Shown one piece after another: positions 1 through 56,023 of a DNA stretch of 56,023 nucleotides; the first letter of the stretch is position 1; every line of letters starts with the position of its first letter. Below the pieces are notes generated by a model that was not told the origin of the DNA, did not search any database, and saw only the letters and a list, made by a program, of their open reading frames with translations. This stretch comes from Candidatus Gastranaerophilales bacterium (GTDB lineage Bacteria > Cyanobacteriota > Vampirovibrionia > Gastranaerophilales > Gastranaerophilaceae): the NCBI GenBank assembly GCA_944326605.1, contig CALVEM010000014.1:1-56023 (forward strand). The letters are read 5' to 3'. Made by a program: the position numbers and the translations under genes.

Positions 1-392
1 TAACAACATTCTTTATTATAACATATTGTTTTTAGAAAAACAATATAAAACCTGTGGAATTAAACACAAGTTTACACTGGATATATTAAAATTTACATGT
101 TGCATCCTGTTTAGCACCCTATCCCGAAGTTGTATGCTCACTACGTTTGCACAACTGCTCCCTCTCACGGAGGGAGAGGGTATTTTATTTTTATCCTCTC
201 TCCACAAATTGGAAAGAGTAAGAGAGAGGGGCTGATTAGCTAACGGCTGTCTGTTTTACTAATTATGCGATTGCGGGTCAAGCCAGCAATGACAAAAATA
301 CTAAAACCTGCCTTATTTACATAAGACAGGTTTACATATATATAAAATCTGGCAAATTTAATATAATGCTTCTTGCCGAACAAGAAATAGAT
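1..392. other. Gene-free left edge with repeat-like hairpins
   Basis: I see no convincing gene in this stretch; the short open frames have no ribosome-binding site and no coherent protein character. Positions 160-240 hold two purine/pyrimidine-rich inverted repeats (CCCTCTC with GGGAGAGGG, then CTCTCTCC with its near complement), and 265-295 has a short segment (attgcgggtcaagccagcaa) that looks like a dispersed intergenic repeat. The right part carries the terminator of the neighbouring minus-strand genes. Confidence 0.5.
298..332 (-). terminator. Rho-independent terminator of the 393-1300 gene pair
   Basis: An imperfect inverted repeat (ACCTGCCTTAT / ATAAGACAGGT) lies at about 305-330. Read on the minus strand, it is followed by TTTTAGTATTTTT, as expected of an intrinsic terminator just after the stop of the gene ending at 393. 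Confidence 0.6.
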
Positions 393-764
393 TTATGAAA
401 GTGCCATTAAAGCTTTCACAGATCTTGCGTTGTCTCTTACTTCCTCATCAGAGTGCATGTTTACTGTATCTTCAAGGATTTTAATCGCTTCTGATTTGTC
501 ATTTAAAGATAACAATTCATTGATTGTGCTCATAGCAACAACTGTTGACATGTCATTGATACCTTTGCCTTTATTTGTAATAACAACCTTCAAGGCATCA
601 TGCACATTTTTCTTAACCAGAGCACGTGAAGTCATCTCTCTGATAGCATCAATTTTAGAATTTGTCCCGACATCTTCAAGAATAGAAATTGATTCAGGAT
701 TTTCATTCATCCCCAAACCTTCTATTATATTTGTTACATTCTTTACAATTTTTTTATCTGTCAT
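393..764 (-). CDS. Small helical HEAT-like protein, unknown function
   Basis: A 123-residue protein that appears wholly alpha-helical. It has repeated units of about 40 residues (for example ALKVVITNKGKG and EAIKILEDTVNMHSDEEVRD) that resemble HEAT/ARM helical repeats, which usually form protein-binding scaffolds. It has no signal peptide, membrane segment or catalytic motif. It lies 17 nt downstream of the gene ending at 782 on the same strand, so the two are probably co-transcribed, and a terminator follows. A similar helical-repeat style occurs in the C-terminal half of the protein at 37146-38255. I do not recognise the family. Confidence 0.6.
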   Translation of the reverse strand: MTDKKIVKNVTNIIEGLGMNENPESISILEDVGTNSKIDAIREMTSRALVKKNVHDALKVVITNKGKGINDMSTVVAMSTINELLSLNDKSEAIKILEDTVNMHSDEEVRDNARSVKALMALS

Positions 765-781
765 TTCTTAATACCTCTCAA

Positions 782-1300
782 CTAAACTGCAGCTTCCCAA
801 GCAGCTACATTATCAACCATCAATTGTCTTGCTGCTGTCATATCATCCATTTTTGCAACAGATTTTGCTGTAATTCCTGAAGTAATCAAATCTGTTACGG
901 AAGTTCCAAGTGCGTCTTTTACCGAATTGTAAATAGAAGCAGCTTTTTCTTTAGCCGGAGCAAAAGAGATTTCAATATTGCCCAATTCGTTAAGCTTGTT
1001 CCAGCCGTTAACAACGCTATCTTTAACCCTGTTTCCGAATGCTGCGACAGAATTAATCATGTTCTGGAATTTTTCACCTATTCCTGAAATAGAACCTACT
1101 AAAGCACTTGCTTTAAGTTTTCCTGTAAAATTTGTTTGATCATTTTTCTTTGTTGAAGATTCAAATACATCAGCAGTTAAAACATTTCCTTTAAAAGAAG
1201 ATGCCGCAAACGGATTTGAAGAATTTCTTTGAGTTGCAGCTTCGTGCTTGCTTGTATTGAATAAGCGTTCACGAATTGCAGGGATTGATAAATTTGCCAT
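782..1300 (-). CDS. Unknown protein with N-terminal FxG-type tag
   Basis: The start is placed at 1300 (MANLSIPAIRERLF), because an AAAGGAT ribosome-binding site sits about 8 nt upstream; a longer frame to 1369 lacks one. The product is 172 residues. The N-terminal 45 residues are polar and contain NPFAASSFKGNV, an F-K-G motif similar to the tags on several other proteins of this window. The middle and C-terminus are helical and Ala-rich, ending in MTAARQLMVDNVAAWEAAV. There is no Sec signal peptide, membrane span or recognisable catalytic residue. It is the first gene of a two-gene unit with the HEAT-like protein at 393. Function unknown. Confidence 0.65.
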   Translation of the reverse strand: MANLSIPAIRERLFNTSKHEAATQRNSSNPFAASSFKGNVLTADVFESSTKKNDQTNFTGKLKASALVGSISGIGEKFQNMINSVAAFGNRVKDSVVNGWNKLNELGNIEISFAPAKEKAASIYNSVKDALGTSVTDLITSGITAKSVAKMDDMTAARQLMVDNVAAWEAAV

Positions 1301-1426
1301 AATTAATATCCTTTCGTATAACTTTATCGACTTTACAAGGATATCATCATAATTTTTATAATGGCTCAACCTTTTGGTGTATTCTTATTTGAATTTCTTA
1401 TACTTTAGTTGTAAAATAATAATGTT

Positions 1427-2197
1427 ATGGGATATGAAAATTTAGATAAACTTATAGAAACAGTAAGAATTTTGCGTTCTCCGCAAGGGTGTGAATGGGA
1501 CAGAGCACAAACACATAAATCATTACGTCCGAACATGCTTGAGGAAGCTTATGAAGCTGTTGATGCCATGGATACAGGCGATATGAAACATCTGAAAGAA
1601 GAACTGGGAGATGTTCTCTTACAGGTGCTTTTACACGCTCAAATAGCGAATGATGAAGGGGTATTCAATCTTGACGATGTTGCAAAAGGATTGAATGAAA
1701 AACTTATTCACCGCCACCCGCATGTTTTCGGTAATACAAAAGTAAATTCCACACAGGACATTATTGATAACTGGGACAAACTAAAAAAAGAAGAGAAACC
1801 ACACAGAAAATCAGCAATGGACGGAATATCCAAATCTCAATCAGCCCTTATGAGCGCACAAAAAATCAGTAAACGCGCCGTAAAAAAAGGCTTTGAGTGG
1901 CCGGATGAAAAAACTCTTTATGAATGTATACGCTCTGAATTTGACGAATTTAAAGAAGCTGTAAAAGAAAATAATTCAGACCATGCCGAAGAAGAAATGG
2001 GCGATATACTTTTTGCAGTTGTAAATCTTGCGAGATGGAACAAAATTGACGCCGAACAGGCTCTTTTGAAGGCGAATAAAAAGTTTGAAGCGCGTTTTCG
2101 CAAGATGGAAGAATTAGCCGATAAACCGTTAGAAGAATACAATTTCAGGGAATATGATATATTATGGAAGCGGGCTAAGGAAAATCTTTCTCATTAA
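1427..2197 (+). CDS. mazG: Nucleoside triphosphate pyrophosphohydrolase MazG
   Basis: A 256-residue protein of the usual MazG length, made of two tandem all-alpha MazG domains. It hydrolyses NTPs and dNTPs to the monophosphate and pyrophosphate and is a cytosolic nucleotide house-cleaning enzyme. The first domain opens with LRSPQGCEWDRAQTH and carries the metal-binding EEAYE followed by KEELGDVLLQVLLHA. The second repeats the pattern with SEFDEFKEAV and EEEMGDILFAVVNLARW. These E-x-x-E and E-x-x-D pairs bind Mg2+. Only an AT-rich region with a TAAAAT box 9 nt before the ATG lies upstream and no clear ribosome-binding site is visible, so the transcript may have almost no leader. Confidence 0.95.
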   Translation: MGYENLDKLIETVRILRSPQGCEWDRAQTHKSLRPNMLEEAYEAVDAMDTGDMKHLKEELGDVLLQVLLHAQIANDEGVFNLDDVAKGLNEKLIHRHPHVFGNTKVNSTQDIIDNWDKLKKEEKPHRKSAMDGISKSQSALMSAQKISKRAVKKGFEWPDEKTLYECIRSEFDEFKEAVKENNSDHAEEEMGDILFAVVNLARWNKIDAEQALLKANKKFEARFRKMEELADKPLEEYNFREYDILWKRAKENLSH

Positions 2198-2291
2198 TTG
2201 TTAACAAATATTAAATTAAGTTACCCTAAAAAAGCAATTTCTTTATAAAAAAATCCTTTATATAAATATACAGGAAAGAGGATAAGGTTTT

Positions 2292-2495
2292 ATGAAAGAA
2301 CAGGAATTGAATACTTTAATGTCTGTAGTCTCAGACCCCATTAATAATGTTTACAGAATTAATTCAAGAAAAGACCTTGAAGAAATTCAGCGTATTATAA
2401 GAATTTTTAATATCTCAGAGCACCAACACAACAAACATACAATGCTTTCTATTAAAAATCTTGCCACTTTCAGACTGGTATTGAGTAATAACTAA
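2292..2495 (+). CDS. Small unknown protein, 67 aa
   Basis: A 67-residue protein preceded by a good ribosome-binding site (AGGAAAGAGGATAAGG, 6 to 9 nt from the ATG) and followed by an intrinsic terminator, so it is probably a genuine single gene. The sequence is mixed charged and aliphatic (for example RKDLEEIQRIIRIFNISEHQ) and has no signal peptide or membrane span. I do not recognise it. Confidence 0.6.
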   Translation: MKEQELNTLMSVVSDPINNVYRINSRKDLEEIQRIIRIFNISEHQHNKHTMLSIKNLATFRLVLSNN

Positions 2496-2532
2496 TGACT
2501 TTAACAAGCCCGAAAAAGCAAATCGCATAAAT

Positions 2533-2567
2533 AAAAGCTCCGTTAATTTTTAACGGGGCTTTTTGTA
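2533..2567 (+). terminator. Rho-independent terminator
   Basis: An inverted repeat AGCTCCGTTAA / TTAACGGGGCT with a short loop is followed by TTTTTGT. It lies just downstream of the small ORF at 2292-2495. Confidence 0.85.
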
Positions 2568-2601
2568 TTATTGTACAATTGATTTTAATCAAAAACTAAG
2601 C

Positions 2602-2616
2602 TAAAATCCTTTTATG
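2602..2616 (+). promoter_or_regulatory. Leaderless-type promoter of the ABC ATPase gene
   Basis: The -10 box TAAAAT (2602-2607) is followed by exactly 6 nt and then the ATG at 2614. No ribosome-binding site fits between them, so transcription would start at or next to the start codon. Confidence 0.5.
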
Positions 2617-3570
2617 CCTAAACAAACTTTATTAAAAATCAATAATTTATACGTAGAATATCACAGCAAAAAAGGTGTTCTCGGAGGGAAAATAACAATT
2701 CATGCCGTAAACGGAGTTTCTCTGGATATATATAAAGGAGAAATCATTGCAATAGCAGGGGAATCAGGCTGCGGAAAATCAACACTCGCAAAGTCCTTAA
2801 TACAACTTGAACCTGTGAAATCAGGCGAAATATTTTTTGAAGGTGAAAATACACTCAATTTGAATAAAAACGCACTTAAAAATTTTCGCAAAAAAGCTCA
2901 AATGGTATTCCAAAACCCTTATGCAAGCCTAAACCCTAAAATGAAAATTATTGATATTTTAAAAGAACCGCTTGAAATTAATACAGACTACACCATTGAA
3001 AAAATATATGAAACAGTCAAAGAAAAAATAAAACTTGTCGGGCTTGATGAAAGTTGTCTTGAACTTTATCCGCACGAATTTTCCGGCGGTCAAAGACAGA
3101 GAATAGCAATCGCAAGGGCGCTTATGTTAAATCCCGAATTTATTCTCGCTGATGAGCCTGTGAGTGCGCTTGATGTCAGTATTCAAGCACAGGTTATAAA
3201 TCTGATAAAGGAGCTAAACCAAAAATTAGGAATTACGTTTTTATTGATTACACATGATATGAGCGTGATTAAATATTTAGCGGACAGGGTTGCTGTTATG
3301 TATTTGGGAGAAATTGTAGAAACCGGCAAAACAGAAGATATATTTGCTTCACCGCTGCACCCTTACACAAAGGCACTCTTAAACTCTGTACCTCAAATTA
3401 ATAAAACATCTAAAAAATCCTTACTCAAAGGGGATTTGCCATCTCCCGCAGATTTACCGGAAGGATGTAAATTCCACACAAGATGCCCCCACGTTATGGA
3501 GAAATGCAAAACCTGCACACCGCTGGAGTGCGGAGCAAGCCACAAAGTAAGATGCTTTCTCTATGAATGA
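2614..3570 (+). CDS. Peptide/nickel-type ABC transporter ATP-binding protein (OppF/DppF-like)
   Basis: A 318-residue ATPase subunit of the dipeptide/oligopeptide ABC family, which powers uptake at the inner face of the membrane. Visible motifs are Walker A GESGCGKST (about 49-57), the signature FSGGQRQRIAIARAL, Walker B FILADEPVSALD and the switch histidine in LLITHDMS. The Cys-containing C-terminal extension (LPEGCKFHTRCPHVMEKC) is typical of the oligopeptide subfamily. No permease, second ATPase or binding protein lies next to it, so it is an orphan here and its partners must be elsewhere. The substrate cannot be inferred. It appears to be expressed from a leaderless promoter, and its end overlaps the convergent EamA gene by 10 nt. 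Confidence 0.9.
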   Translation: MPKQTLLKINNLYVEYHSKKGVLGGKITIHAVNGVSLDIYKGEIIAIAGESGCGKSTLAKSLIQLEPVKSGEIFFEGENTLNLNKNALKNFRKKAQMVFQNPYASLNPKMKIIDILKEPLEINTDYTIEKIYETVKEKIKLVGLDESCLELYPHEFSGGQRQRIAIARALMLNPEFILADEPVSALDVSIQAQVINLIKELNQKLGITFLLITHDMSVIKYLADRVAVMYLGEIVETGKTEDIFASPLHPYTKALLNSVPQINKTSKKSLLKGDLPSPADLPEGCKFHTRCPHVMEKCKTCTPLECGASHKVRCFLYE

Positions 3571-4478
3571 ATTTGATTATGCAATCCGGCAGGCTTTTCA
3601 AGACGCTTTTCCGAAGCTGTGAATGCCTGTAAAAATACAGATAAAAGTATCAATACCATGCCTGCATAAAATGACAGACTTAATTCTTTCCCTTCGCCCA
3701 AGAATATTACAGCAAGCAAAATTCCGTATACAGGTTCAAGATTGCCGTACAGACTGACTGTAAAAGCCGAAAGTGTTCTGAGTACCTGTATCTGCAATAT
3801 GTAAAGTCCTATAGTACAGAAAAATGCAAGAACAAAAAGGTAAGAAAAATTCATTAAATTCGGGATTTCAAAATTTATAAATCCTGCAAAAGCACAAAAC
3901 AAAATTACAATAGTTAGAAAAACAGATCCGCCAAACAACTCATAAAAAAGCATATTTTTCGAACTTTTATTCAATGCTGCAGCTTTATTCAGAATTGTAT
4001 ACAGCGCAATTAACACAGCAGAAATAACCCCGAGAATTATTCCTATACGAAAATGTGTATCAATATGAAATATTAAACTTATTCCGCAAACAGCAATGAT
4101 ACTGTACAATAAATTGTTACGACAAAACGGCTTTTTACAAATTACCGGCTCCAGTATTGCGGTAAAAAATCCTTCAAGAGAATAGCATACAACACCGACA
4201 GCAACATTCGCATACTTTATGCTTGCGAAAAAGAATAAAAAATGTAACGCGAGAATAACACCAAAACCGCTGATTTTCAAGCTTTCAATGCAACTTTCGC
4301 GCGGCAATTTCTTAAAGAAAAACAAAAGAATATAAAAAATAAGAAAAGACAAAAATAATCTGTACCATACAAGATATAAGGCATCAAGGGTAATAAGCTT
4401 TCCGAGAATACCTGTCAATCCGGCAAGCAGCACAGAAATATGCAATTTTACGTATTCTTTATTAATATTAGTTTCCAT
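3561..4478 (-). CDS. EamA/DMT-family transporter
   Basis: A 305-residue integral membrane protein with about ten hydrophobic helices in two repeated halves, the architecture of the drug/metabolite transporter superfamily. The repeat junction is near residue 150, and each half carries the small-residue-rich helices typical of EamA domains (for example VILALHFLFFFASIKYANVAVG and the SAFTVSLYGNLEPVYGILLA segment). Substrates of this family range from amino acids to nucleotides and cannot be read from the sequence. A -10 box CATAAT lies 6 nt before the ATG, so it probably has its own leaderless transcript rather than depending on glgA, which ends 41 nt upstream. Confidence 0.85.
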   Translation of the reverse strand: METNINKEYVKLHISVLLAGLTGILGKLITLDALYLVWYRLFLSFLIFYILLFFFKKLPRESCIESLKISGFGVILALHFLFFFASIKYANVAVGVVCYSLEGFFTAILEPVICKKPFCRNNLLYSIIAVCGISLIFHIDTHFRIGIILGVISAVLIALYTILNKAAALNKSSKNMLFYELFGGSVFLTIVILFCAFAGFINFEIPNLMNFSYLFVLAFFCTIGLYILQIQVLRTLSAFTVSLYGNLEPVYGILLAVIFLGEGKELSLSFYAGMVLILLSVFLQAFTASEKRLEKPAGLHNQIHS

Positions 4479-4490
4479 ACTAATATTATG
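4476..4490 (-). promoter_or_regulatory. Leaderless-type promoter of the EamA gene
   Basis: On the minus strand, CATAAT (4490-4485) is followed by six bases (ATTAGT) and then the ATG at 4478. There is no Shine-Dalgarno sequence. Confidence 0.45.
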
Positions 4491-4519
4491 AACGCATAAA
4501 ACAATTTATGGCAAATAGA

Positions 4520-5968
4520 TTATTGTCTTCCTGCCAATTCTTTATACATATTTAAATAAACTTGAGAACTTCTTCCCCATGAAAAATCAGCTTCCATAGC
4601 AGATTTTCTCATTGCATTCAGAGTATATTTATCCTGATAAACGCCGAGAGAACAATATATTGCCCGCATCATATCCCAGCCGGAATATCCCCAGAATTTA
4701 AAACCGGTAGAATCGTTCAGCGGATAACCTGTAACAGTATCTTCAAGTCCACCAGTTGCCCGCACAACAGGCAGTGTTCCATAACGCATTGCAATTAACT
4801 GGCTCAGACCGCAAGGTTCAAATTTTGAAGGCATAAGATAAAAATCACTGCCTGCGTATATTCTGTTTGCAAGATCAGATTTATAACCTATATATGCACG
4901 AATATTTGATGTGTTATTAGACAGCCAGATGAGAAGATTTTCGTAATCTTTTTCTCCGCTTCCTAAAAATATAAAATCCGCATTTAAACTCTTAAGTTCG
5001 TTTTCACTCTGTCTTATAAGATCAATACCTTTCTGTCCGACAAGACGCGATACCATTGCATATACAGGGCGATCGGGTTTATATTCAAGACCGAATTCTT
5101 CACATAGATGTTTTTTATTTTCTTCTTTATTCTTCAAAGATTTAATATCATATTTTTTAGAAATATATTTATCTGTTTTTGGGTTGAATACTTCATAATC
5201 AATGCCGTTTAATATACCGATAAGTTTACTCTGATTCATCCGCAGAGTATAATCCATACCTTCTCCGTATTCACCTGTCAAAATTTCTTTAGCATAAGTA
5301 GGAGATACGGCAACAACTTTATCGGAATAATTAATGGCACCCTTCATCCAGTTTACTTTACCGTAATGTTCAACACCCCATTCATTATAAACAATATCTT
5401 TTCGCATATTGGCAAAATCAAGAACATCTTCAAACCAAACACCTTGGTATGCAAGATTATGAATTTCAAAAACACATTTTGTATTTTTCCAGAAGTCGTC
5501 ATATCTGTAATTACTGTGCAGATAAACAGGAATCATAGCTGTATGCCAGTCATTTGCATGAATTACATCAGCCTTAAAATTCAACAATTTTGCGTATTCT
5601 AAAGTCGCAAGAGAAAATGCAATATATCTTTCATGTTCATATTTAGGATCAAGCCACTTTGGGTAAACTTCTTTAAAACAGGAAAAATACCAGTCATTAT
5701 GAACAAAGAATACATTAATATTTGTACCGGGCAGTTTGCACATAAACAACCGGAATTTATGTCCCATTCTGTCAAAAGTGAGCCACATTTCAGAGTTGTC
5801 AAGTTCTTTTATTGCCCATTTATTTACGTCAATAAGACCGTGTAAAGGAGTAAAAATAGCAATTTCCGCATCTTTTTCCAGATATTTAGGCAAACTTCCA
5901 ACAACATCTGCAAGTCCGCCCGCTTTTGAAAAAGGCGCCACTTCTGCCGCCGCAAATAAAATTTTCAT
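4520..5968 (-). CDS. glgA: Glycogen (starch) synthase GlgA
   Basis: A 482-residue GT5-family glycosyltransferase that transfers glucose from ADP-glucose to the non-reducing end of alpha-1,4-glucan in the cytosol. The N-terminus MKILFAAAEVAPFSKAGGLA contains the K-x-G-G-L ADP-glucose motif near residue 15. The C-terminal GT-B domain has the MVSRLVGQKGIDL loop, the acceptor region SKFEPCGLSQLIAMRYG and the TGGLEDTV segment. The start is supported by an AGGAGAG ribosome-binding site. It begins only 2 nt after the large regulatory-looking gene 5971-9462 and is probably co-transcribed with it and with dapL. Confidence 0.96.
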   Translation of the reverse strand: MKILFAAAEVAPFSKAGGLADVVGSLPKYLEKDAEIAIFTPLHGLIDVNKWAIKELDNSEMWLTFDRMGHKFRLFMCKLPGTNINVFFVHNDWYFSCFKEVYPKWLDPKYEHERYIAFSLATLEYAKLLNFKADVIHANDWHTAMIPVYLHSNYRYDDFWKNTKCVFEIHNLAYQGVWFEDVLDFANMRKDIVYNEWGVEHYGKVNWMKGAINYSDKVVAVSPTYAKEILTGEYGEGMDYTLRMNQSKLIGILNGIDYEVFNPKTDKYISKKYDIKSLKNKEENKKHLCEEFGLEYKPDRPVYAMVSRLVGQKGIDLIRQSENELKSLNADFIFLGSGEKDYENLLIWLSNNTSNIRAYIGYKSDLANRIYAGSDFYLMPSKFEPCGLSQLIAMRYGTLPVVRATGGLEDTVTGYPLNDSTGFKFWGYSGWDMMRAIYCSLGVYQDKYTLNAMRKSAMEADFSWGRSSQVYLNMYKELAGRQ

Positions 5969-5970
5969 TA

Positions 5971-8900
5971 TTACTCTCCTTGTTGTGCTTCTTCTTCAGG
6001 AACAGGCACTGTATCTTCAGCCTGTTCTTCTTGCTCATTATCTTCTATAGCAACATAATGATTTGGATCCGTGTCAAAATTAAAATTAATACCGTACTTA
6101 GCTGCAATATACTTTGCATGCCCCAGCAAAATTTCAGCTTTATCCGGCTGTTTTTGAAACATCATAACCTTATACATATTATATTTGAACAACATTAAAA
6201 GATATTCACTTGTTACATTATTTTTTTCAAGCTGAATAAGAGAATTGTTAATAATACCAAAGGCAACTTCATATTTATTCTGTTTCAGATGCAATTCACT
6301 CATCACATACCACGCAACATATAAAAGTGTTGTCATTCCGTTGTTATTTGTAGTTTTTATAATTTTATAAATGATTGAATCAGCTTTTTTGAAAGATCCT
6401 AATTGCATGTATGCGTAACCGATTAACAAATCACAGAAAAGTTCCAGCTGGTGGAGTTTTTTTATTTTAGCAGCTATTTTGGCTTTATAAATATGTTCCG
6501 CAAATTTTGTATAATCACCTTCATACATTAAAAAGGCATTCAACACATTAAATATTACATTACCAAACCTGTCATTTTCATCTATACTTTCACATTTAAC
6601 AGATATTGGACGTCCGTGGAGTAAATCTTCCAGTGCAACAAATAAACTATATGATTTAGGAATAAAATCAAGGTCCGCATTAACAATATTAAGAAACGGT
6701 CCGACATTCCCGGATAAAATCAATACATTACCGAGAGCAACATAACCGACAGAATCTACAATCAATGCTTTAAAATCATCTTCGGAAAAATAGTCAGGTT
6801 TTAAAACACTCAATGACTGCATATTAACCCGATTTAAAACTTTATACCCTATATCCAGCGAATCCATTAAAGCTCCGACATTGAATAAAATTTGAATATG
6901 TATCAATGACATAAGGAAAAAGTAAGTATTAAAATTAGGATCAGCAGGATTTAAGGACGAAACAGGAAGAAGCGAAAGAACCTTATGGGTGAGTTCCAAT
7001 GCATGAGTGTAATCACCGGCATTTAAAGCTCCGTTGATCATCTTATTACAAAGAAATATTATTTTTTCTACATCTTTTGTCTTTTCAAGGTTCCTTAAAG
7101 TTTCTTCTGCAATTTCTGAAGTTTTTTCCGGCACATAATCATAAAGATTATTTGAAATATCCTCATAAAGCTTTAACTTATATTCTGTCAAAGCTTCTCT
7201 TTGCTCGGGATCTTCATTTAAATCCAACAGCTCTAAAATTTTATTTGTGCAATTTAGATATGAACTGAAATCGCCCAGAGAAAGATTTATTTCGGCAAGC
7301 TGCTCCCATTGTTTTCTTTCATTTTCAGTATCTTCTAAAAGTCCATATAAATAAGCTTTTACGGGACTTGGCATATCTTCTTCAAAAACCTTATTGAAAA
7401 GATCACGCGCAACATCCTCAAGAGAAATTTTGCTTACTGTTGTTAAAAGATTATCTCTTAACAGGTTATAATTAGGGAAGTATAAACAATTATTATATTC
7501 ATAAATATATCCCATATCCGAAAGTTTTTCTATTATCTCATCCTGCTTTTCATATCCCAGATCGGAAACGGTATTCATATCAATGCGGGTGCCCAGAAGA
7601 ACAATTGATGTCAAAAACTTCATTGCATCAGCGTCATCCTGTAGTAAATTAAGCCTTCTTGCAACCAGCCTGTCCAGATTAGACGGGATAATTATTGTTT
7701 TAGGATTAATCATTTCGATGCTGTCATCATCAGCGGCAAATACTCCGGATTCTATCAAATACTGTATTGCGATATCAATAAACAAAATACTTCCGCAGGC
7801 ATATTTTGCCACCCTTTGAAAATAAAAATTATCAAGAATATTGCGATAATAAACCTTATTATCTTCAATCAATTTTTCAAAAGAGGCGGGTTTAAGAGTG
7901 ATTTCTGTATAATAAGGCTTACTCAGCAAAAAATGACAGTCTTTATGCAGAGAAAACTCTTTTCTGTAAGAAATTAAAAAGCTAACATCAAGCTGTTCAA
8001 AAGATTCAAATAAAAATTTCAATACATCATAAGAACTTGAATCAATTTTATCAAAATCTTCAATAAAAATAACGGTTTGAGGAATAATCTGTAATAAAGT
8101 AAGAAATATATCAAAATAAACAAATCTTGTATCTTCAGTATTTTCCGTATCACGTTTATTTAAACATATTAAATCCTTTATTAAACCGTCAGGGTCAACA
8201 GAATTGAACATTGAAAAATCATTCTTCGAAAACAATTTTTGAGAAACTGTATATTCAAATATCGCTGCAACAAGATCTCTAAAAAATGAATAAGGCGAGT
8301 ATTTCATTTCATCATAACAGGTTATTGTTATAATATTAGCGAATTTTCCAGTATCAGAAAGAGTATTCAAAACTTTTATAGAATAAGGTTTGTATAATTC
8401 ATCCGTTTTTATTGCTACAATACCTTTTGGAATTGATTGGAATTTATTAAGGATATGCATTAACACATCTACATTTTCAACCCTCATAAATTCAGCATTA
8501 ATTTCATCAAAGTTAATAGTCTCAATATCATAAATAGCATCGGGATCCCCTGTGGAATCTAGGTTATTCAAAGCTTCCCCGTCAAGTTTGTCCTGTTCTA
8601 TAAGCATATTCTGAACAAAATTAGGTATTTTAATTTCGTCATCTTCATCCTGCGGATATTCAACCTTTACAAACTCTCTTAAATCAAGTTCATAAAACAT
8701 TTGCATCTCATCATCCACCATAACGGAATTTAACGGCGAAAAATTGTATTCCCCGTCTAATGCGCTGCATATATCATCATCCGTAAGAACTTGAAAAGTA
8801 TTCAGAATTTTTTCTTCTTTTTTATTCCCTGATTGATTTAACAAACTGATATTGAAACCGGATTCTAGATTTTCAGGATCGTCTTCAACCGTACGTTTCA

Positions 8901-9462
8901 TCAAAAACATATTACATCTTACAGTAGCATTCTTTTTTTGAGTAAGCTTACAGTTCATAGCCGTAATCTCATTTAAAAGGTCAATTGCAGACTTTACGGC
9001 AGTCTGAGCAGAAGAATTGAATGTATAGTCTTTAGTAAATCGCACGACATGAGTTTTGCCTATAATTTGCCGTCTTACACCGATTGATTTTGCATAATTT
9101 TGAATAATTTTATCCAGATTAATCTTAAACTTATTCAGCATTTTTACTGAACCTAGAAGATTTTTCATTTCATCAATATTAGGAAAATCTATTGTTAGAA
9201 TAGCAAATTCATCGGAATTTGCTTCATTCAAAATTACACTCTTTTCCGTATCAAACCCGCATTTTTTACATTTTTTTGACGCTGTCTGATTAATTTTCCC
9301 GCAGTTATGACACTTATTTATGATAACGTATCCGCACTTTTTGCAGGTGTTAGTATCATTAACAGTCCTGCAAACAGGGCATACCAGTTTAAGCACCTTT
9401 TTACAATTAGGGCAAACCATTGCATTATCATCAATTTGTAAACCGCATTTTGGACATTCCAT
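5971..9462 (-). CDS. Large zinc-ribbon protein with degenerate cyclase and STAND-ATPase domains and a TPR-like C-terminus
   Basis: A 1163-residue cytosolic protein. Residues 3-68 hold three four-Cys zinc ribbons (C3/C6/C17/C20, C28/C31/C40/C43, C51/C54/C65/C68). Residues about 85-280 follow the outline of a class III nucleotide cyclase (FAILTIDFPNIDEM at the start, YNFSPLNSV and MFYELDLREF at the end), but the second metal site normally read as GD is GKTHVVRF. Residues about 330-620 resemble the ATPase of cyclase-linked STAND/AAA proteins. The Walker B region is recognisable (QTVIFIEDFDKID), while the Walker A position reads AIKTDELYKPYSIKV and lacks the G-K-S/T core. The rest is helical and TPR-like, ending in a Glu-rich tail. 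It probably senses or scaffolds rather than catalyses. It sits between dapL and glgA. Confidence 0.8.
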   Translation of the reverse strand: MECPKCGLQIDDNAMVCPNCKKVLKLVCPVCRTVNDTNTCKKCGYVIINKCHNCGKINQTASKKCKKCGFDTEKSVILNEANSDEFAILTIDFPNIDEMKNLLGSVKMLNKFKINLDKIIQNYAKSIGVRRQIIGKTHVVRFTKDYTFNSSAQTAVKSAIDLLNEITAMNCKLTQKKNATVRCNMFLMKRTVEDDPENLESGFNISLLNQSGNKKEEKILNTFQVLTDDDICSALDGEYNFSPLNSVMVDDEMQMFYELDLREFVKVEYPQDEDDEIKIPNFVQNMLIEQDKLDGEALNNLDSTGDPDAIYDIETINFDEINAEFMRVENVDVLMHILNKFQSIPKGIVAIKTDELYKPYSIKVLNTLSDTGKFANIITITCYDEMKYSPYSFFRDLVAAIFEYTVSQKLFSKNDFSMFNSVDPDGLIKDLICLNKRDTENTEDTRFVYFDIFLTLLQIIPQTVIFIEDFDKIDSSSYDVLKFLFESFEQLDVSFLISYRKEFSLHKDCHFLLSKPYYTEITLKPASFEKLIEDNKVYYRNILDNFYFQRVAKYACGSILFIDIAIQYLIESGVFAADDDSIEMINPKTIIIPSNLDRLVARRLNLLQDDADAMKFLTSIVLLGTRIDMNTVSDLGYEKQDEIIEKLSDMGYIYEYNNCLYFPNYNLLRDNLLTTVSKISLEDVARDLFNKVFEEDMPSPVKAYLYGLLEDTENERKQWEQLAEINLSLGDFSSYLNCTNKILELLDLNEDPEQREALTEYKLKLYEDISNNLYDYVPEKTSEIAEETLRNLEKTKDVEKIIFLCNKMINGALNAGDYTHALELTHKVLSLLPVSSLNPADPNFNTYFFLMSLIHIQILFNVGALMDSLDIGYKVLNRVNMQSLSVLKPDYFSEDDFKALIVDSVGYVALGNVLILSGNVGPFLNIVNADLDFIPKSYSLFVALEDLLHGRPISVKCESIDENDRFGNVIFNVLNAFLMYEGDYTKFAEHIYKAKIAAKIKKLHQLELFCDLLIGYAYMQLGSFKKADSIIYKIIKTTNNNGMTTLLYVAWYVMSELHLKQNKYEVAFGIINNSLIQLEKNNVTSEYLLMLFKYNMYKVMMFQKQPDKAEILLGHAKYIAAKYGINFNFDTDPNHYVAIEDNEQEEQAEDTVPVPEEEAQQGE

Positions 9463-9509
9463 AAGAAAATTATACCACTCAACAGAGGTTAGTACAAGAA
9501 TTTTTAAAA

Positions 9510-10679
9510 TTAATTATATCTTATACCTGCCTCTTTCATACGTCTTATACATTCTTTTAGAGTTTCAACATCCTTTGTAAGTGCAACCCGGAAATAGCCC
9601 TCGCCATATTTGCCGTAACCGATTCCCGGCGGAACAACAATACCTGCTTTATCTAACATTAAAGTTACAAATTCTTCAGATGTCATACCTTTTGGAACGC
9701 GTAGCCACAGATAAAACGTTGCTTTTGAAGGCTTTATATCCCAGCCAAGCTCTCTAAAACCTTCTTCTGCGACATCTCTGCGCTCTTGATACATTTTATT
9801 CAAGTCCTCAATATATTTTGTATCGACATTGAATGCTGCGACGGCAGCATCTTGAATAGCTTTAAAAGTACCTGAATCTATATTATTTTTAATTGTACCG
9901 AGAGCCTTTACAGCATCAGCATTTCCGCAGACAAAACCAACCCTCCATCCTGTCATATTATATGATTTTGAATGAGAATAAAATTCAATAGCAACGTCTT
10001 TTGCCCCATCAACCTGTAAAACAGAAGGGGCCTTATAACCGTCATAAGTCATTTCAGAATATGCCATATCAGAGCATAACAAAATATCATATTTTTTACA
10101 AAAATCTACCGCTTTTTTGAAGAAATCCAGATCTGCAACTGCTCCTGTAGGATTATTAGGATAATTTAAAAACATAATTTTTGATTTTTTTGCAATGTCT
10201 TCAGGTATTTTATCAAAATCCGGCAGATATCCGTTTTCTTCCAACAGAGGCATTTCATAAGGCGTTCCGCCTGCAAATATTGTAGCGTTATGATAAACAG
10301 GATACCCCGGATCCGGCACTAACGTATAATCCCCTTTATCAACAAAAGCAAAAAACACATGCGCAATAGCCTCTTTTGAACCTATATTAGCAAGCATTTC
10401 CGTATCAGGATTAAGTTCGACATCAAAACGCTTTTTCATCCAACTGCAAGCCGCTTTTCTAAACTTTTCCGTTCCGTTATAAGGCGGATAATCATGGTTT
10501 TTAGGATTATCAATTGCCTTGTGCATTTCTTCTACAATAGGTGCAAGCGTCGGTTTATCAGGATCACCTATACCTAAACTGATTATATCTTTGCCCTGAG
10601 CTTTTGCTTCAGCAATCTTCCTGTCTATTTCAGCAAAAAGATAAGGTGGAATTTTTTCTAAACGTTCTGATACTTTCAT
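9510..10679 (-). CDS. dapL: LL-diaminopimelate aminotransferase DapL
   Basis: A 389-residue class I/II PLP aminotransferase that converts tetrahydrodipicolinate directly to LL-diaminopimelate using glutamate, in the lysine/peptidoglycan pathway. This is the route used by cyanobacteria, chlamydiae and plants. Diagnostic segments are DIISLGIGDPDKPT, the substrate and PLP segment NYPNNPTGAV, the PLP aspartate in LLCSDMAYSEM, and the Schiff-base lysine in SHSKSYNMTGWRVGF. Length and motifs look complete. The start has an AAGGAGAGGC ribosome-binding site. It is divergent from ruvB and leads a run of same-strand genes with the zinc-ribbon protein and glgA. Confidence 0.95.
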   Translation of the reverse strand: MKVSERLEKIPPYLFAEIDRKIAEAKAQGKDIISLGIGDPDKPTLAPIVEEMHKAIDNPKNHDYPPYNGTEKFRKAACSWMKKRFDVELNPDTEMLANIGSKEAIAHVFFAFVDKGDYTLVPDPGYPVYHNATIFAGGTPYEMPLLEENGYLPDFDKIPEDIAKKSKIMFLNYPNNPTGAVADLDFFKKAVDFCKKYDILLCSDMAYSEMTYDGYKAPSVLQVDGAKDVAIEFYSHSKSYNMTGWRVGFVCGNADAVKALGTIKNNIDSGTFKAIQDAAVAAFNVDTKYIEDLNKMYQERRDVAEEGFRELGWDIKPSKATFYLWLRVPKGMTSEEFVTLMLDKAGIVVPPGIGYGKYGEGYFRVALTKDVETLKECIRRMKEAGIRYN

Positions 10680-10747
10680 AGCCTCTCCTTCTTAATAATT
10701 TGTCTTAAACCTTAAGTTTATGATATCATAAATATAGAGGAAAGACA

Positions 10748-11824
10748 ATGAGTATAATTGCAGATGACGACGATTTTAAAAATGCAACTATAGAGGATAA
10801 AAAAAAGCATTCTGTTGTGAAATCAGAATGTCTGGATAATGACAAAAATTTTGAAAACTGTATAAGACCAAAGACTTTTGATACATATATCGGGCAGTCC
10901 GCCCTGAAAGAAACCCTTAAAATATCCATAGAAGCAGCTAAAAAAAGAGGACTTCCGCTCGATCATCTTTTGTTTTACGGCCCTCCGGGTCTCGGAAAAA
11001 CCACTCTGGCAGGGGTTATTGCGGGACAAATGGGTGTTGACATAAAAATCACATCAGCACCTGCTTTGGAACGTCCGAGAGACATTATCGGGATATTAAT
11101 GTCCTTGAAAGGCGGAGAAATTCTTTTTATTGATGAAATTCACAGACTTAATAAAGTCGCGGAAGAAATCCTCTATCCTGCAATGGAAGACTTTGTTCTT
11201 GACATGACAACCGGCAAAAGTCAGACTGTAAAAACTCTCAGAATTCCACTTCCGAAATTTACGCTAATAGGTGCAACCACAAAAGCCGGAGAGCTCTCAG
11301 GACCGCTCAGAGACCGTTTCGGGATTATACACAGGCTTGAATTTTACACGGAAGATGAACTTGCTAAAGTTATTACAAGAACGGCAGGCATTTTAAATAT
11401 TGATATAACCGAAGAAGGCGCTCACGCAATTGCAAAACGTTCAAGAGGAACGCCGCGCATTGCAAACAGACTTGTTAAGCGTGTATCGGATTATGCTCTT
11501 GTAAAACATGACGGGAAAATTACCGAAGATGTTGCTAATAAGTCATTAGATATATTAAAAATTGATAATTTCGGTCTTGATAATACAGACAGAAGCCTGT
11601 TACGCTTAATTATAGAAAAATACGACGGCGGTCCTGTCGGTATTGAAACCATCGCAGCTGCAATAGGCGAAGATGTCAGGACAATAGAAGATGTGTGCGA
11701 GCCGTTCCTTTTACAGGCAGGCTTGCTGCAGCGCACGCCGCGGGGAAGAAAAGTTTCGCCCGCGACTTACAGACATCTCGGCTATAAAAATATTAACGAC
11801 AATGAACAACAAAGTTTGTTTTAA
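10748..11824 (+). CDS. ruvB: Holliday junction branch-migration helicase RuvB
   Basis: A 358-residue AAA+ motor that forms a hexameric ring on DNA and drives branch migration with RuvA during recombination. It has Walker [12 protein letters not shown] (about residue 79), Walker [11 protein letters not shown], sensor 1 IGATTKAG, the arginine finger in GPLRDRFGI, and a C-terminal winged helix ending [17 protein letters not shown]. The N-terminal 25 residues are a divergent extension. The ribosome-binding site is GAGGAAAG. No ruvA or ruvC is nearby. The stop codon overlaps the convergent prepilin gene by 4 nt. Confidence 0.97.
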
Positions 11825-12915
11825 TAGTTCATTTCCCATCCGTCATTTAAAATTTTCCCGAAACACCCCCACCAATATGAAGCTGATGTCCCGTTAACAC
11901 AGTAAGCTTCATATATTTCTTCTCTTTTTTCTTTTGTTAAAGGCGCAGTCAAAGTTTCATTTCCTTCAGAGCCGTTACTTTCATCAATTATTCCGTTTTT
12001 ATAAAGTAAAAGAGGAAAAATATCACGTCCTACAATATTAGGACCTTTCCGTCCGTTAGTATCGACATACAAGGTTGTTTTAGCGTTTGTTCTCCCAAGA
12101 ACTGCTATTGATGCACCGCTAGCAAGTACAAATGTGTGCATTTCTGCAGGAATTAATTGCCCTTTAGACGCTCCGTTCATCAATTTATATTCATCTGCAA
12201 AACAAGGAGAATGATCCGTGCCGCAATCATTTACAACTTTAAAATAAGTTTTAATCCAATCAGCAGCGGCATCGGTAGATGTTAACCCTGCCTCTTTCAA
12301 ATCTATAGCATTTTTATCGGTAATATATTGAAGCGCAGCCTGCTGGGCTTCATTATAAATTTTATGCAACTGCGTTACAAAAACTTTACGCTGGTGGTTT
12401 TGCATCAATGTCGGGACTGTCATTGCAGAAACAACACCAATAATGCCGAGTGTGACGAGAACCTCTGCGAGAGTAAAGGCAGCTTTTTTATAAGGTGAAT
12501 AAGTGAATAGGTTAATATGTGAATAAGTTCGTTTCAGGAAAATATTAATGTCATCCTGAACTCGTTTCAGGATCTCTTGAAAGCCAGATTGACCTTTGTG
12601 TTTCTGCTTCTCGTGAGATCCCACCCGCATTGGGACATTTTGCTCGAAATCATAAATTTCGGCAAAAGCAGTCAAACAAAGTTCGGGATGACAGATTGCT
12701 AATTTATTATTGATATTAGCTTTGCATCTATACCTCTTAGCATCTTTGCTTCTTGTTAATAGATCCTGAAATAAATTCAGGATGACATAAATGATACTTG
12801 CTTTGCTTCTTTGCCTCTTAGCATCTTCGCATCTGATTGCGTCTTTGCTTCCGGCGGAGCCTACAGCCCCCCCCCCCCCCCCGAAGCTCCGAAAGTTTTC
12901 AATCAATCTTTTCAT
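11821..12915 (-). CDS. Phase-variable prepilin-type protein, locus 1 (frame open, G16)
   Basis: Reading from the ATG at 12915 (AAGGAG ribosome-binding site about 9 nt upstream), the 364-residue product starts [12 protein letters not shown] poly-G tract then encodes five glycines, a long basic repeat-derived leader follows, and the prepilin signature [18 protein letters not shown] has its conserved Phe at 147 and Glu at 151. Type IV prepilin leaders are normally under 30 residues, so 146 is exceptional. The mature part has one hydrophobic helix, a globular domain and cysteines suitable for disulfides ([16 protein letters not shown]). PilD-type cleavage would release it into a pilus or secretion pseudopilus. 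No ATG with a ribosome-binding site lies near the prepilin signature, which supports the upstream start. Loci 2 and 3 share the layout. Confidence 0.8.
12550..12692. repeat. Dispersed palindromic repeat, copy in prepilin locus 1
   Basis: This is an element bounded by GTCATCC and GGATGAC that contains small hairpins (TCCTGAACTCGTTTCAGGA and an AGTTCGGGATGAC arm). The same element occurs at 31387-31478 and 42949-43040; this copy is about 50 bp longer. A further half-palindrome (gatcctgaaataaattcagg) lies at about 12763-12782. All are read through in frame by the prepilin gene. Confidence 0.8.
12867..12882. repeat. Homopolymer C16/G16 tract at the start of prepilin locus 1
   Basis: Sixteen consecutive C on the plus strand, or G in the coding direction, begin 12 codons into the gene. 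With 16 G the frame continues into the prepilin. Confidence 0.9.
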
Positions 12916-13017
12916 ATACAGACTCCTTATAATAATATAACAGCTATATTTTAACATATATTTCCAATTTTATCAATATTATGTTTATGTTAAAGTAAGA
13001 ATGGTTAGGAGATAATA

Positions 13018-14136
13018 ATGAAAAATTTAATTATTACTATATTCTTATTTATGGGAATATTCTTTCCGGTTCTTGCAGACGAACCCAAAACAGTATTACC
13101 ATCACAAACAGGAATTGTTGAAAACATAAAATATGAAGACGCAGAAGGACTTAATCAGGGAGAACAAACCACAAAACAGCTTGTTACTATAAAGGTACTT
13201 ACAGGTAATTTTAAAGGAACTGAAAGAATTGTTGAAAATATGCTCACCGGCAACCCTGCCTATGACATTAACCTCAACAAAGGCGATAAAGTGGTTCTCC
13301 ACGTTGAACCGGTATCTGATACAGTTTCAACTCCTGATGATGTAGATTTTTTCATAGCAGATGTCAAAAGAGATAATCAGATTTTAATTTTCAGCGCAAT
13401 ATTTTTTGTAATGCTTCTTATTATCGGGCATAAAAAAGGACTTACAAGCATAATTTCTATTGTATCAACAGTTGCATTAATATTTTTTATGCTTGTGCCA
13501 ATGATTTTAAGCGGGTTTTGTCCTATTGCATCGGCTGTGCTGACAGGAATTTTTTCAACTCTGATAACTATTTATCTTGTCGGCGGGTTTAATTCAAAAA
13601 GCTCATCTGCTATTATCGGAACCGCAATAAGCCTTATTTTTGCGGGCGGACTTTCAATGCTTGCTATATATTTTGCGCATCTTACAGGTTTTGCCGGAGA
13701 AGAACCGATGTTTTTATATACGGCAAGACCCGATTTAAATTTCACGGGAATTCTCTCTGCTTCAATGATTATAGGAGCACTCGGCGCCTTGATGGATACT
13801 GCAGTCTCTATTGCAAGTACAATTAACGAAATATATGAAACAGACAAAAACCTTTCGATAAAACAGCTCTTTAAATCAGGAATGAATGTAGGACGAGATA
13901 TAATCGGAACAATGTCAAACACGTTAATTCTGGTTTATCTGGGAAGTTCATTGCCGCTAGTACTTTTATCCAGTAATATTGATATGAATAAATTCTTTAA
14001 CCTTAATCAGGTAGCAACAGAAATTTTATCAGCATTGACAGGAAGTATCGCAATTCTTGTATGTGTTCCGGTTACGGCAATTATTGCGGCATATTTAATC
14101 AAACAAAGCAAAGAAAAAATTGAGTTTAAATTTTAA
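13018..14136 (+). CDS. YibE/F family membrane protein
   Basis: A 372-residue protein with an N-terminal signal peptide (MKNLIITIFLFMGIFFPVLA), an extracytoplasmic beta-rich domain at about 25-115 (KLVTIKVLTGNFKGTE style, with repeated VKV and GDKVVLHV segments), and about seven membrane helices from residue 118 onward. This order matches the YibE/F family of bacterial membrane proteins, whose function is not firmly known. The ribosome-binding site TTAGGAGATAAT precedes the ATG. It stands alone, divergent from prepilin locus 1. Confidence 0.85.
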   Translation: MKNLIITIFLFMGIFFPVLADEPKTVLPSQTGIVENIKYEDAEGLNQGEQTTKQLVTIKVLTGNFKGTERIVENMLTGNPAYDINLNKGDKVVLHVEPVSDTVSTPDDVDFFIADVKRDNQILIFSAIFFVMLLIIGHKKGLTSIISIVSTVALIFFMLVPMILSGFCPIASAVLTGIFSTLITIYLVGGFNSKSSSAIIGTAISLIFAGGLSMLAIYFAHLTGFAGEEPMFLYTARPDLNFTGILSASMIIGALGALMDTAVSIASTINEIYETDKNLSIKQLFKSGMNVGRDIIGTMSNTLILVYLGSSLPLVLLSSNIDMNKFFNLNQVATEILSALTGSIAILVCVPVTAIIAAYLIKQSKEKIEFKF

Positions 14137-14146
14137 CCAAGATTTG

Positions 14147-14413
14147 CTAACTAATACTGTTGCACATAAGTCTTTCATAAGAAGTTGAGCCGGCTTTCTG
14201 GTATGCCCTCGTAACTTCATCAAATGGTACATCAAATTTTGGAATAGAACCGTCACTTAATGCAATACTCGTGCAAACATAATTCTTAGTGCCACAATTG
14301 TCTATTTTTACAATATGATCAGTATTTATCGCTTGCTGCAAGGCGGGATTATTCTTGTCTTGAAAAATAAGAAGTCCTTTAAAATTTGTAGAATTAATTG
14401 AATTTATTTTCAT
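14147..14413 (-). CDS. Small unknown protein with N-terminal FxG-type tag
   Basis: An 88-residue protein. The start is set at 14413 (MKINSINSTNFKGLLIF), because AAAGGAA lies 5 nt upstream; an upstream in-frame ATG at 14428 overlaps that site. The first 17 residues are Asn/Ser-rich with an N-F-K-G motif like those at 782-1300 and 19156-19830. The remainder is a compact mixed domain with three cysteines. No membrane span or catalytic motif is visible. Function unknown. Confidence 0.6.
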   Translation of the reverse strand: MKINSINSTNFKGLLIFQDKNNPALQQAINTDHIVKIDNCGTKNYVCTSIALSDGSIPKFDVPFDEVTRAYQKAGSTSYERLMCNSIS

Positions 14414-14429
14414 AATTTTTCCTTTCATA

Positions 14430-14583
14430 TTAATACTAAAAAAACGTAAAATTATTTTTTGCTATTGGAAAAAAGTGAATTTATATCGCAGTTTACACCG
14501 GATATTCTCAAAAAACAGTCAAACAAGTTCAGGATGACAAGTTAGATGTTCTTTAGTGCAAACTGCTACACAATTATCAAAAT
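14430..14583. other. Intergenic spacer with partial dispersed repeat
   Basis: Between the small FxG protein and the carbonic anhydrase gene, a short segment at about 14515-14540 (caaacaagttcaggatgaca) matches one arm of the palindromic repeat embedded in the prepilin loci. I see nothing else in this spacer. Confidence 0.5.
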
Positions 14584-15219
14584 TTAAACAAAATTCGCTA
14601 TATAATAGTTTGCCGGATATGAGCAGGCCAGTTCTTTATTTACTTCTACAACTTCATGGTTCATATCTTTATTGGCGTATTCAGGGGTAATTACAGGTAA
14701 TTTGTCAGCCTGCTCCTGTGTTTTTATAACCTCTCCTGCCGGAATATATCTGTTGTCAGCGACCTTCACGCCAATAACTTTTGCAGCCGGCTCAATTACA
14801 ACATTATTCCCGATTTCTGACTTATAAACAAATGACTGCATGCCGACAAATACATTGTCTCCGATTTTTGCAGGTCCGTGAACCTGTGATTGATGAGCCA
14901 GACTTACGTCTTTGCCGACATAAACCGAATATTCCTGCCCATCCTTTTTTACACGTCCGTTTTTAAGTCCGTGAATTACAACACCGTCCTGAACGTTTGA
15001 GCCTTCACCTATATAAATCGGTGTACCTTCATCCCCTCTTACGGAAGCAAACGGAGCAATGTTAACATCACGTCCGACTATAACATTTCCTATTAGACTT
15101 GCCTGCGGATGAATAGCATCATTCGGCATCAACAAAGGCATATATCTGTTAGGAGTAAAACTCGTAACAGGATTCGGCATAATATTTCTCGGTGTAATCT
15201 GCGGTAAAACAGGTAACAT
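14584..15219 (-). CDS. Gamma-class carbonic anhydrase resembling the CcmM N-terminal domain
   Basis: A 211-residue left-handed beta-helix protein of the gamma-carbonic anhydrase family, which interconverts CO2 and bicarbonate as a trimer with metal at subunit interfaces. The hexapeptide repeats run from about residue 36 to 165. The three metal-binding histidines are present at H83 (VVIHG), H109 and H114 (LAHQSQVHGPA). The segments DEGTPIYIGE, NVQDGVVIHGL and EQADKLP resemble the carboxysomal CcmM carbonic anhydrase domain of cyanobacteria. The Rubisco-small-subunit-like repeats of CcmM are absent and no carboxysome genes are nearby. The first 30 residues are a Pro/Asn-rich extension. An AAGGAGAAAAT ribosome-binding site supports the start. 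Activity is plausible but not shown. Confidence 0.88.
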   Translation of the reverse strand: MLPVLPQITPRNIMPNPVTSFTPNRYMPLLMPNDAIHPQASLIGNVIVGRDVNIAPFASVRGDEGTPIYIGEGSNVQDGVVIHGLKNGRVKKDGQEYSVYVGKDVSLAHQSQVHGPAKIGDNVFVGMQSFVYKSEIGNNVVIEPAAKVIGVKVADNRYIPAGEVIKTQEQADKLPVITPEYANKDMNHEVVEVNKELACSYPANYYIANFV

Positions 15220-15279
15220 AAATTTTCTCCTTATTAAATAAATAATCTATATAAAAATCAAACATAAAAAATTTTGCCA

Positions 15280-15313
15280 ATAAAAAAGCGGTCATAAAGA
15301 CCGCCTTTTTATT
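15280..15313 (-). terminator. Rho-independent terminator after metK
   Basis: GCGGTC / GACCGC with a five-base loop is flanked by A-rich and T-rich tracts. On the minus strand it reads GGCGGTC...GACCGC followed by TTTTTTATT, directly after the metK stop. Confidence 0.9.
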
Positions 15314-15315
15314 AT

Positions 15316-16590
15316 TTATTTTGAACAGGAACAACATCCGCATAAAGCTGATTTTAAAATATCCGCCTTATCTGTTCTTTCCCATGGTACATCAATATCA
15401 GTTCTACCCATGTGCCCGTAAGCAGCTAACAACTGATAGAATTTACCGTCATTTTTAGCAGGCAGACCACGAAGGTCGAACTGGTTAATAATAGCAGCAG
15501 GTCTCAAATCAAAATATTTGAATACTAATTTCGAAATTTCATCATCAGAAATCTTACCTGTACCGAAAGTATCAACCATAATTGAAACAGGTTCTGCAAC
15601 ACCAATTGCATAAGCAAGTTCAATTTCGCATTTTTCAGCCAAACCAGCCGCAACTATGTTCTTAGCAACCCATCTTGCTGCATAAGCTGCTGATCTATCA
15701 ACTTTTGTAGGATCTTTTCCTGAGAAAGCTCCGCCGCCGTGTCTTGAATAGCCGCCGTAAGTATCAACGATAATTTTACGACCTGTCAAACCTGCATCGC
15801 CCTGAGGTCCGCCAACGACAAATCTTCCTGACGGGTTAACAAGAATTTTTGTTTCACTGTCAATTTTTATTGTCTCGTGAGCAAAAACTTCATCAATTAC
15901 ATAGGCAGTAATATCTCTTTTTATAATTTCCTGAATTTTATGGTTGTCGCATTCACCGTTAATTTCAGGGTCATGCTGTGTAGAAATCAGAATTGTATGA
16001 ATTCTGGACGGTTTGCCGTCAACATATTCAACAGTAACCTGAGATTTGCCGTCCGGTCTAAGGTAATTTAAAATACCCTGTTTTCTGACCTGAGCTAATC
16101 TGTGTGATAATTTATGAGCTAAACTGATAGGCAGAGGCATTAATTCCGGGGTTTCGTTACATGCATAACCGAACATAATTCCCTGATCGCCTGCGCCAAT
16201 GTTTTCTGTTTCGGAAACTGAAGTATCAGCGTTGTCATTTCTTGTTTCAAAAGCTTTGTTTACACCGCCTGCAATGTCGCAAGACTGTTCATCAATACTT
16301 GTTAAAACAGCACAGGTTTTGTAGTCAAAGCCGCCTCCTTGAGTTCCGTTGTAACCGATATTTTTAATTGTGTTACGCACAACAGCAGGAATATCGACAT
16401 AACAGTCAGCCGTGATTTCACCGCAAACTAGCGCCATACCTGTAGTAACAGTGGTTTCTGCGGCAACACGAGCCTGAGGGTATTTTGTTAAAAACTCATC
16501 CAAAATCGCGTCAGAAATCTGATCGCAGACTTTGTCGGGGTGTCCTTCCGTAACTGATTCGGAAGTGAATAAAAAGTTTCTTGGTGTCAT
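15316..16590 (-). CDS. metK: S-adenosylmethionine synthetase MetK
   Basis: A 424-residue enzyme that makes S-adenosylmethionine from methionine and ATP. Signatures are [20 protein letters not shown] near the start, [12 protein letters not shown] (about 122), and the [19 protein letters not shown] phosphate-binding loop. The C-terminus is odd: after the normal end it carries the cysteine-rich tail LCGCCSCSK, which looks like a metal- or redox-responsive appendage and is not part of the usual fold. A GGAGAAAAGAAA ribosome-binding site precedes the ATG. A terminator follows, and a GC-rich structured leader precedes it. Confidence 0.96.
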
Positions 16591-16614
16591 TTTCTTTTCT
16601 CCTTAATTTGTATT

Positions 16615-16690
16615 CAGGATCCGGCGAACCTATCACCGTCAATCCGGCCGGTAAGGTTTTTAATTCCGACCCGGCAACATCATTGAAAAA
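16615..16690 (-). promoter_or_regulatory. Structured GC-rich leader upstream of metK, class unknown
   Basis: In an otherwise AT-rich genome the 75 nt before metK are GC-rich. On the minus strand AACCTTACCG pairs with CGGTGATAGGTT to form a hairpin. Its loop contains CCGG, which could pair with a second CCGG just downstream (CGCCGGATCC), giving a possible pseudoknot shortly before the ribosome-binding site. Location and structure suggest a regulatory RNA, perhaps SAM-responsive. I cannot match it to a named riboswitch class. Confidence 0.35.
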
Positions 16691-16738
16691 CATTGTACTA
16701 TCAAAAATATTTAAAATCAAATGTTGTGTGAATATATA

Positions 16739-16897
16739 TTACACAACATAAGAAACACTTATTAAAATTTCAACATTATCAATATCAACAACAGCCCAGC
16801 GGATAATATCACTGTATATGCGCTTTAATTCCGTTTCTATATACAAATTATCAAAATTATTTATTTTTTTTATTTTTACAATTGCTGATTTTATCAT
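16739..16897 (-). CDS. Possible small protein, 52 aa
   Basis: An open frame starting MIKSAIVKIKKINNFDN and ending with a stop at 16739 has balanced charged and aliphatic composition. There is no ribosome-binding site and it lies between tRNA-Thr and metK. It may be chance coding in a spacer. Confidence 0.2.
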   Translation of the reverse strand: MIKSAIVKIKKINNFDNLYIETELKRIYSDIIRWAVVDIDNVEILISVSYVV

Positions 16898-16907
16898 AAT
16901 TTTAATA

Positions 16908-16933
16908 AAGCCGATAAAGGGACTCGAAGCGGT
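16908..16933 (-). pseudogene. tRNA 3'-end-like fragment
   Basis: On the minus strand this reads CGCTTCGAGTCCC followed by TTTATCGGCTT, which resembles a T-arm and acceptor end of the intact tRNA-Thr 35 nt away. It shares AGCCGAT and CTCGAA with that gene. There is no matching 5' half. Confidence 0.3.
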
Positions 16934-16966
16934 GAAGTTGCCTTTCACATATACTATTATAAAATC

Positions 16967-17039
16967 AGCCGATGGCGAGGCTCGAACTCGCGACCTACTC
17001 ATTACGAATGAGTTGCTCTACCAACTGAGCTACATCGGC
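16967..17039 (-). tRNA. tRNA-Thr (CGU anticodon)
   Basis: A full 73-nt cloverleaf. The acceptor stem is GCCGATG/CATCGGC with U73, the D-arm is GCTCAGTTGGTAGAGC, the anticodon stem ACTCA/TGAGT encloses TTCGTAA giving anticodon CGU, and the T-arm is TCGCGAGTTCGAGCCTCGC-like. CCA is not encoded. CGU decodes the threonine codon ACG. Confidence 0.95.
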
Positions 17040-17054
17040 TTTTTAAATATTAAA

Positions 17055-17137
17055 TTATCATGGTTGGTAGAGCAAGCTCTACTAAAATTTTGTACTACGT
17101 TCCGTTTCACTACACAGGAGGAGCTACACCGGCTTCT
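17055..17137. other. tRNA-like 5' fragment and hairpin between glmS and tRNA-Thr
   Basis: On the minus strand AGCCGGTGTAGCTCC (about 17121-17135) nearly repeats the first bases of the neighbouring tRNA-Thr but is not followed by a cloverleaf. A perfect 7-bp hairpin GTAGAGC/GCTCTAC lies at about 17067-17082 without a clear U-tract. This may be a decayed tRNA copy. Confidence 0.3.
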
Positions 17138-17149
17138 ACAAATTTAATT

Positions 17150-18994
17150 TTACTCCACAGTGACGGATTTTGCAAGATTTCTCGGCTGATCAACATCTTT
17201 ACCTAAAAATTCCGCGATATAATATGCCAGAAGCTGTAAAGGAACAATTGCTATAATCGGTGAGAACAACTCCTGTACATCAGGTACTCTGATTATATTC
17301 TCAAATAAATCATCCAGTTTTTCATCTTTAGAATTTGTAAGAGCAATCATTCTTGCGTTACGGGCTTTTGCCTCCTCGCTGTTAGAAAGGAGTTTTTCAT
17401 AAACAGAACCGTTCATCAAAATTGAAAGAACAGGCATTGTTTCATCAAGCATTGCTATCGGACCGTGTTTCAGTTCACCTGCCGGATAACCTGTTGCATT
17501 AATATAGCTTATTTCTTTTAGTTTTAAAGCACCTTCAAGCGCAGTCGGGAAATTTATGCCTCTTGCGATATAGATAAAATCTTTTGTATTTGCATAAGTT
17601 TTTGCAACTTTTTGAATATCTTCTTTATGTGCAAGAATTTGTTCAATTTTCTGCGGAAGAACCATTAATTCAGACTTCAAAGAAGTCAAAGTTGACGCTG
17701 CAATACTGTCTTTGATTTCGGACATATAAAGTGACAAAAGATAAAATGCCATCAACTGTGCAATATAAGATTTTGTAGCGGCAACTGAAACTTCAATACC
17801 GGCATTAACGGGAATTAAGCTGTCAGCTTCACGCGCCATTGCACTGTCAGGTCTGTTAGTAATAATTAAAACATGCGAACCCTTTGCTTTTGCCTGTTTT
17901 ATTGCAGTCAATGTATCAGCTGTTTCCCCTGATTGAGAAACACCTATCACAAGAGTATGTTCATCAGTTACAGTTTTTCTGTAAATGTACTCGCTTGATG
18001 CCTCAACATCAACTGCAATTCCGCAAAAACTTTCTATTAAATATTTACCAATCATTGCGGCATGCAAAGATGTACCACATGCAATAATCTGAATTCGATT
18101 TAATTTTTTCAAGGTTTCTTTGTTAAGTTTAACCTCGTTTAAAATTATATGTTCATCAGGAGCATGAAGTCTGCCTACAAGGATATTTCTTATAACATCA
18201 GGCTGCTCATGAATTTCTTTAAGCATAAAGTGCTTAAATCCCATTTTGCTCAAAGCAACCGGTTCCCAAGGCAAAAGCTCTACTTTAGGTTCAACTTTAT
18301 CACCGTTTTCATCTATTATAGACATTGAATCAGGAGTTAAAGTCGCAATCTGATTATCAGACAAATAAACAGCTCTTTTAGTGTGTTTAATAATAGCAGG
18401 GACATCTGATGCCGCAAAGAATTCACCATCTCCGATTCCAACAAGAAGCGGAGCATTTCTCTTTGTTATAACAAGTTTATTTTTACAGTCATTGTGCATA
18501 ACACAAATAGCATAAGCGCCCTCAATTTCTTCAGATGCAAGTCTTACAGCTTCTGTTAAATCTTTGCACTCAGCATATTTACGGGCAACAAGATGCGCAA
18601 CAGCTTCTGTGTCGGTTTGGGATCTAAAAATACAGCCGTCTTTAGATAACTCTTCCCTTAATTCCTTATAATTTTCAATAATACCATTATGAACAACAAC
18701 AAGATTACCGCAGTTACAAGTGTGCGGATGTGCGTTTAAAAGAGTAGGCGCACCATGAGTAGCCCATCTTATATGTCCGATACCCATAGTTGAACTGTTG
18801 TATTCATGTTCATGCCCTTTGAGTTCATCACGTAAATTCTGCAGCTTGCCGATAGCTTTATAAACTTTTATTTCATCTTCGCACATAACAGCGATACCGG
18901 AAGAATCATATCCTCTGTATTCAAGCTGTTCCAGACCGTCAAGCAAAATATCTACAACTGATTTATTACCAACATATCCTACTATTCCGCACAT
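17150..18994 (-). CDS. glmS: Glutamine-fructose-6-phosphate aminotransferase GlmS
   Basis: A 614-residue enzyme of normal length that makes glucosamine-6-phosphate, the first step toward UDP-GlcNAc for peptidoglycan and lipopolysaccharide. The N-terminal glutaminase domain begins MCGIVGYVGN with the catalytic Cys2, and has the LEYRGYDSSGIAV and GHIRWATHG motifs. Two SIS sugar-isomerase domains follow (IACGTSLHAAMIGK, GVSQSGETADTL, ARGINFPTALEGALKLKE), and the C-terminus ends DVDQPRNLAKSVTVE as expected. The ribosome-binding site GAGAGGAAAT precedes the ATG. I see no glmS ribozyme upstream. Confidence 0.97.
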   Translation of the reverse strand: MCGIVGYVGNKSVVDILLDGLEQLEYRGYDSSGIAVMCEDEIKVYKAIGKLQNLRDELKGHEHEYNSSTMGIGHIRWATHGAPTLLNAHPHTCNCGNLVVVHNGIIENYKELREELSKDGCIFRSQTDTEAVAHLVARKYAECKDLTEAVRLASEEIEGAYAICVMHNDCKNKLVITKRNAPLLVGIGDGEFFAASDVPAIIKHTKRAVYLSDNQIATLTPDSMSIIDENGDKVEPKVELLPWEPVALSKMGFKHFMLKEIHEQPDVIRNILVGRLHAPDEHIILNEVKLNKETLKKLNRIQIIACGTSLHAAMIGKYLIESFCGIAVDVEASSEYIYRKTVTDEHTLVIGVSQSGETADTLTAIKQAKAKGSHVLIITNRPDSAMAREADSLIPVNAGIEVSVAATKSYIAQLMAFYLLSLYMSEIKDSIAASTLTSLKSELMVLPQKIEQILAHKEDIQKVAKTYANTKDFIYIARGINFPTALEGALKLKEISYINATGYPAGELKHGPIAMLDETMPVLSILMNGSVYEKLLSNSEEAKARNARMIALTNSKDEKLDDLFENIIRVPDVQELFSPIIAIVPLQLLAYYIAEFLGKDVDQPRNLAKSVTVE

Positions 18995-19155
18995 ATATTT
19001 CCTCTCAATAATTATCTATACGAATAGATACATTATAGCATTGAAAGATCTAAAATTAAATATCCTTATAAAAGTTTTACATTAAACTTGCAAAAATAAA
19101 AAGAAACAGATAAAATAGAATTTAATCTCTGGCTAAAATAATTCAATATAAAAAA

Positions 19156-19830
19156 CTATTTAATCAGCTCTGATACTTTTGAAAGAAATACTCTTGAACT
19201 GTCCAAAGCCAAATTTATTGAATTCTGAGCAATTTGTGACCAATGGAAAAGATTGTTTTTATCGGGGATTTCGTTAGCAGAAGAACGTTCAACTACAGAC
19301 ACAAATAAATCCTCAAAATTATCATGGTTTAATAAGTCTTTTGAAGAGGTACTGTTTTCAATAAATTTATCTTCATTTTTGTATATAAAATTTTCAAACG
19401 TTAAATGAACAGGCTTTTCACACCATTTTTGAATAAAATTCCCCTGCTTTACATGAAGCCCTACACTCATATCATCAAGAAAATGTTTTGCCCTGCCTAC
19501 CTCATTTGCCATTAAAGTAAACTGACCATCTTTTAAAGCATTTAAAAAATTATTTACATGGAAATTATATCGTGCATAAGCATTATGCCCGCCGTCAAAA
19601 TCGAGAAAACTTGCTCTCGGACGGAGATAATTTTTCAACGGATAATAAAAATGAGTATTTGACTTAAATCCCAACTCATCAAAATCCGGAGCAATAACAG
19701 CATTTTCAATATCAGGTAAATATTTTTCCAGTTTCGGGAATTCTTCTGCTATAAGTTTTTTAACTATTTTTCTATGAGTATTATAATTAAATCCAAAGTT
19801 TATATTATTTTGAGTTTTCTGTACTTTCAT
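19156..19830 (-). CDS. Zinc-dependent phospholipase C-like protein without signal peptide
   Basis: A 224-residue protein from the ATG at 19830. After the tag MKVQKTQNNINFGFNYN it follows the all-helical zinc phospholipase C/alpha-toxin fold. Candidate metal ligands are H19, D49 or D51, H60, H116, D120, H126, H142 and E146. The spacing H116-D120-H126 and H142-E146 equals that of the Bacillus cereus enzyme. The N-terminal Trp ligand of secreted members, created by signal cleavage, is missing, and no Sec signal is present. Hydrolysis of phospholipid head groups is possible but untested. No ribosome-binding site is visible, and a TAAAAT box 7 nt before the ATG suggests a leaderless transcript. 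Confidence 0.65.
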   Translation of the reverse strand: MKVQKTQNNINFGFNYNTHRKIVKKLIAEEFPKLEKYLPDIENAVIAPDFDELGFKSNTHFYYPLKNYLRPRASFLDFDGGHNAYARYNFHVNNFLNALKDGQFTLMANEVGRAKHFLDDMSVGLHVKQGNFIQKWCEKPVHLTFENFIYKNEDKFIENSTSSKDLLNHDNFEDLFVSVVERSSANEIPDKNNLFHWSQIAQNSINLALDSSRVFLSKVSELIK

Positions 19831-19943
19831 AGCTATAATTTTATACAAAAATTTCCCGCTTGAAAAATATAGTTTAAGATATATTAAGTTGAAAAGCAAT
19901 TTTTTATATGAAAAATTTTTTTATTAATAAGGAAGGTTGGTTC

Positions 19944-20663
19944 ATGATAGAAGGAATTTATCTGCAAAACAATATAAAACCGGAATGTTCAAGTTCTTCC
20001 GACAAACGAGATAAAAACAAGATTTGTGATTATCCGCAATATAAAGAATTAAGCAAAGAAGCAAACTCTGCATCAATTGCTTATGCAACACCTCTTATTA
20101 ATAAACCTGAAATACCCCAAATTTCGCTGACTTCTCTGATAAAAAGACTAAAAGCACAGGGCAGAAGAGAAGGAAAAGATTTTATAATCAAAAATTACGG
20201 AAAAAATAAAAATCTAACGATAAATAATGAACACAACAAACCGGCTTATGTTTTGCATTACGACAATGGGAATTTAAACAGATGGAACGGACTTGAAATT
20301 TACAAATACAGAAACGGAAAACTTTCTGAAATAATCTCAAAACATGGCAACAATAAAACCTTTGTTCGTTCAAATTTTTACAATAATAATGAAATACCGC
20401 AAAGTACTTTTACAAAAGAAGGCTTAACATATCAAACAACACCTGAAGAATTCATCGAAACGTTGGGCAGTCAACAATTTCAGATAGATGCAGAAAATAA
20501 TCTTATAACTGTTTCCAATCATAACGGCTATAAAGAAGTTCGTTGGCTTGATACACCGGATGGAAATATTATAAGCATTAGTAATTACGACAATAAAGGC
20601 GAAGAAATTAAGCATATAACATTAAAAAAAGATCAAACAGAAATTGACAATTATTTTGCATAA
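19944..20663 (+). CDS. Unknown protein, 239 aa
   Basis: The start at 19944 (MIEGIYLQNNIKPE) has a strong AAGGAAGG site 7 nt upstream, whereas an earlier in-frame ATG at 19908 has none. The N-terminal 60 residues are polar and unstructured. From about residue 75 the protein is beta-rich with a repeated Asn/Tyr/Gly pattern (YRNGKLSEI, SNYDNKGEEI), reminiscent of YD-type or MORN-like antiparallel strands. There is no signal peptide and no catalytic motif. It is divergent from the phospholipase-C-like gene and ends at a shared terminator with clpB. I do not recognise the family. Confidence 0.65.
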   Translation: MIEGIYLQNNIKPECSSSSDKRDKNKICDYPQYKELSKEANSASIAYATPLINKPEIPQISLTSLIKRLKAQGRREGKDFIIKNYGKNKNLTINNEHNKPAYVLHYDNGNLNRWNGLEIYKYRNGKLSEIISKHGNNKTFVRSNFYNNNEIPQSTFTKEGLTYQTTPEEFIETLGSQQFQIDAENNLITVSNHNGYKEVRWLDTPDGNIISISNYDNKGEEIKHITLKKDQTEIDNYFA

Positions 20664-20694
20664 AAAATCCCTCTTTTAAGAGGGATTTTTTATT
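20664..20694. terminator. Bidirectional terminator between convergent genes
   Basis: AAAATCCCTCTT / AAGAGGGATTTT forms a perfect hairpin flanked by A- and T-rich tracts, serving both the gene at 19944-20663 and clpB. Confidence 0.9.
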
Positions 20695-23290
20695 ATGCTT
20701 TTTTGAAAACAATTTCGTCATTATCAACATCAATTATGACCTTGTCGCCTCGCAGGAACTTTTGAGCAAGAATTTGTTTTGACAGAGGGTTCTCGATTAA
20801 CTGTCTTATAACACGTTTCAATGGTCTTGCACCGTACACAGGATTAAAACCGCGTGTGGCAAGGAATTCTTTAGCATCATCGGTTATTTCAAAGTCAATT
20901 TCCTGATCTTTTAACAATTTTCTCAGATAATCCATTTGAATATCAACAATTTTTGTCAAATCCTGCATATTCAATGCTCTGAAGAAGATTGTTTCATCAA
21001 TTCTGTTCAAAAATTCAGGTTTGAACCTGCTTCTTAGAACTTCCAGAACCTTTTCCTTTGTGTCTTCAAAGTTCTGTTTAGAGCCTATAGAATTCAAGGT
21101 ATTTTCAAGAATTATATCGCTTCCGATATTTGATGTCATAATAATCAATGTATTTTTGAAATCGACTGTTCTTCCTTTTGAATCTGTCAAACGACCGTCA
21201 TCAAAAATTTGAAGCATAATATTGAAAACATCAGGGTGAGCCTTTTCAATTTCATCAAAAAGAACGACAGAATATGGTTTACGTCTGACAGCTTCCGTTA
21301 ACTGACCGCCCTCATCGTAGCCGACATATCCCGGAGGTGCGCCGACTAACCTTGAAACATTATGCTTTTCCATATATTCAGACATATCAATACGTATAAG
21401 CGCATCTTCATCGTTGAACATAAATTCCGCGAGAGATTTTGCAAGTTCAGTTTTGCCGACACCTGTCGGTCCTAAGAATAAGAAGGTACCTATTGGACGT
21501 TTCGGGTCTTTCAAGCCTGAACGGGCTCGGCGGATTGCATCGGCGACAGTATCAACAGCCTCTTCCTGACCGACAAGACGTTTATGAAGAATTTCTTCCA
21601 TATTAAGAAGCTTTTGTTTTTCGCTTTCCACAAGTTTGTTAACCGGAATACCTGTCCACTTGCTTACGACATTTGCAATATCTTCATCATCTATTTCTTC
21701 TTTCAGCAGTTTATTATCTGTTTTTTCTTTATTCTGAACAGCTTTTAACTGCTTTTCAAGTTCAAGCAGTTTTCCATACTTTAATTCAGCAGCAGTCTGC
21801 AAATCAGTATTACGCTCAGCTTCTTCTATTTTATTTTTAACTTTTTCGATTTCTTCTTTAATGCCTGCCTCACCTGTAATTGAAGCTTTTTCCTGCTCCC
21901 ACTGAGTTTTTAATTTGCCGATTTTACCTTCCAATTCATCTATCTGCTTTGACAAATCAGCAACTTTAGCTTTTGCATCTTCATCATCTTCTTTTTTGAG
22001 CGCTTCACGTTCAATTTCAAGCTGAATTTTTTGACGCATCATTTTATCAATCTCTTCAGGCATTGAATCAATTTCAATACGCAAAGATGAAGCAGCTTCA
22101 TCAATCAAATCTATTGCTTTATCAGGTAAAAATCTGTCTGTAATATATCTGTCAGACAATTTCGCGGCAGCAATCAGGGCGCTGTCAAGTATTCTAATTC
22201 CATGGTGAACTTCGTATTTTTCTTTCAAACCTCTGAGGATAGAAATTGTATCTTCAACAGACGGTTCTCCGACCATAACAGGCTGGAAACGTCTTTCTAA
22301 AGCAGGATCTTTTTCAATATATTTGCGGTATTCGTTAATTGTTGTCGCGCCGATAGTTCTCAATACACCTCTTGCGAGCATAGGTTTCAAAAGGTTGCCT
22401 GCATCCATTGAGCCTTCTGTCGCACCGGCACCGACTACTGTATGAAGTTCATCTATAAACATTACAATCTCGCCGTTTGAATCTTCAACTTCTTTTAATA
22501 CAGCTTTCAAACGTTCTTCAAATTCGCCTCTGAATTTTGCACCTGCAACAAGAGCGCCCATGTCAAGAGAAACAAGTTTGACATCTTTCAAACTTTCCGG
22601 TACATCTCCCCTTACAATACGCTGAGCAAGACCTTCAACTATAGCGGTTTTACCGACGCCCGGCTCACCGATTAAAACAGGGTTGTTTTTTGTTCGTCTG
22701 TTCAAAACCTGAATAATCCTTCTGACCTCTTCATCTCTGCCGATTACAGGATCTAATTTTCCTTTTCTGGCAAGAGCTGTCAAGTCTGTTGAATATTTTT
22801 CAAGCGCTTTCATATTTTCTTCAGCATTTTTATTATCCACTTTTTTATTACCTCTTATTTTTTTCATTACATTCAAAACTTTATTTGTATCCACGTTGTA
22901 ATTTCTCAATAGCAGTTGAATAGGGCTGTTATCAAGTTTTGTCATGGCAAGAAGAATTGATTCCGCGCTTATAAATTCGTCCTTAAATTCTTCTGCCTGC
23001 TGTCCTGCAAGATCCAGCAGTCTGTATGTCTGCGTTGACAAAAATACCTGCCCCGAAGGCGGACCCGAAATTGTCGGAAAAGAATTTACGACAGAAACAA
23101 TTTTATTTATAAATCCTTGCTCCAATAGCTTTAATTCTGTTAAATAATCTTTTATTGCGCCGTTATCTTTAATCATAGCAAGCATTATATGTTCCGGCTG
23201 CATCTCAGAATTTCTGTGTTCCTGCATAATTGCTCCTGCAGAATTCAAAAGTTCCTGAGAATAATTGGTAAACTTCTCAAAATTTGGCAT
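20693..23290 (-). CDS. clpB: ATP-dependent disaggregase ClpB
   Basis: An 865-residue Hsp100 chaperone that threads aggregated proteins through a hexameric pore together with DnaK. The layout is complete: N-terminal Clp_N repeats (1-145), AAA1 with Walker [19 protein letters not shown], the coiled-coil M-domain at about 405-525 (Glu/Lys-rich), AAA2 with [17 protein letters not shown], and the C-terminal domain with [16 protein letters not shown]. The start at 23290 (MPNFEKFTN) has an AAAGGAG site 9 nt upstream. An in-frame TTG 9 nt earlier is less likely. No HrcA/CIRCE operator is visible upstream. Confidence 0.96.
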
Positions 23291-23299
23291 ACACGTCAA

Positions 23300-23591
23300 C
23301 TCCTTTAATAAAAATATATTATATTATCATTTTAACGTTATTTTTCAAAAAGTCATTGAAATTAATGTTTAATTAATAATTAATTGTTTATATTGACAAA
23401 ATATAATAATAGAGAAGCTTTGCCCCCCCCCATTTTGTAAGAATACCGGACAACTCGCTTCACACGCCACTCTTCACTAAAATAAAATAATAAATTTAAG
23501 TTCTATAGTTACTCAAATAATGAGCACAACAAAAATACTTTTTTAAGATATTGTTGACAATGCGGTGCCATTATTTAGGATGACTGGAAAA
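23300..23591. other. Gene-free spacer with a C9 tract
   Basis: A 290-nt AT-rich spacer upstream of clpB. It contains nine C at 23423-23431, which on the minus strand directly follow an AT pair to form ATGGGGGGGGG, and a GC-richer segment at 23440-23475 that looks like a dispersed repeat. No ribosome-binding site or sustained reading frame follows the tract. The clpB promoter probably lies at 23320-23360 (TATAAT-like runs). Confidence 0.5.
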
Positions 23592-23972
23592 TTAATTATG
23601 AACGACAGGATTTTGACTATCAAACGAAGTTAAATAAGCAACCGGTATCATCCCAATTAATGCACCAAACAATCCTGACAGAATAACTGCAAATATCGTA
23701 AGCAGCACAGCTTTAAACGAATTAAAAATTCTCTTTGAAGCTATTATTGCTAGCGATAACCCAACACTGAACAAAACAGCTGCAACCGAACCGAATAATA
23801 TTGCTAAACGCTGAATATCATTTGAAATTACAGCCTGCGGGTATAACACAAATATTAATATACCGCACACAAATCCTACCACAATTGAGCCGGCAATAGA
23901 ATAAAAAAGATAAAACCCTAATATCTCAATACCTGTTCTTTTTATTGATAAGTCAAATAAATTCTTAAACAT
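23592..23972 (-). CDS. Small integral membrane protein, unknown
   Basis: A 126-residue protein with four predicted hydrophobic helices (about 18-45, 58-82, 88-112 and a partial one), short polar loops and a basic N-terminus (MFKNLFDLSIKRTG). It starts 4 nt after recO and is probably translated from the same pilT-recO transcript. No family recognised. Confidence 0.65.
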   Translation of the reverse strand: MFKNLFDLSIKRTGIEILGFYLFYSIAGSIVVGFVCGILIFVLYPQAVISNDIQRLAILFGSVAAVLFSVGLSLAIIASKRIFNSFKAVLLTIFAVILSGLFGALIGMIPVAYLTSFDSQNPVVHN

Positions 23973-23976
23973 AATT

Positions 23977-24738
23977 CTATTTTATTTCCTGCAAAATATC
24001 CGTAGACTTAAATTTCTTTGAAGAATGAAGATTAATATACTCTTTCAAAAGTTCAAAACATACTGTACAGACCTTTTCATTAGCTTTTTCATCATATTCA
24101 GATACATAATCAAAATCATACTGCAAACACGCATTAAGAAAATCCCGCAGCTTGTGATGCATTAATGTGTGAATTTTAAAAGTCTGATTACATTCACTGC
24201 AAATTATACCGCCCATATTTGATGAAAAATACATATGCTCATCTTTGACCGGCTCACCACAGCACAAACAACTATCAAGTTCTATTCCAAAACCTGATAT
24301 AGCCATCATTTTTAATTGAAATTTTATAACAGTAATTAAAATACCGACAGTATCAACAGCATTTGAAATTTTATCCAGAGCTTTGTATAAAAGATCGTAA
24401 ATTTCTTTTGAACAGGGATCATCTTCCACTCCGAAATTATTTACAACTTCTGTTACATAGATGGAATAAAAAATTTTATCCATATTTTGTCTGGTTTTAT
24501 GAAAAGTATTAAGAGCTTCTGCCTGACAAATTCTGTCAAGATTTTTGCCTTTGTAAAGCATAAGTTTATTGGCTACAAGCAAATCCATTCTTGCACCCAG
24601 TTTACTTTTTGTTTTTTTAACCCCTTTTGCAACGCCTCTTATAAGTCCTTTATCCCTCGAATACATAACGATAATCTTATCTGCTTCACTCAAATTATAA
24701 GACTTAAGATTTATTGCATCCGTCACAAAATTGTTCAT
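23977..24738 (-). CDS. recO: DNA repair protein RecO
   Basis: A 253-residue recombination mediator that anneals single strands and, with RecR, loads RecA onto SSB-coated DNA. It has the N-terminal OB-fold (DAINLKSYNLSEADKIIVMYSRDKGLIRGVAKG), a helical middle and a C-terminal four-Cys zinc site (CLCCGEP and CSECN, about 157-182). Length is normal. It sits between pilT (22 nt upstream) and a membrane protein (4 nt downstream). Confidence 0.9.
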   Translation of the reverse strand: MNNFVTDAINLKSYNLSEADKIIVMYSRDKGLIRGVAKGVKKTKSKLGARMDLLVANKLMLYKGKNLDRICQAEALNTFHKTRQNMDKIFYSIYVTEVVNNFGVEDDPCSKEIYDLLYKALDKISNAVDTVGILITVIKFQLKMMAISGFGIELDSCLCCGEPVKDEHMYFSSNMGGIICSECNQTFKIHTLMHHKLRDFLNACLQYDFDYVSEYDEKANEKVCTVCFELLKEYINLHSSKKFKSTDILQEIK

Positions 24739-24760
24739 ACAACTATCTCGAATTTACACA

Positions 24761-25876
24761 CTATTTGCCTGATGGTCCAAATGTACCGTGGAATACTCCT
24801 CTGAACATCTGCTGCAATTCATTTTTATTATCAGAATAAGACATAGCAACATCTTCAGTTATCAATTCCTGTTCATATAATCTGTACAACGACGCATTCA
24901 TAGTAATCATATTATTGAAAGAACCTTTTTTAACAAGTTCGTATATTTCACCGAGTTTGTCTTTTTCTATAAAATCTTTAACAGTCGGTGTTACAACAAG
25001 AACCTCACATGCAGGACGTCGGCCGGCGCCGTTAGAAATCGGAATTAATTTTTGAGAAACTGTACCGCGCAACACCTGTGCGAGCTGAGATCTTACAAAA
25101 TCTCTGTCAGAAGGTTCATACATATTAACAATTCTGTTAACAGTTTGAATAGCATCATTAGTATGAATTGTTGCAAAAACAAGGTGACCTGTTTCTGCAG
25201 CCTTCAAGGCAGCAACCACTGTTTCCTTATCTCTGATTTCACCGATAAATATAACATCCGGATCCTGTCTTAAAGCATATTTAATACCGTCAGGGAAAGA
25301 CGGAGTATCAATCAAAACCTGCCTTTGAGAAACTATAGATTTTTTATTTGTAAAAATAAATTCAACCGGATCTTCAATTGTAATAATATGCTTCGGATAA
25401 TTCATATTAACATAGTCAATCAAAGAAGCAATTGTCGTTGATTTACCTGAGCCGGTAGGTCCTGTTATCAGGACAAGACCGTTATTTAATGTCGCAAACT
25501 GTTCTATAGATTCGGGCAGCATCAAATCTACTATACGCTTGATATTATACGGAATTGTTCTTATGACAAGTGCACTTTTCCCGAGCTGACGGCTTAAATT
25601 AACCCTGAAACGCGATACACCTCTAATTTCATAGGCGAAATCAAGATCAAACACCGCATTAACTTTACCTTTAAAATGAGTAGGCAATAATATATCATAC
25701 GCAATTGCAATATCATTTTCAGTTAAAAGAGGCATGTCAACTTTTGTAATTTTGCCGTCAATACGGATTGCCGGATGTTCATCGACCTGCAAATGAATAT
25801 CTGAAGCGCCGATTGCAACTGCCTTTTTTAAGAAGGCTATAATATTAAACTTGCTGTTAGAATAGTTTTCTGCCAT
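24761..25876 (-). CDS. pilT: Type IV pilus retraction ATPase PilT
   Basis: A 371-residue hexameric GspE-superfamily ATPase that drives pilus retraction and twitching motility. The N-terminal PAS-like domain carries GASDIHLQVDEHPAIRIDG. The motor domain has Walker A ITGPTGSGKSTT, the Asp box EDPVEF, Walker B LRQDPDVIFIGEIRD, the His box TGHLVFATIHTNDA, and the PilT-type QLAQVLRGTVSQKLIP segment. The usual C-terminal AIRNLIRE-like retraction motif is not obvious. No pilus-assembly neighbours are present, but three prepilin genes elsewhere in the window could be its substrates. Confidence 0.93.
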   Translation of the reverse strand: MAENYSNSKFNIIAFLKKAVAIGASDIHLQVDEHPAIRIDGKITKVDMPLLTENDIAIAYDILLPTHFKGKVNAVFDLDFAYEIRGVSRFRVNLSRQLGKSALVIRTIPYNIKRIVDLMLPESIEQFATLNNGLVLITGPTGSGKSTTIASLIDYVNMNYPKHIITIEDPVEFIFTNKKSIVSQRQVLIDTPSFPDGIKYALRQDPDVIFIGEIRDKETVVAALKAAETGHLVFATIHTNDAIQTVNRIVNMYEPSDRDFVRSQLAQVLRGTVSQKLIPISNGAGRRPACEVLVVTPTVKDFIEKDKLGEIYELVKKGSFNNMITMNASLYRLYEQELITEDVAMSYSDNKNELQQMFRGVFHGTFGPSGK

Positions 25877-26149
25877 AAATATCCTCTCAATTAAGAAAAA
25901 TTATAACATTTTTTTTCTGTCATGACAATAATATGTTTAATGTAACAATAATGTAACAATGGAATAAAAAAAGTAAATTTTAAAACGCAAAAATACTTTA
26001 TATAAATGTAAGGGAATTAAAAATTACAGGAAAAATTAATAATTGGATATTAAATAAATAATCAAGTTCTTCAAACGGTTAGAACGAGATGAAAAAGAAA
26101 AGGTTTATTTTTATACTCTCTCTCTTAATATCCTCGTGTTTATTTAATG

Positions 26150-26177
26150 TTGCCTCATTCAGGCAACTTTTTTTTGC
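26150..26177 (+). terminator. Terminator-like hairpin upstream of the methyltransferase
   Basis: GTTGCCT / AGGCAAC with a 5-base loop is followed by eight T. No confirmed gene ends before it, so it may insulate the restriction-modification genes from upstream transcription. Confidence 0.8.
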
Positions 26178-26196
26178 TTTGTAAAATTTACAAAAA

Positions 26197-26225
26197 TTGA
26201 CAATATAGCAATATTGTGGTTTTAT
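26197..26225 (+). promoter_or_regulatory. Promoter of the restriction-modification pair with palindromic spacer
   Basis: A perfect TTGACA (26197-26202) lies 17 nt from TTTTAT. The spacer contains the palindrome CAATATTG and a related AATATTGATATC follows, so a regulator-binding site overlapping the promoter is possible. Confidence 0.4.
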
Positions 26226-26250
26226 TAATATTGATATCAGAGGGGATAAA

Positions 26251-26913
26251 ATGGCTGTACAAACTGTTAAAAGTTTATTCAACAGAAAAAATAAAATTGA
26301 CGGTTTAACTTTATTAAATTCTATTGATACAGAAACTGTAAAAGTTGCATTTTTTGATCCGCAATACCGCGGTGTTCTTGATAAACTTTCATACGGGAAT
26401 GAAGGTGTCAGCAGAGGCAAAGCAAGAAGTTCTTTAACTCAAATGGAACCTGATACTATAATTAAATTTATAAATGAAATAAACCGTGTATTAGTTCCAA
26501 GCGGACATTTATTCTTATGGGTGGATAAATTCCATCTCTGTCAGGGAGTGCTTGAATGGTTTCTTAATACGGATTTAAATCTTGTTGATTTAATAACCTG
26601 GGATAAAGATAAAATCGGCATGGGTTATAGAACAAGAAGAAAGTCTGAATATCTAATTATATTCCAGAAAAAACCGATAAGGGCAAAAGATGTTTGGAAG
26701 TCGCATAATATCCCCGATGTGTGGACAGAAAAAGTAATAAAAGTACATCCGCATTCAAAACCGATAAAATTACAAGAAACGTTAATTTTAGCAACATCGG
26801 ATGAGAATGACATAATTCTTGACCCTGCAGCAGGCGGATATTCTGTTTTTGAAGCCTGTAAAAATACCAATAGAAATTTTATCGGCGGAGACATTGAATA
26901 TGGCGAAGATTAG
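26251..26913 (+). CDS. Site-specific DNA methyltransferase (beta-class, adenine or N4-cytosine)
   Basis: A 220-residue amino-methyltransferase. The catalytic motif IV comes first as FFDPQY (D36-P-Q-Y39, a variant of DPPY). The target-recognition region follows, and the SAM-binding motif I comes last (ILDPAAGGYSVFEAC, D191). This permuted order defines the beta class. It would methylate the exocyclic amine of A or C in a short recognition site, protecting DNA from the partner nuclease. The ribosome-binding site AGAGGGGATAAA is strong. It overlaps the next gene by 14 nt, which indicates translational coupling. Recognition sequence unknown. Confidence 0.88.
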   Translation: MAVQTVKSLFNRKNKIDGLTLLNSIDTETVKVAFFDPQYRGVLDKLSYGNEGVSRGKARSSLTQMEPDTIIKFINEINRVLVPSGHLFLWVDKFHLCQGVLEWFLNTDLNLVDLITWDKDKIGMGYRTRRKSEYLIIFQKKPIRAKDVWKSHNIPDVWTEKVIKVHPHSKPIKLQETLILATSDENDIILDPAAGGYSVFEACKNTNRNFIGGDIEYGED

Positions 26914-27607
26914 AAATGCAGATCCTAAAACAAGCTCCGGCGGATACAACAGAGTTTTTAATAATGAAATTCTAGGTAAATTGATGCAAAAAATTCAATC
27001 AACCGTAATTTCTAATGGAAATGAACTGGAGAAAATTATTTCAAAAAACTCTAATGTTATTGATGATCTTGACGCTTTTCTATCACCTGACAACAGCCAA
27101 AATACAGCAGGAGCTTTTCTCTGTCCTAAATCTGCTATCAAAAAAAGTAAATATAAACTTGATAAACATGAACCTGATTTAATTGTTTTTGAAATAACAG
27201 ATAAACTCAAAAATTGCTATATAATTGAACTTAAAGACGGTGACAATTTTGATACAAAAAAATCTGACGGAGAATTTGAGAATCTTGAAAAGTATAAAAA
27301 TCACCTCGGTTCTAAAATCGCTTTTATAACGAATTTCTTTATCTGCTGTTTTAATCAAAATGAAAAAGAAATGATTGTAAAAGGCTTTAAAAACAGATTT
27401 AATATTGAACAGGTAATGACAGGCAGACAATTATGCGACTTGCTCGGGATTAATTATGATTCAATTATTGAAACCCGTAAAAAAGATGCAGAAGACAATA
27501 TAAACTATTTTGTAGAACAACTTGTCAAAATTCCGCTGATAAATCAGAAAATTTTTGCAACAAAAAACAGCCACATTGAAGAAAAAGATTTCTATGATGA
27601 AATTTAG
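26900..27607 (+). CDS. Putative Type II restriction endonuclease
   Basis: A 235-residue protein that begins inside the end of the methyltransferase gene at an ATG preceded by GGCGGAG. It has a PD-(D/E)XK-type active site: P92-D93 (HEPDLIVFEI) followed 16 residues later by E110-L-K112 (YIIELKDG). Placement directly after the methyltransferase and the size fit a Type II endonuclease cutting the same site. N-terminal MAKIRNADPKTSSGGYNRVF and the C-terminal half match no family I can name. The assignment rests on context plus the motif. Confidence 0.75.
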   Translation: MAKIRNADPKTSSGGYNRVFNNEILGKLMQKIQSTVISNGNELEKIISKNSNVIDDLDAFLSPDNSQNTAGAFLCPKSAIKKSKYKLDKHEPDLIVFEITDKLKNCYIIELKDGDNFDTKKSDGEFENLEKYKNHLGSKIAFITNFFICCFNQNEKEMIVKGFKNRFNIEQVMTGRQLCDLLGINYDSIIETRKKDAEDNINYFVEQLVKIPLINQKIFATKNSHIEEKDFYDEI

Positions 27608-27626
27608 ACAATATTAGGTTCTGCTT

Positions 27627-28565
27627 TTATCCGGCAATCTCCGCTTCTTTTGCAGTTTCAAGATATTTAACCGCATAAACAGCTCCGACAGCTCCGTCTG
27701 CGGCGGCAGTAACAACCTGACGCAAGGGGGTTGTTCTAACATCACCTACAGCAAATACACCTTCGATTGATGTCGACATTGTTTCATCAGTTATTATAAA
27801 GCCTCTTGCATCCTGCTGTAACTGCCCTGAAAAGAGTTCTGCGTTAGGAGACATTCCTATATAGGGGAACACACCGTTTACGGGGAGATTTGTTATCTCT
27901 TTAGTCTTTACATTTTCTAATACAACATTTGTAACAAGGGCATCACCTTTTATTTCTTTCACAACAGTGTCCCAGATAAATTCAAGTTTTTCATTTTTAA
28001 AAGCACGCTCCTGAACAATTTTGTCAGCTCTAAGTTCATCGCGTCTGTGAATTACATAGACTTTATCTGCAAACTTTGTCAGATACATTGCTTCTTCAAC
28101 AGCAGCATTACCGCCTCCAACAACAGCAACAACTTTATTTTTATAAAATGCACCGTCACACACAGCACAATAGCTTACGCCACGCCCGACAAACTCTTTT
28201 TCACCGGCAACATTAAGCTTCATAGGCTGGGCACCTGTTGCAATTATTATTGTCTTTGCAATAAATTCATATTCTTTGGTTTTTATTATTTTATTTTTCA
28301 AATCAACGTTTTCTATTTCCTGCATAGGGAACTTTTGAACTCCGAATTTATCGGCATGTTCTTCAAATTTCTCCATTAAATCGTAACCGCCGACAATCTG
28401 AAAACCTGGATAGTTTTCAAGTTCAAGATAATTTGACGGCTGTCCGCCAAGCATATTTATGTCAATAATAGCCGTAGATACAGCACCTCTTGCTGCATAT
28501 ATTGCGGCTGACAAGCCTGCAGGTCCCCCGCCTAATATAATTGTATCAAATTTTAATTGCTCCAT
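27627..28565 (-). CDS. trxB: Thioredoxin reductase TrxB
   Basis: A 312-residue FAD- and NADPH-dependent enzyme that keeps thioredoxin reduced. The FAD-binding GGGPAGLSAA is at the N-terminus, the redox-active disulfide CAVC is C133/C136, the NADPH-binding GGGNAAVEEA follows, and the GVFAVGDVRTTPLRQ segment closes the FAD site. Complete and of normal length. It is the last gene of a probable pgi-exported protein-trxB operon, with 9 nt to the upstream gene. Confidence 0.95.
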   Translation of the reverse strand: MEQLKFDTIILGGGPAGLSAAIYAARGAVSTAIIDINMLGGQPSNYLELENYPGFQIVGGYDLMEKFEEHADKFGVQKFPMQEIENVDLKNKIIKTKEYEFIAKTIIIATGAQPMKLNVAGEKEFVGRGVSYCAVCDGAFYKNKVVAVVGGGNAAVEEAMYLTKFADKVYVIHRRDELRADKIVQERAFKNEKLEFIWDTVVKEIKGDALVTNVVLENVKTKEITNLPVNGVFPYIGMSPNAELFSGQLQQDARGFIITDETMSTSIEGVFAVGDVRTTPLRQVVTAAADGAVGAVYAVKYLETAKEAEIAG

Positions 28566-28574
28566 ATTCTATCC

Positions 28575-29072
28575 TCACTTCCCTGTAATAGATGATCCGG
28601 AAATTTTTTCACCTTTCAGTATATATACAGCTGTATCTTTTTCAAGTAATGAGTTATCAAAAGTTGAAAAAGTTTCTAAAACAAGTGTATTTATACCCGT
28701 AAATGTATTTCCGCTAAGTTTTAAATCAACAGTATCCGTTAATTTCTTATTGTCATAATCTCCTGTTTTTGTAAATCTTATAATATCTCCGTCAACATAA
28801 TCTAAGTTTACAGAACCGCTTGCTCCTGTAAAAGGGTTGTTTAAATTAATGACGTCACCCTGCCTTGATAAGTTCCAAACATCAACAGTATTAGGTTTAA
28901 AATTTACACTCTTGCCTGTCTGCTTATCAATTTTTGCAACAACACGCCAGGTACCGTAAAAAGTTTTTGGGACTCTGTCAATTGAACTAACCCCACCTTT
29001 CAAAGTCGTTGCGATTGCACAAGTACCGCAAAATAGTAAAAATATTAGAATTAAACTTCTTAAAAATTTCAT
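28575..29072 (-). CDS. Exported protein, unknown function
   Basis: A 165-residue protein with a clear Sec signal peptide (MKFLRSLILIFLLFCGTCAIA) cleaved near residue 21. The mature part is beta-strand-rich (GTWRVVAKIDKQTGKSV, TVDVWNLSRQGDVINL, TDTVDLKLSGNTFTG), which resembles a small beta-barrel or lipocalin-like domain. I do not recognise the family. It lies between pgi (7 nt) and trxB (9 nt) on the same strand. Confidence 0.75.
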   Translation of the reverse strand: MKFLRSLILIFLLFCGTCAIATTLKGGVSSIDRVPKTFYGTWRVVAKIDKQTGKSVNFKPNTVDVWNLSRQGDVINLNNPFTGASGSVNLDYVDGDIIRFTKTGDYDNKKLTDTVDLKLSGNTFTGINTLVLETFSTFDNSLLEKDTAVYILKGEKISGSSITGK

Positions 29073-29079
29073 ATAAACC

Positions 29080-30468
29080 TTAGGCTAAAGCCATTTTTTC
29101 TTTAATAGTCTGAGCGGATTCTTCATAACCTGCTCTCCCCATTAAAGCATAAGTATAATTTTTTGCCTGTTCAACACCCGGCTGGTTGAATGCGTCAATA
29201 TTATAAAGTTCACCTGTTATTGCTGTTTGAACTTCAAGCATATAAAGAAGCTGAGCAACGTTATAACCATCAACTTTTTCAAGTGTAATCGTAACATTAG
29301 GTCTTTGTAAATCGGAAAGAACAACTTTTGTGGAATCAGCTTCCGCATTAATTAGCTGATTAATTGTTTTTCCGCCCAGATAACCGATACCTGTATATTC
29401 AAAAATCTGAGGGATTTCAAGATTATTATCAAATTCTTTTACACGTACGAAATTAATAAGCTTGTTATTTGGTCCCTCGTTATATAACTGAATTTGAGAA
29501 TGCTGATCTGTAGCGCCTAAAGCCTTAACAGGAGTAGGCCCTACACAAACGTCATTTCCTTGCTTATCTTTATTTTTTCCTAAAGATTCTGCCCATAATT
29601 GCGCATACCAGTCTGAGACATACTTTAATCTGCTTGAATAAGGCATCATAACAGACATATTTTTCCCTTTTTGAGTATCCATAAGATAATGGATCAAAGC
29701 ATTTTGCGCCGCAATATTTTCATTTATATCAGTATTTTTTAACGCAAGATCCATATCCTTAATACCGTTTGTAATTTCATCAATATCAATACCCACCAGA
29801 GCAAACGGTAAAAGTCCGACTGCTGAAAATACAGAAAATCTTCCGCCCACATCGTCAGGAACAACAAAAGTTTTATATCCTTCCTGCTCTGCAATCTGTC
29901 TTAAAATACCTGTTTTTTTATCTGTGGTTGCAACTACATTATAACGGTAATTATCTCCGAGTTCTTTTTCCAGACGATCTTTAACAATCATAAACTGAGA
30001 CATTGTTTCAGCTGTGGAACCGGATTTTGTAATAACATTCACAAGAGTTTTCCGCAAATCAAGTATATCCAGCAGCCCTGTCATAGTATCAGGATCAATA
30101 TTATCAAGAAAGAAAATTCTGGGTAATCCGTTTCTCTGTTCCGGAGTAAGAAAATTCCAGTAAGGTTTCAAAAGAGCTTCCGTCACTGCTAATCCGCCAA
30201 GAGCAGAACCACCTATACCAAGCACCAGAATATTATCAAATCTCCCCTGAACCATTGATGCATATTCTTTAACATACCATAAAGTTTCTTCGCTGTAACC
30301 TAAATTCATCCACTGAAGCCACTGCCCCGGCTTATCTTTTCGTTTGTTCAAATCTGCAATAATTGAGGTAATTTTGTCTTTATAATTTGCAAACTCTTGT
30401 TGAATATCTAACCCGTTCTCGCACCCGATAACACTTTGCTCTATATTCCGGTAGTCTAAAGTTATCAT
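29080..30468 (-). CDS. pgi: Glucose-6-phosphate isomerase Pgi
   Basis: A 462-residue SIS-fold enzyme interconverting glucose-6-phosphate and fructose-6-phosphate in glycolysis. It has ILVLGIGGSALGG near residue 80, VITKSGSTAETMSQF, the VGGRFSVFSAVGLLP signature and the TDQHSQIQLYNEGP segment with the catalytic His. The start at 30468 (MITLDYRNIEQ) has an AAGGAG site 7 nt upstream; an in-frame start 42 nt earlier is less likely. It heads the operon with the exported protein and trxB. Confidence 0.95.
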   Translation of the reverse strand: MITLDYRNIEQSVIGCENGLDIQQEFANYKDKITSIIADLNKRKDKPGQWLQWMNLGYSEETLWYVKEYASMVQGRFDNILVLGIGGSALGGLAVTEALLKPYWNFLTPEQRNGLPRIFFLDNIDPDTMTGLLDILDLRKTLVNVITKSGSTAETMSQFMIVKDRLEKELGDNYRYNVVATTDKKTGILRQIAEQEGYKTFVVPDDVGGRFSVFSAVGLLPFALVGIDIDEITNGIKDMDLALKNTDINENIAAQNALIHYLMDTQKGKNMSVMMPYSSRLKYVSDWYAQLWAESLGKNKDKQGNDVCVGPTPVKALGATDQHSQIQLYNEGPNNKLINFVRVKEFDNNLEIPQIFEYTGIGYLGGKTINQLINAEADSTKVVLSDLQRPNVTITLEKVDGYNVAQLLYMLEVQTAITGELYNIDAFNQPGVEQAKNYTYALMGRAGYEESAQTIKEKMALA

Positions 30469-30591
30469 CTGTACTCCTTCTCCAAATAACCTTAATTTAA
30501 ATAAGTACACCTAACAGACTTATTATACGTACTAAAGGAATTTTCACAATAGCATTAATGATTTTTTAATAATTATTTACTATTTAAAAAC

Positions 30592-31607
30592 TTACTTTAG
30601 GCTTTCATCACCTGATTTTACAATGAGCGAAGAAATTGCATTTTTCCACTCATCTAATGTTAAATTCCTATGCAGATAATCCATATTGCCGGTTGAAATT
30701 ACCCATAAGGAACACCCGCCGCCCTTCCACCAGCTGCCCGTTCTGACAGGGGAACAATACACACTACCAGACATCCACCATTTTGCAAAACCTGATATGA
30801 CAGGATAATTATTTTTACTGTTCAACGTGATATAAAAATAATCTTTTCCCAGTTGATTAGGACCTTTTAAGCCATTTGTATCAACCTGTAACAACGGCAT
30901 ATTTAAATCACCATCATAACCGATACCAATTATTGTTCCGTCATTCATGACAAACTTATAATTAGTTGTTGGGAAAGCATTGTTTGATTTAATCTCACTA
31001 CCGTCAATATCCGTATAGGTTACTTGATATAAAATATCAGGACGATCAAAGCCCCAGATTTCTACAACCTTTAAATATGGCGACAGAATATCAAAATACG
31101 TTTTCGCGCAGTCAGTATTTTTTGCAGGACACCACGTACTTGCTATTCCGTTTTCTTGATAAGCACCTAAATATGCCTGATACAAAACGGAATACGTTCT
31201 TTTAAAAGAAGTTAACCAAGACCTTTCCTGATATTTCGAAATCAAAACTGGTAATGTCATGGCTGCGACTACGCCAATGATGCCGAGGGTGATTAAAATC
31301 TCAGCTAAGGTAAAGGCGGCTTTTTTATAAGGTGAATAAGTGAATAGGTTAATAAGTGAATAAGTTCGTTTCAGGAAAATATTAATGTCATCCTGAACTC
31401 GTTTCAGGATCTCTTGAACGTCGGATTGACATCCAAGTTTCAGCATCTCTTGAGATCCCGAACCAAGTTCGGGATGACAGATTGCTAATTTATTATTGAT
31501 ATTAGCTTTGCTTCTTTGCCTCTTTGCATCTTCGCTTCTAATTGCGTCTTTGCCTACGGCGGAGCCTACAGTGCCCCCCCCCCGAAGGTGTCAAAATTCT
31601 TTAACAT
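30592..31607 (-). CDS. Phase-variable prepilin-type protein, locus 2 (frame closed, G10)
   Basis: An ATG at 31607 with an AAAGGAG site 8 nt upstream encodes MLKNFDTF followed by a G10 tract. In the sequenced state the frame ends in TAG after GGGAL, so the prepilin is not reached. Adding one G, or losing two, joins this start to the long downstream frame. That frame carries the repeat-derived leader and then [20 protein letters not shown] and a 215-residue pilin domain with paired cysteines (STWCPAKNTDC, SVYC, GGGC). The continuous frame without the leader opens at 31446 with a poor internal ATG. Its mature part is nearly identical to locus 3 except for one loop and the C-terminus. Confidence 0.75.
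31387..31478. repeat. Dispersed palindromic repeat, copy in prepilin locus 2
   Basis: A 92-bp element bounded by GTCATCC and GGATGAC containing the hairpins TCCTGAACTCGTTTCAGGA and CCCGAACCAAGTTCGGG. It matches 42949-43040 closely and lies inside the coding leader of the prepilin gene. Confidence 0.85.
31574..31583. repeat. Homopolymer C10/G10 tract at the start of prepilin locus 2
   Basis: Ten consecutive C on the plus strand, read as G in the gene, begin after eight leader codons. With 10 G the frame meets TAG immediately after the tract. Confidence 0.9.
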
Positions 31608-31691
31608 ATAAGCTTCTCCTTTCAATATTAATATTGTTTTTATTATAAACTATTTTTTTTATCTTTTCAAGATTATAATTAGATTTTGAGA

Positions 31692-31706
31692 TATAATTTG
31701 ATTATG
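31692..31706 (+). promoter_or_regulatory. Leaderless-type promoter of ribF
   Basis: A perfect TATAAT at 31692-31697 is followed by six bases (TTGATT) and the ATG at 31704. No ribosome-binding site is present. Confidence 0.55.
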
Positions 31707-32582
31707 CAGATATTAACAGATCTTATTAAAAATTCCAATTTATCATTGGCACTCGGTTTTTTTGACGGAATTCACAAAGGTCATCAAACCGTTATACAAA
31801 ATGCTGTTGATTATGCACATAAAAATAACTGCAAATCTGCCGTGATAACTTTTAAGGAACACCCCTGCTGTTTCTTCTATGGCAAATGTCCGAAATACAT
31901 CCTCTCAGGGAAAGAAAGAGAAAACAAAATTAAAGAACTCGGAGTTGATTATCTATATGAACTTGATTTTGAAAGCATCTCTGGGCTAACCGCCGGAGAC
32001 TATTTAAAAAATGTACTGGTAAAATATTTCAGTCCCTGTGCAATTTCAACCGGATGGAACCATAATTTCGGTTATAAAAAAAGCGGAAATGCAAAATTTT
32101 TGCACGATAATTCAAAAAAATTCGGGTATGAATACTTTGAACTTCCTCCTCAAAAAATAAATAATGAAATAATCAGCAGTTCTGCTATCAGAAAATATTT
32201 ATCAACAGGGAATATAGAAAAAGCTAACACAATGCTCGGATACAAATTTTATACTTCAGGCACAGTAATAAAAGGACAGCAAATAGGGAGAACTATTGGT
32301 TTTAAAACAGCAAACCTTATTTATCCTGATGAATTAATCGAACTACCGCACGGAGTTTATTCTGTTGAAACAAATTTCGGCAAAGGGATTGCAAATTTTG
32401 GCACCAGACCTACCGTAAACGGTGATGGAACGCTTTTAGAAGTACATATACTTGACTTTGATAAAGATATTTACGGAGAAACTTTATCTGTAGAGTTCAA
32501 AAAAATGATACGCACAGAGAAAAAATTCCCTTCTCTCGACGCACTCAAAAAACAAATTTACAATGATATAATACAGATCTAA
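31704..32582 (+). CDS. ribF: Bifunctional riboflavin kinase/FAD synthetase RibF
   Basis: A 292-residue cytosolic enzyme that phosphorylates riboflavin to FMN and adenylates FMN to FAD. The N-terminal nucleotidyltransferase domain has LALGFFDGIHKGHQ, the family G-x-F-D-G-x-H-x-G-H motif, and ISSSAIRKYL. The C-terminal kinase domain has GRTIGFKTANL with the conserved P-T-A-N position read here as K-T-A-N, then GVYSVE and GIANFGTRPTV. The start is set at 31704 because TATAAT lies 6 nt upstream, consistent with a leaderless transcript. Confidence 0.93.
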   Translation: MQILTDLIKNSNLSLALGFFDGIHKGHQTVIQNAVDYAHKNNCKSAVITFKEHPCCFFYGKCPKYILSGKERENKIKELGVDYLYELDFESISGLTAGDYLKNVLVKYFSPCAISTGWNHNFGYKKSGNAKFLHDNSKKFGYEYFELPPQKINNEIISSSAIRKYLSTGNIEKANTMLGYKFYTSGTVIKGQQIGRTIGFKTANLIYPDELIELPHGVYSVETNFGKGIANFGTRPTVNGDGTLLEVHILDFDKDIYGETLSVEFKKMIRTEKKFPSLDALKKQIYNDIIQI

Positions 32583-32600
32583 TTTAGACTAAAACAGTTG

Positions 32601-33146
32601 TTACTTAATCAATGCCTGTACTTCTTTAAACTTAGGATTTTTAGCACCTTTTAACCAGTCAAAGAGTGCAATTTCCACACAGGATATTTTAACTCCGTTT
32701 GCAGCCATAGCATCAATTCCCTGCTTGAATTCATATTTGTTGCGGCTTGCACATGCATCTTTTATTACGTATACATCAAAACCTTCCTCTACAAGCGCGG
32801 AAGCAGTTTGATAAACACAAATATGAGTTTCTATACCGAAAATTACGATCTGCTTTTTCCCGTATGACTTAATCTTATCAAGCATTCCGTCTTCCAGTAA
32901 TGCGTTGAAATAAGTTTTTTCAACAATCTCACTTTTTTCAGGCAAAACATTTTGCAAAGACTGAACAGTAGAACCAAGTCCTTTCGGATACTGTTCCGTC
33001 AAAAGAACCGGTATTCCAAGCAATTTTGCCGCTGTTGCTACTTTTACGGCATTGGAAACAACAACATCTTTATTTAATGCCGCAACTAATTTTTCCTGAA
33101 TATCTATAATTAATACTAAACTGTCTTGTGACGATAATGTATTCAT
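32601..33146 (-). CDS. Isochorismatase-family cysteine hydrolase
   Basis: A 181-residue protein of the isochorismatase-like fold. The catalytic triad candidates are Asp in LVLIDIQEKL, a Lys in EIVEKTYFNAL, and the nucleophilic Cys in VIFGIETHICVYQTA. Members hydrolyse amide or ester substrates such as nicotinamide, ureidoacrylate or isochorismate, and the substrate here cannot be assigned. The TEQYPKGLGSTV segment places it near the YcaC/MAR1 subgroup. It is last in the ftsEX operon, 16 nt after the degenerate receiver protein. Confidence 0.85.
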   Translation of the reverse strand: MNTLSSQDSLVLIIDIQEKLVAALNKDVVVSNAVKVATAAKLLGIPVLLTEQYPKGLGSTVQSLQNVLPEKSEIVEKTYFNALLEDGMLDKIKSYGKKQIVIFGIETHICVYQTASALVEEGFDVYVIKDACASRNKYEFKQGIDAMAANGVKISCVEIALFDWLKGAKNPKFKEVQALIK

Positions 33147-33162
33147 ACTTCTCCTTTTAACT

Positions 33163-34392
33163 CTATACTGAAACTTTTTTAAACTCTTTTATAAAATCTT
33201 CTACTATCTTTACAAGTTCTTTTTGGGTTATTTTAGTTAAAGCCAGTTGAATTTCTCTATTTTCAGGGCTGTCTAAACCTTCATGCGTAATATAAACAAT
33301 AATCTTTGCAAACCCGGGATAAATAATCCTTAATGTACTCTCCTGTTTTTTATTTGAAAGTCGGAACACACACTGTTCTTCATTTGTATATTGTTCAATT
33401 TGAGTATCAAATAACTTTTCTTCGTAGTTTTTTTGCAATCTGTAAAATACAGGGGTAATAACTTTTTCCAGTTTCTTATTAAAGATTTGCCTGAATATTT
33501 TATAACCTTTAGAATGTAATGCCTGATCATCAAGCCACTCATCAAGAGTACTCTCCTTTTCTTCTGCAAAAGCATATTCCATATTTTTAGTCAAAGCATT
33601 TGAAAGTGCATTAAGGGCATCGTGTTCCATCTGATCAAAATTCTTATTACTTATGGATGCAAGACCTGCACAAATATCTAAATCATTACTGCAATAATCT
33701 TTAATTTTATTAAAAACAATAAGAGCCTGATTTAAATCAGTTTTAGGCATCATTAAATAAAATTTTAACCCCTTACCAAAAGTAATTATATCATCAACTC
33801 TGACGGAATTTTTTAAAACTTCCGCCATTTTTCCTGTATTAAACTTAGTTTTGGATTCTTCCGCAGGGGCAACAACAAGAAAAGTTCCGCAATCAAAAAG
33901 GTTATCATCAATATAATTTTCAATTATCTGTTTTGCGGAATTATAATTATAAATTCCTGTTTCATAATCAATAACACCCGATTGTTCAAGAATTTTTTGA
34001 TTTCTCAAATGTAGTAGTTTTATGGAATTATGTTTTATATTGTGAACAATTCTCAACACGAATTCAAAATCATCTGCAGACGCTAATACAAAATCATCAG
34101 CACCATAATCGTATGCAGATAATATAAAAGCGGCATCATTTGAATCAGAAATCAAAATAATGCAGAGAGCCTCTTTTTTTCGCAAATTTTTAATCAAATC
34201 AAGAGTTTTTTCATCCGGTCTGCCATGCACAAGAACAATATCAGGAGCGTAAATTTCAGTAGAATTCATCGCATCTTCAAACCCGGATATAACAATATTA
34301 TCATTTTTTCTTAAAAAAATAATCTTTGACGCCAGAATTTTGGCATAATCTACATCATAAGAAATTAATAATATATTGTTTTTATCATTCAT
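33163..34392 (-). CDS. Degenerate receiver plus degenerate GGDEF protein
   Basis: A 409-residue cytosolic protein. Residues 1-120 have the response-regulator fold, but the phosphoacceptor Asp is His56 (PDIVLVHGRP) and the conserved Lys is absent (GADDFVLAS). Residues about 140-285 match a GGDEF domain by its opening motif DYETGIYN (usually D-x-L-T-G-L-x-N), yet the catalytic loop reads GKGLKF at 206-211 instead of GGDEF. It therefore should not make cyclic di-GMP. The C-terminal 120 residues are an unrecognised charged domain. It follows ftsX by 3 nt, which suggests a role linked to division or the envelope. Confidence 0.75.
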   Translation of the reverse strand: MNDKNNILLISYDVDYAKILASKIIFLRKNDNIVISGFEDAMNSTEIYAPDIVLVHGRPDEKTLDLIKNLRKKEALCIILISDSNDAAFILSAYDYGADDFVLASADDFEFVLRIVHNIKHNSIKLLHLRNQKILEQSGVIDYETGIYNYNSAKQIIENYIDDNLFDCGTFLVVAPAEESKTKFNTGKMAEVLKNSVRVDDIITFGKGLKFYLMMPKTDLNQALIVFNKIKDYCSNDLDICAGLASISNKNFDQMEHDALNALSNALTKNMEYAFAEEKESTLDEWLDDQALHSKGYKIFRQIFNKKLEKVITPVFYRLQKNYEEKLFDTQIEQYTNEEQCVFRLSNKKQESTLRIIYPGFAKIIVYITHEGLDSPENREIQLALTKITQKELVKIVEDFIKEFKKVSV

Positions 34393-34395
34393 TAA

Positions 34396-35304
34396 TTATA
34401 CCTGTAAATGCTTCTTTATACACAGGAAACTACCGCCTGCACCAAACAGAACTGCCATCGCAAACATGACTGTAATAACGCAAGTCTGAGCATACAGAGG
34501 TGTCGGAACCATAAAAAACTGGTGCATATGATTAAGCCCGTTTTGAACGACATTCAAAGGCAAAAGAGCAATAACTGCTCCGGAAAATCCATAGAATGCA
34601 CCCTGCATAATTAACGGGAACCTTATATACCAGTTGGAAACACCCATCAAACGCATAATTTCTATTTCTTCTTTTCTTGATTGAATTACAAGCTGGATTG
34701 TATTGTTTATAATTGTAATTGTCAAAATGCCCATTATAATTACAACAAAAACAGTAATCATATTTACAATCCTGTTCAATACCTCAATCTTTTTTGCAAG
34801 ATCCTGTGCATAACTCATATCTTCTACAGATTTTAACTGTTTTACATTATTAAATACCTGCTCTATATTTTCAGGCATATCAACTTTCACATGCAAAGTA
34901 TCGGGCAGAGGGTTTTCAATATCAGGCAAATCCATCTCACGCTTCAGATTGCTCCATGAAGATGATTTTGGAATAATTGTAACATTTTCAACATGCTCAA
35001 ATTCTTTTATGCGGTTTTTAACAACATTTGCATCAGCATTTTCTTTTAAATAAACGGATATTTCAAGCACGTTACCGAGTTCATGAGCAAATGAGGAAAT
35101 AGAAAGAGCTGATCTGAAAAAAGATCCGAAAATAGTCAAAATAGCTGCCATCGTCGTTATTATAACAAGATTAACTATGCCTGTTCTTGCGATGTCATGG
35201 ACAGTCTGCTTTGTAAGCCTGTATAAAATTCTCAATTCACACAGCCAATCTTTCGGTATATGTTTTTTTACCTGTTTTTTTATCCTTGTTTTTGAACTAT
35301 TCAT
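34396..35304 (-). CDS. ftsX: Cell division protein FtsX
   Basis: A 302-residue membrane component of the FtsEX complex, which activates peptidoglycan hydrolases at the septum. It has a basic cytoplasmic N-terminus, a first membrane helix at about 42-68, an extracytoplasmic domain (about 75-185, SIDYLKENADAN-type strands and DTLHVKVDMPEN), and three C-terminal helices with the IVIMGILTITIINNTIQLVI and MRLMGVSNWYIR coupling segments. It overlaps ftsE by 8 nt. Confidence 0.94.
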   Translation of the reverse strand: MNSSKTRIKKQVKKHIPKDWLCELRILYRLTKQTVHDIARTGIVNLVIITTMAAILTIFGSFFRSALSISSFAHELGNVLEISVYLKENADANVVKNRIKEFEHVENVTIIPKSSSWSNLKREMDLPDIENPLPDTLHVKVDMPENIEQVFNNVKQLKSVEDMSYAQDLAKKIEVLNRIVNMITVFVVIIMGILTITIINNTIQLVIQSRKEEIEIMRLMGVSNWYIRFPLIMQGAFYGFSGAVIALLPLNVVQNGLNHMHQFFMVPTPLYAQTCVITVMFAMAVLFGAGGSFLCIKKHLQV

Positions 35305-35974
35305 ACGTACCTGCTTGTATATCCCTTACTATTTCGCCTTTATCTAATGTTATAACTCTTTTCCTGAAATAATCCACCATTGCATTATCATGGGTTGACA
35401 CAATGACAGTAATACCTCTCTGGTTAATTTGATCCAGAATCTGCATAATTTCCATTGAATTTTTAGGATCCAGATTTCCTGTAGGTTCGTCCGCAATTAA
35501 TAGCGGCGGCCCGTTTACAATAGCACGGGCAATCCCTACTCTTTGCTGCTCACCGCCCGACAATTCCGACGGGTAAGCATTCATTTTATCATATAAACCT
35601 ACTATTTTCAACGCACCTGACACCCTTGCATTAATTTCTTTAGAACTTATTCCGAGAGTTCTGATAACATACGCAACATTATCAAATACACTCTGATTTT
35701 GCAGAAGTTTGTAATCCTGAAAAACAATTCCCATACATCTTCTCAAATTAGGAATTTTGTCGTTAGGAAGATTGGCAACATTAATTCCACCGATTGTAAC
35801 AGTTCCGCTTGACGGACGTTCTTCATTATAAAGAAGCTTCATTAATGTTGATTTTCCTGCACCTGAGGCTCCAACTATAAAAACGAATTCGCCAGACATA
35901 ATATCAAGATTTACATTTCTCAATGCGTAATGGTCGTTTTTATATTTTTTTGTAACTGATCTGAATTGAATCAT
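35297..35974 (-). CDS. ftsE: Cell division ATP-binding protein FtsE
   Basis: A 225-residue ABC ATPase that partners FtsX. Walker A is GASGAGKST (about 33-41), the Q-loop is VFQDYKLL, the signature is LSGGEQQRVGIARAI, Walker B is LLIADEPTGNLD, and the H-loop is VSTHD. Full length. Translation is coupled to ftsX by an 8-nt overlap, and the transketolase-like gene lies 13 nt upstream. Confidence 0.96.
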   Translation of the reverse strand: MIQFRSVTKKYKNDHYALRNVNLDIMSGEFVFIVGASGAGKSTLMKLLYNEERPSSGTVTIGGINVANLPNDKIPNLRRCMGIVFQDYKLLQNQSVFDNVAYVIRTLGISSKEINARVSGALKIVGLYDKMNAYPSELSGGEQQRVGIARAIVNGPPLLIADEPTGNLDPKNSMEIMQILDQINQRGITVIVSTHDNAMVDYFRKRVITLDKGEIVRDIQAGTYE

Positions 35975-35987
35975 AATATTTCCCTAT

Positions 35988-36950
35988 TTATTTTACCAGA
36001 CGATACTTATCAATATACCGTTTAATACTTATAGTAAGCTTATCTGCACTAAGTCCGTAATAATCAAGAAGATAATCCCATTTTCCGCTCTGTCCGAAAT
36101 TATCATTTACGCCAATCCTATGAACCGGAACAGGATAATATTCTGCAAGAAGTTCACAAACGGCACTTCCTAATCCGCCGATTATGGAATGATTTTCGAC
36201 CGTCATAACAAACTTTGTTTTTTTAACCTGATCAATTATTGTTGCGCCGTCAAGAGGTTTTACTACAGGGGCATGGATTATTTGAACGGAATATCCCTGT
36301 TTCAACAAATTTTCACTCGCCTCAATAACTTCCGCAAGCGTTTCGCCGTTTGTAATTACAGTAACGTCTTCGCCTTCCGTTAAAACTTTTGCATTACAAA
36401 AATCGAAAGCATACTCTTCATCAAATATATCGCACACATTTGTTCGCGGAATTCTGATATACATCGGTCCGTAATTTTCTGCGGCAAATTGTATAACCTG
36501 TTCACATTCCTTGCAATCAGCGGGGACAATAACTGACATGTTTGGAAGACCGCGCATCAACGCAATATCCTCAAGTGCCTGATGACTTGCACCGTCTTCT
36601 CCAACTGTCACACCTCCGTGAGTGCCGACAATTTTTACATTAAATTCGGGATAACAAACGGAATTTCTTATTTGATCATAGGTTCTGCCGGTAGCAAACA
36701 TTGCAAAGCTGGATGCAAAAGGGATTTTACCGACAGACGCAAGTCCTGCAGCAGTCGCAATCATATCCTGCTCTGCTATCCCGCAATTAAAGAATCTGTC
36801 CGGAAATTCTTTGGCAAAAATTTGAGTTTGTGTAGAGCATGACAAATCCGCATCAAGAACCACAATATTCGGATTAGTTTCGCCTAATCTTGCAAGAGTT
36901 TTGCCGAAACATGATCTGATAGATTTTCTCTCATTTTTGTTAATAATCAT
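35988..36950 (-). CDS. Transketolase C-terminal subunit (split form)
   Basis: A 320-residue protein corresponding to the pyrimidine-binding and C-terminal domains of transketolase/DXS-type enzymes. Typical segments are RFFNCGIAEQDMIATAAGLA, with the catalytic Glu that activates thiamine diphosphate, and GVTVGEDGASHQALEDIALMR. In split transketolases an N-terminal subunit of about 280 residues completes the enzyme, but none is adjacent here. I favour the ATG at 36950; an upstream ATG at 36980 sits 4 nt after a TATAAT box and could instead be used in a leaderless transcript. It is the first gene of the ftsEX operon. Confidence 0.88.
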   Translation of the reverse strand: MIINKNERKSIRSCFGKTLARLGETNPNIVVLDADLSCSTQTQIFAKEFPDRFFNCGIAEQDMIATAAGLASVGKIPFASSFAMFATGRTYDQIRNSVCYPEFNVKIVGTHGGVTVGEDGASHQALEDIALMRGLPNMSVIVPADCKECEQVIQFAAENYGPMYIRIPRTNVCDIFDEEYAFDFCNAKVLTEGEDVTVITNGETLAEVIEASENLLKQGYSVQIIHAPVVKPLDGATIIDQVKKTKFVMTVENHSIIGGLGSAVCELLAEYYPVPVHRIGVNDNFGQSGKWDYLLDYYGLSADKLTISIKRYIDKYRLVK

Positions 36951-37145
36951 AAGAATGTAATCCCGTTTAATCCAATACATCTATATTATAGCACAAATAA
37001 AAAATAAGTGTATTTTTTAACCGTAAAAGGTTTTTGTTAAGAATTATTAAAAAAAAATAGAAATTTAGCAATTTTATTTCTTGAGGCGTATTTAAACAGT
37101 AGAATAAAAATAGAAATTATTTTATTGATGAAAGGAAGAAATTAA

Positions 37146-38255
37146 ATGATTCAAGCTCCAAATTTAGCAAATCCTTACATGCAGCCCCAGATGACTCCGG
37201 CTTACATGTATCAACAGCCGGTTCCTGCTCCTAATTACAATGCTGTAAAGATTGACGTTCACAATCCGTCAGTAAGTGCTCCCGGCGTTTGTCAGCCTTT
37301 AGCAAATGCTCAATACGCACAGCCGACAATGCCTTATTATTCTTATCCGCAAAATCAGTTATATTCATACCCGCAGGCACAAACTCAACCTTATTACATG
37401 CCTGTACAACAGGTTATGCCGCAATCAGTTGAATCTGCATCAGCACAGACTGTTCCTCCGGTTGCTCCACAACCTGTAATTCAGCAACAAAACATTAATG
37501 CTCCGGCACCTATGGTCAGCCAGCCGGCAGCACAACAGACTTCAACTTCAGAACAGCCTAAAGTTGAAGTTGAACAGCCTGTTGCTATGACACCCCAAGT
37601 TGATTTAAACTCTTTCATTGCAAAATTAACAAACCCTGATTTTGAAGTTCAGGCTAACGCAATGGAAGAAATCGCTAATATGGTAAAAGATGATCCGCAA
37701 AAAGCTACAGAATTGTTAGATGAAAAAGTAGTTAATGCTTTAAATAATATTATCAACGCAGATTCAAGCAAACTTGAAGGTCCGACACCAGAACAACTTG
37801 CTGCAAGACAAAAACTAATGAAAGGCGAACAGCTTTCAGATGCCGATAAAAAATTAGCAACAACAATCACTCCGATGGAACAGGCAGAAAGAAATAAAAG
37901 CTACGCAATGTTTACATCTTCAATAATGGAAAAATTATATGGTGATGAAGTTGCAAAATTAACAGGTTCAACAGTACCTCTAACAGAACTTCCGGGAGCC
38001 GTAACAATTGTTGAACAGTTAAAGAATAACCCGAACCCGATGGTTAGAACATCTGCTATTGAATCATTAAGCTATATTCAGCAGCCGGCATACAAACAAG
38101 ATTTGACAACATTGTTTACTATCGCTAAGAACGATCAGGACAAAAATGTTCAGGAAGCAGCAACAGCAGCTTTAGCAAAACTTGAACAAATGCCGCAGGC
38201 TGAACAAAAAACAGCAGAACAGCCAAAAACAGAACCTGCTAAAGCGACAGCTTAA
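37146..38255 (+). CDS. Pro/Gln/Tyr-rich protein with HEAT-like C-terminus
   Basis: A 369-residue protein without a signal peptide. Residues 1-150 are low-complexity (Pro, Gln, Tyr, Ala; for example NPYMQPQMTPAYMYQQP) and probably disordered. Residues about 155-350 are helical with two or more HEAT/ARM-like units (NPDFEVQANAMEEIANMVKD, NPNPMVRTSAIESLSYI, NVQEAATAALAKLEQM). The tail is Gln/Lys/Ala-rich. It may be a scaffold. Expression begins from AGGAAGAAATTAA before the ATG and ends at a terminator, so it is monocistronic. It shares the helical-repeat style of the protein at 393-764. Confidence 0.75.
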   Translation: MIQAPNLANPYMQPQMTPAYMYQQPVPAPNYNAVKIDVHNPSVSAPGVCQPLANAQYAQPTMPYYSYPQNQLYSYPQAQTQPYYMPVQQVMPQSVESASAQTVPPVAPQPVIQQQNINAPAPMVSQPAAQQTSTSEQPKVEVEQPVAMTPQVDLNSFIAKLTNPDFEVQANAMEEIANMVKDDPQKATELLDEKVVNALNNIINADSSKLEGPTPEQLAARQKLMKGEQLSDADKKLATTITPMEQAERNKSYAMFTSSIMEKLYGDEVAKLTGSTVPLTELPGAVTIVEQLKNNPNPMVRTSAIESLSYIQQPAYKQDLTTLFTIAKNDQDKNVQEAATAALAKLEQMPQAEQKTAEQPKTEPAKATA

Positions 38256-38300
38256 ATTTAGCTAATATCTAAAGAAACAATTTCTTTCTTCATAAAAATA

Positions 38301-38330
38301 AAAACTCCCTGAATTTCAGGGGGTTTTATT
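38301..38330 (+). terminator. Rho-independent terminator
   Basis: AACTCCCTGAA / TTCAGGGGGTT forms a stem of about 9-11 bp followed by TTTATTTTT, after the Pro/Gln-rich protein gene. Confidence 0.9.
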
Positions 38331-38350
38331 TTTACAAATATTTGTCAAGA

Positions 38351-39055
38351 CTAGACTGTTTGCTGTTCTTTGCTCAAAGACGGTACTGGAGCGGTATTTA
38401 TATAATCTGCATGTTCTGATATTTGCTTACACCATTCATAAATTATTTCTTCTTCACTTAATTTATAAGAGATAGGTTTTCCGACATGCAGATGAACTTC
38501 ACGTCTGGTAAACGGTTTTAATTTCGGATACCCAGTAAAACCTCCTACAGCTACAGGAACTATATCCGCTTTTGCATTTTTAGCAATAACTATAAAACCT
38601 TTTTTCAAATCCCCGAGTTCAGAACCATAAGGTCTTATGCCGCCCTGAGGGAATACACCGAGCGACCAGCTTGTAGATAAAATATCTTTTACGGTCTTAA
38701 AGGTTGCAATCTCAGGTTTCGTCCTGTCAACGGCAAAAGCTCCAAGACGCTTAACAAGCCATTCAAATTTATCACCCTTCTGGAATAATTCTTTTTTTGC
38801 CATATAAGCAATAGGACGCCCGCATGCCATGGTAACCATAGGCGGATCAAAATGCGAAACGTGATTTGCCGTATAAATAAATTTGCCGCTTTTTGCTTTA
38901 GTCGGCAAATTTTCTCTGCCGGTTATCGTATAGTTATAAAATATTTTCATAAAAGGTACAACAACAAAATACAGAAACCCCATATAAAACATGGTACGAA
39001 ATATATTATATTCATAAGGATACCTGCGGTTATAATTTCTTTCTTTTTTAACCAT
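38351..39055 (-). CDS. 1-acyl-sn-glycerol-3-phosphate acyltransferase (PlsC family), copy 2
   Basis: A 234-residue membrane-associated acyltransferase of phospholipid synthesis, transferring a second acyl chain to lysophosphatidate. It has the H-x4-D motif ANHVSHFDPP (about 65-74), the block-III FPQGGIRPYG (in place of FPEGTRS), and an N-terminal hydrophobic helix. Its start overlaps the end of the upstream paralogue by 8 nt. The two are clearly homologous and probably diverged after tandem duplication, which may give different acyl or acceptor preference. Confidence 0.9.
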   Translation of the reverse strand: MVKKERNYNRRYPYEYNIFRTMFYMGFLYFVVVPFMKIFYNYTITGRENLPTKAKSGKFIYTANHVSHFDPPMVTMACGRPIAYMAKKELFQKGDKFEWLVKRLGAFAVDRTKPEIATFKTVKDILSTSWSLGVFPQGGIRPYGSELGDLKKGFIVIAKNAKADIVPVAVGGFTGYPKLKPFTRREVHLHVGKPISYKLSEEEIIYEWCKQISEHADYINTAPVPSLSKEQQTV

Positions 39056-39737
39056 TATTCTTAACTCCTAAATCTTTATCATCATCATTTTGACCTACAT
39101 ATTTAAAACCGGTTAGTTTCTGAATAGCATCTATCCATTTTTCAACAACTTCTTCAGGCTTATCACTATACGGAATTGGTTTCCCTATATTTACAATTAT
39201 TTTACCAGAAAACGGTATTCTCTTAACTTCGTCAGTACCAATTATACCTACAGGTAAAACATCACATTTGGTAATTTTAGCAAGCCCCGCAAAACCTTTT
39301 GTAACATTTGAAATTGTACCCGGAAGCCCTCGTGTACCCTGCGGAAAAATTCCGAATACCCATTTGCTTTTTTTAATTTCCATAACGGTTTTAATGGTTG
39401 AAGGGCTAAGGCTTTCTCTGTTAACAGCAAAAGCACCAAGCCAGTCAAGCCACCATCTCATAAAAGGGTTGTTAAAAAGTTCCTGTTTTGCCATAAACGA
39501 AATTCTTCTCGGCATAACGGCTGCAAGCATCGGAGGATCAAGGGTCGAAAGATGATTTGCACAGACAATATATTTGTTATCTTTCGGAACATTTTCCAAT
39601 CCATGAACCTCTATACGATAAACAAATTTTAACCTTATACCGTAAAAATATCTGCATACAAAAATTTGAAGAAATGTTCTCCAACTATTAAATTCTGAAG
39701 CTTTTCTTTTTGTGTAGTTTCTATCCCGGAACATCAA
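39048..39737 (-). CDS. 1-acyl-sn-glycerol-3-phosphate acyltransferase (PlsC family), copy 1
   Basis: A 229-residue paralogue of the downstream gene. The acyltransferase signature is ANHLSTLDPP, block II is AVNRESLSPSTI, block III is FPQGTRGLPG, and block IV is VLPVGIIG. A basic, aromatic N-terminus (KRKASEFNSWRTFLQIFVCRYFYG) probably associates with the membrane. It probably acts on lysophosphatidate in the inner membrane. Confidence 0.9.
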   Translation of the reverse strand: MMFRDRNYTKRKASEFNSWRTFLQIFVCRYFYGIRLKFVYRIEVHGLENVPKDNKYIVCANHLSTLDPPMLAAVMPRRISFMAKQELFNNPFMRWWLDWLGAFAVNRESLSPSTIKTVMEIKKSKWVFGIFPQGTRGLPGTISNVTKGFAGLAKITKCDVLPVGIIGTDEVKRIPFSGKIIVNIGKPIPYSDKPEEVVEKWIDAIQKLTGFKYVGQNDDDKDLGVKNNG

Positions 39738-39846
39738 TTAACTCCATCGTGACTAATATACAAAAACATTATATATTCAAAGATTGCACATTACAAGTTT
39801 TTTATATATATTATTACTAAAAATATTTTTTTTAAGGAGAGAGTAA

Positions 39847-42114
39847 ATGAAAACATCAAATGTAGAATTAGAAAATGAATTATTTAAAAGTGTATATGAA
39901 AAAACCCCCGATTATGTAAAAAATTTAAATCTTATGGATTTTTCCAATAACGGAGAATTTACATTTACTTTAAAAAAAGAACACTTGATGCCTTATGATA
40001 AAGAAAAAAATCCGCAAGGTCTGAACCTTGAAGAATGGTTTGCAAATTATGCAAAAGAAGCAAAAGTTTCAACGGCCGGGATTAGAGGTCCTCAAAACAT
40101 TTTATATCCGCAGGATACGAGATTTCCTATAAATCTTGTAGGGATTGTTCTTGCAACACTGGCAAAAGCACTTGTTGCAAAAGAGAAATATCCTGATAAA
40201 AAAATTGTTAAAGTTGCAGGCAGAGAAGTGAGATATAATTCTGATTTATTTCTTGATGCTATTGCAAGAATTCAAGCAGCACAGGGGATAACAACCCTCG
40301 TCCCGGGAGGGAGAAAAACAATTCCAATATGGCTTGCATCATTTCTTGCATTTAAACTTGATTTATTAGGCGGAGAATATATTACATCAAGCCATGGGAT
40401 TTCAGTCAAAAATGCAACTAAAGATCTTAACTGTCAGGGAAGCCAGTATCTGCCGGAAGAATCAATGGAGTTTGTTGACAAAATCAGAGAAATTTTTGAT
40501 GAAACAAAGAAAAACGGTTCTTATAAAATTAAAATAGCTGCAAAAGACAATCCGCTTATTAATGAAAAAGTACTTACAAAAGTTGATGATGGTGTAGATT
40601 TATATGTTGAATATTTAAAATCAGGTGTCGCACAAAAAGTTAACCTTGATTTAATCAAAAAAATCAAAGACAAAATTGTTATTGAGAACGTTGGCGGCTC
40701 TGCATATAGAACTTTAAGCAGAGTTTTAAACAAATTAGAAATCTCGGATAAATTTGTCTGGTTCAACACGGAAGAAGATCCGTTTTTCCACTCAATAGGC
40801 AAATACGACCATACTCCAAAAGGAGAAAAAGCCTTTTATGACTATTCTGTTGATGCAACGGTAGTTGCAAAAAAACAAAACGGCGAAAAATTCTTCCCCG
40901 TAATAGAAACATTACATTACGAAGATAAATTAACACAAATGCCTGTCGGTACATCTGTTTTAATCACAGATCCGGATCATGACAGGCTGACCATAACACA
41001 GACAGAATTTGCCTGCACAATCCCCGAACTTGAACAGGCAGGCATTGATTATATAAGACTTAACGAAGACTTAATCCTGACAATTTTTACTGCTAATCAG
41101 GCATTTTTAATGATAATGGATTTCTGGTCAAAACAGTTAAAAAAACAGGGGCTGTGGGATAAACACCCGAGATTTATAATAAAAACAACAGCTTCCGCAA
41201 TATCATGGGATGCATGGGCGAAAGAAAACGGAGTAAAAGTAGTAAATGTTCCTGTCGGATTTAAAGAAATCGCCAATATCATGAAAAAAGTTGAATTAAA
41301 GCTGAAAAATTCGCCTGATAAAGAAGTTATTATTGATGATGTATTCGGGAATCCTGTAAATTTAGGCGTTAATCCGCGTCTTTTGTTCGGAGGCGAAGAA
41401 TCGGGAGGAATGATTTTAGGTACGGAAGATCTTATCAAATCAAACAACGGCAGATTTGCAATTGCAATGAGAGAAAAAAGTGCTACAGAAGCAATTATCG
41501 TTGCTTCTGCTCTTATATCAAAGCTCCAGAGGGAACAGGTATCCCTATCTGAATATCTTGTAGAAATTTTCAACCAAAACAACATAATAGGACGCTTTGA
41601 CACACGTGTTGACATTGCATACTATAACGAATCAGAACCGGACATTAATAAACTTAAAGAAGAAAAGAAAAAAGGCGAAGAAAAACGTACAAAAAATGAT
41701 CTCTTTTACCTTTCAATGGCAATGGGTGTAAAAGAAGGACTTATGACACTGGAAGATGTCAAAGAGGTGTTAAATCACACATTTAAAAGCCTTTTATTTG
41801 ACAATCTTGTTTGTATAAAATTTGTCGGGGACGGAACTTATCTTGAATTTTCAGACAAATACATTGAAATCAGACCGTCAGGAACTGACGCAAAAACAAA
41901 AGCATACGGAGGCGGCTCTGATAAATCTATTATTGAAACTTACGCAAATGTTCTGGGGAACTATTCCGGTGATTTAAACGAATTTTATAAGAAATATATT
42001 TCACAGGAGTTTTACAATAAGGTAAAAGATAAAGCTATGAAATATTATCTTGACTTTGTTGATAAAGACGCAAACAACGAACCTTTTGTAATACCGGAAT
42101 ACAAATTTTTATAA
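39847..42114 (+). CDS. Alpha-D-phosphohexomutase (phosphoglucomutase/phosphomannomutase), long form
   Basis: A 755-residue phosphohexomutase that is longer than the usual 450-570 residues. The sugar-phosphate loop reads STAGIRGPQNILYP. The phosphoserine region, usually TASHNP, is TSSHGIS (S181-S182-H183). The metal-binding loop is TDPDHDRLT near residue 375. The phosphate-contact loop is GEESGGM, and the C-terminal phosphate-binding loop is RPSGTDAKTKAYGGG. Interconversion of hexose 1- and 6-phosphates is likely and would feed glycogen synthesis by GlgA, but the sugar is not certain. The ribosome-binding site is AAGGAGAGAG. A strong terminator follows. Confidence 0.88.
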   Translation: MKTSNVELENELFKSVYEKTPDYVKNLNLMDFSNNGEFTFTLKKEHLMPYDKEKNPQGLNLEEWFANYAKEAKVSTAGIRGPQNILYPQDTRFPINLVGIVLATLAKALVAKEKYPDKKIVKVAGREVRYNSDLFLDAIARIQAAQGITTLVPGGRKTIPIWLASFLAFKLDLLGGEYITSSHGISVKNATKDLNCQGSQYLPEESMEFVDKIREIFDETKKNGSYKIKIAAKDNPLINEKVLTKVDDGVDLYVEYLKSGVAQKVNLDLIKKIKDKIVIENVGGSAYRTLSRVLNKLEISDKFVWFNTEEDPFFHSIGKYDHTPKGEKAFYDYSVDATVVAKKQNGEKFFPVIETLHYEDKLTQMPVGTSVLITDPDHDRLTITQTEFACTIPELEQAGIDYIRLNEDLILTIFTANQAFLMIMDFWSKQLKKQGLWDKHPRFIIKTTASAISWDAWAKENGVKVVNVPVGFKEIANIMKKVELKLKNSPDKEVIIDDVFGNPVNLGVNPRLLFGGEESGGMILGTEDLIKSNNGRFAIAMREKSATEAIIVASALISKLQREQVSLSEYLVEIFNQNNIIGRFDTRVDIAYYNESEPDINKLKEEKKKGEEKRTKNDLFYLSMAMGVKEGLMTLEDVKEVLNHTFKSLLFDNLVCIKFVGDGTYLEFSDKYIEIRPSGTDAKTKAYGGGSDKSIIETYANVLGNYSGDLNEFYKKYISQEFYNKVKDKAMKYYLDFVDKDANNEPFVIPEYKFL

Positions 42115-42120
42115 ACAAAC

Positions 42121-42153
42121 ATAGACCGGCTTTAAAGCCGGTCTATGTTTTTA
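42121..42153. terminator. Bidirectional terminator
   Basis: A 26-bp perfect palindrome (ATAGACCGGCTTT and its complement) is followed by GTTTTTATTT on the plus strand. It terminates the phosphohexomutase gene and may also serve prepilin locus 3 on the other strand. Confidence 0.92.
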
Positions 42154-43178
42154 TTTATCTAATGAATCTTTATTCAAATCGACAAGTAAATTCTTTACTG
42201 CATTGCTCCATTCATCTAATGTTAAATTCCTATGCAAATAGTCCATATTGCCGGTTGAAATTACCCATAAGGAACACCCGCCGCCGCTCCACCAACCGCT
42301 TTGCGTTGTATTTGTGCAATAAATACTCCAAGACATCCACACTTTTGCAAAACCTGATATGACAGGATAATTGTTTTTACTATTTAATGAAAAATAAAAA
42401 TAATCTTTACCCAGTTGATTAGGACCTTTTAAGCCATTCGTATCAACCTGCAACAACGGCATATTTAAATCACCATCATAACCGATACCAATTATTGTTC
42501 CGTCATTCAAAACAAACTTATAATGAGTTGTTGGGAAAGCATTGTTTGATTTAATTTCGCTACCATCAAGATCTTTATAGGTTACTTGATATAAAATATC
42601 AGGTCGATCAAAGCCCCAAATTTCTACAACCTTTAAATGAGGTGACAGAATATCAAAATAAGTTTTGGCACAGTCACTATTTTTTGCAGGACACCAGGTA
42701 CTTGCTACTCCGTTTTCCTGATATGCACCTAAATATGCCTGATACAAAACAGAATAAGTTCTTTTAAAAGAAGTTAACCAAGACCTTTCCTGATATTTTG
42801 AAATCAACACAGGTAATGTCATTGCTGCTACTACACCGATTATCCCGAGGGTGATTAAAACCTCTGCAAGAGTAAACGCTGGGCGTTTACGAGGAGAATA
42901 AGGAAATAAGTGAATAGGTGAATAAGTTCGTTTCAAAAAGTTATTCTCGTCATCCTGAACTTGTTTCAGGATCTCTTGAACGTCAGATTGACCTCCGTAT
43001 TGCTGCTTCTCTTGAGATCCCGAACCAAGTTCGGGATGACAGATTGCTAATTTATTATTGATTACAGCTTCGCATCTTTGCATCTTAACGTCTGTGCATC
43101 TAATTGCGTCTTTGCCTACGGCGGAGCCTACAGTGCCCCCCCCCCGAAGCTCCGGAATTTTTCATTTAATCTTTTCAT
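42151..43178 (-). CDS. Phase-variable prepilin-type protein, locus 3 (frame closed, G10)
   Basis: From the ATG at 43178 (AAGGATG-type site upstream) the leader reads MKRLNEKFRSF, followed by a G10 tract. The sequenced frame stops at TAG after GGGAL. One added G would continue through the repeat-derived leader into [19 protein letters not shown] and a pilin domain of about 220 residues. The open frame alone begins with a poorly supported ATG at 43083. The mature protein matches locus 2 for most of its length and differs mainly in the segment AKVWMSWSIYCTNTTQSGWW (against AKWWMSGSVYCSPVRTGSWW in locus 2) and in the last 20 residues. Confidence 0.75.
42949..43040. repeat. Dispersed palindromic repeat, copy in prepilin locus 3
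   Basis: A 92-bp element bounded by GTCATCC and GGATGAC, nearly identical to 31387-31478, with the same two internal hairpins. It is in frame with the downstream prepilin. Confidence 0.85.
43136..43145. repeat. Homopolymer C10/G10 tract at the start of prepilin locus 3
   Basis: Ten C on the plus strand start after eleven leader codons on the minus strand. The flanking bases (CTTC before, CACTGTAGGCTCC after, coding strand) equal those of locus 2. Confidence 0.9.
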
Positions 43179-43241
43179 ATAAAGCATCCTTACTATATTT
43201 TATACTGTACTTATTATAACATAAATTTTGTATAAAAACAA

Positions 43242-44870
43242 TCAATTAAAATACTTTTTCTTAACCCTCTTTTTAAAAGAAATTTTCGCATAATCTATAG
43301 CTTTAACTTCCGAGAAAAAAACATGTTTTTCACCTATTTGCGATATTACATCATAGTTTTTGAGCTGCTCTCTAACCTGCTCATTATTAATTACAAGCAA
43401 AATTTTTATATGTTGAGATTTGAGACGCAAAATTATATCTTCTAAAGCAAAAACAGCAGATATATCAAGCATATCACCACTATCATAAACCAGAATTAAG
43501 TACCTTGTACCTAATAATTCATCAAAATGTGAAATTAACTGTGTCGCAGATCCAAAGAAAAAAGCGCCGTCTATATGAACAACTCTGATTTTATGTTTGT
43601 AATCTTTTTCTACAGATTGCTCAAGCTTCATAATATCTGCGTCATAAACCGGTTTATCGACAAGTTTTGCTTTATCGGCAACTCTTTTGGCATATAACAA
43701 AGCTGCAAGAACAATTCCCGCACCGACTGCTACAATCAAATTATAAAATACTGTAAGCAAAAATACTGTTATAAGAATATATAAATCATCCTTAGGCGCA
43801 ATTTTTATAACTTTCAAAAACTTTGTGTCAATTATATCATAACCGATTTTTATCAAAATCGCGGCAAGAACAGCAAGCGGAATATCTGCAACAAAACCTG
43901 CAAACTTATAAACAAGCAGTACAAGTATAATTGAAGTAACAACAGCTGCAAATCGAGTTGTTGCACCTGTTTTTAAAGCTGCGACCGTTCGCATGGTAGC
44001 TGCAGAACCGGGCATTGTTCCTGTTAGAGCACAACAAATATTGCCTATCCCTTGAGCTGTCAGTAATCTTTTTGCCGGCAGTTGTATTTTTGTAATAGAT
44101 GTACAAACAAGACCTGTCAGCAGACTTTCCGAAGACAAAATAATTGCGAGAATTACCCCGTAATGAAGATATGTAATTAAGTCATGCAAATTAGTCTGCG
44201 GCAATATAATATCAGGCATAGTCACTGATATTTCAGATATTCTTGCCACATTCAGTCCAAGTTTTACGGACACAATTGTACATATAATCAGAGCTAAAAT
44301 TTGTGAAGGTAGATATTTATTCCAGCGTTTCGGAAAAGCGAATACTATTAACAATGTTAAAGCTCCGATTGCAAGGGCTTCAATATTCAATGTACTTATC
44401 TGCTTAATAAGATTTTCTATACTTGAAATCGTGTTGGAAGATGTAGGAAACCCCAGAAGCGGATTGATTTGCATTATTATAATGATAATGCCGACACCAT
44501 TCATAAACCCAGAAATAACAGGATAAGGTACATATTTAACAATCTCCGGCAATTTTGTAAGTGATAAAATAACCTGAAAAACGCCTGCCAAAAATAAAAT
44601 AAATATAACCGCAGTTATATCTTTATTTAAAGCATGCATAATTGAAGCCACAACAATCGCAACAGGGCCTGTAACACCGGATATCATAGGAACTTTTGAC
44701 CCGAGAAGCCCGGCAATAAGTGATAAAATTATAGCACCCCACAGCCCAGCGCTTGCGCCAAAGCCGGTTGCAACACCGAAAGCCAAAGCCTGAGGCAAAG
44801 TAATTATAGCAGCATTCAAGCCGCCTAAAATATCCCCTGCCAAAATGTGCAATTTATTTTTTAAATCCAT
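43242..44870 (-). CDS. SulP-family anion transporter with STAS domain (BicA-like)
   Basis: A 542-residue membrane transporter. The N-terminal portion (1-390) has about 12-14 helices, opening with ILAGDILGGLNAAIITLPQALAFGVATG, and the last 120 residues form a cytoplasmic STAS domain (VRVVHIDGAFFFGSATQLISH). The opening resembles BicA-type sodium-dependent bicarbonate transporters of cyanobacteria, but SulP proteins also carry sulfate and other anions, so the substrate is open. A TATAAT box 6 nt before the ATG indicates a leaderless transcript divergent from metF. Confidence 0.9.
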   Translation of the reverse strand: MDLKNKLHILAGDILGGLNAAIITLPQALAFGVATGFGASAGLWGAIILSLIAGLLGSKVPMISGVTGPVAIVVASIMHALNKDITAVIFILFLAGVFQVILSLTKLPEIVKYVPYPVISGFMNGVGIIIIIMQINPLLGFPTSSNTISSIENLIKQISTLNIEALAIGALTLLIVFAFPKRWNKYLPSQILALIICTIVSVKLGLNVARISEISVTMPDIILPQTNLHDLITYLHYGVILAIILSSESLLTGLVCTSITKIQLPAKRLLTAQGIGNICCALTGTMPGSAATMRTVAALKTGATTRFAAVVTSIILVLLVYKFAGFVADIPLAVLAAILIKIGYDIIDTKFLKVIKIAPKDDLYILITVFLLTVFYNLIVAVGAGIVLAALLYAKRVADKAKLVDKPVYDADIMKLEQSVEKDYKHKIRVVHIDGAFFFGSATQLISHFDELLGTRYLILVYDSGDMLDISAVFALEDIILRLKSQHIKILLVINNEQVREQLKNYDVISQIGEKHVFFSEVKAIDYAKISFKKRVKKKYFN

Positions 44871-44882
44871 GCAATTATTATA
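44868..44882 (-). promoter_or_regulatory. Leaderless-type promoter of the SulP gene
   Basis: On the minus strand TATAAT (44882-44877) is followed by AATTGC and the ATG at 44870. The region is shared with the divergent metF promoter. Confidence 0.55.
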
Positions 44883-44896
44883 AATAATCTTTATGC

Positions 44897-44911
44897 TATA
44901 ATCAACCTATG
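44897..44911 (+). promoter_or_regulatory. Leaderless-type promoter of metF
   Basis: TATAAT at 44897-44902 is followed by CAACCT and the ATG at 44909, with no ribosome-binding site. Confidence 0.55.
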
Positions 44912-45745
44912 AAGTTGAGAGAAATTTATTCAACAGACAAAACAGTAATTTCTTTTGAAGTTTTCCCGCCTAAATCCGAACCTGAAAAACTGCTGAAAGA
45001 AACAGCAATTCTGGCAAATCACAACCCTGCATTCATTTCTTTAACTTATGGAGCAGGAGGCAACGAAAACAAATCTTTCAATCTTCTCAAAAATATTAAA
45101 AACGCAGGGATTAATGTAATGCCTCATTTTACCTGCATTACAAGTTCTAAAGAAAATATTGAAAAAGATATAAAAAAACTCACAGAACTTGGAATTGAAA
45201 ATATTCTTGCTCTGAGAGGGGACATCCCGCAGGACAAATCTTTAATGAAGCATGACTTTCACTATGCAAATGAACTTGTGAGCTTTATTAAAGAAAAAAC
45301 AAATTTATCAGTCGGAGTCGCAGGCTACCCTGAAGGTCATATAGAAAGCCCTGATTTAAAAACAGATATTGACAATTTAAAAAGAAAAGTTGATGCGGGA
45401 GCCGATGCTATTTTTACACAGTTGTTTTTTGAAAACGGATTTTTCTTTGATTACGTAAACCGTGTAAGAGATGTAGGAATAACTATTCCAGTTATTGCCG
45501 GAATCATGCCTGTAATAAGTAAAAAACAGGTAAATAAAATGACTTCAATGGCAAATATATCTGTTCCGAAAAAATTAAAAGAAGCTCTTGAAAAATATCC
45601 GGATAATGCTCTGCTTGAATTCGGAATAGAATTTGCTTCCGAACAGTGCAGAGGGTTGATTAAAGAAAATGTAAAAGGACTTCACTTTTATACACTGAAT
45701 AAATCATATTCAACCGATAAGATTTTAAATAATATTAAGGAGTAA
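44909..45745 (+). CDS. metF: 5,10-methylenetetrahydrofolate reductase MetF
   Basis: A 278-residue FAD-dependent TIM-barrel enzyme that reduces methylene-THF to methyl-THF for methionine synthesis. Motifs are ISFEVFPPKSEPEKL with the catalytic Glu, FISLTYGAGG, ILALRGDIP, the VAGYPEGH FAD-contact segment, FTQLFFENGFFFDYV, and PVIAGIMPV. It is the first gene of a plus-strand run with deoC, the ATT-start gene, flhB and the sigma factor. Confidence 0.94.
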   Translation: MKLREIYSTDKTVISFEVFPPKSEPEKLLKETAILANHNPAFISLTYGAGGNENKSFNLLKNIKNAGINVMPHFTCITSSKENIEKDIKKLTELGIENILALRGDIPQDKSLMKHDFHYANELVSFIKEKTNLSVGVAGYPEGHIESPDLKTDIDNLKRKVDAGADAIFTQLFFENGFFFDYVNRVRDVGITIPVIAGIMPVISKKQVNKMTSMANISVPKKLKEALEKYPDNALLEFGIEFASEQCRGLIKENVKGLHFYTLNKSYSTDKILNNIKE

Positions 45746-45747
45746 AT

Positions 45748-46401
45748 ATGGAAAATTTAAACAAACACATTGAACATACACTATTAAAACAGGATGCTGC
45801 ACACGAAGATTTCTTAAAACTTTTTGATGAAGCTAAAATATATGACTTCCTGGGAGTATGCGTAAATCCTTTATACGTCAAACTTGCAAAAGAAAACCTC
45901 AATGGCTCAAATGTAAAAGTCGTTACGGTTGTCGGATTTCCGCTCGGTGCAAACAAGACTGAAGTTAAAGCTTTTGAAACTTCAAAAGCTATTGATGACG
46001 GTGCTGATGAAATTGATATGGTAATCAATGTTTCTAAGTTAAAAGACAAAGATTATGATTTTGTAATTAATGACATCAAAACTGTAAAATCAGCCTGCAA
46101 AGATAAACCTTTAAAAGTTATTCTAGAAACAGATCTTCTGACAAAAGAGGAAATAAAAAAAGCCTGCGAATTATGCATAGAAGCAAAAGCTGATTTTGTA
46201 AAAACTTCAACAGGTTTTGTAAAAAACGGAATAGGTGCAAAAGCCGAAGATGTAAAACTTATGTATGAAACCGTATCTCCATACGGATTGAAAGTAAAAG
46301 CATCAGGCGGAATAAGAGATAAGGAAACTGCTCTAAAAATGCTTGAAGCAGGTGCAGAAAGATTAGGCACAAGTTCAGGCGTAAAAATTGTAACAGGCTA
46401 G
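45748..46401 (+). CDS. deoC: Deoxyribose-phosphate aldolase DeoC
   Basis: A 217-residue class I aldolase that splits deoxyribose-5-phosphate into glyceraldehyde-3-phosphate and acetaldehyde. It has IEHTLLKQDA, VVGFPLGANKTEVKA, DEIDMVINVS, the Schiff-base Lys in ADFVKTSTGF, and KVKASGGIRD. Of normal length. It starts 2 nt after metF with AAGGAG inside the end of metF, so the two are co-transcribed. Confidence 0.95.
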   Translation: MENLNKHIEHTLLKQDAAHEDFLKLFDEAKIYDFLGVCVNPLYVKLAKENLNGSNVKVVTVVGFPLGANKTEVKAFETSKAIDDGADEIDMVINVSKLKDKDYDFVINDIKTVKSACKDKPLKVILETDLLTKEEIKKACELCIEAKADFVKTSTGFVKNGIGAKAEDVKLMYETVSPYGLKVKASGGIRDKETALKMLEAGAERLGTSSGVKIVTG

Positions 46402-46448
46402 CAAAAAATTCTTTCTCCGGTTTTATAATTATTTGAAGGAGTATATTT

Positions 46449-46787
46449 ATTACATTAAATATAAACAAATTTAATCCAATAGGTTATAATGCACAAACGC
46501 CCGACGGACAAAATTATAAAAAATCAAATATAGGCAAATCTGTTGCTCTGGTCGGGATGGCAGGTGTTGAATTTTTATTAAATAAAAGCAAGTATGGTAA
46601 ACTGTTCAGTCTTGAAAATACTCTTAAAAATGATTTTAATATTAATGTCCCGAAAAAGTATTCCAAACCACTTCAAATATTTGGCATAGTCGTTGATTTT
46701 GCCTTCGCTTATGGCATCGGCGTATGGATAGACAAACAAATTAATAAACACAGGATAAATAAATTATCCCAAAATATTAATAAATAA
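46449..46787 (+). CDS. Small unknown protein, probable ATT start codon
   Basis: The first in-frame ATG is at 46557 and has no ribosome-binding site. Reading upstream, the frame stays open to an ATT at 46449, preceded by GAAGGAG with a 7-nt gap, an ideal initiation site. The resulting 112-residue protein begins (M)TLNINKFNPIGYNAQ, with an Asn-rich N-terminus similar to those of other tagged proteins in the window, and has one likely membrane helix near the C-terminus (PLQIFGIVVDFAFAYGIGVW). The shorter reading of 76 residues loses the tag. It sits between deoC and flhB. Function unknown. Confidence 0.6.
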   Translation: MTLNINKFNPIGYNAQTPDGQNYKKSNIGKSVALVGMAGVEFLLNKSKYGKLFSLENTLKNDFNINVPKKYSKPLQIFGIVVDFAFAYGIGVWIDKQINKHRINKLSQNINK

Positions 46788-46806
46788 TATCAACTCTTGA
46801 CCATGC

Positions 46807-46812
46807 TATAAT
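46807..46812 (+). promoter_or_regulatory. -10 box upstream of flhB
   Basis: TATAAT lies 19 nt before the ATG at 46832. Unlike the leaderless promoters here it leaves room for the AAGGAATA ribosome-binding site. A clear -35 box is not visible at 17-nt spacing. Confidence 0.4.
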
Positions 46813-46831
46813 ATTCATTAAGGAATAGCAT

Positions 46832-47905
46832 ATGGGTGATGAAGACAAACAATTTGATGCCACCCCGAGAAAACTCGAGCAGGCAAGAAAAGAAGGACAG
46901 GTTGTTAAATCGAAAGATTTTTCAACGGCACTTTCACTGCTTATTTTATTTTCCGTAATTTTCGGTCTCGCTCCTTTTGTCTGGAACCAGATTGTACAGT
47001 TATATGTGCTTTTATACGAACAAATTCCGAACGGACATTTATCAGATATCGGAATGACATATATTTTGACAGTAACTATTAAATGTGCCGTGTTAATTAT
47101 AGGTCCAATACTTTTTATAGCGTGGTTTGTGGCGATTATGGCAGATTTTATTCAGGTAGGACCGCTTGTTGCAACTGCGCCTTTAGTTCCTAAACTCGAT
47201 AAATTAAATCCTACAAAGTATTTTAAAAATTTGATGTCAATTAAGACTCTTTTTGAACTGTTTAAAAACATTCTCAAGGTAATACTTCTAGGTTATATAG
47301 GCTACAGTGTTTATATGGAGCATATCGAAAATATTTTAATGCTCGCGGCAATAGACAATAATTTCGCTGTTATGGTGGAATTCGGCAAACTGATAACGGA
47401 TTTTATCTTTAAAGCATGTATTGCTTTCCTTGTAATATCAGCGGCAGACTACGGGGTTACAAAATGGAAATTTTTGAAAGACCAGAAGATGTCTTTTAAG
47501 GAAATTAAAGATGAATATAAAAACACTGAAGGCGATCCGAATGTCAAAGCAGCACTTCGCCAGCGCCGTATGCAGATGCTCCAAAGAGGTATGATGGACG
47601 CCGTTCCGGATGCTGATTTTGTAGTTACAAACCCGACACATATAGCATGCGCTCTTAAATACAAAGCAGAAGAAATGGCATCTCCTATGCTTATTGCAAA
47701 GGGGACAGAGCTCATAGCTAAACAAATTATATCAATTGCAAAAGAACATGGAGTTCCTGTTATTGAAAATGCGCCTGTAGCACGTGCGCTTTTCAAAATG
47801 GTTGATTTAAATCAGCAGATACCGCCGGAATTATACAAAGCAATAGCAGAAATCTTACTTTTTGTTTATAACTTGAAAAATACTACAAATAAAGGTAGAA
47901 TATAA
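46832..47905 (+). CDS. flhB: Flagellar export apparatus protein FlhB
   Basis: A 357-residue component of the flagellar type III export gate that switches substrate specificity. The cytoplasmic N-terminus DKQFDATPRKLEQARKEGQV is diagnostic. Four membrane helices follow (about 30-215), then the cytoplasmic domain with the autocleavage site NPTH (VVTNPTHIACALKY), after which cleavage between N and P changes export from hook to filament proteins. AKEHGVPVIENAPVARAL and the C-terminal LLFVYN close the domain. Flagellar structural genes lie at 52779-54947. Confidence 0.96.
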   Translation: MGDEDKQFDATPRKLEQARKEGQVVKSKDFSTALSLLILFSVIFGLAPFVWNQIVQLYVLLYEQIPNGHLSDIGMTYILTVTIKCAVLIIGPILFIAWFVAIMADFIQVGPLVATAPLVPKLDKLNPTKYFKNLMSIKTLFELFKNILKVILLGYIGYSVYMEHIENILMLAAIDNNFAVMVEFGKLITDFIFKACIAFLVISAADYGVTKWKFLKDQKMSFKEIKDEYKNTEGDPNVKAALRQRRMQMLQRGMMDAVPDADFVVTNPTHIACALKYKAEEMASPMLIAKGTELIAKQIISIAKEHGVPVIENAPVARALFKMVDLNQQIPPELYKAIAEILLFVYNLKNTTNKGRI

Positions 47906-47935
47906 GAAGTTCTATGATATTATAAAAATGTAATC

Positions 47936-48598
47936 ATGATTATACAAGACAAAAACAAACTAAAAGAATATATAGACATAGTACAAAAAGTTGCCAAAGT
48001 GGAACAGAGAAGAATTCCATCCCATATGGTTGAGTATGAAGAACTCGTCTCCATAGGCATTATTGCTATACAGGTTTTGATTAAAAATAAGTCTCCCGAA
48101 CAGCTGGAAAGATATAATGCCGCATACATAGCAACTGCCGTTCGCTGGGCTATCAGAAACGAATTAAGAATAAGATATAAATGGTACTCTTTAAAACATA
48201 AACCGGAAGATGAGTATGATGAAGATGAAGCTGTAGAAGGCATGGACATGCAAAAAGCCAAAGTTCGTGAAGCTATTTACGAAACAGTGCTTTCAATCGA
48301 CGGTCTGGCAGCTGCGGCAAGCGATAATGATTCTCCGTTTGACTTCTTAAAAGATACTCATGCCCAGCCGGATGAAAATGCCGAAATTTCTGAAATGGGA
48401 CGTATGATTAGAGAAGCTATTGCAAAGCTTCCGCCTAAAGAAAGGACTGTTGTAGAATACAGATTTTACAGAAACATGCAGGTGAAAGATATTGCACGTC
48501 AGGTCGGACTTTCACCATCCCGCGTTACACGTATAGTCCAATCATCGCTTAACTCTGTTAAAGAATACCTGAATTCAAAAGAACAGTACGGATATTAG
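47936..48598 (+). CDS. RNA polymerase sigma factor, FliA-like (sigma-28 family)
   Basis: A 220-residue alternative sigma factor downstream of flhB. Region 2 includes RRIPSHMVEYEELVSIGIIAI and the promoter-melting helix AVRWAIRNELRIRY. Region 4 contains LPPKERTVVEYRFYRNMQVKDIARQVGLSPSRVTRIVQS, a helix-turn-helix for the -35 element. The linker is acidic. Context and length fit a flagellar sigma, which would transcribe late flagellar genes, but sequence alone does not exclude another sigma-70 group 3 role. It overlaps the convergent 5'-nucleotidase gene by 4 nt. Confidence 0.85.
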   Translation: MIIQDKNKLKEYIDIVQKVAKVEQRRIPSHMVEYEELVSIGIIAIQVLIKNKSPEQLERYNAAYIATAVRWAIRNELRIRYKWYSLKHKPEDEYDEDEAVEGMDMQKAKVREAIYETVLSIDGLAAAASDNDSPFDFLKDTHAQPDENAEISEMGRMIREAIAKLPPKERTVVEYRFYRNMQVKDIARQVGLSPSRVTRIVQSSLNSVKEYLNSKEQYGY

Positions 48599-50205
48599 GC
48601 GTCAACAACTGTTATTCTGCCGTCGTCTTTTATTTCTATCGGAGCATTCAGCTTTTTAACATAGTCACATGTTAGTTTGTCTTTATCAAAATCAAATTTT
48701 TCATCAATTTGATTTTTAGCGACTTTATTATCTATCAAATTGTCTCCGCCCGAGGCAAAGAAATCATCCGTTGCGACAGTATAAACTTTATTGGGATCGG
48801 GATTATTAATATCTATTGGTATTTCTTTACCGGATTTATCAATAAACGACATTGATTTCAGTTCGCCTTTTTTTGAAACTGTATACTTTAATCCTGACGG
48901 GATAACAATACCGGGTTTATTCCCCGGATTTACAAATGATTTTGCTCCGACTTTAACTGCATCAACAATTTCTTTTTCGGTCAGTTTAAGTTTCACCATA
49001 TTATTCTTTAAAGGAACTACTTCAAATACCTGTCTTGAATCCAATTGACCGGGTTCGAAAAATCCCCTTATATTACCGACATTGATAAGAGCAACATCCG
49101 TACCGAATTCATTTCTTACTGCATCCATGATAAAAAATCCGTTTGGATTAGGCTCAATTAGTCTGTTTTTAACCTGAGGAGCAACTGATTTTATAGATCC
49201 CAGCTGTTCGGGCTTACCTAAAATTTGGTCAAATACACCTTTTAAAACCCTGTTTCGTTTGAAGTTGCTTGAAGCTGTAACATTATTTTGAGCTTTTACA
49301 ATTATACCTTTTTTGTCATCCCAGGTAATTTTCAAATCGCCGAAATATTCACCGTCTTTACCTGCCTGAGTAATAATTACAGGTTCATTAGATTTTGAAT
49401 AAAGCAGGTTTTTACCTTCTTTAATACCTTCAAGCAGGTCATGCGTATGACCGCCTATTATTACATCAATTCCGGACGTTTCTTTTGCTATTCTTTGATC
49501 TTTTTCAAGCCCGCAGTGCGAAAGAAGTATAATTTTATTTATACCTTGCTTTTTATATTCATCTGTCAGATTTTGAATATCTTTTAATGTCTTTTCAAAA
49601 TCGTCAATTCCTATCTGTTTTCTTGATTCATTATCTCTGATTCTTTCATGTAAATCCGGAGGCGCAAGACCAATTATTGCATACTTATGTCCGTTTTTTT
49701 CTATTACGAAAGATTTTTCAATTATACCGTCAAGCGGATTCCCTTTGGGAATTTGCAAATTCATACCTAAACTTCTGAATTTTGCACCTTTCTTGCTTTC
49801 TGCAATTTCAGCAGGGCTTGCATCATATTCGTGATTGCCATCTGAAGTTGCATCAACTCTAAGTCCGTTCATATAAGTATTTGCAGCCTTTACAATGTGT
49901 AAATCAGCACCTGCGGAAATATCTCCCGCAGCAAGCACAAACTTATCTGCTTTTGAATTTTTATTCAAATTATCATACATGGTCTTTGCGGTATAAATAC
50001 GAGCCATATTACCAATTCTGCCATGGTTATCATTTATATAGAAAATATCAGTTTGTACAAGATTATCCGCAGCCGGCTTTTTTTCTTTTTCAAAAGTATC
50101 TTTTTGAAGATTATTAGAATTATTCTCCGAAAAAGCAATATTTTGTCTTTGAGAAATCTTTGGAGAAAAACCGTACTTCTGCATTGTGTTTATTGTTAAA
50201 TTCAT
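48595..50205 (-). CDS. 5'-nucleotidase/metallophosphatase (UshA-like) without signal peptide
   Basis: A 536-residue two-domain enzyme that removes phosphate from nucleotides or cyclic nucleotides. The metallophosphatase half has FYINDNHGRI, AAGDISAG, SDGNHEYD, LLSHCGLEKD and GGHTHD. The C-terminal nucleotidase domain has INVGNIRGFFEPG and DDFFASGGDN. Such enzymes are normally periplasmic, yet this one starts MNLTINTMQKYGFSP followed by an Asn-rich segment with IAFSENN and no Sec signal. An AAAAGGTG site precedes the ATG at 50205. Confidence 0.88.
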   Translation of the reverse strand: MNLTINTMQKYGFSPKISQRQNIAFSENNSNNLQKDTFEKEKKPAADNLVQTDIFYINDNHGRIGNMARIYTAKTMYDNLNKNSKADKFVLAAGDISAGADLHIVKAANTYMNGLRVDATSDGNHEYDASPAEIAESKKGAKFRSLGMNLQIPKGNPLDGIIEKSFVIEKNGHKYAIIGLAPPDLHERIRDNESRKQIGIDDFEKTLKDIQNLTDEYKKQGINKIILLSHCGLEKDQRIAKETSGIDVIIGGHTHDLLEGIKEGKNLLYSKSNEPVIITQAGKDGEYFGDLKITWDDKKGIIVKAQNNVTASSNFKRNRVLKGVFDQILGKPEQLGSIKSVAPQVKNRLIEPNPNGFFIMDAVRNEFGTDVALINVGNIRGFFEPGQLDSRQVFEVVPLKNNMVKLKLTEKEIVDAVKVGAKSFVNPGNKPGIVIPSGLKYTVSKKGELKSMSFIDKSGKEIPIDINNPDPNKVYTVATDDFFASGGDNLIDNKVAKNQIDEKFDFDKDKLTCDYVKKLNAPIEIKDDGRITVVDA

Positions 50206-50284
50206 ATTTTTTCACCTTTTATTAAACTAATTAAACATCGTCAATATTTTTTTTGCTAAAATTTCGGCTCAATGTTAAAGAACA

Positions 50285-51673
50285 TTAAGCCGCTATTTGT
50301 AACCTGTTTACACCTTGCTGCCGAGCCTGCTTTTTAAGTTCTTTATAAGTTTTTAAACCTTCCACCCAGTTTTCAACAAGATTTACGTCATTTGCCACAA
50401 CCGATTGTGGCAGTGCGGCGTGATGAATTTTCGGCAGCAGATAGTCTTCCGGATACTCAACAGACTTAGACATATTATCATCCGTATCATTACAGATAAA
50501 TATTAACTTGCCGTCCTTACCCACTTTTGTACCTGTAATTGTAATTTCATGACCGTTTATAATTGTGTTGTTATTATCTACCTGAGTATACCCGATAATA
50601 ACATTTTCACCTAAATTCAAGGCGTCTGTTATCTGTTTTTTCATTGTATTAAAATCAGTTTCATATCCGACAAGTCTTGCATTTTCATCAACTGTCTGAT
50701 AAGTTACTGAAATTTTATTTTTATCTTCAACAACAGATTCCGTAAATGTCTTTTCAAATTCTATTAATCCTTTATCATTCTGATTAAATTTTCCGGCTCT
50801 TTTATCCGTTAAAGAATCATAAGACTGCTGGGAACCAACCTGCATAAACGTTGATTGCATTAAAACATCCAGCGGTGAACGTTCAAATTTATCCCTGTCA
50901 ACAGTTTGAATATGTGCACGCACAATTGCATTTTTATCAGGGGCAAAAGTAAGAGTTGCTTTATCAAAATCTTTTGCTTCATAAGGAATTTCAAAAGCAT
51001 TCAAAAGCCAGATAGCATCTAGAGTATTGTCCGCAAGATTGTTCAATTTAATATCTTTTTTTACTGACATTGCAGGAGAACTTAATCCTTCGGCAAATCT
51101 TGCAAATTCAGCAGGATGTTTGTCAGCAAGGTTGAACTCAATACTAGCAGAAACACAGGTTCCGGAATGCTCTACATTAACATCTTTCCCGTTTTCAAGA
51201 GATGCAACCTGAGCCTTATATTGCTGCGGAATATTGCCGAACTGCTGTGTAATTATATGAGGATCCGCAATAGAGGCTATAGTATCTTTTAAAATAACAA
51301 TATTATTTAATCCTTGAGCTCTAGGAGTTACAGCTATTTTATAAAGATTGTCAAGTGTTGTTGAATTGTCATTTGACGATGAATTCAACAAAACCCCTGT
51401 TTTTAAAAGGGTATTCAATTGTTTTTTTGAATCTCTGTCGAGGAGTTTGGTTAATTCATTATATTTGTTTTTCTCATCATTAGATGATAATTCGGTTCTG
51501 AGATTGGAAGCGGCAAAAGCAGGATTGAAAGGAACCTGTGTCATAATCGGATTTAACGTAAATGAAGGCTTAGAAACCTGCTCTCCTTTATTATTTGAAA
51601 CACTATCCGTTCTTACAGATTTAACTGTGTTATAATTATTATATGGACAAGTATTAATATTATATGAATACAC
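50285..51673 (-). CDS. Putative cysteine-peptidase-like protein, GTG start
   Basis: A 462-residue protein. The frame starts at GTG 51673, with GCGGAGTGG about 8 nt upstream. The first 70 residues are polar (Asn/Ser/Tyr) without a signal peptide. The central part suggests a papain-like fold: Cys173 in HSGTCVSASIEF, then His375 in INGHEITITG, then Asn395 or Asp396/398 in FICNDTDDN, in the Cys-His-Asn/Asp order of papain-clan proteases and transglutaminases. No family is recognised, and the assignment is an inference. It shares the strand with the nucleotidase, with 79 nt between them. Confidence 0.6.
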   Translation of the reverse strand: MYSYNINTCPYNNYNTVKSVRTDSVSNNKGEQVSKPSFTLNPIMTQVPFNPAFAASNLRTELSSNDEKNKYNELTKLLDRDSKKQLNTLLKTGVLLNSSSNDNSTTLDNLYKIAVTPRAQGLNNIVILKDTIASIADPHIITQQFGNIPQQYKAQVASLENGKDVNVEHSGTCVSASIEFNLADKHPAEFARFAEGLSSPAMSVKKDIKLNNLADNTLDAIWLLNAFEIPYEAKDFDKATLTFAPDKNAIVRAHIQTVDRDKFERSPLDVLMQSTFMQVGSQQSYDSLTDKRAGKFNQNDKGLIEFEKTFTESVVEDKNKISVTYQTVDENARLVGYETDFNTMKKQITDALNLGENVIIGYTQVDNNNTIINGHEITITGTKVGKDGKLIFICNDTDDNMSKSVEYPEDYLLPKIHHAALPQSVVANDVNLVENWVEGLKTYKELKKQARQQGVNRLQIAA

Positions 51674-51752
51674 TATTCCACTCCGCTACTACTATTATAT
51701 AAAAAAATAAAAATACAAAAAATTTGCTAAATTTCACAATTTTAATTAACAA

Positions 51753-52748
51753 ATGTTACAACAGGGATTAAATAACTTGAAGATAAAACCGCTCACAAAA
51801 GACCAGCTAATAATTTCAGCAGACAGGCTCACACGATTTAAAGAAACCGAAACAAAATATCTGCGTGTTTTTAAAGATATTATCCTTAACAACCTCATTG
51901 AGCCTAAATTTAAAAAGACAGATCTTGATGAAATGGATTATGACAAACTGAAAAATTTGGCTGAGCAAATAATTAATTCTTCACTTGATGAAAAATTTGA
52001 AGACGCATTAATCAACCAGAGGCTTCTGGATTACGAAAATTCAATATTTAAACTTGACACTAATACTCAAAAGCTATTGAAAAACAAAATTAATTATAAA
52101 GCTATAATTAAGCTTTTGCCTGATGATATACCTTTAAATTTAAAATTTTTACAGGCTTTAGACAAAGAAAATCCGATTTTACACAGGGAACAAGAAGGAT
52201 TTTGCTTCCCTATAAAAAAAGTAATACTCTGTGAAGGCATAACTGAAGAAACTCTTCTGCCGGAGTTTGCAAAACTCTGCGGATATGATTTTAATAAAAA
52301 CGGCGTATATGTTGTTTCTGCCGGCGGCAAAAATCAGGTCGTAAAATATTTCTATAACTTTGCAGACACATTAAAAATCCCGGTATTTGTACTGCTTGAT
52401 AAAGATGCACTTGAAAATTATAATGAGATTTTGCCCAAATTGAGAGAATTTGACAGAATTCACATCTTAAAAAGCGGAGAATTCGAGGATTTGCTGCCAG
52501 ATTCACTAATAGTTAAAGCTCTAAAATATGAAACTCAAAATATATCAATATCGACAATGGATGAACTGCCTGAATGTACATCAAGAGTAAAATTCCTTGA
52601 GGAGTTCTTTAAACACCGCGGGCTGCACGAATTTAAAAAGGCAGAATTTGCACAGGTCGTAAAGAAAAATATAACCTGCGACGAAGATATTTCCGATGAA
52701 ATTCGGGATGTAATTAAAGAAATAAAAGGGACAAAAGTCCCTTTCTAA
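51753..52748 (+). CDS. Stand-alone TOPRIM-domain protein (OLD-like nuclease fragment family)
   Basis: A 331-residue protein. Residues about 1-145 are helical and charged. Residues about 150-260 form a TOPRIM domain with the catalytic Glu in KVILCEGITEETLL and the D-x-D in FVLLDKDALE. This resembles the TOPRIM part of overcoming-lysogenization-defect (OLD) endonucleases, but the N-terminal ABC-type ATPase of those proteins is missing and no helicase partner lies nearby. A nuclease or ligand-binding role is possible. The start at 51753 lacks a clear ribosome-binding site. Confidence 0.7.
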   Translation: MLQQGLNNLKIKPLTKDQLIISADRLTRFKETETKYLRVFKDIILNNLIEPKFKKTDLDEMDYDKLKNLAEQIINSSLDEKFEDALINQRLLDYENSIFKLDTNTQKLLKNKINYKAIIKLLPDDIPLNLKFLQALDKENPILHREQEGFCFPIKKVILCEGITEETLLPEFAKLCGYDFNKNGVYVVSAGGKNQVVKYFYNFADTLKIPVFVLLDKDALENYNEILPKLREFDRIHILKSGEFEDLLPDSLIVKALKYETQNISISTMDELPECTSRVKFLEEFFKHRGLHEFKKAEFAQVVKKNITCDEDISDEIRDVIKEIKGTKVPF

Positions 52749-52750
52749 AA
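52725..52750. terminator. Bidirectional terminator overlapping the TOPRIM stop codon
   Basis: AAAGGGAC / GTCCCTTT with a four-A loop is followed by T-rich sequence on both strands. It ends the TOPRIM gene and the convergent flagellar operon. Confidence 0.85.
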
Positions 52751-52778
52751 TGGAGTTTAAATGTATATGTATTGATTT

Positions 52779-53615
52779 TTAGTTGCTTACAAGTCTCATA
52801 GCTTCTTCAAGCAATTCTTTATTTGATGAAATAAGTTTATTGGCGACTTCCATCTGCAATTTTGCCATTTGATAATACGAAATATTAGCCTTGAAATCAG
52901 CATTAGAAAGTTCTAAAAGCCCTGAACGTATTTCAGCTGCGCCTAAAAGAGGCTTACCTGATTCTTCAGTTTCCAAAAATAAACCGGGTTTAAATTCATA
53001 CAGTGCAGATGCATTATGGAAATTACGAGTAGTAACTTTATATAACGGGACAGAACGTTTTCCGCCGTCAGCTTTACCGTAAATTGTTCCGTCCCCTTTT
53101 ATTTCATAATCATCATATTTACCTAAAAACTTACCGTTATTCGGATCAATCCACAGTTTAATATTCGTTGTCGGAATATCAAGTGCACCGCCTTTCATGG
53201 CTGTTTCTTCATAAAGATCGGCAGCTATAGACTTTGTGCCCTGCATAATTTCACCTTTATCATTTAAGATATAGCCTTGAACAGTGTTGCCGTTTCTATC
53301 GCGGTAAACTCCTTCATTGTCAAATTTAAATTCTCCAAGACGGGTATAAATATTTTTGCCCTCCGCATCTTTTACAAGAAAGAAACCTTTACCTTCAAGG
53401 AACAAATTTTCAGGAGAAGTACCGGGAGTAGATTTACCCTGATCCATCTTTTTGTCATAATTTTCTGAAACAGCACCGCCTAAAAATGTTTTAAATGTGA
53501 CCTGCTCTTCTCTGAAGCCCGGAGTATAAACGTTAGTCATGTTATTTGCAATAACATCCATCCAGTTAACAGTAGATTTTTGAGTATTAAGTGCCGTTAT
53601 AAAAGAATCATTCAT
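52779..53615 (-). CDS. Flagellar hook-basal body protein (FlgF/FlgG/FlgE-like)
   Basis: A 278-residue axial protein. The N-terminal flg_bb_rod segment has SFITALNTQKSTVNWMDVIANNMTNVYTPGF. The central FLEGKGFFLV motif and the C-terminal DFKANISYYQMAKLQMEVANKLISSNKELL coiled-coil are typical of FlgE/FlgF/FlgG. At 278 residues it fits a distal rod protein better than a hook protein. It lacks the usual N-terminal rod lipid or Sec signal and would be exported by the FlhB-containing apparatus. Its start overlaps the FliK-like gene by 8 nt. Confidence 0.9.
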   Translation of the reverse strand: MNDSFITALNTQKSTVNWMDVIANNMTNVYTPGFREEQVTFKTFLGGAVSENYDKKMDQGKSTPGTSPENLFLEGKGFFLVKDAEGKNIYTRLGEFKFDNEGVYRDRNGNTVQGYILNDKGEIMQGTKSIAADLYEETAMKGGALDIPTTNIKLWIDPNNGKFLGKYDDYEIKGDGTIYGKADGGKRSVPLYKVTTRNFHNASALYEFKPGLFLETEESGKPLLGAAEIRSGLLELSNADFKANISYYQMAKLQMEVANKLISSNKELLEEAMRLVSN

Positions 53616-54456
53616 TGCCGTTCTCCTTATTATTTCTGCGTCTTTCCTGCTGCTGCCTGTTGCGGTTGCTGTAGTTCAATTCCGAATACGGAAGATTTTG
53701 CTCATCAAACCGCTGTCTCAGGGATGAAATATTATTTCTTAAATACTGCTCAACAGCCTTATCTCCCGGAATAAAGTTTGCAGCAAGACTGCCGTCTTTA
53801 TTTACTTTTATAATGACAGAAACATCTTTGTCAAAATCTATTCTGAAAGGCTGGCTTGTTTTCATTGATTCTGCCAATTTGTCCATCAAAACTGATGAAA
53901 CCTGAACATTTTTCTGCACATTTTCCGCATTGTTGTTCATTAAAGCCTGATTTACGGAATCAGATATACTTTTCATCGACATATCAGTATTTTGAACAAG
54001 ATTTGCGAAGAAATTTGCGTCGCTGTCAGACATATTAATGACATCATAATTGAAAGTTGAGGCAGAATTTACAGTTGCCATCAAATCTTTTGTATTCAAG
54101 AGGCTTTGAATATTTTGAGATAATAAAGACTGACTTTCATTATGATATTTAAAATCCGTAAAGTTAACCCCGCCTGTCAAAGCATCTGCAGGAACTATTT
54201 CATCAGCATTTTTCACATCTGTCTTAGATTTATCTGTATTTTTATCAGAATCTTTTTTTTCATCAACGGCAGTTTTATTTTCTTCTTTTGTTTCTGAAGT
54301 TTCATCAGTTTTTTCTTCTGCAGATGAAACTGTTTTCATTTCATCATCAAAAGATTTTTCAGAAGTTTTTGAACTGCTGCTTGCTTTGGTTTGTGACTGT
54401 GTAGAACTTACATCTGATGTGCTTGTTGCAGCTACCGCTGCTGCGCCTACGTTCAT
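53608..54456 (-). CDS. Flagellar hook-length control protein FliK-like
   Basis: A 282-residue protein. The first half is Ser/Thr/Lys/Glu-rich and disordered. The C-terminal part has a FliK-type conserved domain (KTSQPFRIDFDKDVSVIIKVNKDGSLAANFI) with LRQRFDEQNLPYSELNYS, and a basic Arg/Gln-rich tail. Its position between FliJ and a hook/rod gene strongly supports FliK, which measures hook length and interacts with FlhB to switch export. Confidence 0.75.
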   Translation of the reverse strand: MNVGAAAVAATSTSDVSSTQSQTKASSSSKTSEKSFDDEMKTVSSAEEKTDETSETKEENKTAVDEKKDSDKNTDKSKTDVKNADEIVPADALTGGVNFTDFKYHNESQSLLSQNIQSLLNTKDLMATVNSASTFNYDVINMSDSDANFFANLVQNTDMSMKSISDSVNQALMNNNAENVQKNVQVSSVLMDKLAESMKTSQPFRIDFDKDVSVIIKVNKDGSLAANFIPGDKAVEQYLRNNISSLRQRFDEQNLPYSELNYSNRNRQQQERRRNNKENGNE

Positions 54457-54458
54457 TG

Positions 54459-54947
54459 TTAACTACCTCCGTCTATTTCTTCTAACTTTTTCAATATTTC
54501 CTGCTCTTCTTCAATTCTTTCCTGAGATTGTCTGAAAAACCTTGTTACACCGAGTTCGGAATAAGTTTTTAGTTCCGCTTTTTTTTCTTCTTCGATATAA
54601 GCATCTCTGTGTTTTTCTTTGTGCTTTTCAAGGACTTTCACGCCCTGTTCAAGTTTAACTAGTTTTGCCGTTTCTTCATCGAGTACTTTTTGAGCTTCCA
54701 CTCTTATAGCTTCCAGTTGTTCTGCCTTTTCCCAGAGATGAACCAAATAGTTATCATAAGTTTCATACATCATAGGATCAGCCTGCCGCATATTTTTTTT
54801 TGTAGCCTCGATTTCTTCTTCGTTTTTTCTGATATTCTCTTCTGCAATTAGAACTGCCTGATGAGCTTTTTGAACAACCAGAAGTTGTTCTTCTTTTTTT
54901 CGAATTCTGAATTCCAGAACTTTTTGCAGTCGATATCTGAATGGCAT
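54459..54947 (-). CDS. Flagellar chaperone FliJ-like coiled-coil protein
   Basis: A 162-residue almost entirely coiled-coil protein (heptads from about 20 to 155, Glu/Lys-rich). It starts MPFRYRLQKVLEFRIRKKEEQ, like FliJ, the cytosolic chaperone of the flagellar export ATPase. It precedes the FliK-like gene by 2 nt. Identification rests on the coiled coil, size and operon. Confidence 0.8.
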   Translation of the reverse strand: MPFRYRLQKVLEFRIRKKEEQLLVVQKAHQAVLIAEENIRKNEEEIEATKKNMRQADPMMYETYDNYLVHLWEKAEQLEAIRVEAQKVLDEETAKLVKLEQGVKVLEKHKEKHRDAYIEEEKKAELKTYSELGVTRFFRQSQERIEEEQEILKKLEEIDGGS

Positions 54948-55035
54948 TTTATATCACTCTTTGTGTTTATTATTACTGATTTTTAGAGTGTTATAAACAT
55001 CTATATGTATGATATTAATGATGTTAGAGAAAAAG

Positions 55036-55830
55036 TCAATCTAATATAGTTACACCTGCACCTGAACTTCTGTTTGTCCTTGAACGATAATATCCGGTAT
55101 TTGTTCTGACATCAACATCTTTACCGCTGCCCATCATGGCACGCTCAGCCTCAAAATAATCCATATAAGCCGGATCCATAGCCGGAGACATTCCGGTCGG
55201 CATACCTATAAACTGGTTTTTAAAGTTACTCCATAGAGTATTTTGCCATCCGCTGCCCATTGAACCTGTAAATACAGGAGGTCTGTAATCATTATAAGTA
55301 TTATGACGGTTTGAAGAATACATTGCTTCCGGGTCATACGCTTTATAATTTTTTGCGATACTTTTAAGTGTATAAAATCTTTGATTTAAATCACCGGTCT
55401 GGACTGCTCCGAGCAATTTTTGTTCAAGCCGTTCTATACGATTTTTAGGAGAATCATATTCGTACGTTTGAAGAAGAATTTTTTTCTCTAATTTTTCAAG
55501 CCCTGAAAAGCTGTTTGAGACAGGTTTTATATTATTTGTATTATCACTTTTTCGTATAACATTAGTACGTCTGATTACACGTGGTTTGTAATAACTTCCA
55601 GGATATCTGTTATAGTATCTGTTGTATCGGGGACTGTAATAATTTTGATTATAATAATTATTATAACGATAAGGATAATAACCTGTATTTCTATACCTTA
55701 CATAAGACGGATTATAATAGTATCCGCTGTTATATCCGTTATTAAATCCGAATATATTAGACAAAATTCCGGCACTTGCCGAACCTGCTGCCAGAAGCAT
55801 TACAAACGATAATAAAACAAATTTCTTCAT
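55036..55830 (-). CDS. Exported Tyr/Asn/Arg-rich protein, unknown
   Basis: A 264-residue protein with a Sec signal peptide (MKKFVLLSFVMLLAAGSASA, cleavage near 20). Residues 25-95 are a low-complexity tract rich in Tyr, Asn and Arg (YNSGYYYNPSYV, NYYNQNYYSPRYNRYYN). Residues about 105-165 contain a helical segment with SGLEKLEKKILLQTYEYD and NRIERLEQKLLG, a repeated leucine-rich motif of about 25 residues. The latter resembles a short exported repeat found in some uncharacterised cyanobacterial proteins. Function unknown. The ribosome-binding site is AGAGGTGAGG. Confidence 0.7.
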   Translation of the reverse strand: MKKFVLLSFVMLLAAGSASAGILSNIFGFNNGYNSGYYYNPSYVRYRNTGYYPYRYNNYYNQNYYSPRYNRYYNRYPGSYYKPRVIRRTNVIRKSDNTNNIKPVSNSFSGLEKLEKKILLQTYEYDSPKNRIERLEQKLLGAVQTGDLNQRFYTLKSIAKNYKAYDPEAMYSSNRHNTYNDYRPPVFTGSMGSGWQNTLWSNFKNQFIGMPTGMSPAMDPAYMDYFEAERAMMGSGKDVDVRTNTGYYRSRTNRSSGAGVTILD

Positions 55831-55915
55831 TTAACCTCACCTCTTTTAAATATGAGACTAAATGAATTTAAAAGAATTAACTATTGCCCTATTAACTAAA
55901 AAACAAGATATAAAT

Positions 55916-56023
55916 TTATTTATAACGAACCCTGAAGGGATAATCATCAGGAATTCGCCAGCCGTTAATCTGTATCCAGCGTGTACAATATAACGGCAAT
56001 TCTGAATTTTCACTGCATCCATG
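55916..56023 (-). CDS. C-terminal 35 residues of an unknown gene, cut by the window edge
   Basis: An open frame enters from the right edge and ends at TAA 55916-55918. The tail reads HGCSENSELPLYCTRWI followed by QINGWRIPDDYPFRVRYK. It is rich in Trp, Cys and Arg and looks like a real compact protein end. The family cannot be named from this fragment. Confidence 0.5.
   Translation of the reverse strand, partial: HGCSENSELPLYCTRWIQINGWRIPDDYPFRVRYK

What the first reader, a model, noticed from the sequence alone, without database searches (positions are those of the whole stretch)
31574..31607. Prepilin locus 2: same layout, but G10 places it out of frame
The start at 31607 with an AAAGGAG site reads eight codons, then 10 G, then GCA CTG TAG. 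The distance to the prepilin stop is 1016 nt, one short of a multiple of three. G11 (or G8) exactly restores the frame through the leader and prepilin, so this looks like an OFF allele.
Basis: seen in the sequence. Interest (0 to 1): 0.75.

Follow-up and report, generated by a model that had tools for sequence, protein, structure and literature searches.

The report
Default-off slippage switches on pilins
In this uncultured gut bacterium about sixty pilus-protein genes each carry a run of about ten Gs that leaves the gene one base out of frame, so that a chance gain or loss of one G should switch a pilin on; the site asked about is one of these, and the same arrangement recurs across related genera.

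Summary
It is not an isolated OFF allele. The genome has about 85 G tracts of 9 or more, 71 of them exactly G10. In loci with at least 40 codons between tract and pilin, the frame reached by re-phasing is stop-free in 44/44 and the two other frames in 0/88. Yet 59 of 63 clean pilin loci are OFF as assembled, while six non-pilin genes with G10 are all in frame, so the tracts are not simply miscounted. Nine genomes of four genera give 23 ON and 251 OFF, although modal length (9, 10, 11 or 12-13) and the change needed (+1 or -1) differ by lineage. The G strand is the leading strand, switching near dnaN in three genomes. Best explanation: a large replication-slippage (phase-variation) repertoire of type IV prepilins held OFF by default, giving sparse random expression. 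Expression and within-population variation could not be tested. The kind is known; the scale, the OFF default and the strand polarity look new.

The parts
31616..31622 (-). Shine-Dalgarno AAAGGAG
   Evidence: read in sequence
31605..31607 (-). ATG start of the leader reading frame
31574..31583 (-). G10 tract, the slippage switch (OFF; ON at 8 or 11)
31315..31573 (-). long leader after the tract, built of dispersed repeats, stop-free only in the re-phased frame
31273..31314 (-). prepilin N-methylation motif FTLAEILITLGIIG (cleavage expected just before F)
30592..31314 (-). mature type IV pilin-like protein (end of ORF 30592-31446)
43136..43145 (-). locus 1: G10 tract, ATG 43178-43176, prepilin ORF ends 42151; OFF, ON at 11
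12867..12882 (-). third window locus: G16 tract, ATG 12915-12913, prepilin ORF ends 11821; ON as assembled

Best explanation
The G10 run at 31574-31583 is a contingency locus: replication slippage changes its length, and only 8, 11, 14... Gs join the ribosome-binding site, ATG and leader to the type IV prepilin. At G10 translation meets a stop at codon 14 and no pilin is made (OFF). It is one of about 60 such switches in this genome. Tract length is held near a lineage-typical value, and the downstream frames lie one base away from it, so that most pilins are OFF in most cells and each cell should express a small random subset. Shown: tract, frames, OFF bias, lineage-specific lengths, leading-strand polarity, paralogues differing in tract length. 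Inferred: slippage within populations, loss of pilin at G10, random subsets, surface-diversity function.
For: Frames: stop-free 44/44 in the re-phased frame, 0/88 in the two other frames. State: 4 ON / 59 OFF in this genome; 23 ON / 251 OFF in nine genomes of four genera. Control in the same assembly: six non-pilin genes with G10 (L023, L024, L028, L033, L038, L039) are in frame at G10; against about 1 ON / 55 OFF pilins at G10, Fisher 1.1e-7 (nominal, loci are related). Length changes faster than flanks: L008 (G10) and L057 (G11) are 99.6% identical over 245 nt after the tract; L022 (G9) and L004 (G10) 100% over 80 nt. Both G-type and C-type leaders obey the rule. A published precedent exists for a G-tract slippage switch on pili of a gut commensal (PMC9187656).
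Against: Only assembled consensus sequences were available, so the length mixture in any one population is unknown. No expression data. Tracts are unusually uniform (56 of 58 at G10 in G015), tighter than expected for freely drifting switches unless slippage has a strong restoring bias. A few relatives have an SD-ATG just before the pilin motif.
Confidence: 0.8

Rival explanations
1. Constitutive recoding: RNA polymerase slips on the G/C run, or the ribosome shifts frame there, so that a steady small share of product is in frame and the DNA length is not a switch.
For: OFF-by-one is nearly universal and lengths are very uniform; X XXY YYZ-like slippery runs are present.
Against: A fixed-direction ribosomal shift cannot serve all lineages: G000, G015, G013, G060 and G128 need +1 base, G082 and G025 need -1. 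ON alleles exist in most genomes, and paralogues differ in length. Transcriptional slippage is described mainly for A/T runs (PMC5084427 citing Wagner 1990).
Confidence: 0.1
2. The pilin is translated from an internal start after the tract; the tract and upstream ORF are irrelevant or a leader peptide.
For: Some relatives (L213, L228, L231, L236) have SD-ATG immediately before the motif.
Against: Only 6 of 63 loci here have an internal SD-ATG; long leaders are stop-free only in the frame joined through the tract; 10 loci leave fewer than 15 codons.
Confidence: 0.05
3. Assembly or sequencing artefact: true tracts are G11 and were undercalled.
For: Homopolymers are error-prone; all data are consensus assemblies of unknown technology.
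Against: Six non-pilin genes would then be broken; other lineages have modes 9, 11 and 12-13 yet are OFF too; G11 and G16 are called in the same assembly.
Confidence: 0.03
4. Decaying pseudogene family, frameshifted by drift.
For: Most copies are out of frame.
Against: No stops in the re-phased frame of 44 long leaders; breaks lie only at the tract, by one base; SD and ATG kept.
Confidence: 0.02

Closest known systems
Bifidobacterium breve UCC2003 G-tract switch on sortase-dependent pili (bbr_0113, bbr_1889; PMC9187656)
   Same: Gut commensal, pilin subunit, G tract of about 10-12 splitting start ORF from body ORF, mostly OFF, one-base slip turns ON, lengths shown to vary in the population
   Different: Sortase/LPXTG pili, two loci; here type IV prepilins (N-methyl motif), about 60 loci, G-type and C-type leaders, leading-strand polarity, four genera
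Poly-G/C contingency loci of Campylobacter jejuni and Neisseria
   Same: Pure G/C tracts of 8-12 in coding frames of surface genes; rates favour insertion at G8-G9 and deletion at G10-G11 (PMC4085013, PMC8224891), a plausible reason for a mode near 9-10
   Different: Tens of different genes in mixed ON/OFF states; here mainly one pilin family, overwhelmingly OFF
Mycoplasma gallisepticum vlhA repertoire, (GAA)12 required for full expression (PMC6258824)
   Same: Large paralogous surface family, most members OFF because the repeat number is not the permissive one
   Different: Trinucleotide repeat in promoters acting on transcription; here an in-frame homopolymer acting on translation

Membership tests
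Homopolymeric contingency (phase-variable) locus | Pure homopolymer of 8 or more inside a coding frame, far beyond chance | tested here: met
Homopolymeric contingency (phase-variable) locus | Length modulo 3 decides whether one long ORF is joined | tested here: met
   44/44 against 0/88
Homopolymeric contingency (phase-variable) locus | Length varies between closely related copies | tested here: met
   G10/G11 with 99.6% identical flanks, G9/G10 with 100%
Homopolymeric contingency (phase-variable) locus | Length varies within one population and switches expression | not testable with these tools
   no reads, transcripts or proteins
Type IV prepilin | N-terminal methylation motif with E at position 5 | tested here: met
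   N_methyl E 1.2e-4; FTLAEILITLGIIG
Type IV prepilin | Cleaved by prepilin peptidase and assembled | not testable with these tools
   no assay; pilus machinery of this genome was not searched
B. breve-type sortase pilus switch | LPXTG sortase-dependent pilin | tested here: not met
   the only Pfam family found is N_methyl; it works like this switch but is not a member
Programmed -1 ribosomal frameshift | One fixed shift direction restores the frame in all members | tested here: not met
   G082 and G025 need the opposite change

The most novel reading that the evidence does not exclude
A whole family of about 60 type IV prepilins is kept OFF-by-one at a lineage-set tract length, with the tracts oriented G on the leading strand, so that replication-strand-dependent slippage makes each cell display a sparse random set of pilins. 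Frames have been re-tuned in each lineage to keep OFF as the default.
Probability: 0.5. Interest if true: 0.8.

Novelty: new variant of a known kind. Interest (0 to 1): 0.68.

Why it matters
It would make an uncultured gut lineage (Gastranaerophilales/Melainabacteria, as relatives are named) the holder of one of the larger phase-variable surface repertoires, with a built-in OFF default and a replication-strand rule that can be tested in existing metagenome reads. It also means that annotation pipelines miss or truncate most of its pilins. No paper in the library links this order with phase variation.

Tried and rejected
A genome contigs pattern scan mostly returned unrelated G runs, but named several Gastranaerophilales/Melainabacteria MAGs. 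dnaA as origin marker was rejected: it lies at C1:231 kb without a strand switch; dnaN lies at the switch. Local GC skew over 2 kb steps was too noisy to place the origin. Considered and rejected: assembly undercall, fixed -1 frameshift, internal start, pseudogene (see rivals). The non-pilin comparison in relatives (17 ON / 12 OFF) is mixed and was not used as support; in G025 non-pilin tracts are 3 ON / 3 OFF. p-values are nominal because loci are paralogues. The calling script takes the SD-ATG upstream of the tract; a few loci (L056) are ambiguous. An automatic tally misfiled L033 as a pilin and left L023 unassigned; these were settled by the ORF table.

Full report
What is there. On the minus strand a Shine-Dalgarno AAAGGAG (31622-31616) precedes ATG 31607, eight codons, G10 (31583-31574) and GCA CTG TAG. 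Adding one G (or removing two) opens a frame of 97 codons into FTLAEILITLGIIG, and the body carries the Pfam N_methyl motif. The locus lies between a riboflavin kinase/FAD synthetase gene (31686-32582, +) and a phosphoglucose isomerase gene (29080-30510, -).

It is one of many. The whole genome (2.05 Mb, 26 contigs) holds 88 runs of 9 or more Gs. After removal of duplicates, 85 tracts are G10 in 71, G9 in 10, G11 in 2, G12 and G16 once each. Sixty-five have a prepilin motif within 900 nt. Two leader classes occur: G in the coding strand (MKRLLE...SFGGGG) and C in the coding strand (MFNREALSCPPPQQDKD...). Both need 11 (or 8) bases to be in frame.

The frame is under constraint. In loci with at least 40 codons between tract and motif, the frame reached by re-phasing is stop-free in 44/44; the two others in 0/88. 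Upstream starts have a strong SD in 58/63; an internal SD-ATG occurs in 6/63; 10 loci leave fewer than 15 codons for any internal start. So the upstream ATG is very probably the start, and the tract decides.

OFF is the rule. Among 63 clean loci here 4 are ON and 59 OFF, 51 of them needing exactly +1. In the same assembly six non-pilin genes with G10 (glycosyltransferase-like L023, L028 and L038, radical-SAM-like L024, and L033 and L039; names from reading the translations, not from a family search) are in frame at G10. This argues against systematic undercalling. Fisher on 1/55 against 6/0 gives 1.1e-7; nominal, since pilin loci are related.

It holds across lineages. Exact-length counts in 117 genomes of the order show sharp, lineage-specific modes: 10 in most genomes of the own genus (G011: 0/169/6 for G9/G10/G11), 9 in genus g5 (G128: 48/14/3), 11 in g3 (G082: 9/12/53). 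The required length moves as well: g5 needs 10, g3 mostly needs 10 or 13, and G025 has pilin tracts of 12, 13 and 16, all one base off. Summed over nine genomes of four genera: 23 ON, 251 OFF; six of the nine lie below one third at nominal p < 0.02. G028 is the exception (3 ON, 5 OFF). Because some lineages need +1 and others -1, a fixed-direction ribosomal frameshift cannot be the general answer.

Polarity. Within contigs the G strand is the same in 69 of 71 neighbouring tract pairs, although pilin genes lie on both strands (41 with, 22 against the G strand). The minus-to-plus switch brackets dnaN in G000 (C9: tracts at 13.3 and 25.6 kb, dnaN at 18.0-18.7 kb), G013 (C1: 35 and 212 kb, dnaN 48-49 kb) and G015 (C1: 176 and 349 kb, dnaN 313 kb). 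GC skew has the sign of the tract strand in most contig groups, window included (-0.092; C18 and C20 disagree). So the G strand is the leading strand, if dnaN marks the origin (as I recall for cyanobacteria; not tested). G082 does not show this polarity.

How it most likely works. Slippage during replication adds or removes a G. In C. jejuni insertion prevails at G8-G9 and deletion at G10-G11 (PMC4085013 and PMC8224891), which would hold tracts near a fixed length; a lineage-specific set point could do the same here. With pilin frames one base away, most cells keep most pilins OFF, and rare slips switch single pilins ON. Near-identical paralogues with different lengths show that lengths change faster than the flanks. 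Within-population variation, expression and function are inferred.

Comparison. The closest described case is the B. breve pilus switch (PMC9187656); vlhA of M. gallisepticum is the closest mostly-OFF repertoire (PMC6258824). A search for this order with phase variation found no paper; the library holds only open-licence papers, so novelty is provisional.

Limits. Consensus assemblies only, sequencing technology unknown; loci are paralogues; ON/OFF calls rest on a script that takes the SD-ATG upstream of each tract.

Noticed in passing
window 23423-23431: A G9 tract about 120 nt upstream of an ORF that reads like ClpB (20693-23299; not family-searched), without a leader ATG; perhaps a decayed leader.
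   Followed up: partly
G000 C1-C23, G013, G015: G tracts point the same way within a replichore, whatever the gene orientation, switching near dnaN and once more far from it.
   Followed up: yes
window 31573-31315 and about 45 similar leaders: Leaders are built of dispersed repeats (e.g. CATCCCGAACTTGGTTCGGGATCTCAAGAG palindromes), nearly all within 900 nt of a tract and kept open in one frame; reminiscent of palindromic elements inserted in ORFs.
   Followed up: partly
G003, G022, G024, G004 (same genus): Few or no G tracts although G004 has at least 37 pilin matches; switching seems to have been lost or never gained in some species.
   Followed up: no
G025 C4:51.9-79.9 kb (L495-L505): A run of tracts of 9-15 in what look like surface polysaccharide genes, with mixed ON/OFF states; this genome also has long tracts (12-16) on its pilins.
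   Followed up: partly
L386 and L396 (G082 contig ends): G40 and G52 runs at contig ends, probably assembly or sequencing artefacts.
   Followed up: no
window 30592-31446 and 42160-42999: The two window pilins are 85% identical, with further copies at 81-82% in C1 and C17: recent family expansion.
   Followed up: no

Follow-up and report, generated by a model that had tools for sequence, protein, structure and literature searches.

The gene called here locus 3 raises the question of what it means that a pilin-like coding sequence is cut off from its own start codon by a run of ten G and one missing base. It lies in a stretch of 56,023 nucleotides (the window), which is contig C14 of a 2.05-Mb genome (G000). 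A preliminary description had assigned to the locus an ATG at 43178, eleven codons, ten G and a TAG stop, and this layout was confirmed on the minus strand (Table 1). The same description held that the 1028 nt to the stop codon require one more base. From the ATG to the TAA at 42151 there are indeed 1028 nt, one base short, and with one G added (G11) a single open frame of 342 codons results, which includes the leader, the prepilin motif and a mature part of 241 residues. The contingency-locus test, which looks for a run of at least eight identical bases near the 5′ end, found the G10 right after codon 11, and in a computed frame test gain or loss of one G shifted the gene in or out of frame.

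Table 1. Features of locus 3 and the two other prepilin loci of the window
Feature	Positions	Strand	Basis
Shine-Dalgarno-like AAGGA, 5′ of the locus 3 start codon	43187..43191	(-)	read directly from sequence
Start codon ATG, locus 3	43176..43178	(-)	sequence and frame test
Codons 1-11, MKRLNEKFRSF, resembling sister loci	43146..43178	(-)	sequence comparison
G10 tract, proposed switch; prepilin frame needs 2 mod 3 (8, 11, 14)	43136..43145	(-)	frame test
TAG terminating the ATG frame at G10	43128..43130	(-)	sequence
Leader, 259 nt, of dispersed repeat modules; prepilin frame is the sole open one	42877..43135	(-)	
Mature pilin-like part, 241 codons from FTLAEVLITLG; cleavage expected after Ala at -1	42154..42876	(-)	N_methyl (Pfam) and IV_pilin_GFxxxE (NCBIfam) above cut-off; model pLDDT 85.8
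Locus 2, paralogue, ATG 31607, G10 at 31574-31583, likewise one base short	30592..31607	(-)	
Locus 1, prepilin gene, ATG 12915, G16 at 12867-12882, open as assembled	11821..12915	(-)	

The prepilin motif of locus 3 was recognised by two profiles, PF07963 (N_methyl) with 23.9 bits against a cut-off of 21.2 and TIGR02532 with 20.8 against 16.3. A Pfam search with the mature part alone gave no match. The AlphaFold2 model of the mature part comprises an N-terminal helix (residues 3-55) and beta strands, and its best match in a fold search was a type IV pilin of N. gonorrhoeae, at a weak level (Foldseek E 0.1; Z 4.4, rmsd 3.7, 130 residues aligned). The genome contains one match over cut-off to the prepilin peptidase family PF01478 (C1:233147-233536). 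Prepilin leader peptides are usually about 5-25 residues long. The leader of locus 3 has 101 residues (342 less 241), which far exceeds this and makes processing of the product uncertain; sister loci with 23-33 nt 3′ of the run have leaders of ordinary length. Locus 3 is thus a prepilin-motif gene with an extended leader and not a standard prepilin.

Locus 3 had been described as a repetition of the pattern of locus 2. The two have in common the ten-G tract and the one missing base, but locus 2 has eight codons before the tract, not eleven. Nor can locus 3 be called an independent copy, as had been proposed: three other genes of the genome share 85-87% identity with its mature part, and its leader comes from a repeat family. 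A further suggestion, that two closed copies and one open copy out of three give a snapshot of a switching population, was not supported either. Locus 1 is without the CA that follows the tract in loci 2 and 3 and is in frame at 10, 13 and 16; because its flank differs and it would be open at 10 or 13 too, it is not merely that allele in switched form. Genome-wide only 4 of 72 prepilin loci are open and in frame, and it is this count to which the three-copy count should give way. The window also contains an intergenic G9 (23423-23431) upstream of a ClpB gene (20693-23299), crossed by no open frame of 100 codons, and a search of the window against Rfam returned a single match, a tRNA. A 16S pattern matched nowhere in G000.

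G000 contains 89 G/C runs of at least 8 bases. Their lengths are strongly peaked: 74 have exactly 10 bases, ten have 9, two have 11, and lengths of 8, 12 and 16 occur once each. In the 370 kb of the genome examined for shorter runs as well, there were 2 runs of 6 and none of 7 against the 74 of 10, so the ten-base runs form a class of their own. Dinucleotide shuffles of the window gave on average 0.04 G/C 9-mer runs, the observed number being 13, and no shuffle matched it. G/C runs of such length are not due to chance.

The prepilin cleavage/methylation motif consists of a small residue followed by F, E at +5 and a hydrophobic stretch; 108 prepilin motifs were found in the G000 sequence examined. 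Seventy-two of these lie under runs; stated from the other side, 72 of the 89 runs sit 23-694 nt upstream of a prepilin motif and on its sense strand, 49 as G and 23 as C. Every one of the 72 loci has an upstream ATG with a Shine-Dalgarno score of 4-5, the prepilin frame is free of stops back to the tract in 70, and in 69 it extends for at least 129 codons from the motif on. For the leaders of at least 60 nt (61 loci; the 11 of 72 with shorter leaders were left out of this count) the prepilin frame contains 5 stops and the other two frames 424 and 555, and leaders entirely without stops number 59 of 61 in the prepilin frame and 0 of 61 in each of the others. The run length that joins the start codon to the prepilin frame (the open length) equals 2 mod 3 in 68 of the 72 loci. 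Fifty-nine of those 68 were assembled at 10, and among all 62 prepilin runs of length 10, 59 are one base short. This setting does not come from a fixed spacing: mod 3, the distances 5′ and 3′ of the run take every value, one offsetting the other, in G-sense and C-sense genes alike. The seven runs of 9 before prepilins all keep an open length of 11, so the run floats against fixed flanks. Open and in frame as assembled are C1:252243 (G10), C12:44367 (G11), C12:55791 (G11) and locus 1 (G16). The view of locus 3 as a prepilin gene with a slippable G-run, off as assembled, is supported, and the same design recurs in dozens of genes and in several species.

We consider it quite probable that these loci represent a very large repertoire of prepilin genes subject to poly-G phase variation, in which the frame lies one base off the modal run length and most genes are off. 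Switching, the central interpretation of the preliminary description, is judged likely. Since runs usually have 10 bases and almost every locus opens at 11, any one gene would be off in the majority of cells and on in a minority.

Four further genes (C7:7340, C2:31863, C2:50462 and C13:21332) have the same kind of leader and another motif, FTLAEMMVVM. Their open frames have 346-760 codons, and they represent a different class of pilin-motif protein under the same putative switch.

The frame setting would be immaterial if translation started 3′ of the run, so that the run had no effect. Such a start is available in some loci: the longest listed table-11 ORF of locus 3 begins at a leader ATG (43083), and an internal in-frame ATG with a Shine-Dalgarno score of at least 4 is found in 13 of the 72 loci, though only in these. 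The remaining 59 have none, the loci with 23-33 nt between run and cleavage site leave little room for another start, and leaders are open far upstream of any internal start. We therefore give an internal start next to no credence.

The runs resemble each other also in their flanks, outside prepilin genes as well as within them. A C precedes the run in 72 of 88 cases and follows it in 82 of 88, and a T stands at -2 in 75 of 88; among the 16 runs without a prepilin the C is found before the run in 12 and after it in 13. Six ORFs that do not encode prepilins (C2:3445, C2:27094, C2:120805, C3:13884, C4:50277 and C5:26905) carry a G10 or C10 and are in frame at 10. In two of these the run is internal to long open stretches (432 and 417, and 261 and 263 codons on either side), and two resemble glycosyltransferases by eye. 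These six ORFs are candidates for default-on switching.

The Gs of the runs keep to one strand per contig irrespective of gene direction. On G000 contigs with at least two runs this holds for 82 of 85 runs, the random expectation being 54.7 and the maximum in 20,000 draws 68, and strand agreement within contigs was seen also among the 50 of 59 runs listed for G001. Contig by contig, the G-bearing strand is in most cases the G-richer one, presumably the leading strand; GC skew measured locally matches the G strand for just 68 of the 89 runs. That the Gs lie on a single strand of each contig suggests a part for the direction of replication in maintaining or creating the runs.

The preliminary description had proposed comparison with related genomes. 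Thirteen genomes of the genus, G000 included, have 11-155 runs of at least 8 each, 863 in total, 624 of them exactly 10 bases long, and the length peak at 10 is present in most of the thirteen. Eight genomes from other genera of the order contain 0-3 runs of exactly 10. Two relatives were analysed by locus, after removal of duplicate runs by their flanks: G001, from which 50 of 59 runs were fetched (48 distinct), and G004, represented by stretches of five contigs with 49 of its 155 runs. Of 43 prepilin loci in G001, 42 are open, 38 have an open length of 2 mod 3 and one is on as assembled; the corresponding numbers for 35 loci in G004 are 33, 31 and none. The design is thereby supported and the frame setting is common to three species; with one genome per species, this comparison bears on the design and not on the on/off state of the same locus. 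Each of the two genomes has a single match to the peptidase family PF01478, as does G000. G001 has short leaders, with 23-154 nt following the run, and they are unlike those of G000, so the frame setting is independent of repeat-built leaders. Runs of 9 before prepilins again keep an open length of 11, in 3 of 3 cases in G001 and in 3 of 3 in G004, where one case is doubtful as another prepilin frame encloses the run. A G11 does not always mean an open gene: among the relatives' G11 runs, L252, L257, L260, L265, L270 and L343 have an open length of 1 mod 3 and L272 of 0, and one of the two prepilin G11 runs of G001 is out of frame. In G002 the runs are longer (8-16) and of mixed strand, only 12 of 87 being exactly 10, and the leader is another one, MKKITISALNP (loci L305-L331). 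The six open-frame prepilin loci read in that genome are all off by one in the opposite direction.

These counts bear on two other explanations of the missing base. One is that the assembled lengths are wrong, the true runs having 11 bases and the genes being simply on. G-runs are hard to sequence, and PMC9187656 reports true lengths unlike the deposited ones. A uniform shortfall, however, would break the six non-pilin ORFs that are in frame at exactly 10, and the same G10 that is "on" in these is "off" in most prepilins, which argues against it; moreover, runs of 11, 12 and 16 do get assembled, and most of the 13 genomes show the same peak at 10. We regard assembly error as very improbable. 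The other explanation, and the main alternative to phase variation, is programmed slippage: the run would stay at 10, and slips of one base by RNA polymerase or the ribosome, occurring at a steady rate, would yield a little pilin from every gene in every cell from unchanged DNA. It would account for 74 of 89 runs being exactly 10, for 59 of 62 length-10 prepilin runs being one base short and for the same peak in most genomes of the genus. Yet a constant slip would require the flanks to compensate for runs of 9, and they do not (13 of 13 in three species, one case doubtful); the six ORFs in frame at 10 indicate that this length is not special to slipped genes, and G-sense and C-sense runs behave alike. 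Programmed slippage is in our opinion unlikely as the explanation of these loci, and at the RNA level it may act alone or together with switching in DNA. That one length is "on" in one class of genes and "off" in another argues that mutation balance sets the run length and that each class of genes has its own choice of frame.

In G000 the leader, from the run to the cleavage site, is frequently pieced together from repeats and reaches about 230 codons. The leader region of locus 3 has 95 matches in the genome, 94 of which overlap a tract-to-motif leader. Rickettsia palindromic elements are likewise dispersed repeats inserted in frame within genes; the leader repeats differ from them in that 94 of 95 matches occupy one place of one gene family. 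Amino-acid selection on the leader, sought through differences by codon position over 46 leader pairs, was not found (955, 871 and 1079 differences at the three positions, the mature parts giving 217, 135 and 394). From these patterns the leader looks like ballast, tolerated as long as it stays open. For locus 3 and three paralogues, all off as assembled, dN/dS was 0.20-0.41 in the mature part versus 0.53-0.80 in the leader. By this comparison, the mature part of the four closed genes is under purifying selection, which a dead gene would soon lose, so the four are probably expressed at times. Taken together, dN/dS, the 69 of 72 long frames and the peptidase match indicate that genes closed in the assembly are probably used.

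Such genes might alternatively form a silent archive, unexpressed donors that recombine into an expressed pilin gene, in which case the frame would be irrelevant. The mosaic leaders with their common modules do suggest exchange among copies, but donors need neither a ribosome site and ATG of their own nor a frame kept through long leaders, and each of these genes has both. An archive seems to us even less credible than an error of assembly.

Under phase variation, the preferred reading, translation of about 70 prepilin genes would be gated by a G/C run placed between the ribosome binding site with its ATG and the prepilin cleavage site. At a length of 10, a stop shortly after the run would prevent any pilin from being made, and a replication slip to 11 (or 8, or 14) would connect start codon and prepilin frame. 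Translation would then include the long leader, which is presumably removed by the single A24-type prepilin peptidase of the genome, and the pilin may join a type IV pilus-like fibre. For this to hold, run length would have to change reversibly within the population and the protein would have to be made, processed and assembled; the purpose may be diversity of surface fibres from cell to cell. Several observations speak against phase variation. Run lengths are very uniform (74 of 89 at 10), perhaps more so than a run free to vary would be; hardly any locus is on as assembled (4 of 72 loci in G000, 1 of 43 in G001, 0 of 35 in G004); and the six prepilin loci read in G002 miss their frame by one base in the opposite sense. 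We can propose a genus-wide rule only tentatively, holding it to be somewhat less probable than its opposite: a common mutational balance would keep runs near 10, the frame would be set one base away so that a small random subset of pilins is on in each cell, other genes with the same run would be on at 10, and replication direction would be involved.

Poly-G loci of Campylobacter jejuni have mixed surface functions. In Neisseria pilC, a G-run at the beginning of a pilus-related gene sets the frame in or out, as in the loci described here; in contrast to these, PilC is a pilus-associated protein and not a prepilin, and it is present in one or two copies. Frameshift phase variation of pili through pilC appears as an entry in the reference list of PMC5084427. 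According to the parts of PMC4965091 and PMC4085013 used here, C. jejuni NCTC11168 has 29 loci with G/C runs of at least 7, and its runs have an insertion bias at 8-9 and a deletion bias at 10-11 (as cited in PMC4085013), which would give an equilibrium length near 10. The genome studied here resembles it in having many G/C runs, but differs in that 72 of 89 serve a single gene family, in which the frame is set in one common way. The nearest precedent is Bifidobacterium breve, whose sortase-dependent pili are phase-variable. A G-run in the first pilin gene keeps two of its pilus operons off in the deposited genome; slippage was demonstrated, and after mouse passage the in-frame length was enriched (PMC9187656). 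Both would be gut bacteria, a Gastranaerophilales-like gut lineage being a guess for G000 from a protein motif; both have a G-run early in a pilin gene that is off as deposited, and in both one frame joins the signal and pilin parts. In contrast to the two B. breve loci, with sortase-type pilins and Sec signals, there are about 70 here, with type IV prepilin signals, and the leader is built from repeats, of which none is described in the sections of PMC9187656 on which we draw. Among the papers listed in searches of the open PMC literature, none recognisably described G-runs in prepilin leaders. The mechanism is a known one, of unusual scale and anatomy.

Annotation pipelines may call such genes truncated, or place their start inside the leader. 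If switching is true, the share of cells that express each pilin would equal the share of its runs at 11, and the different frame settings of gene classes would offer a natural test of why they differ. Compared with other species, to the extent that the cited portions of the literature describe them, this would be an unusually large phase-variable set from a single gene family in one bacterium, and the lineage would possess a large combinatorial surface code.
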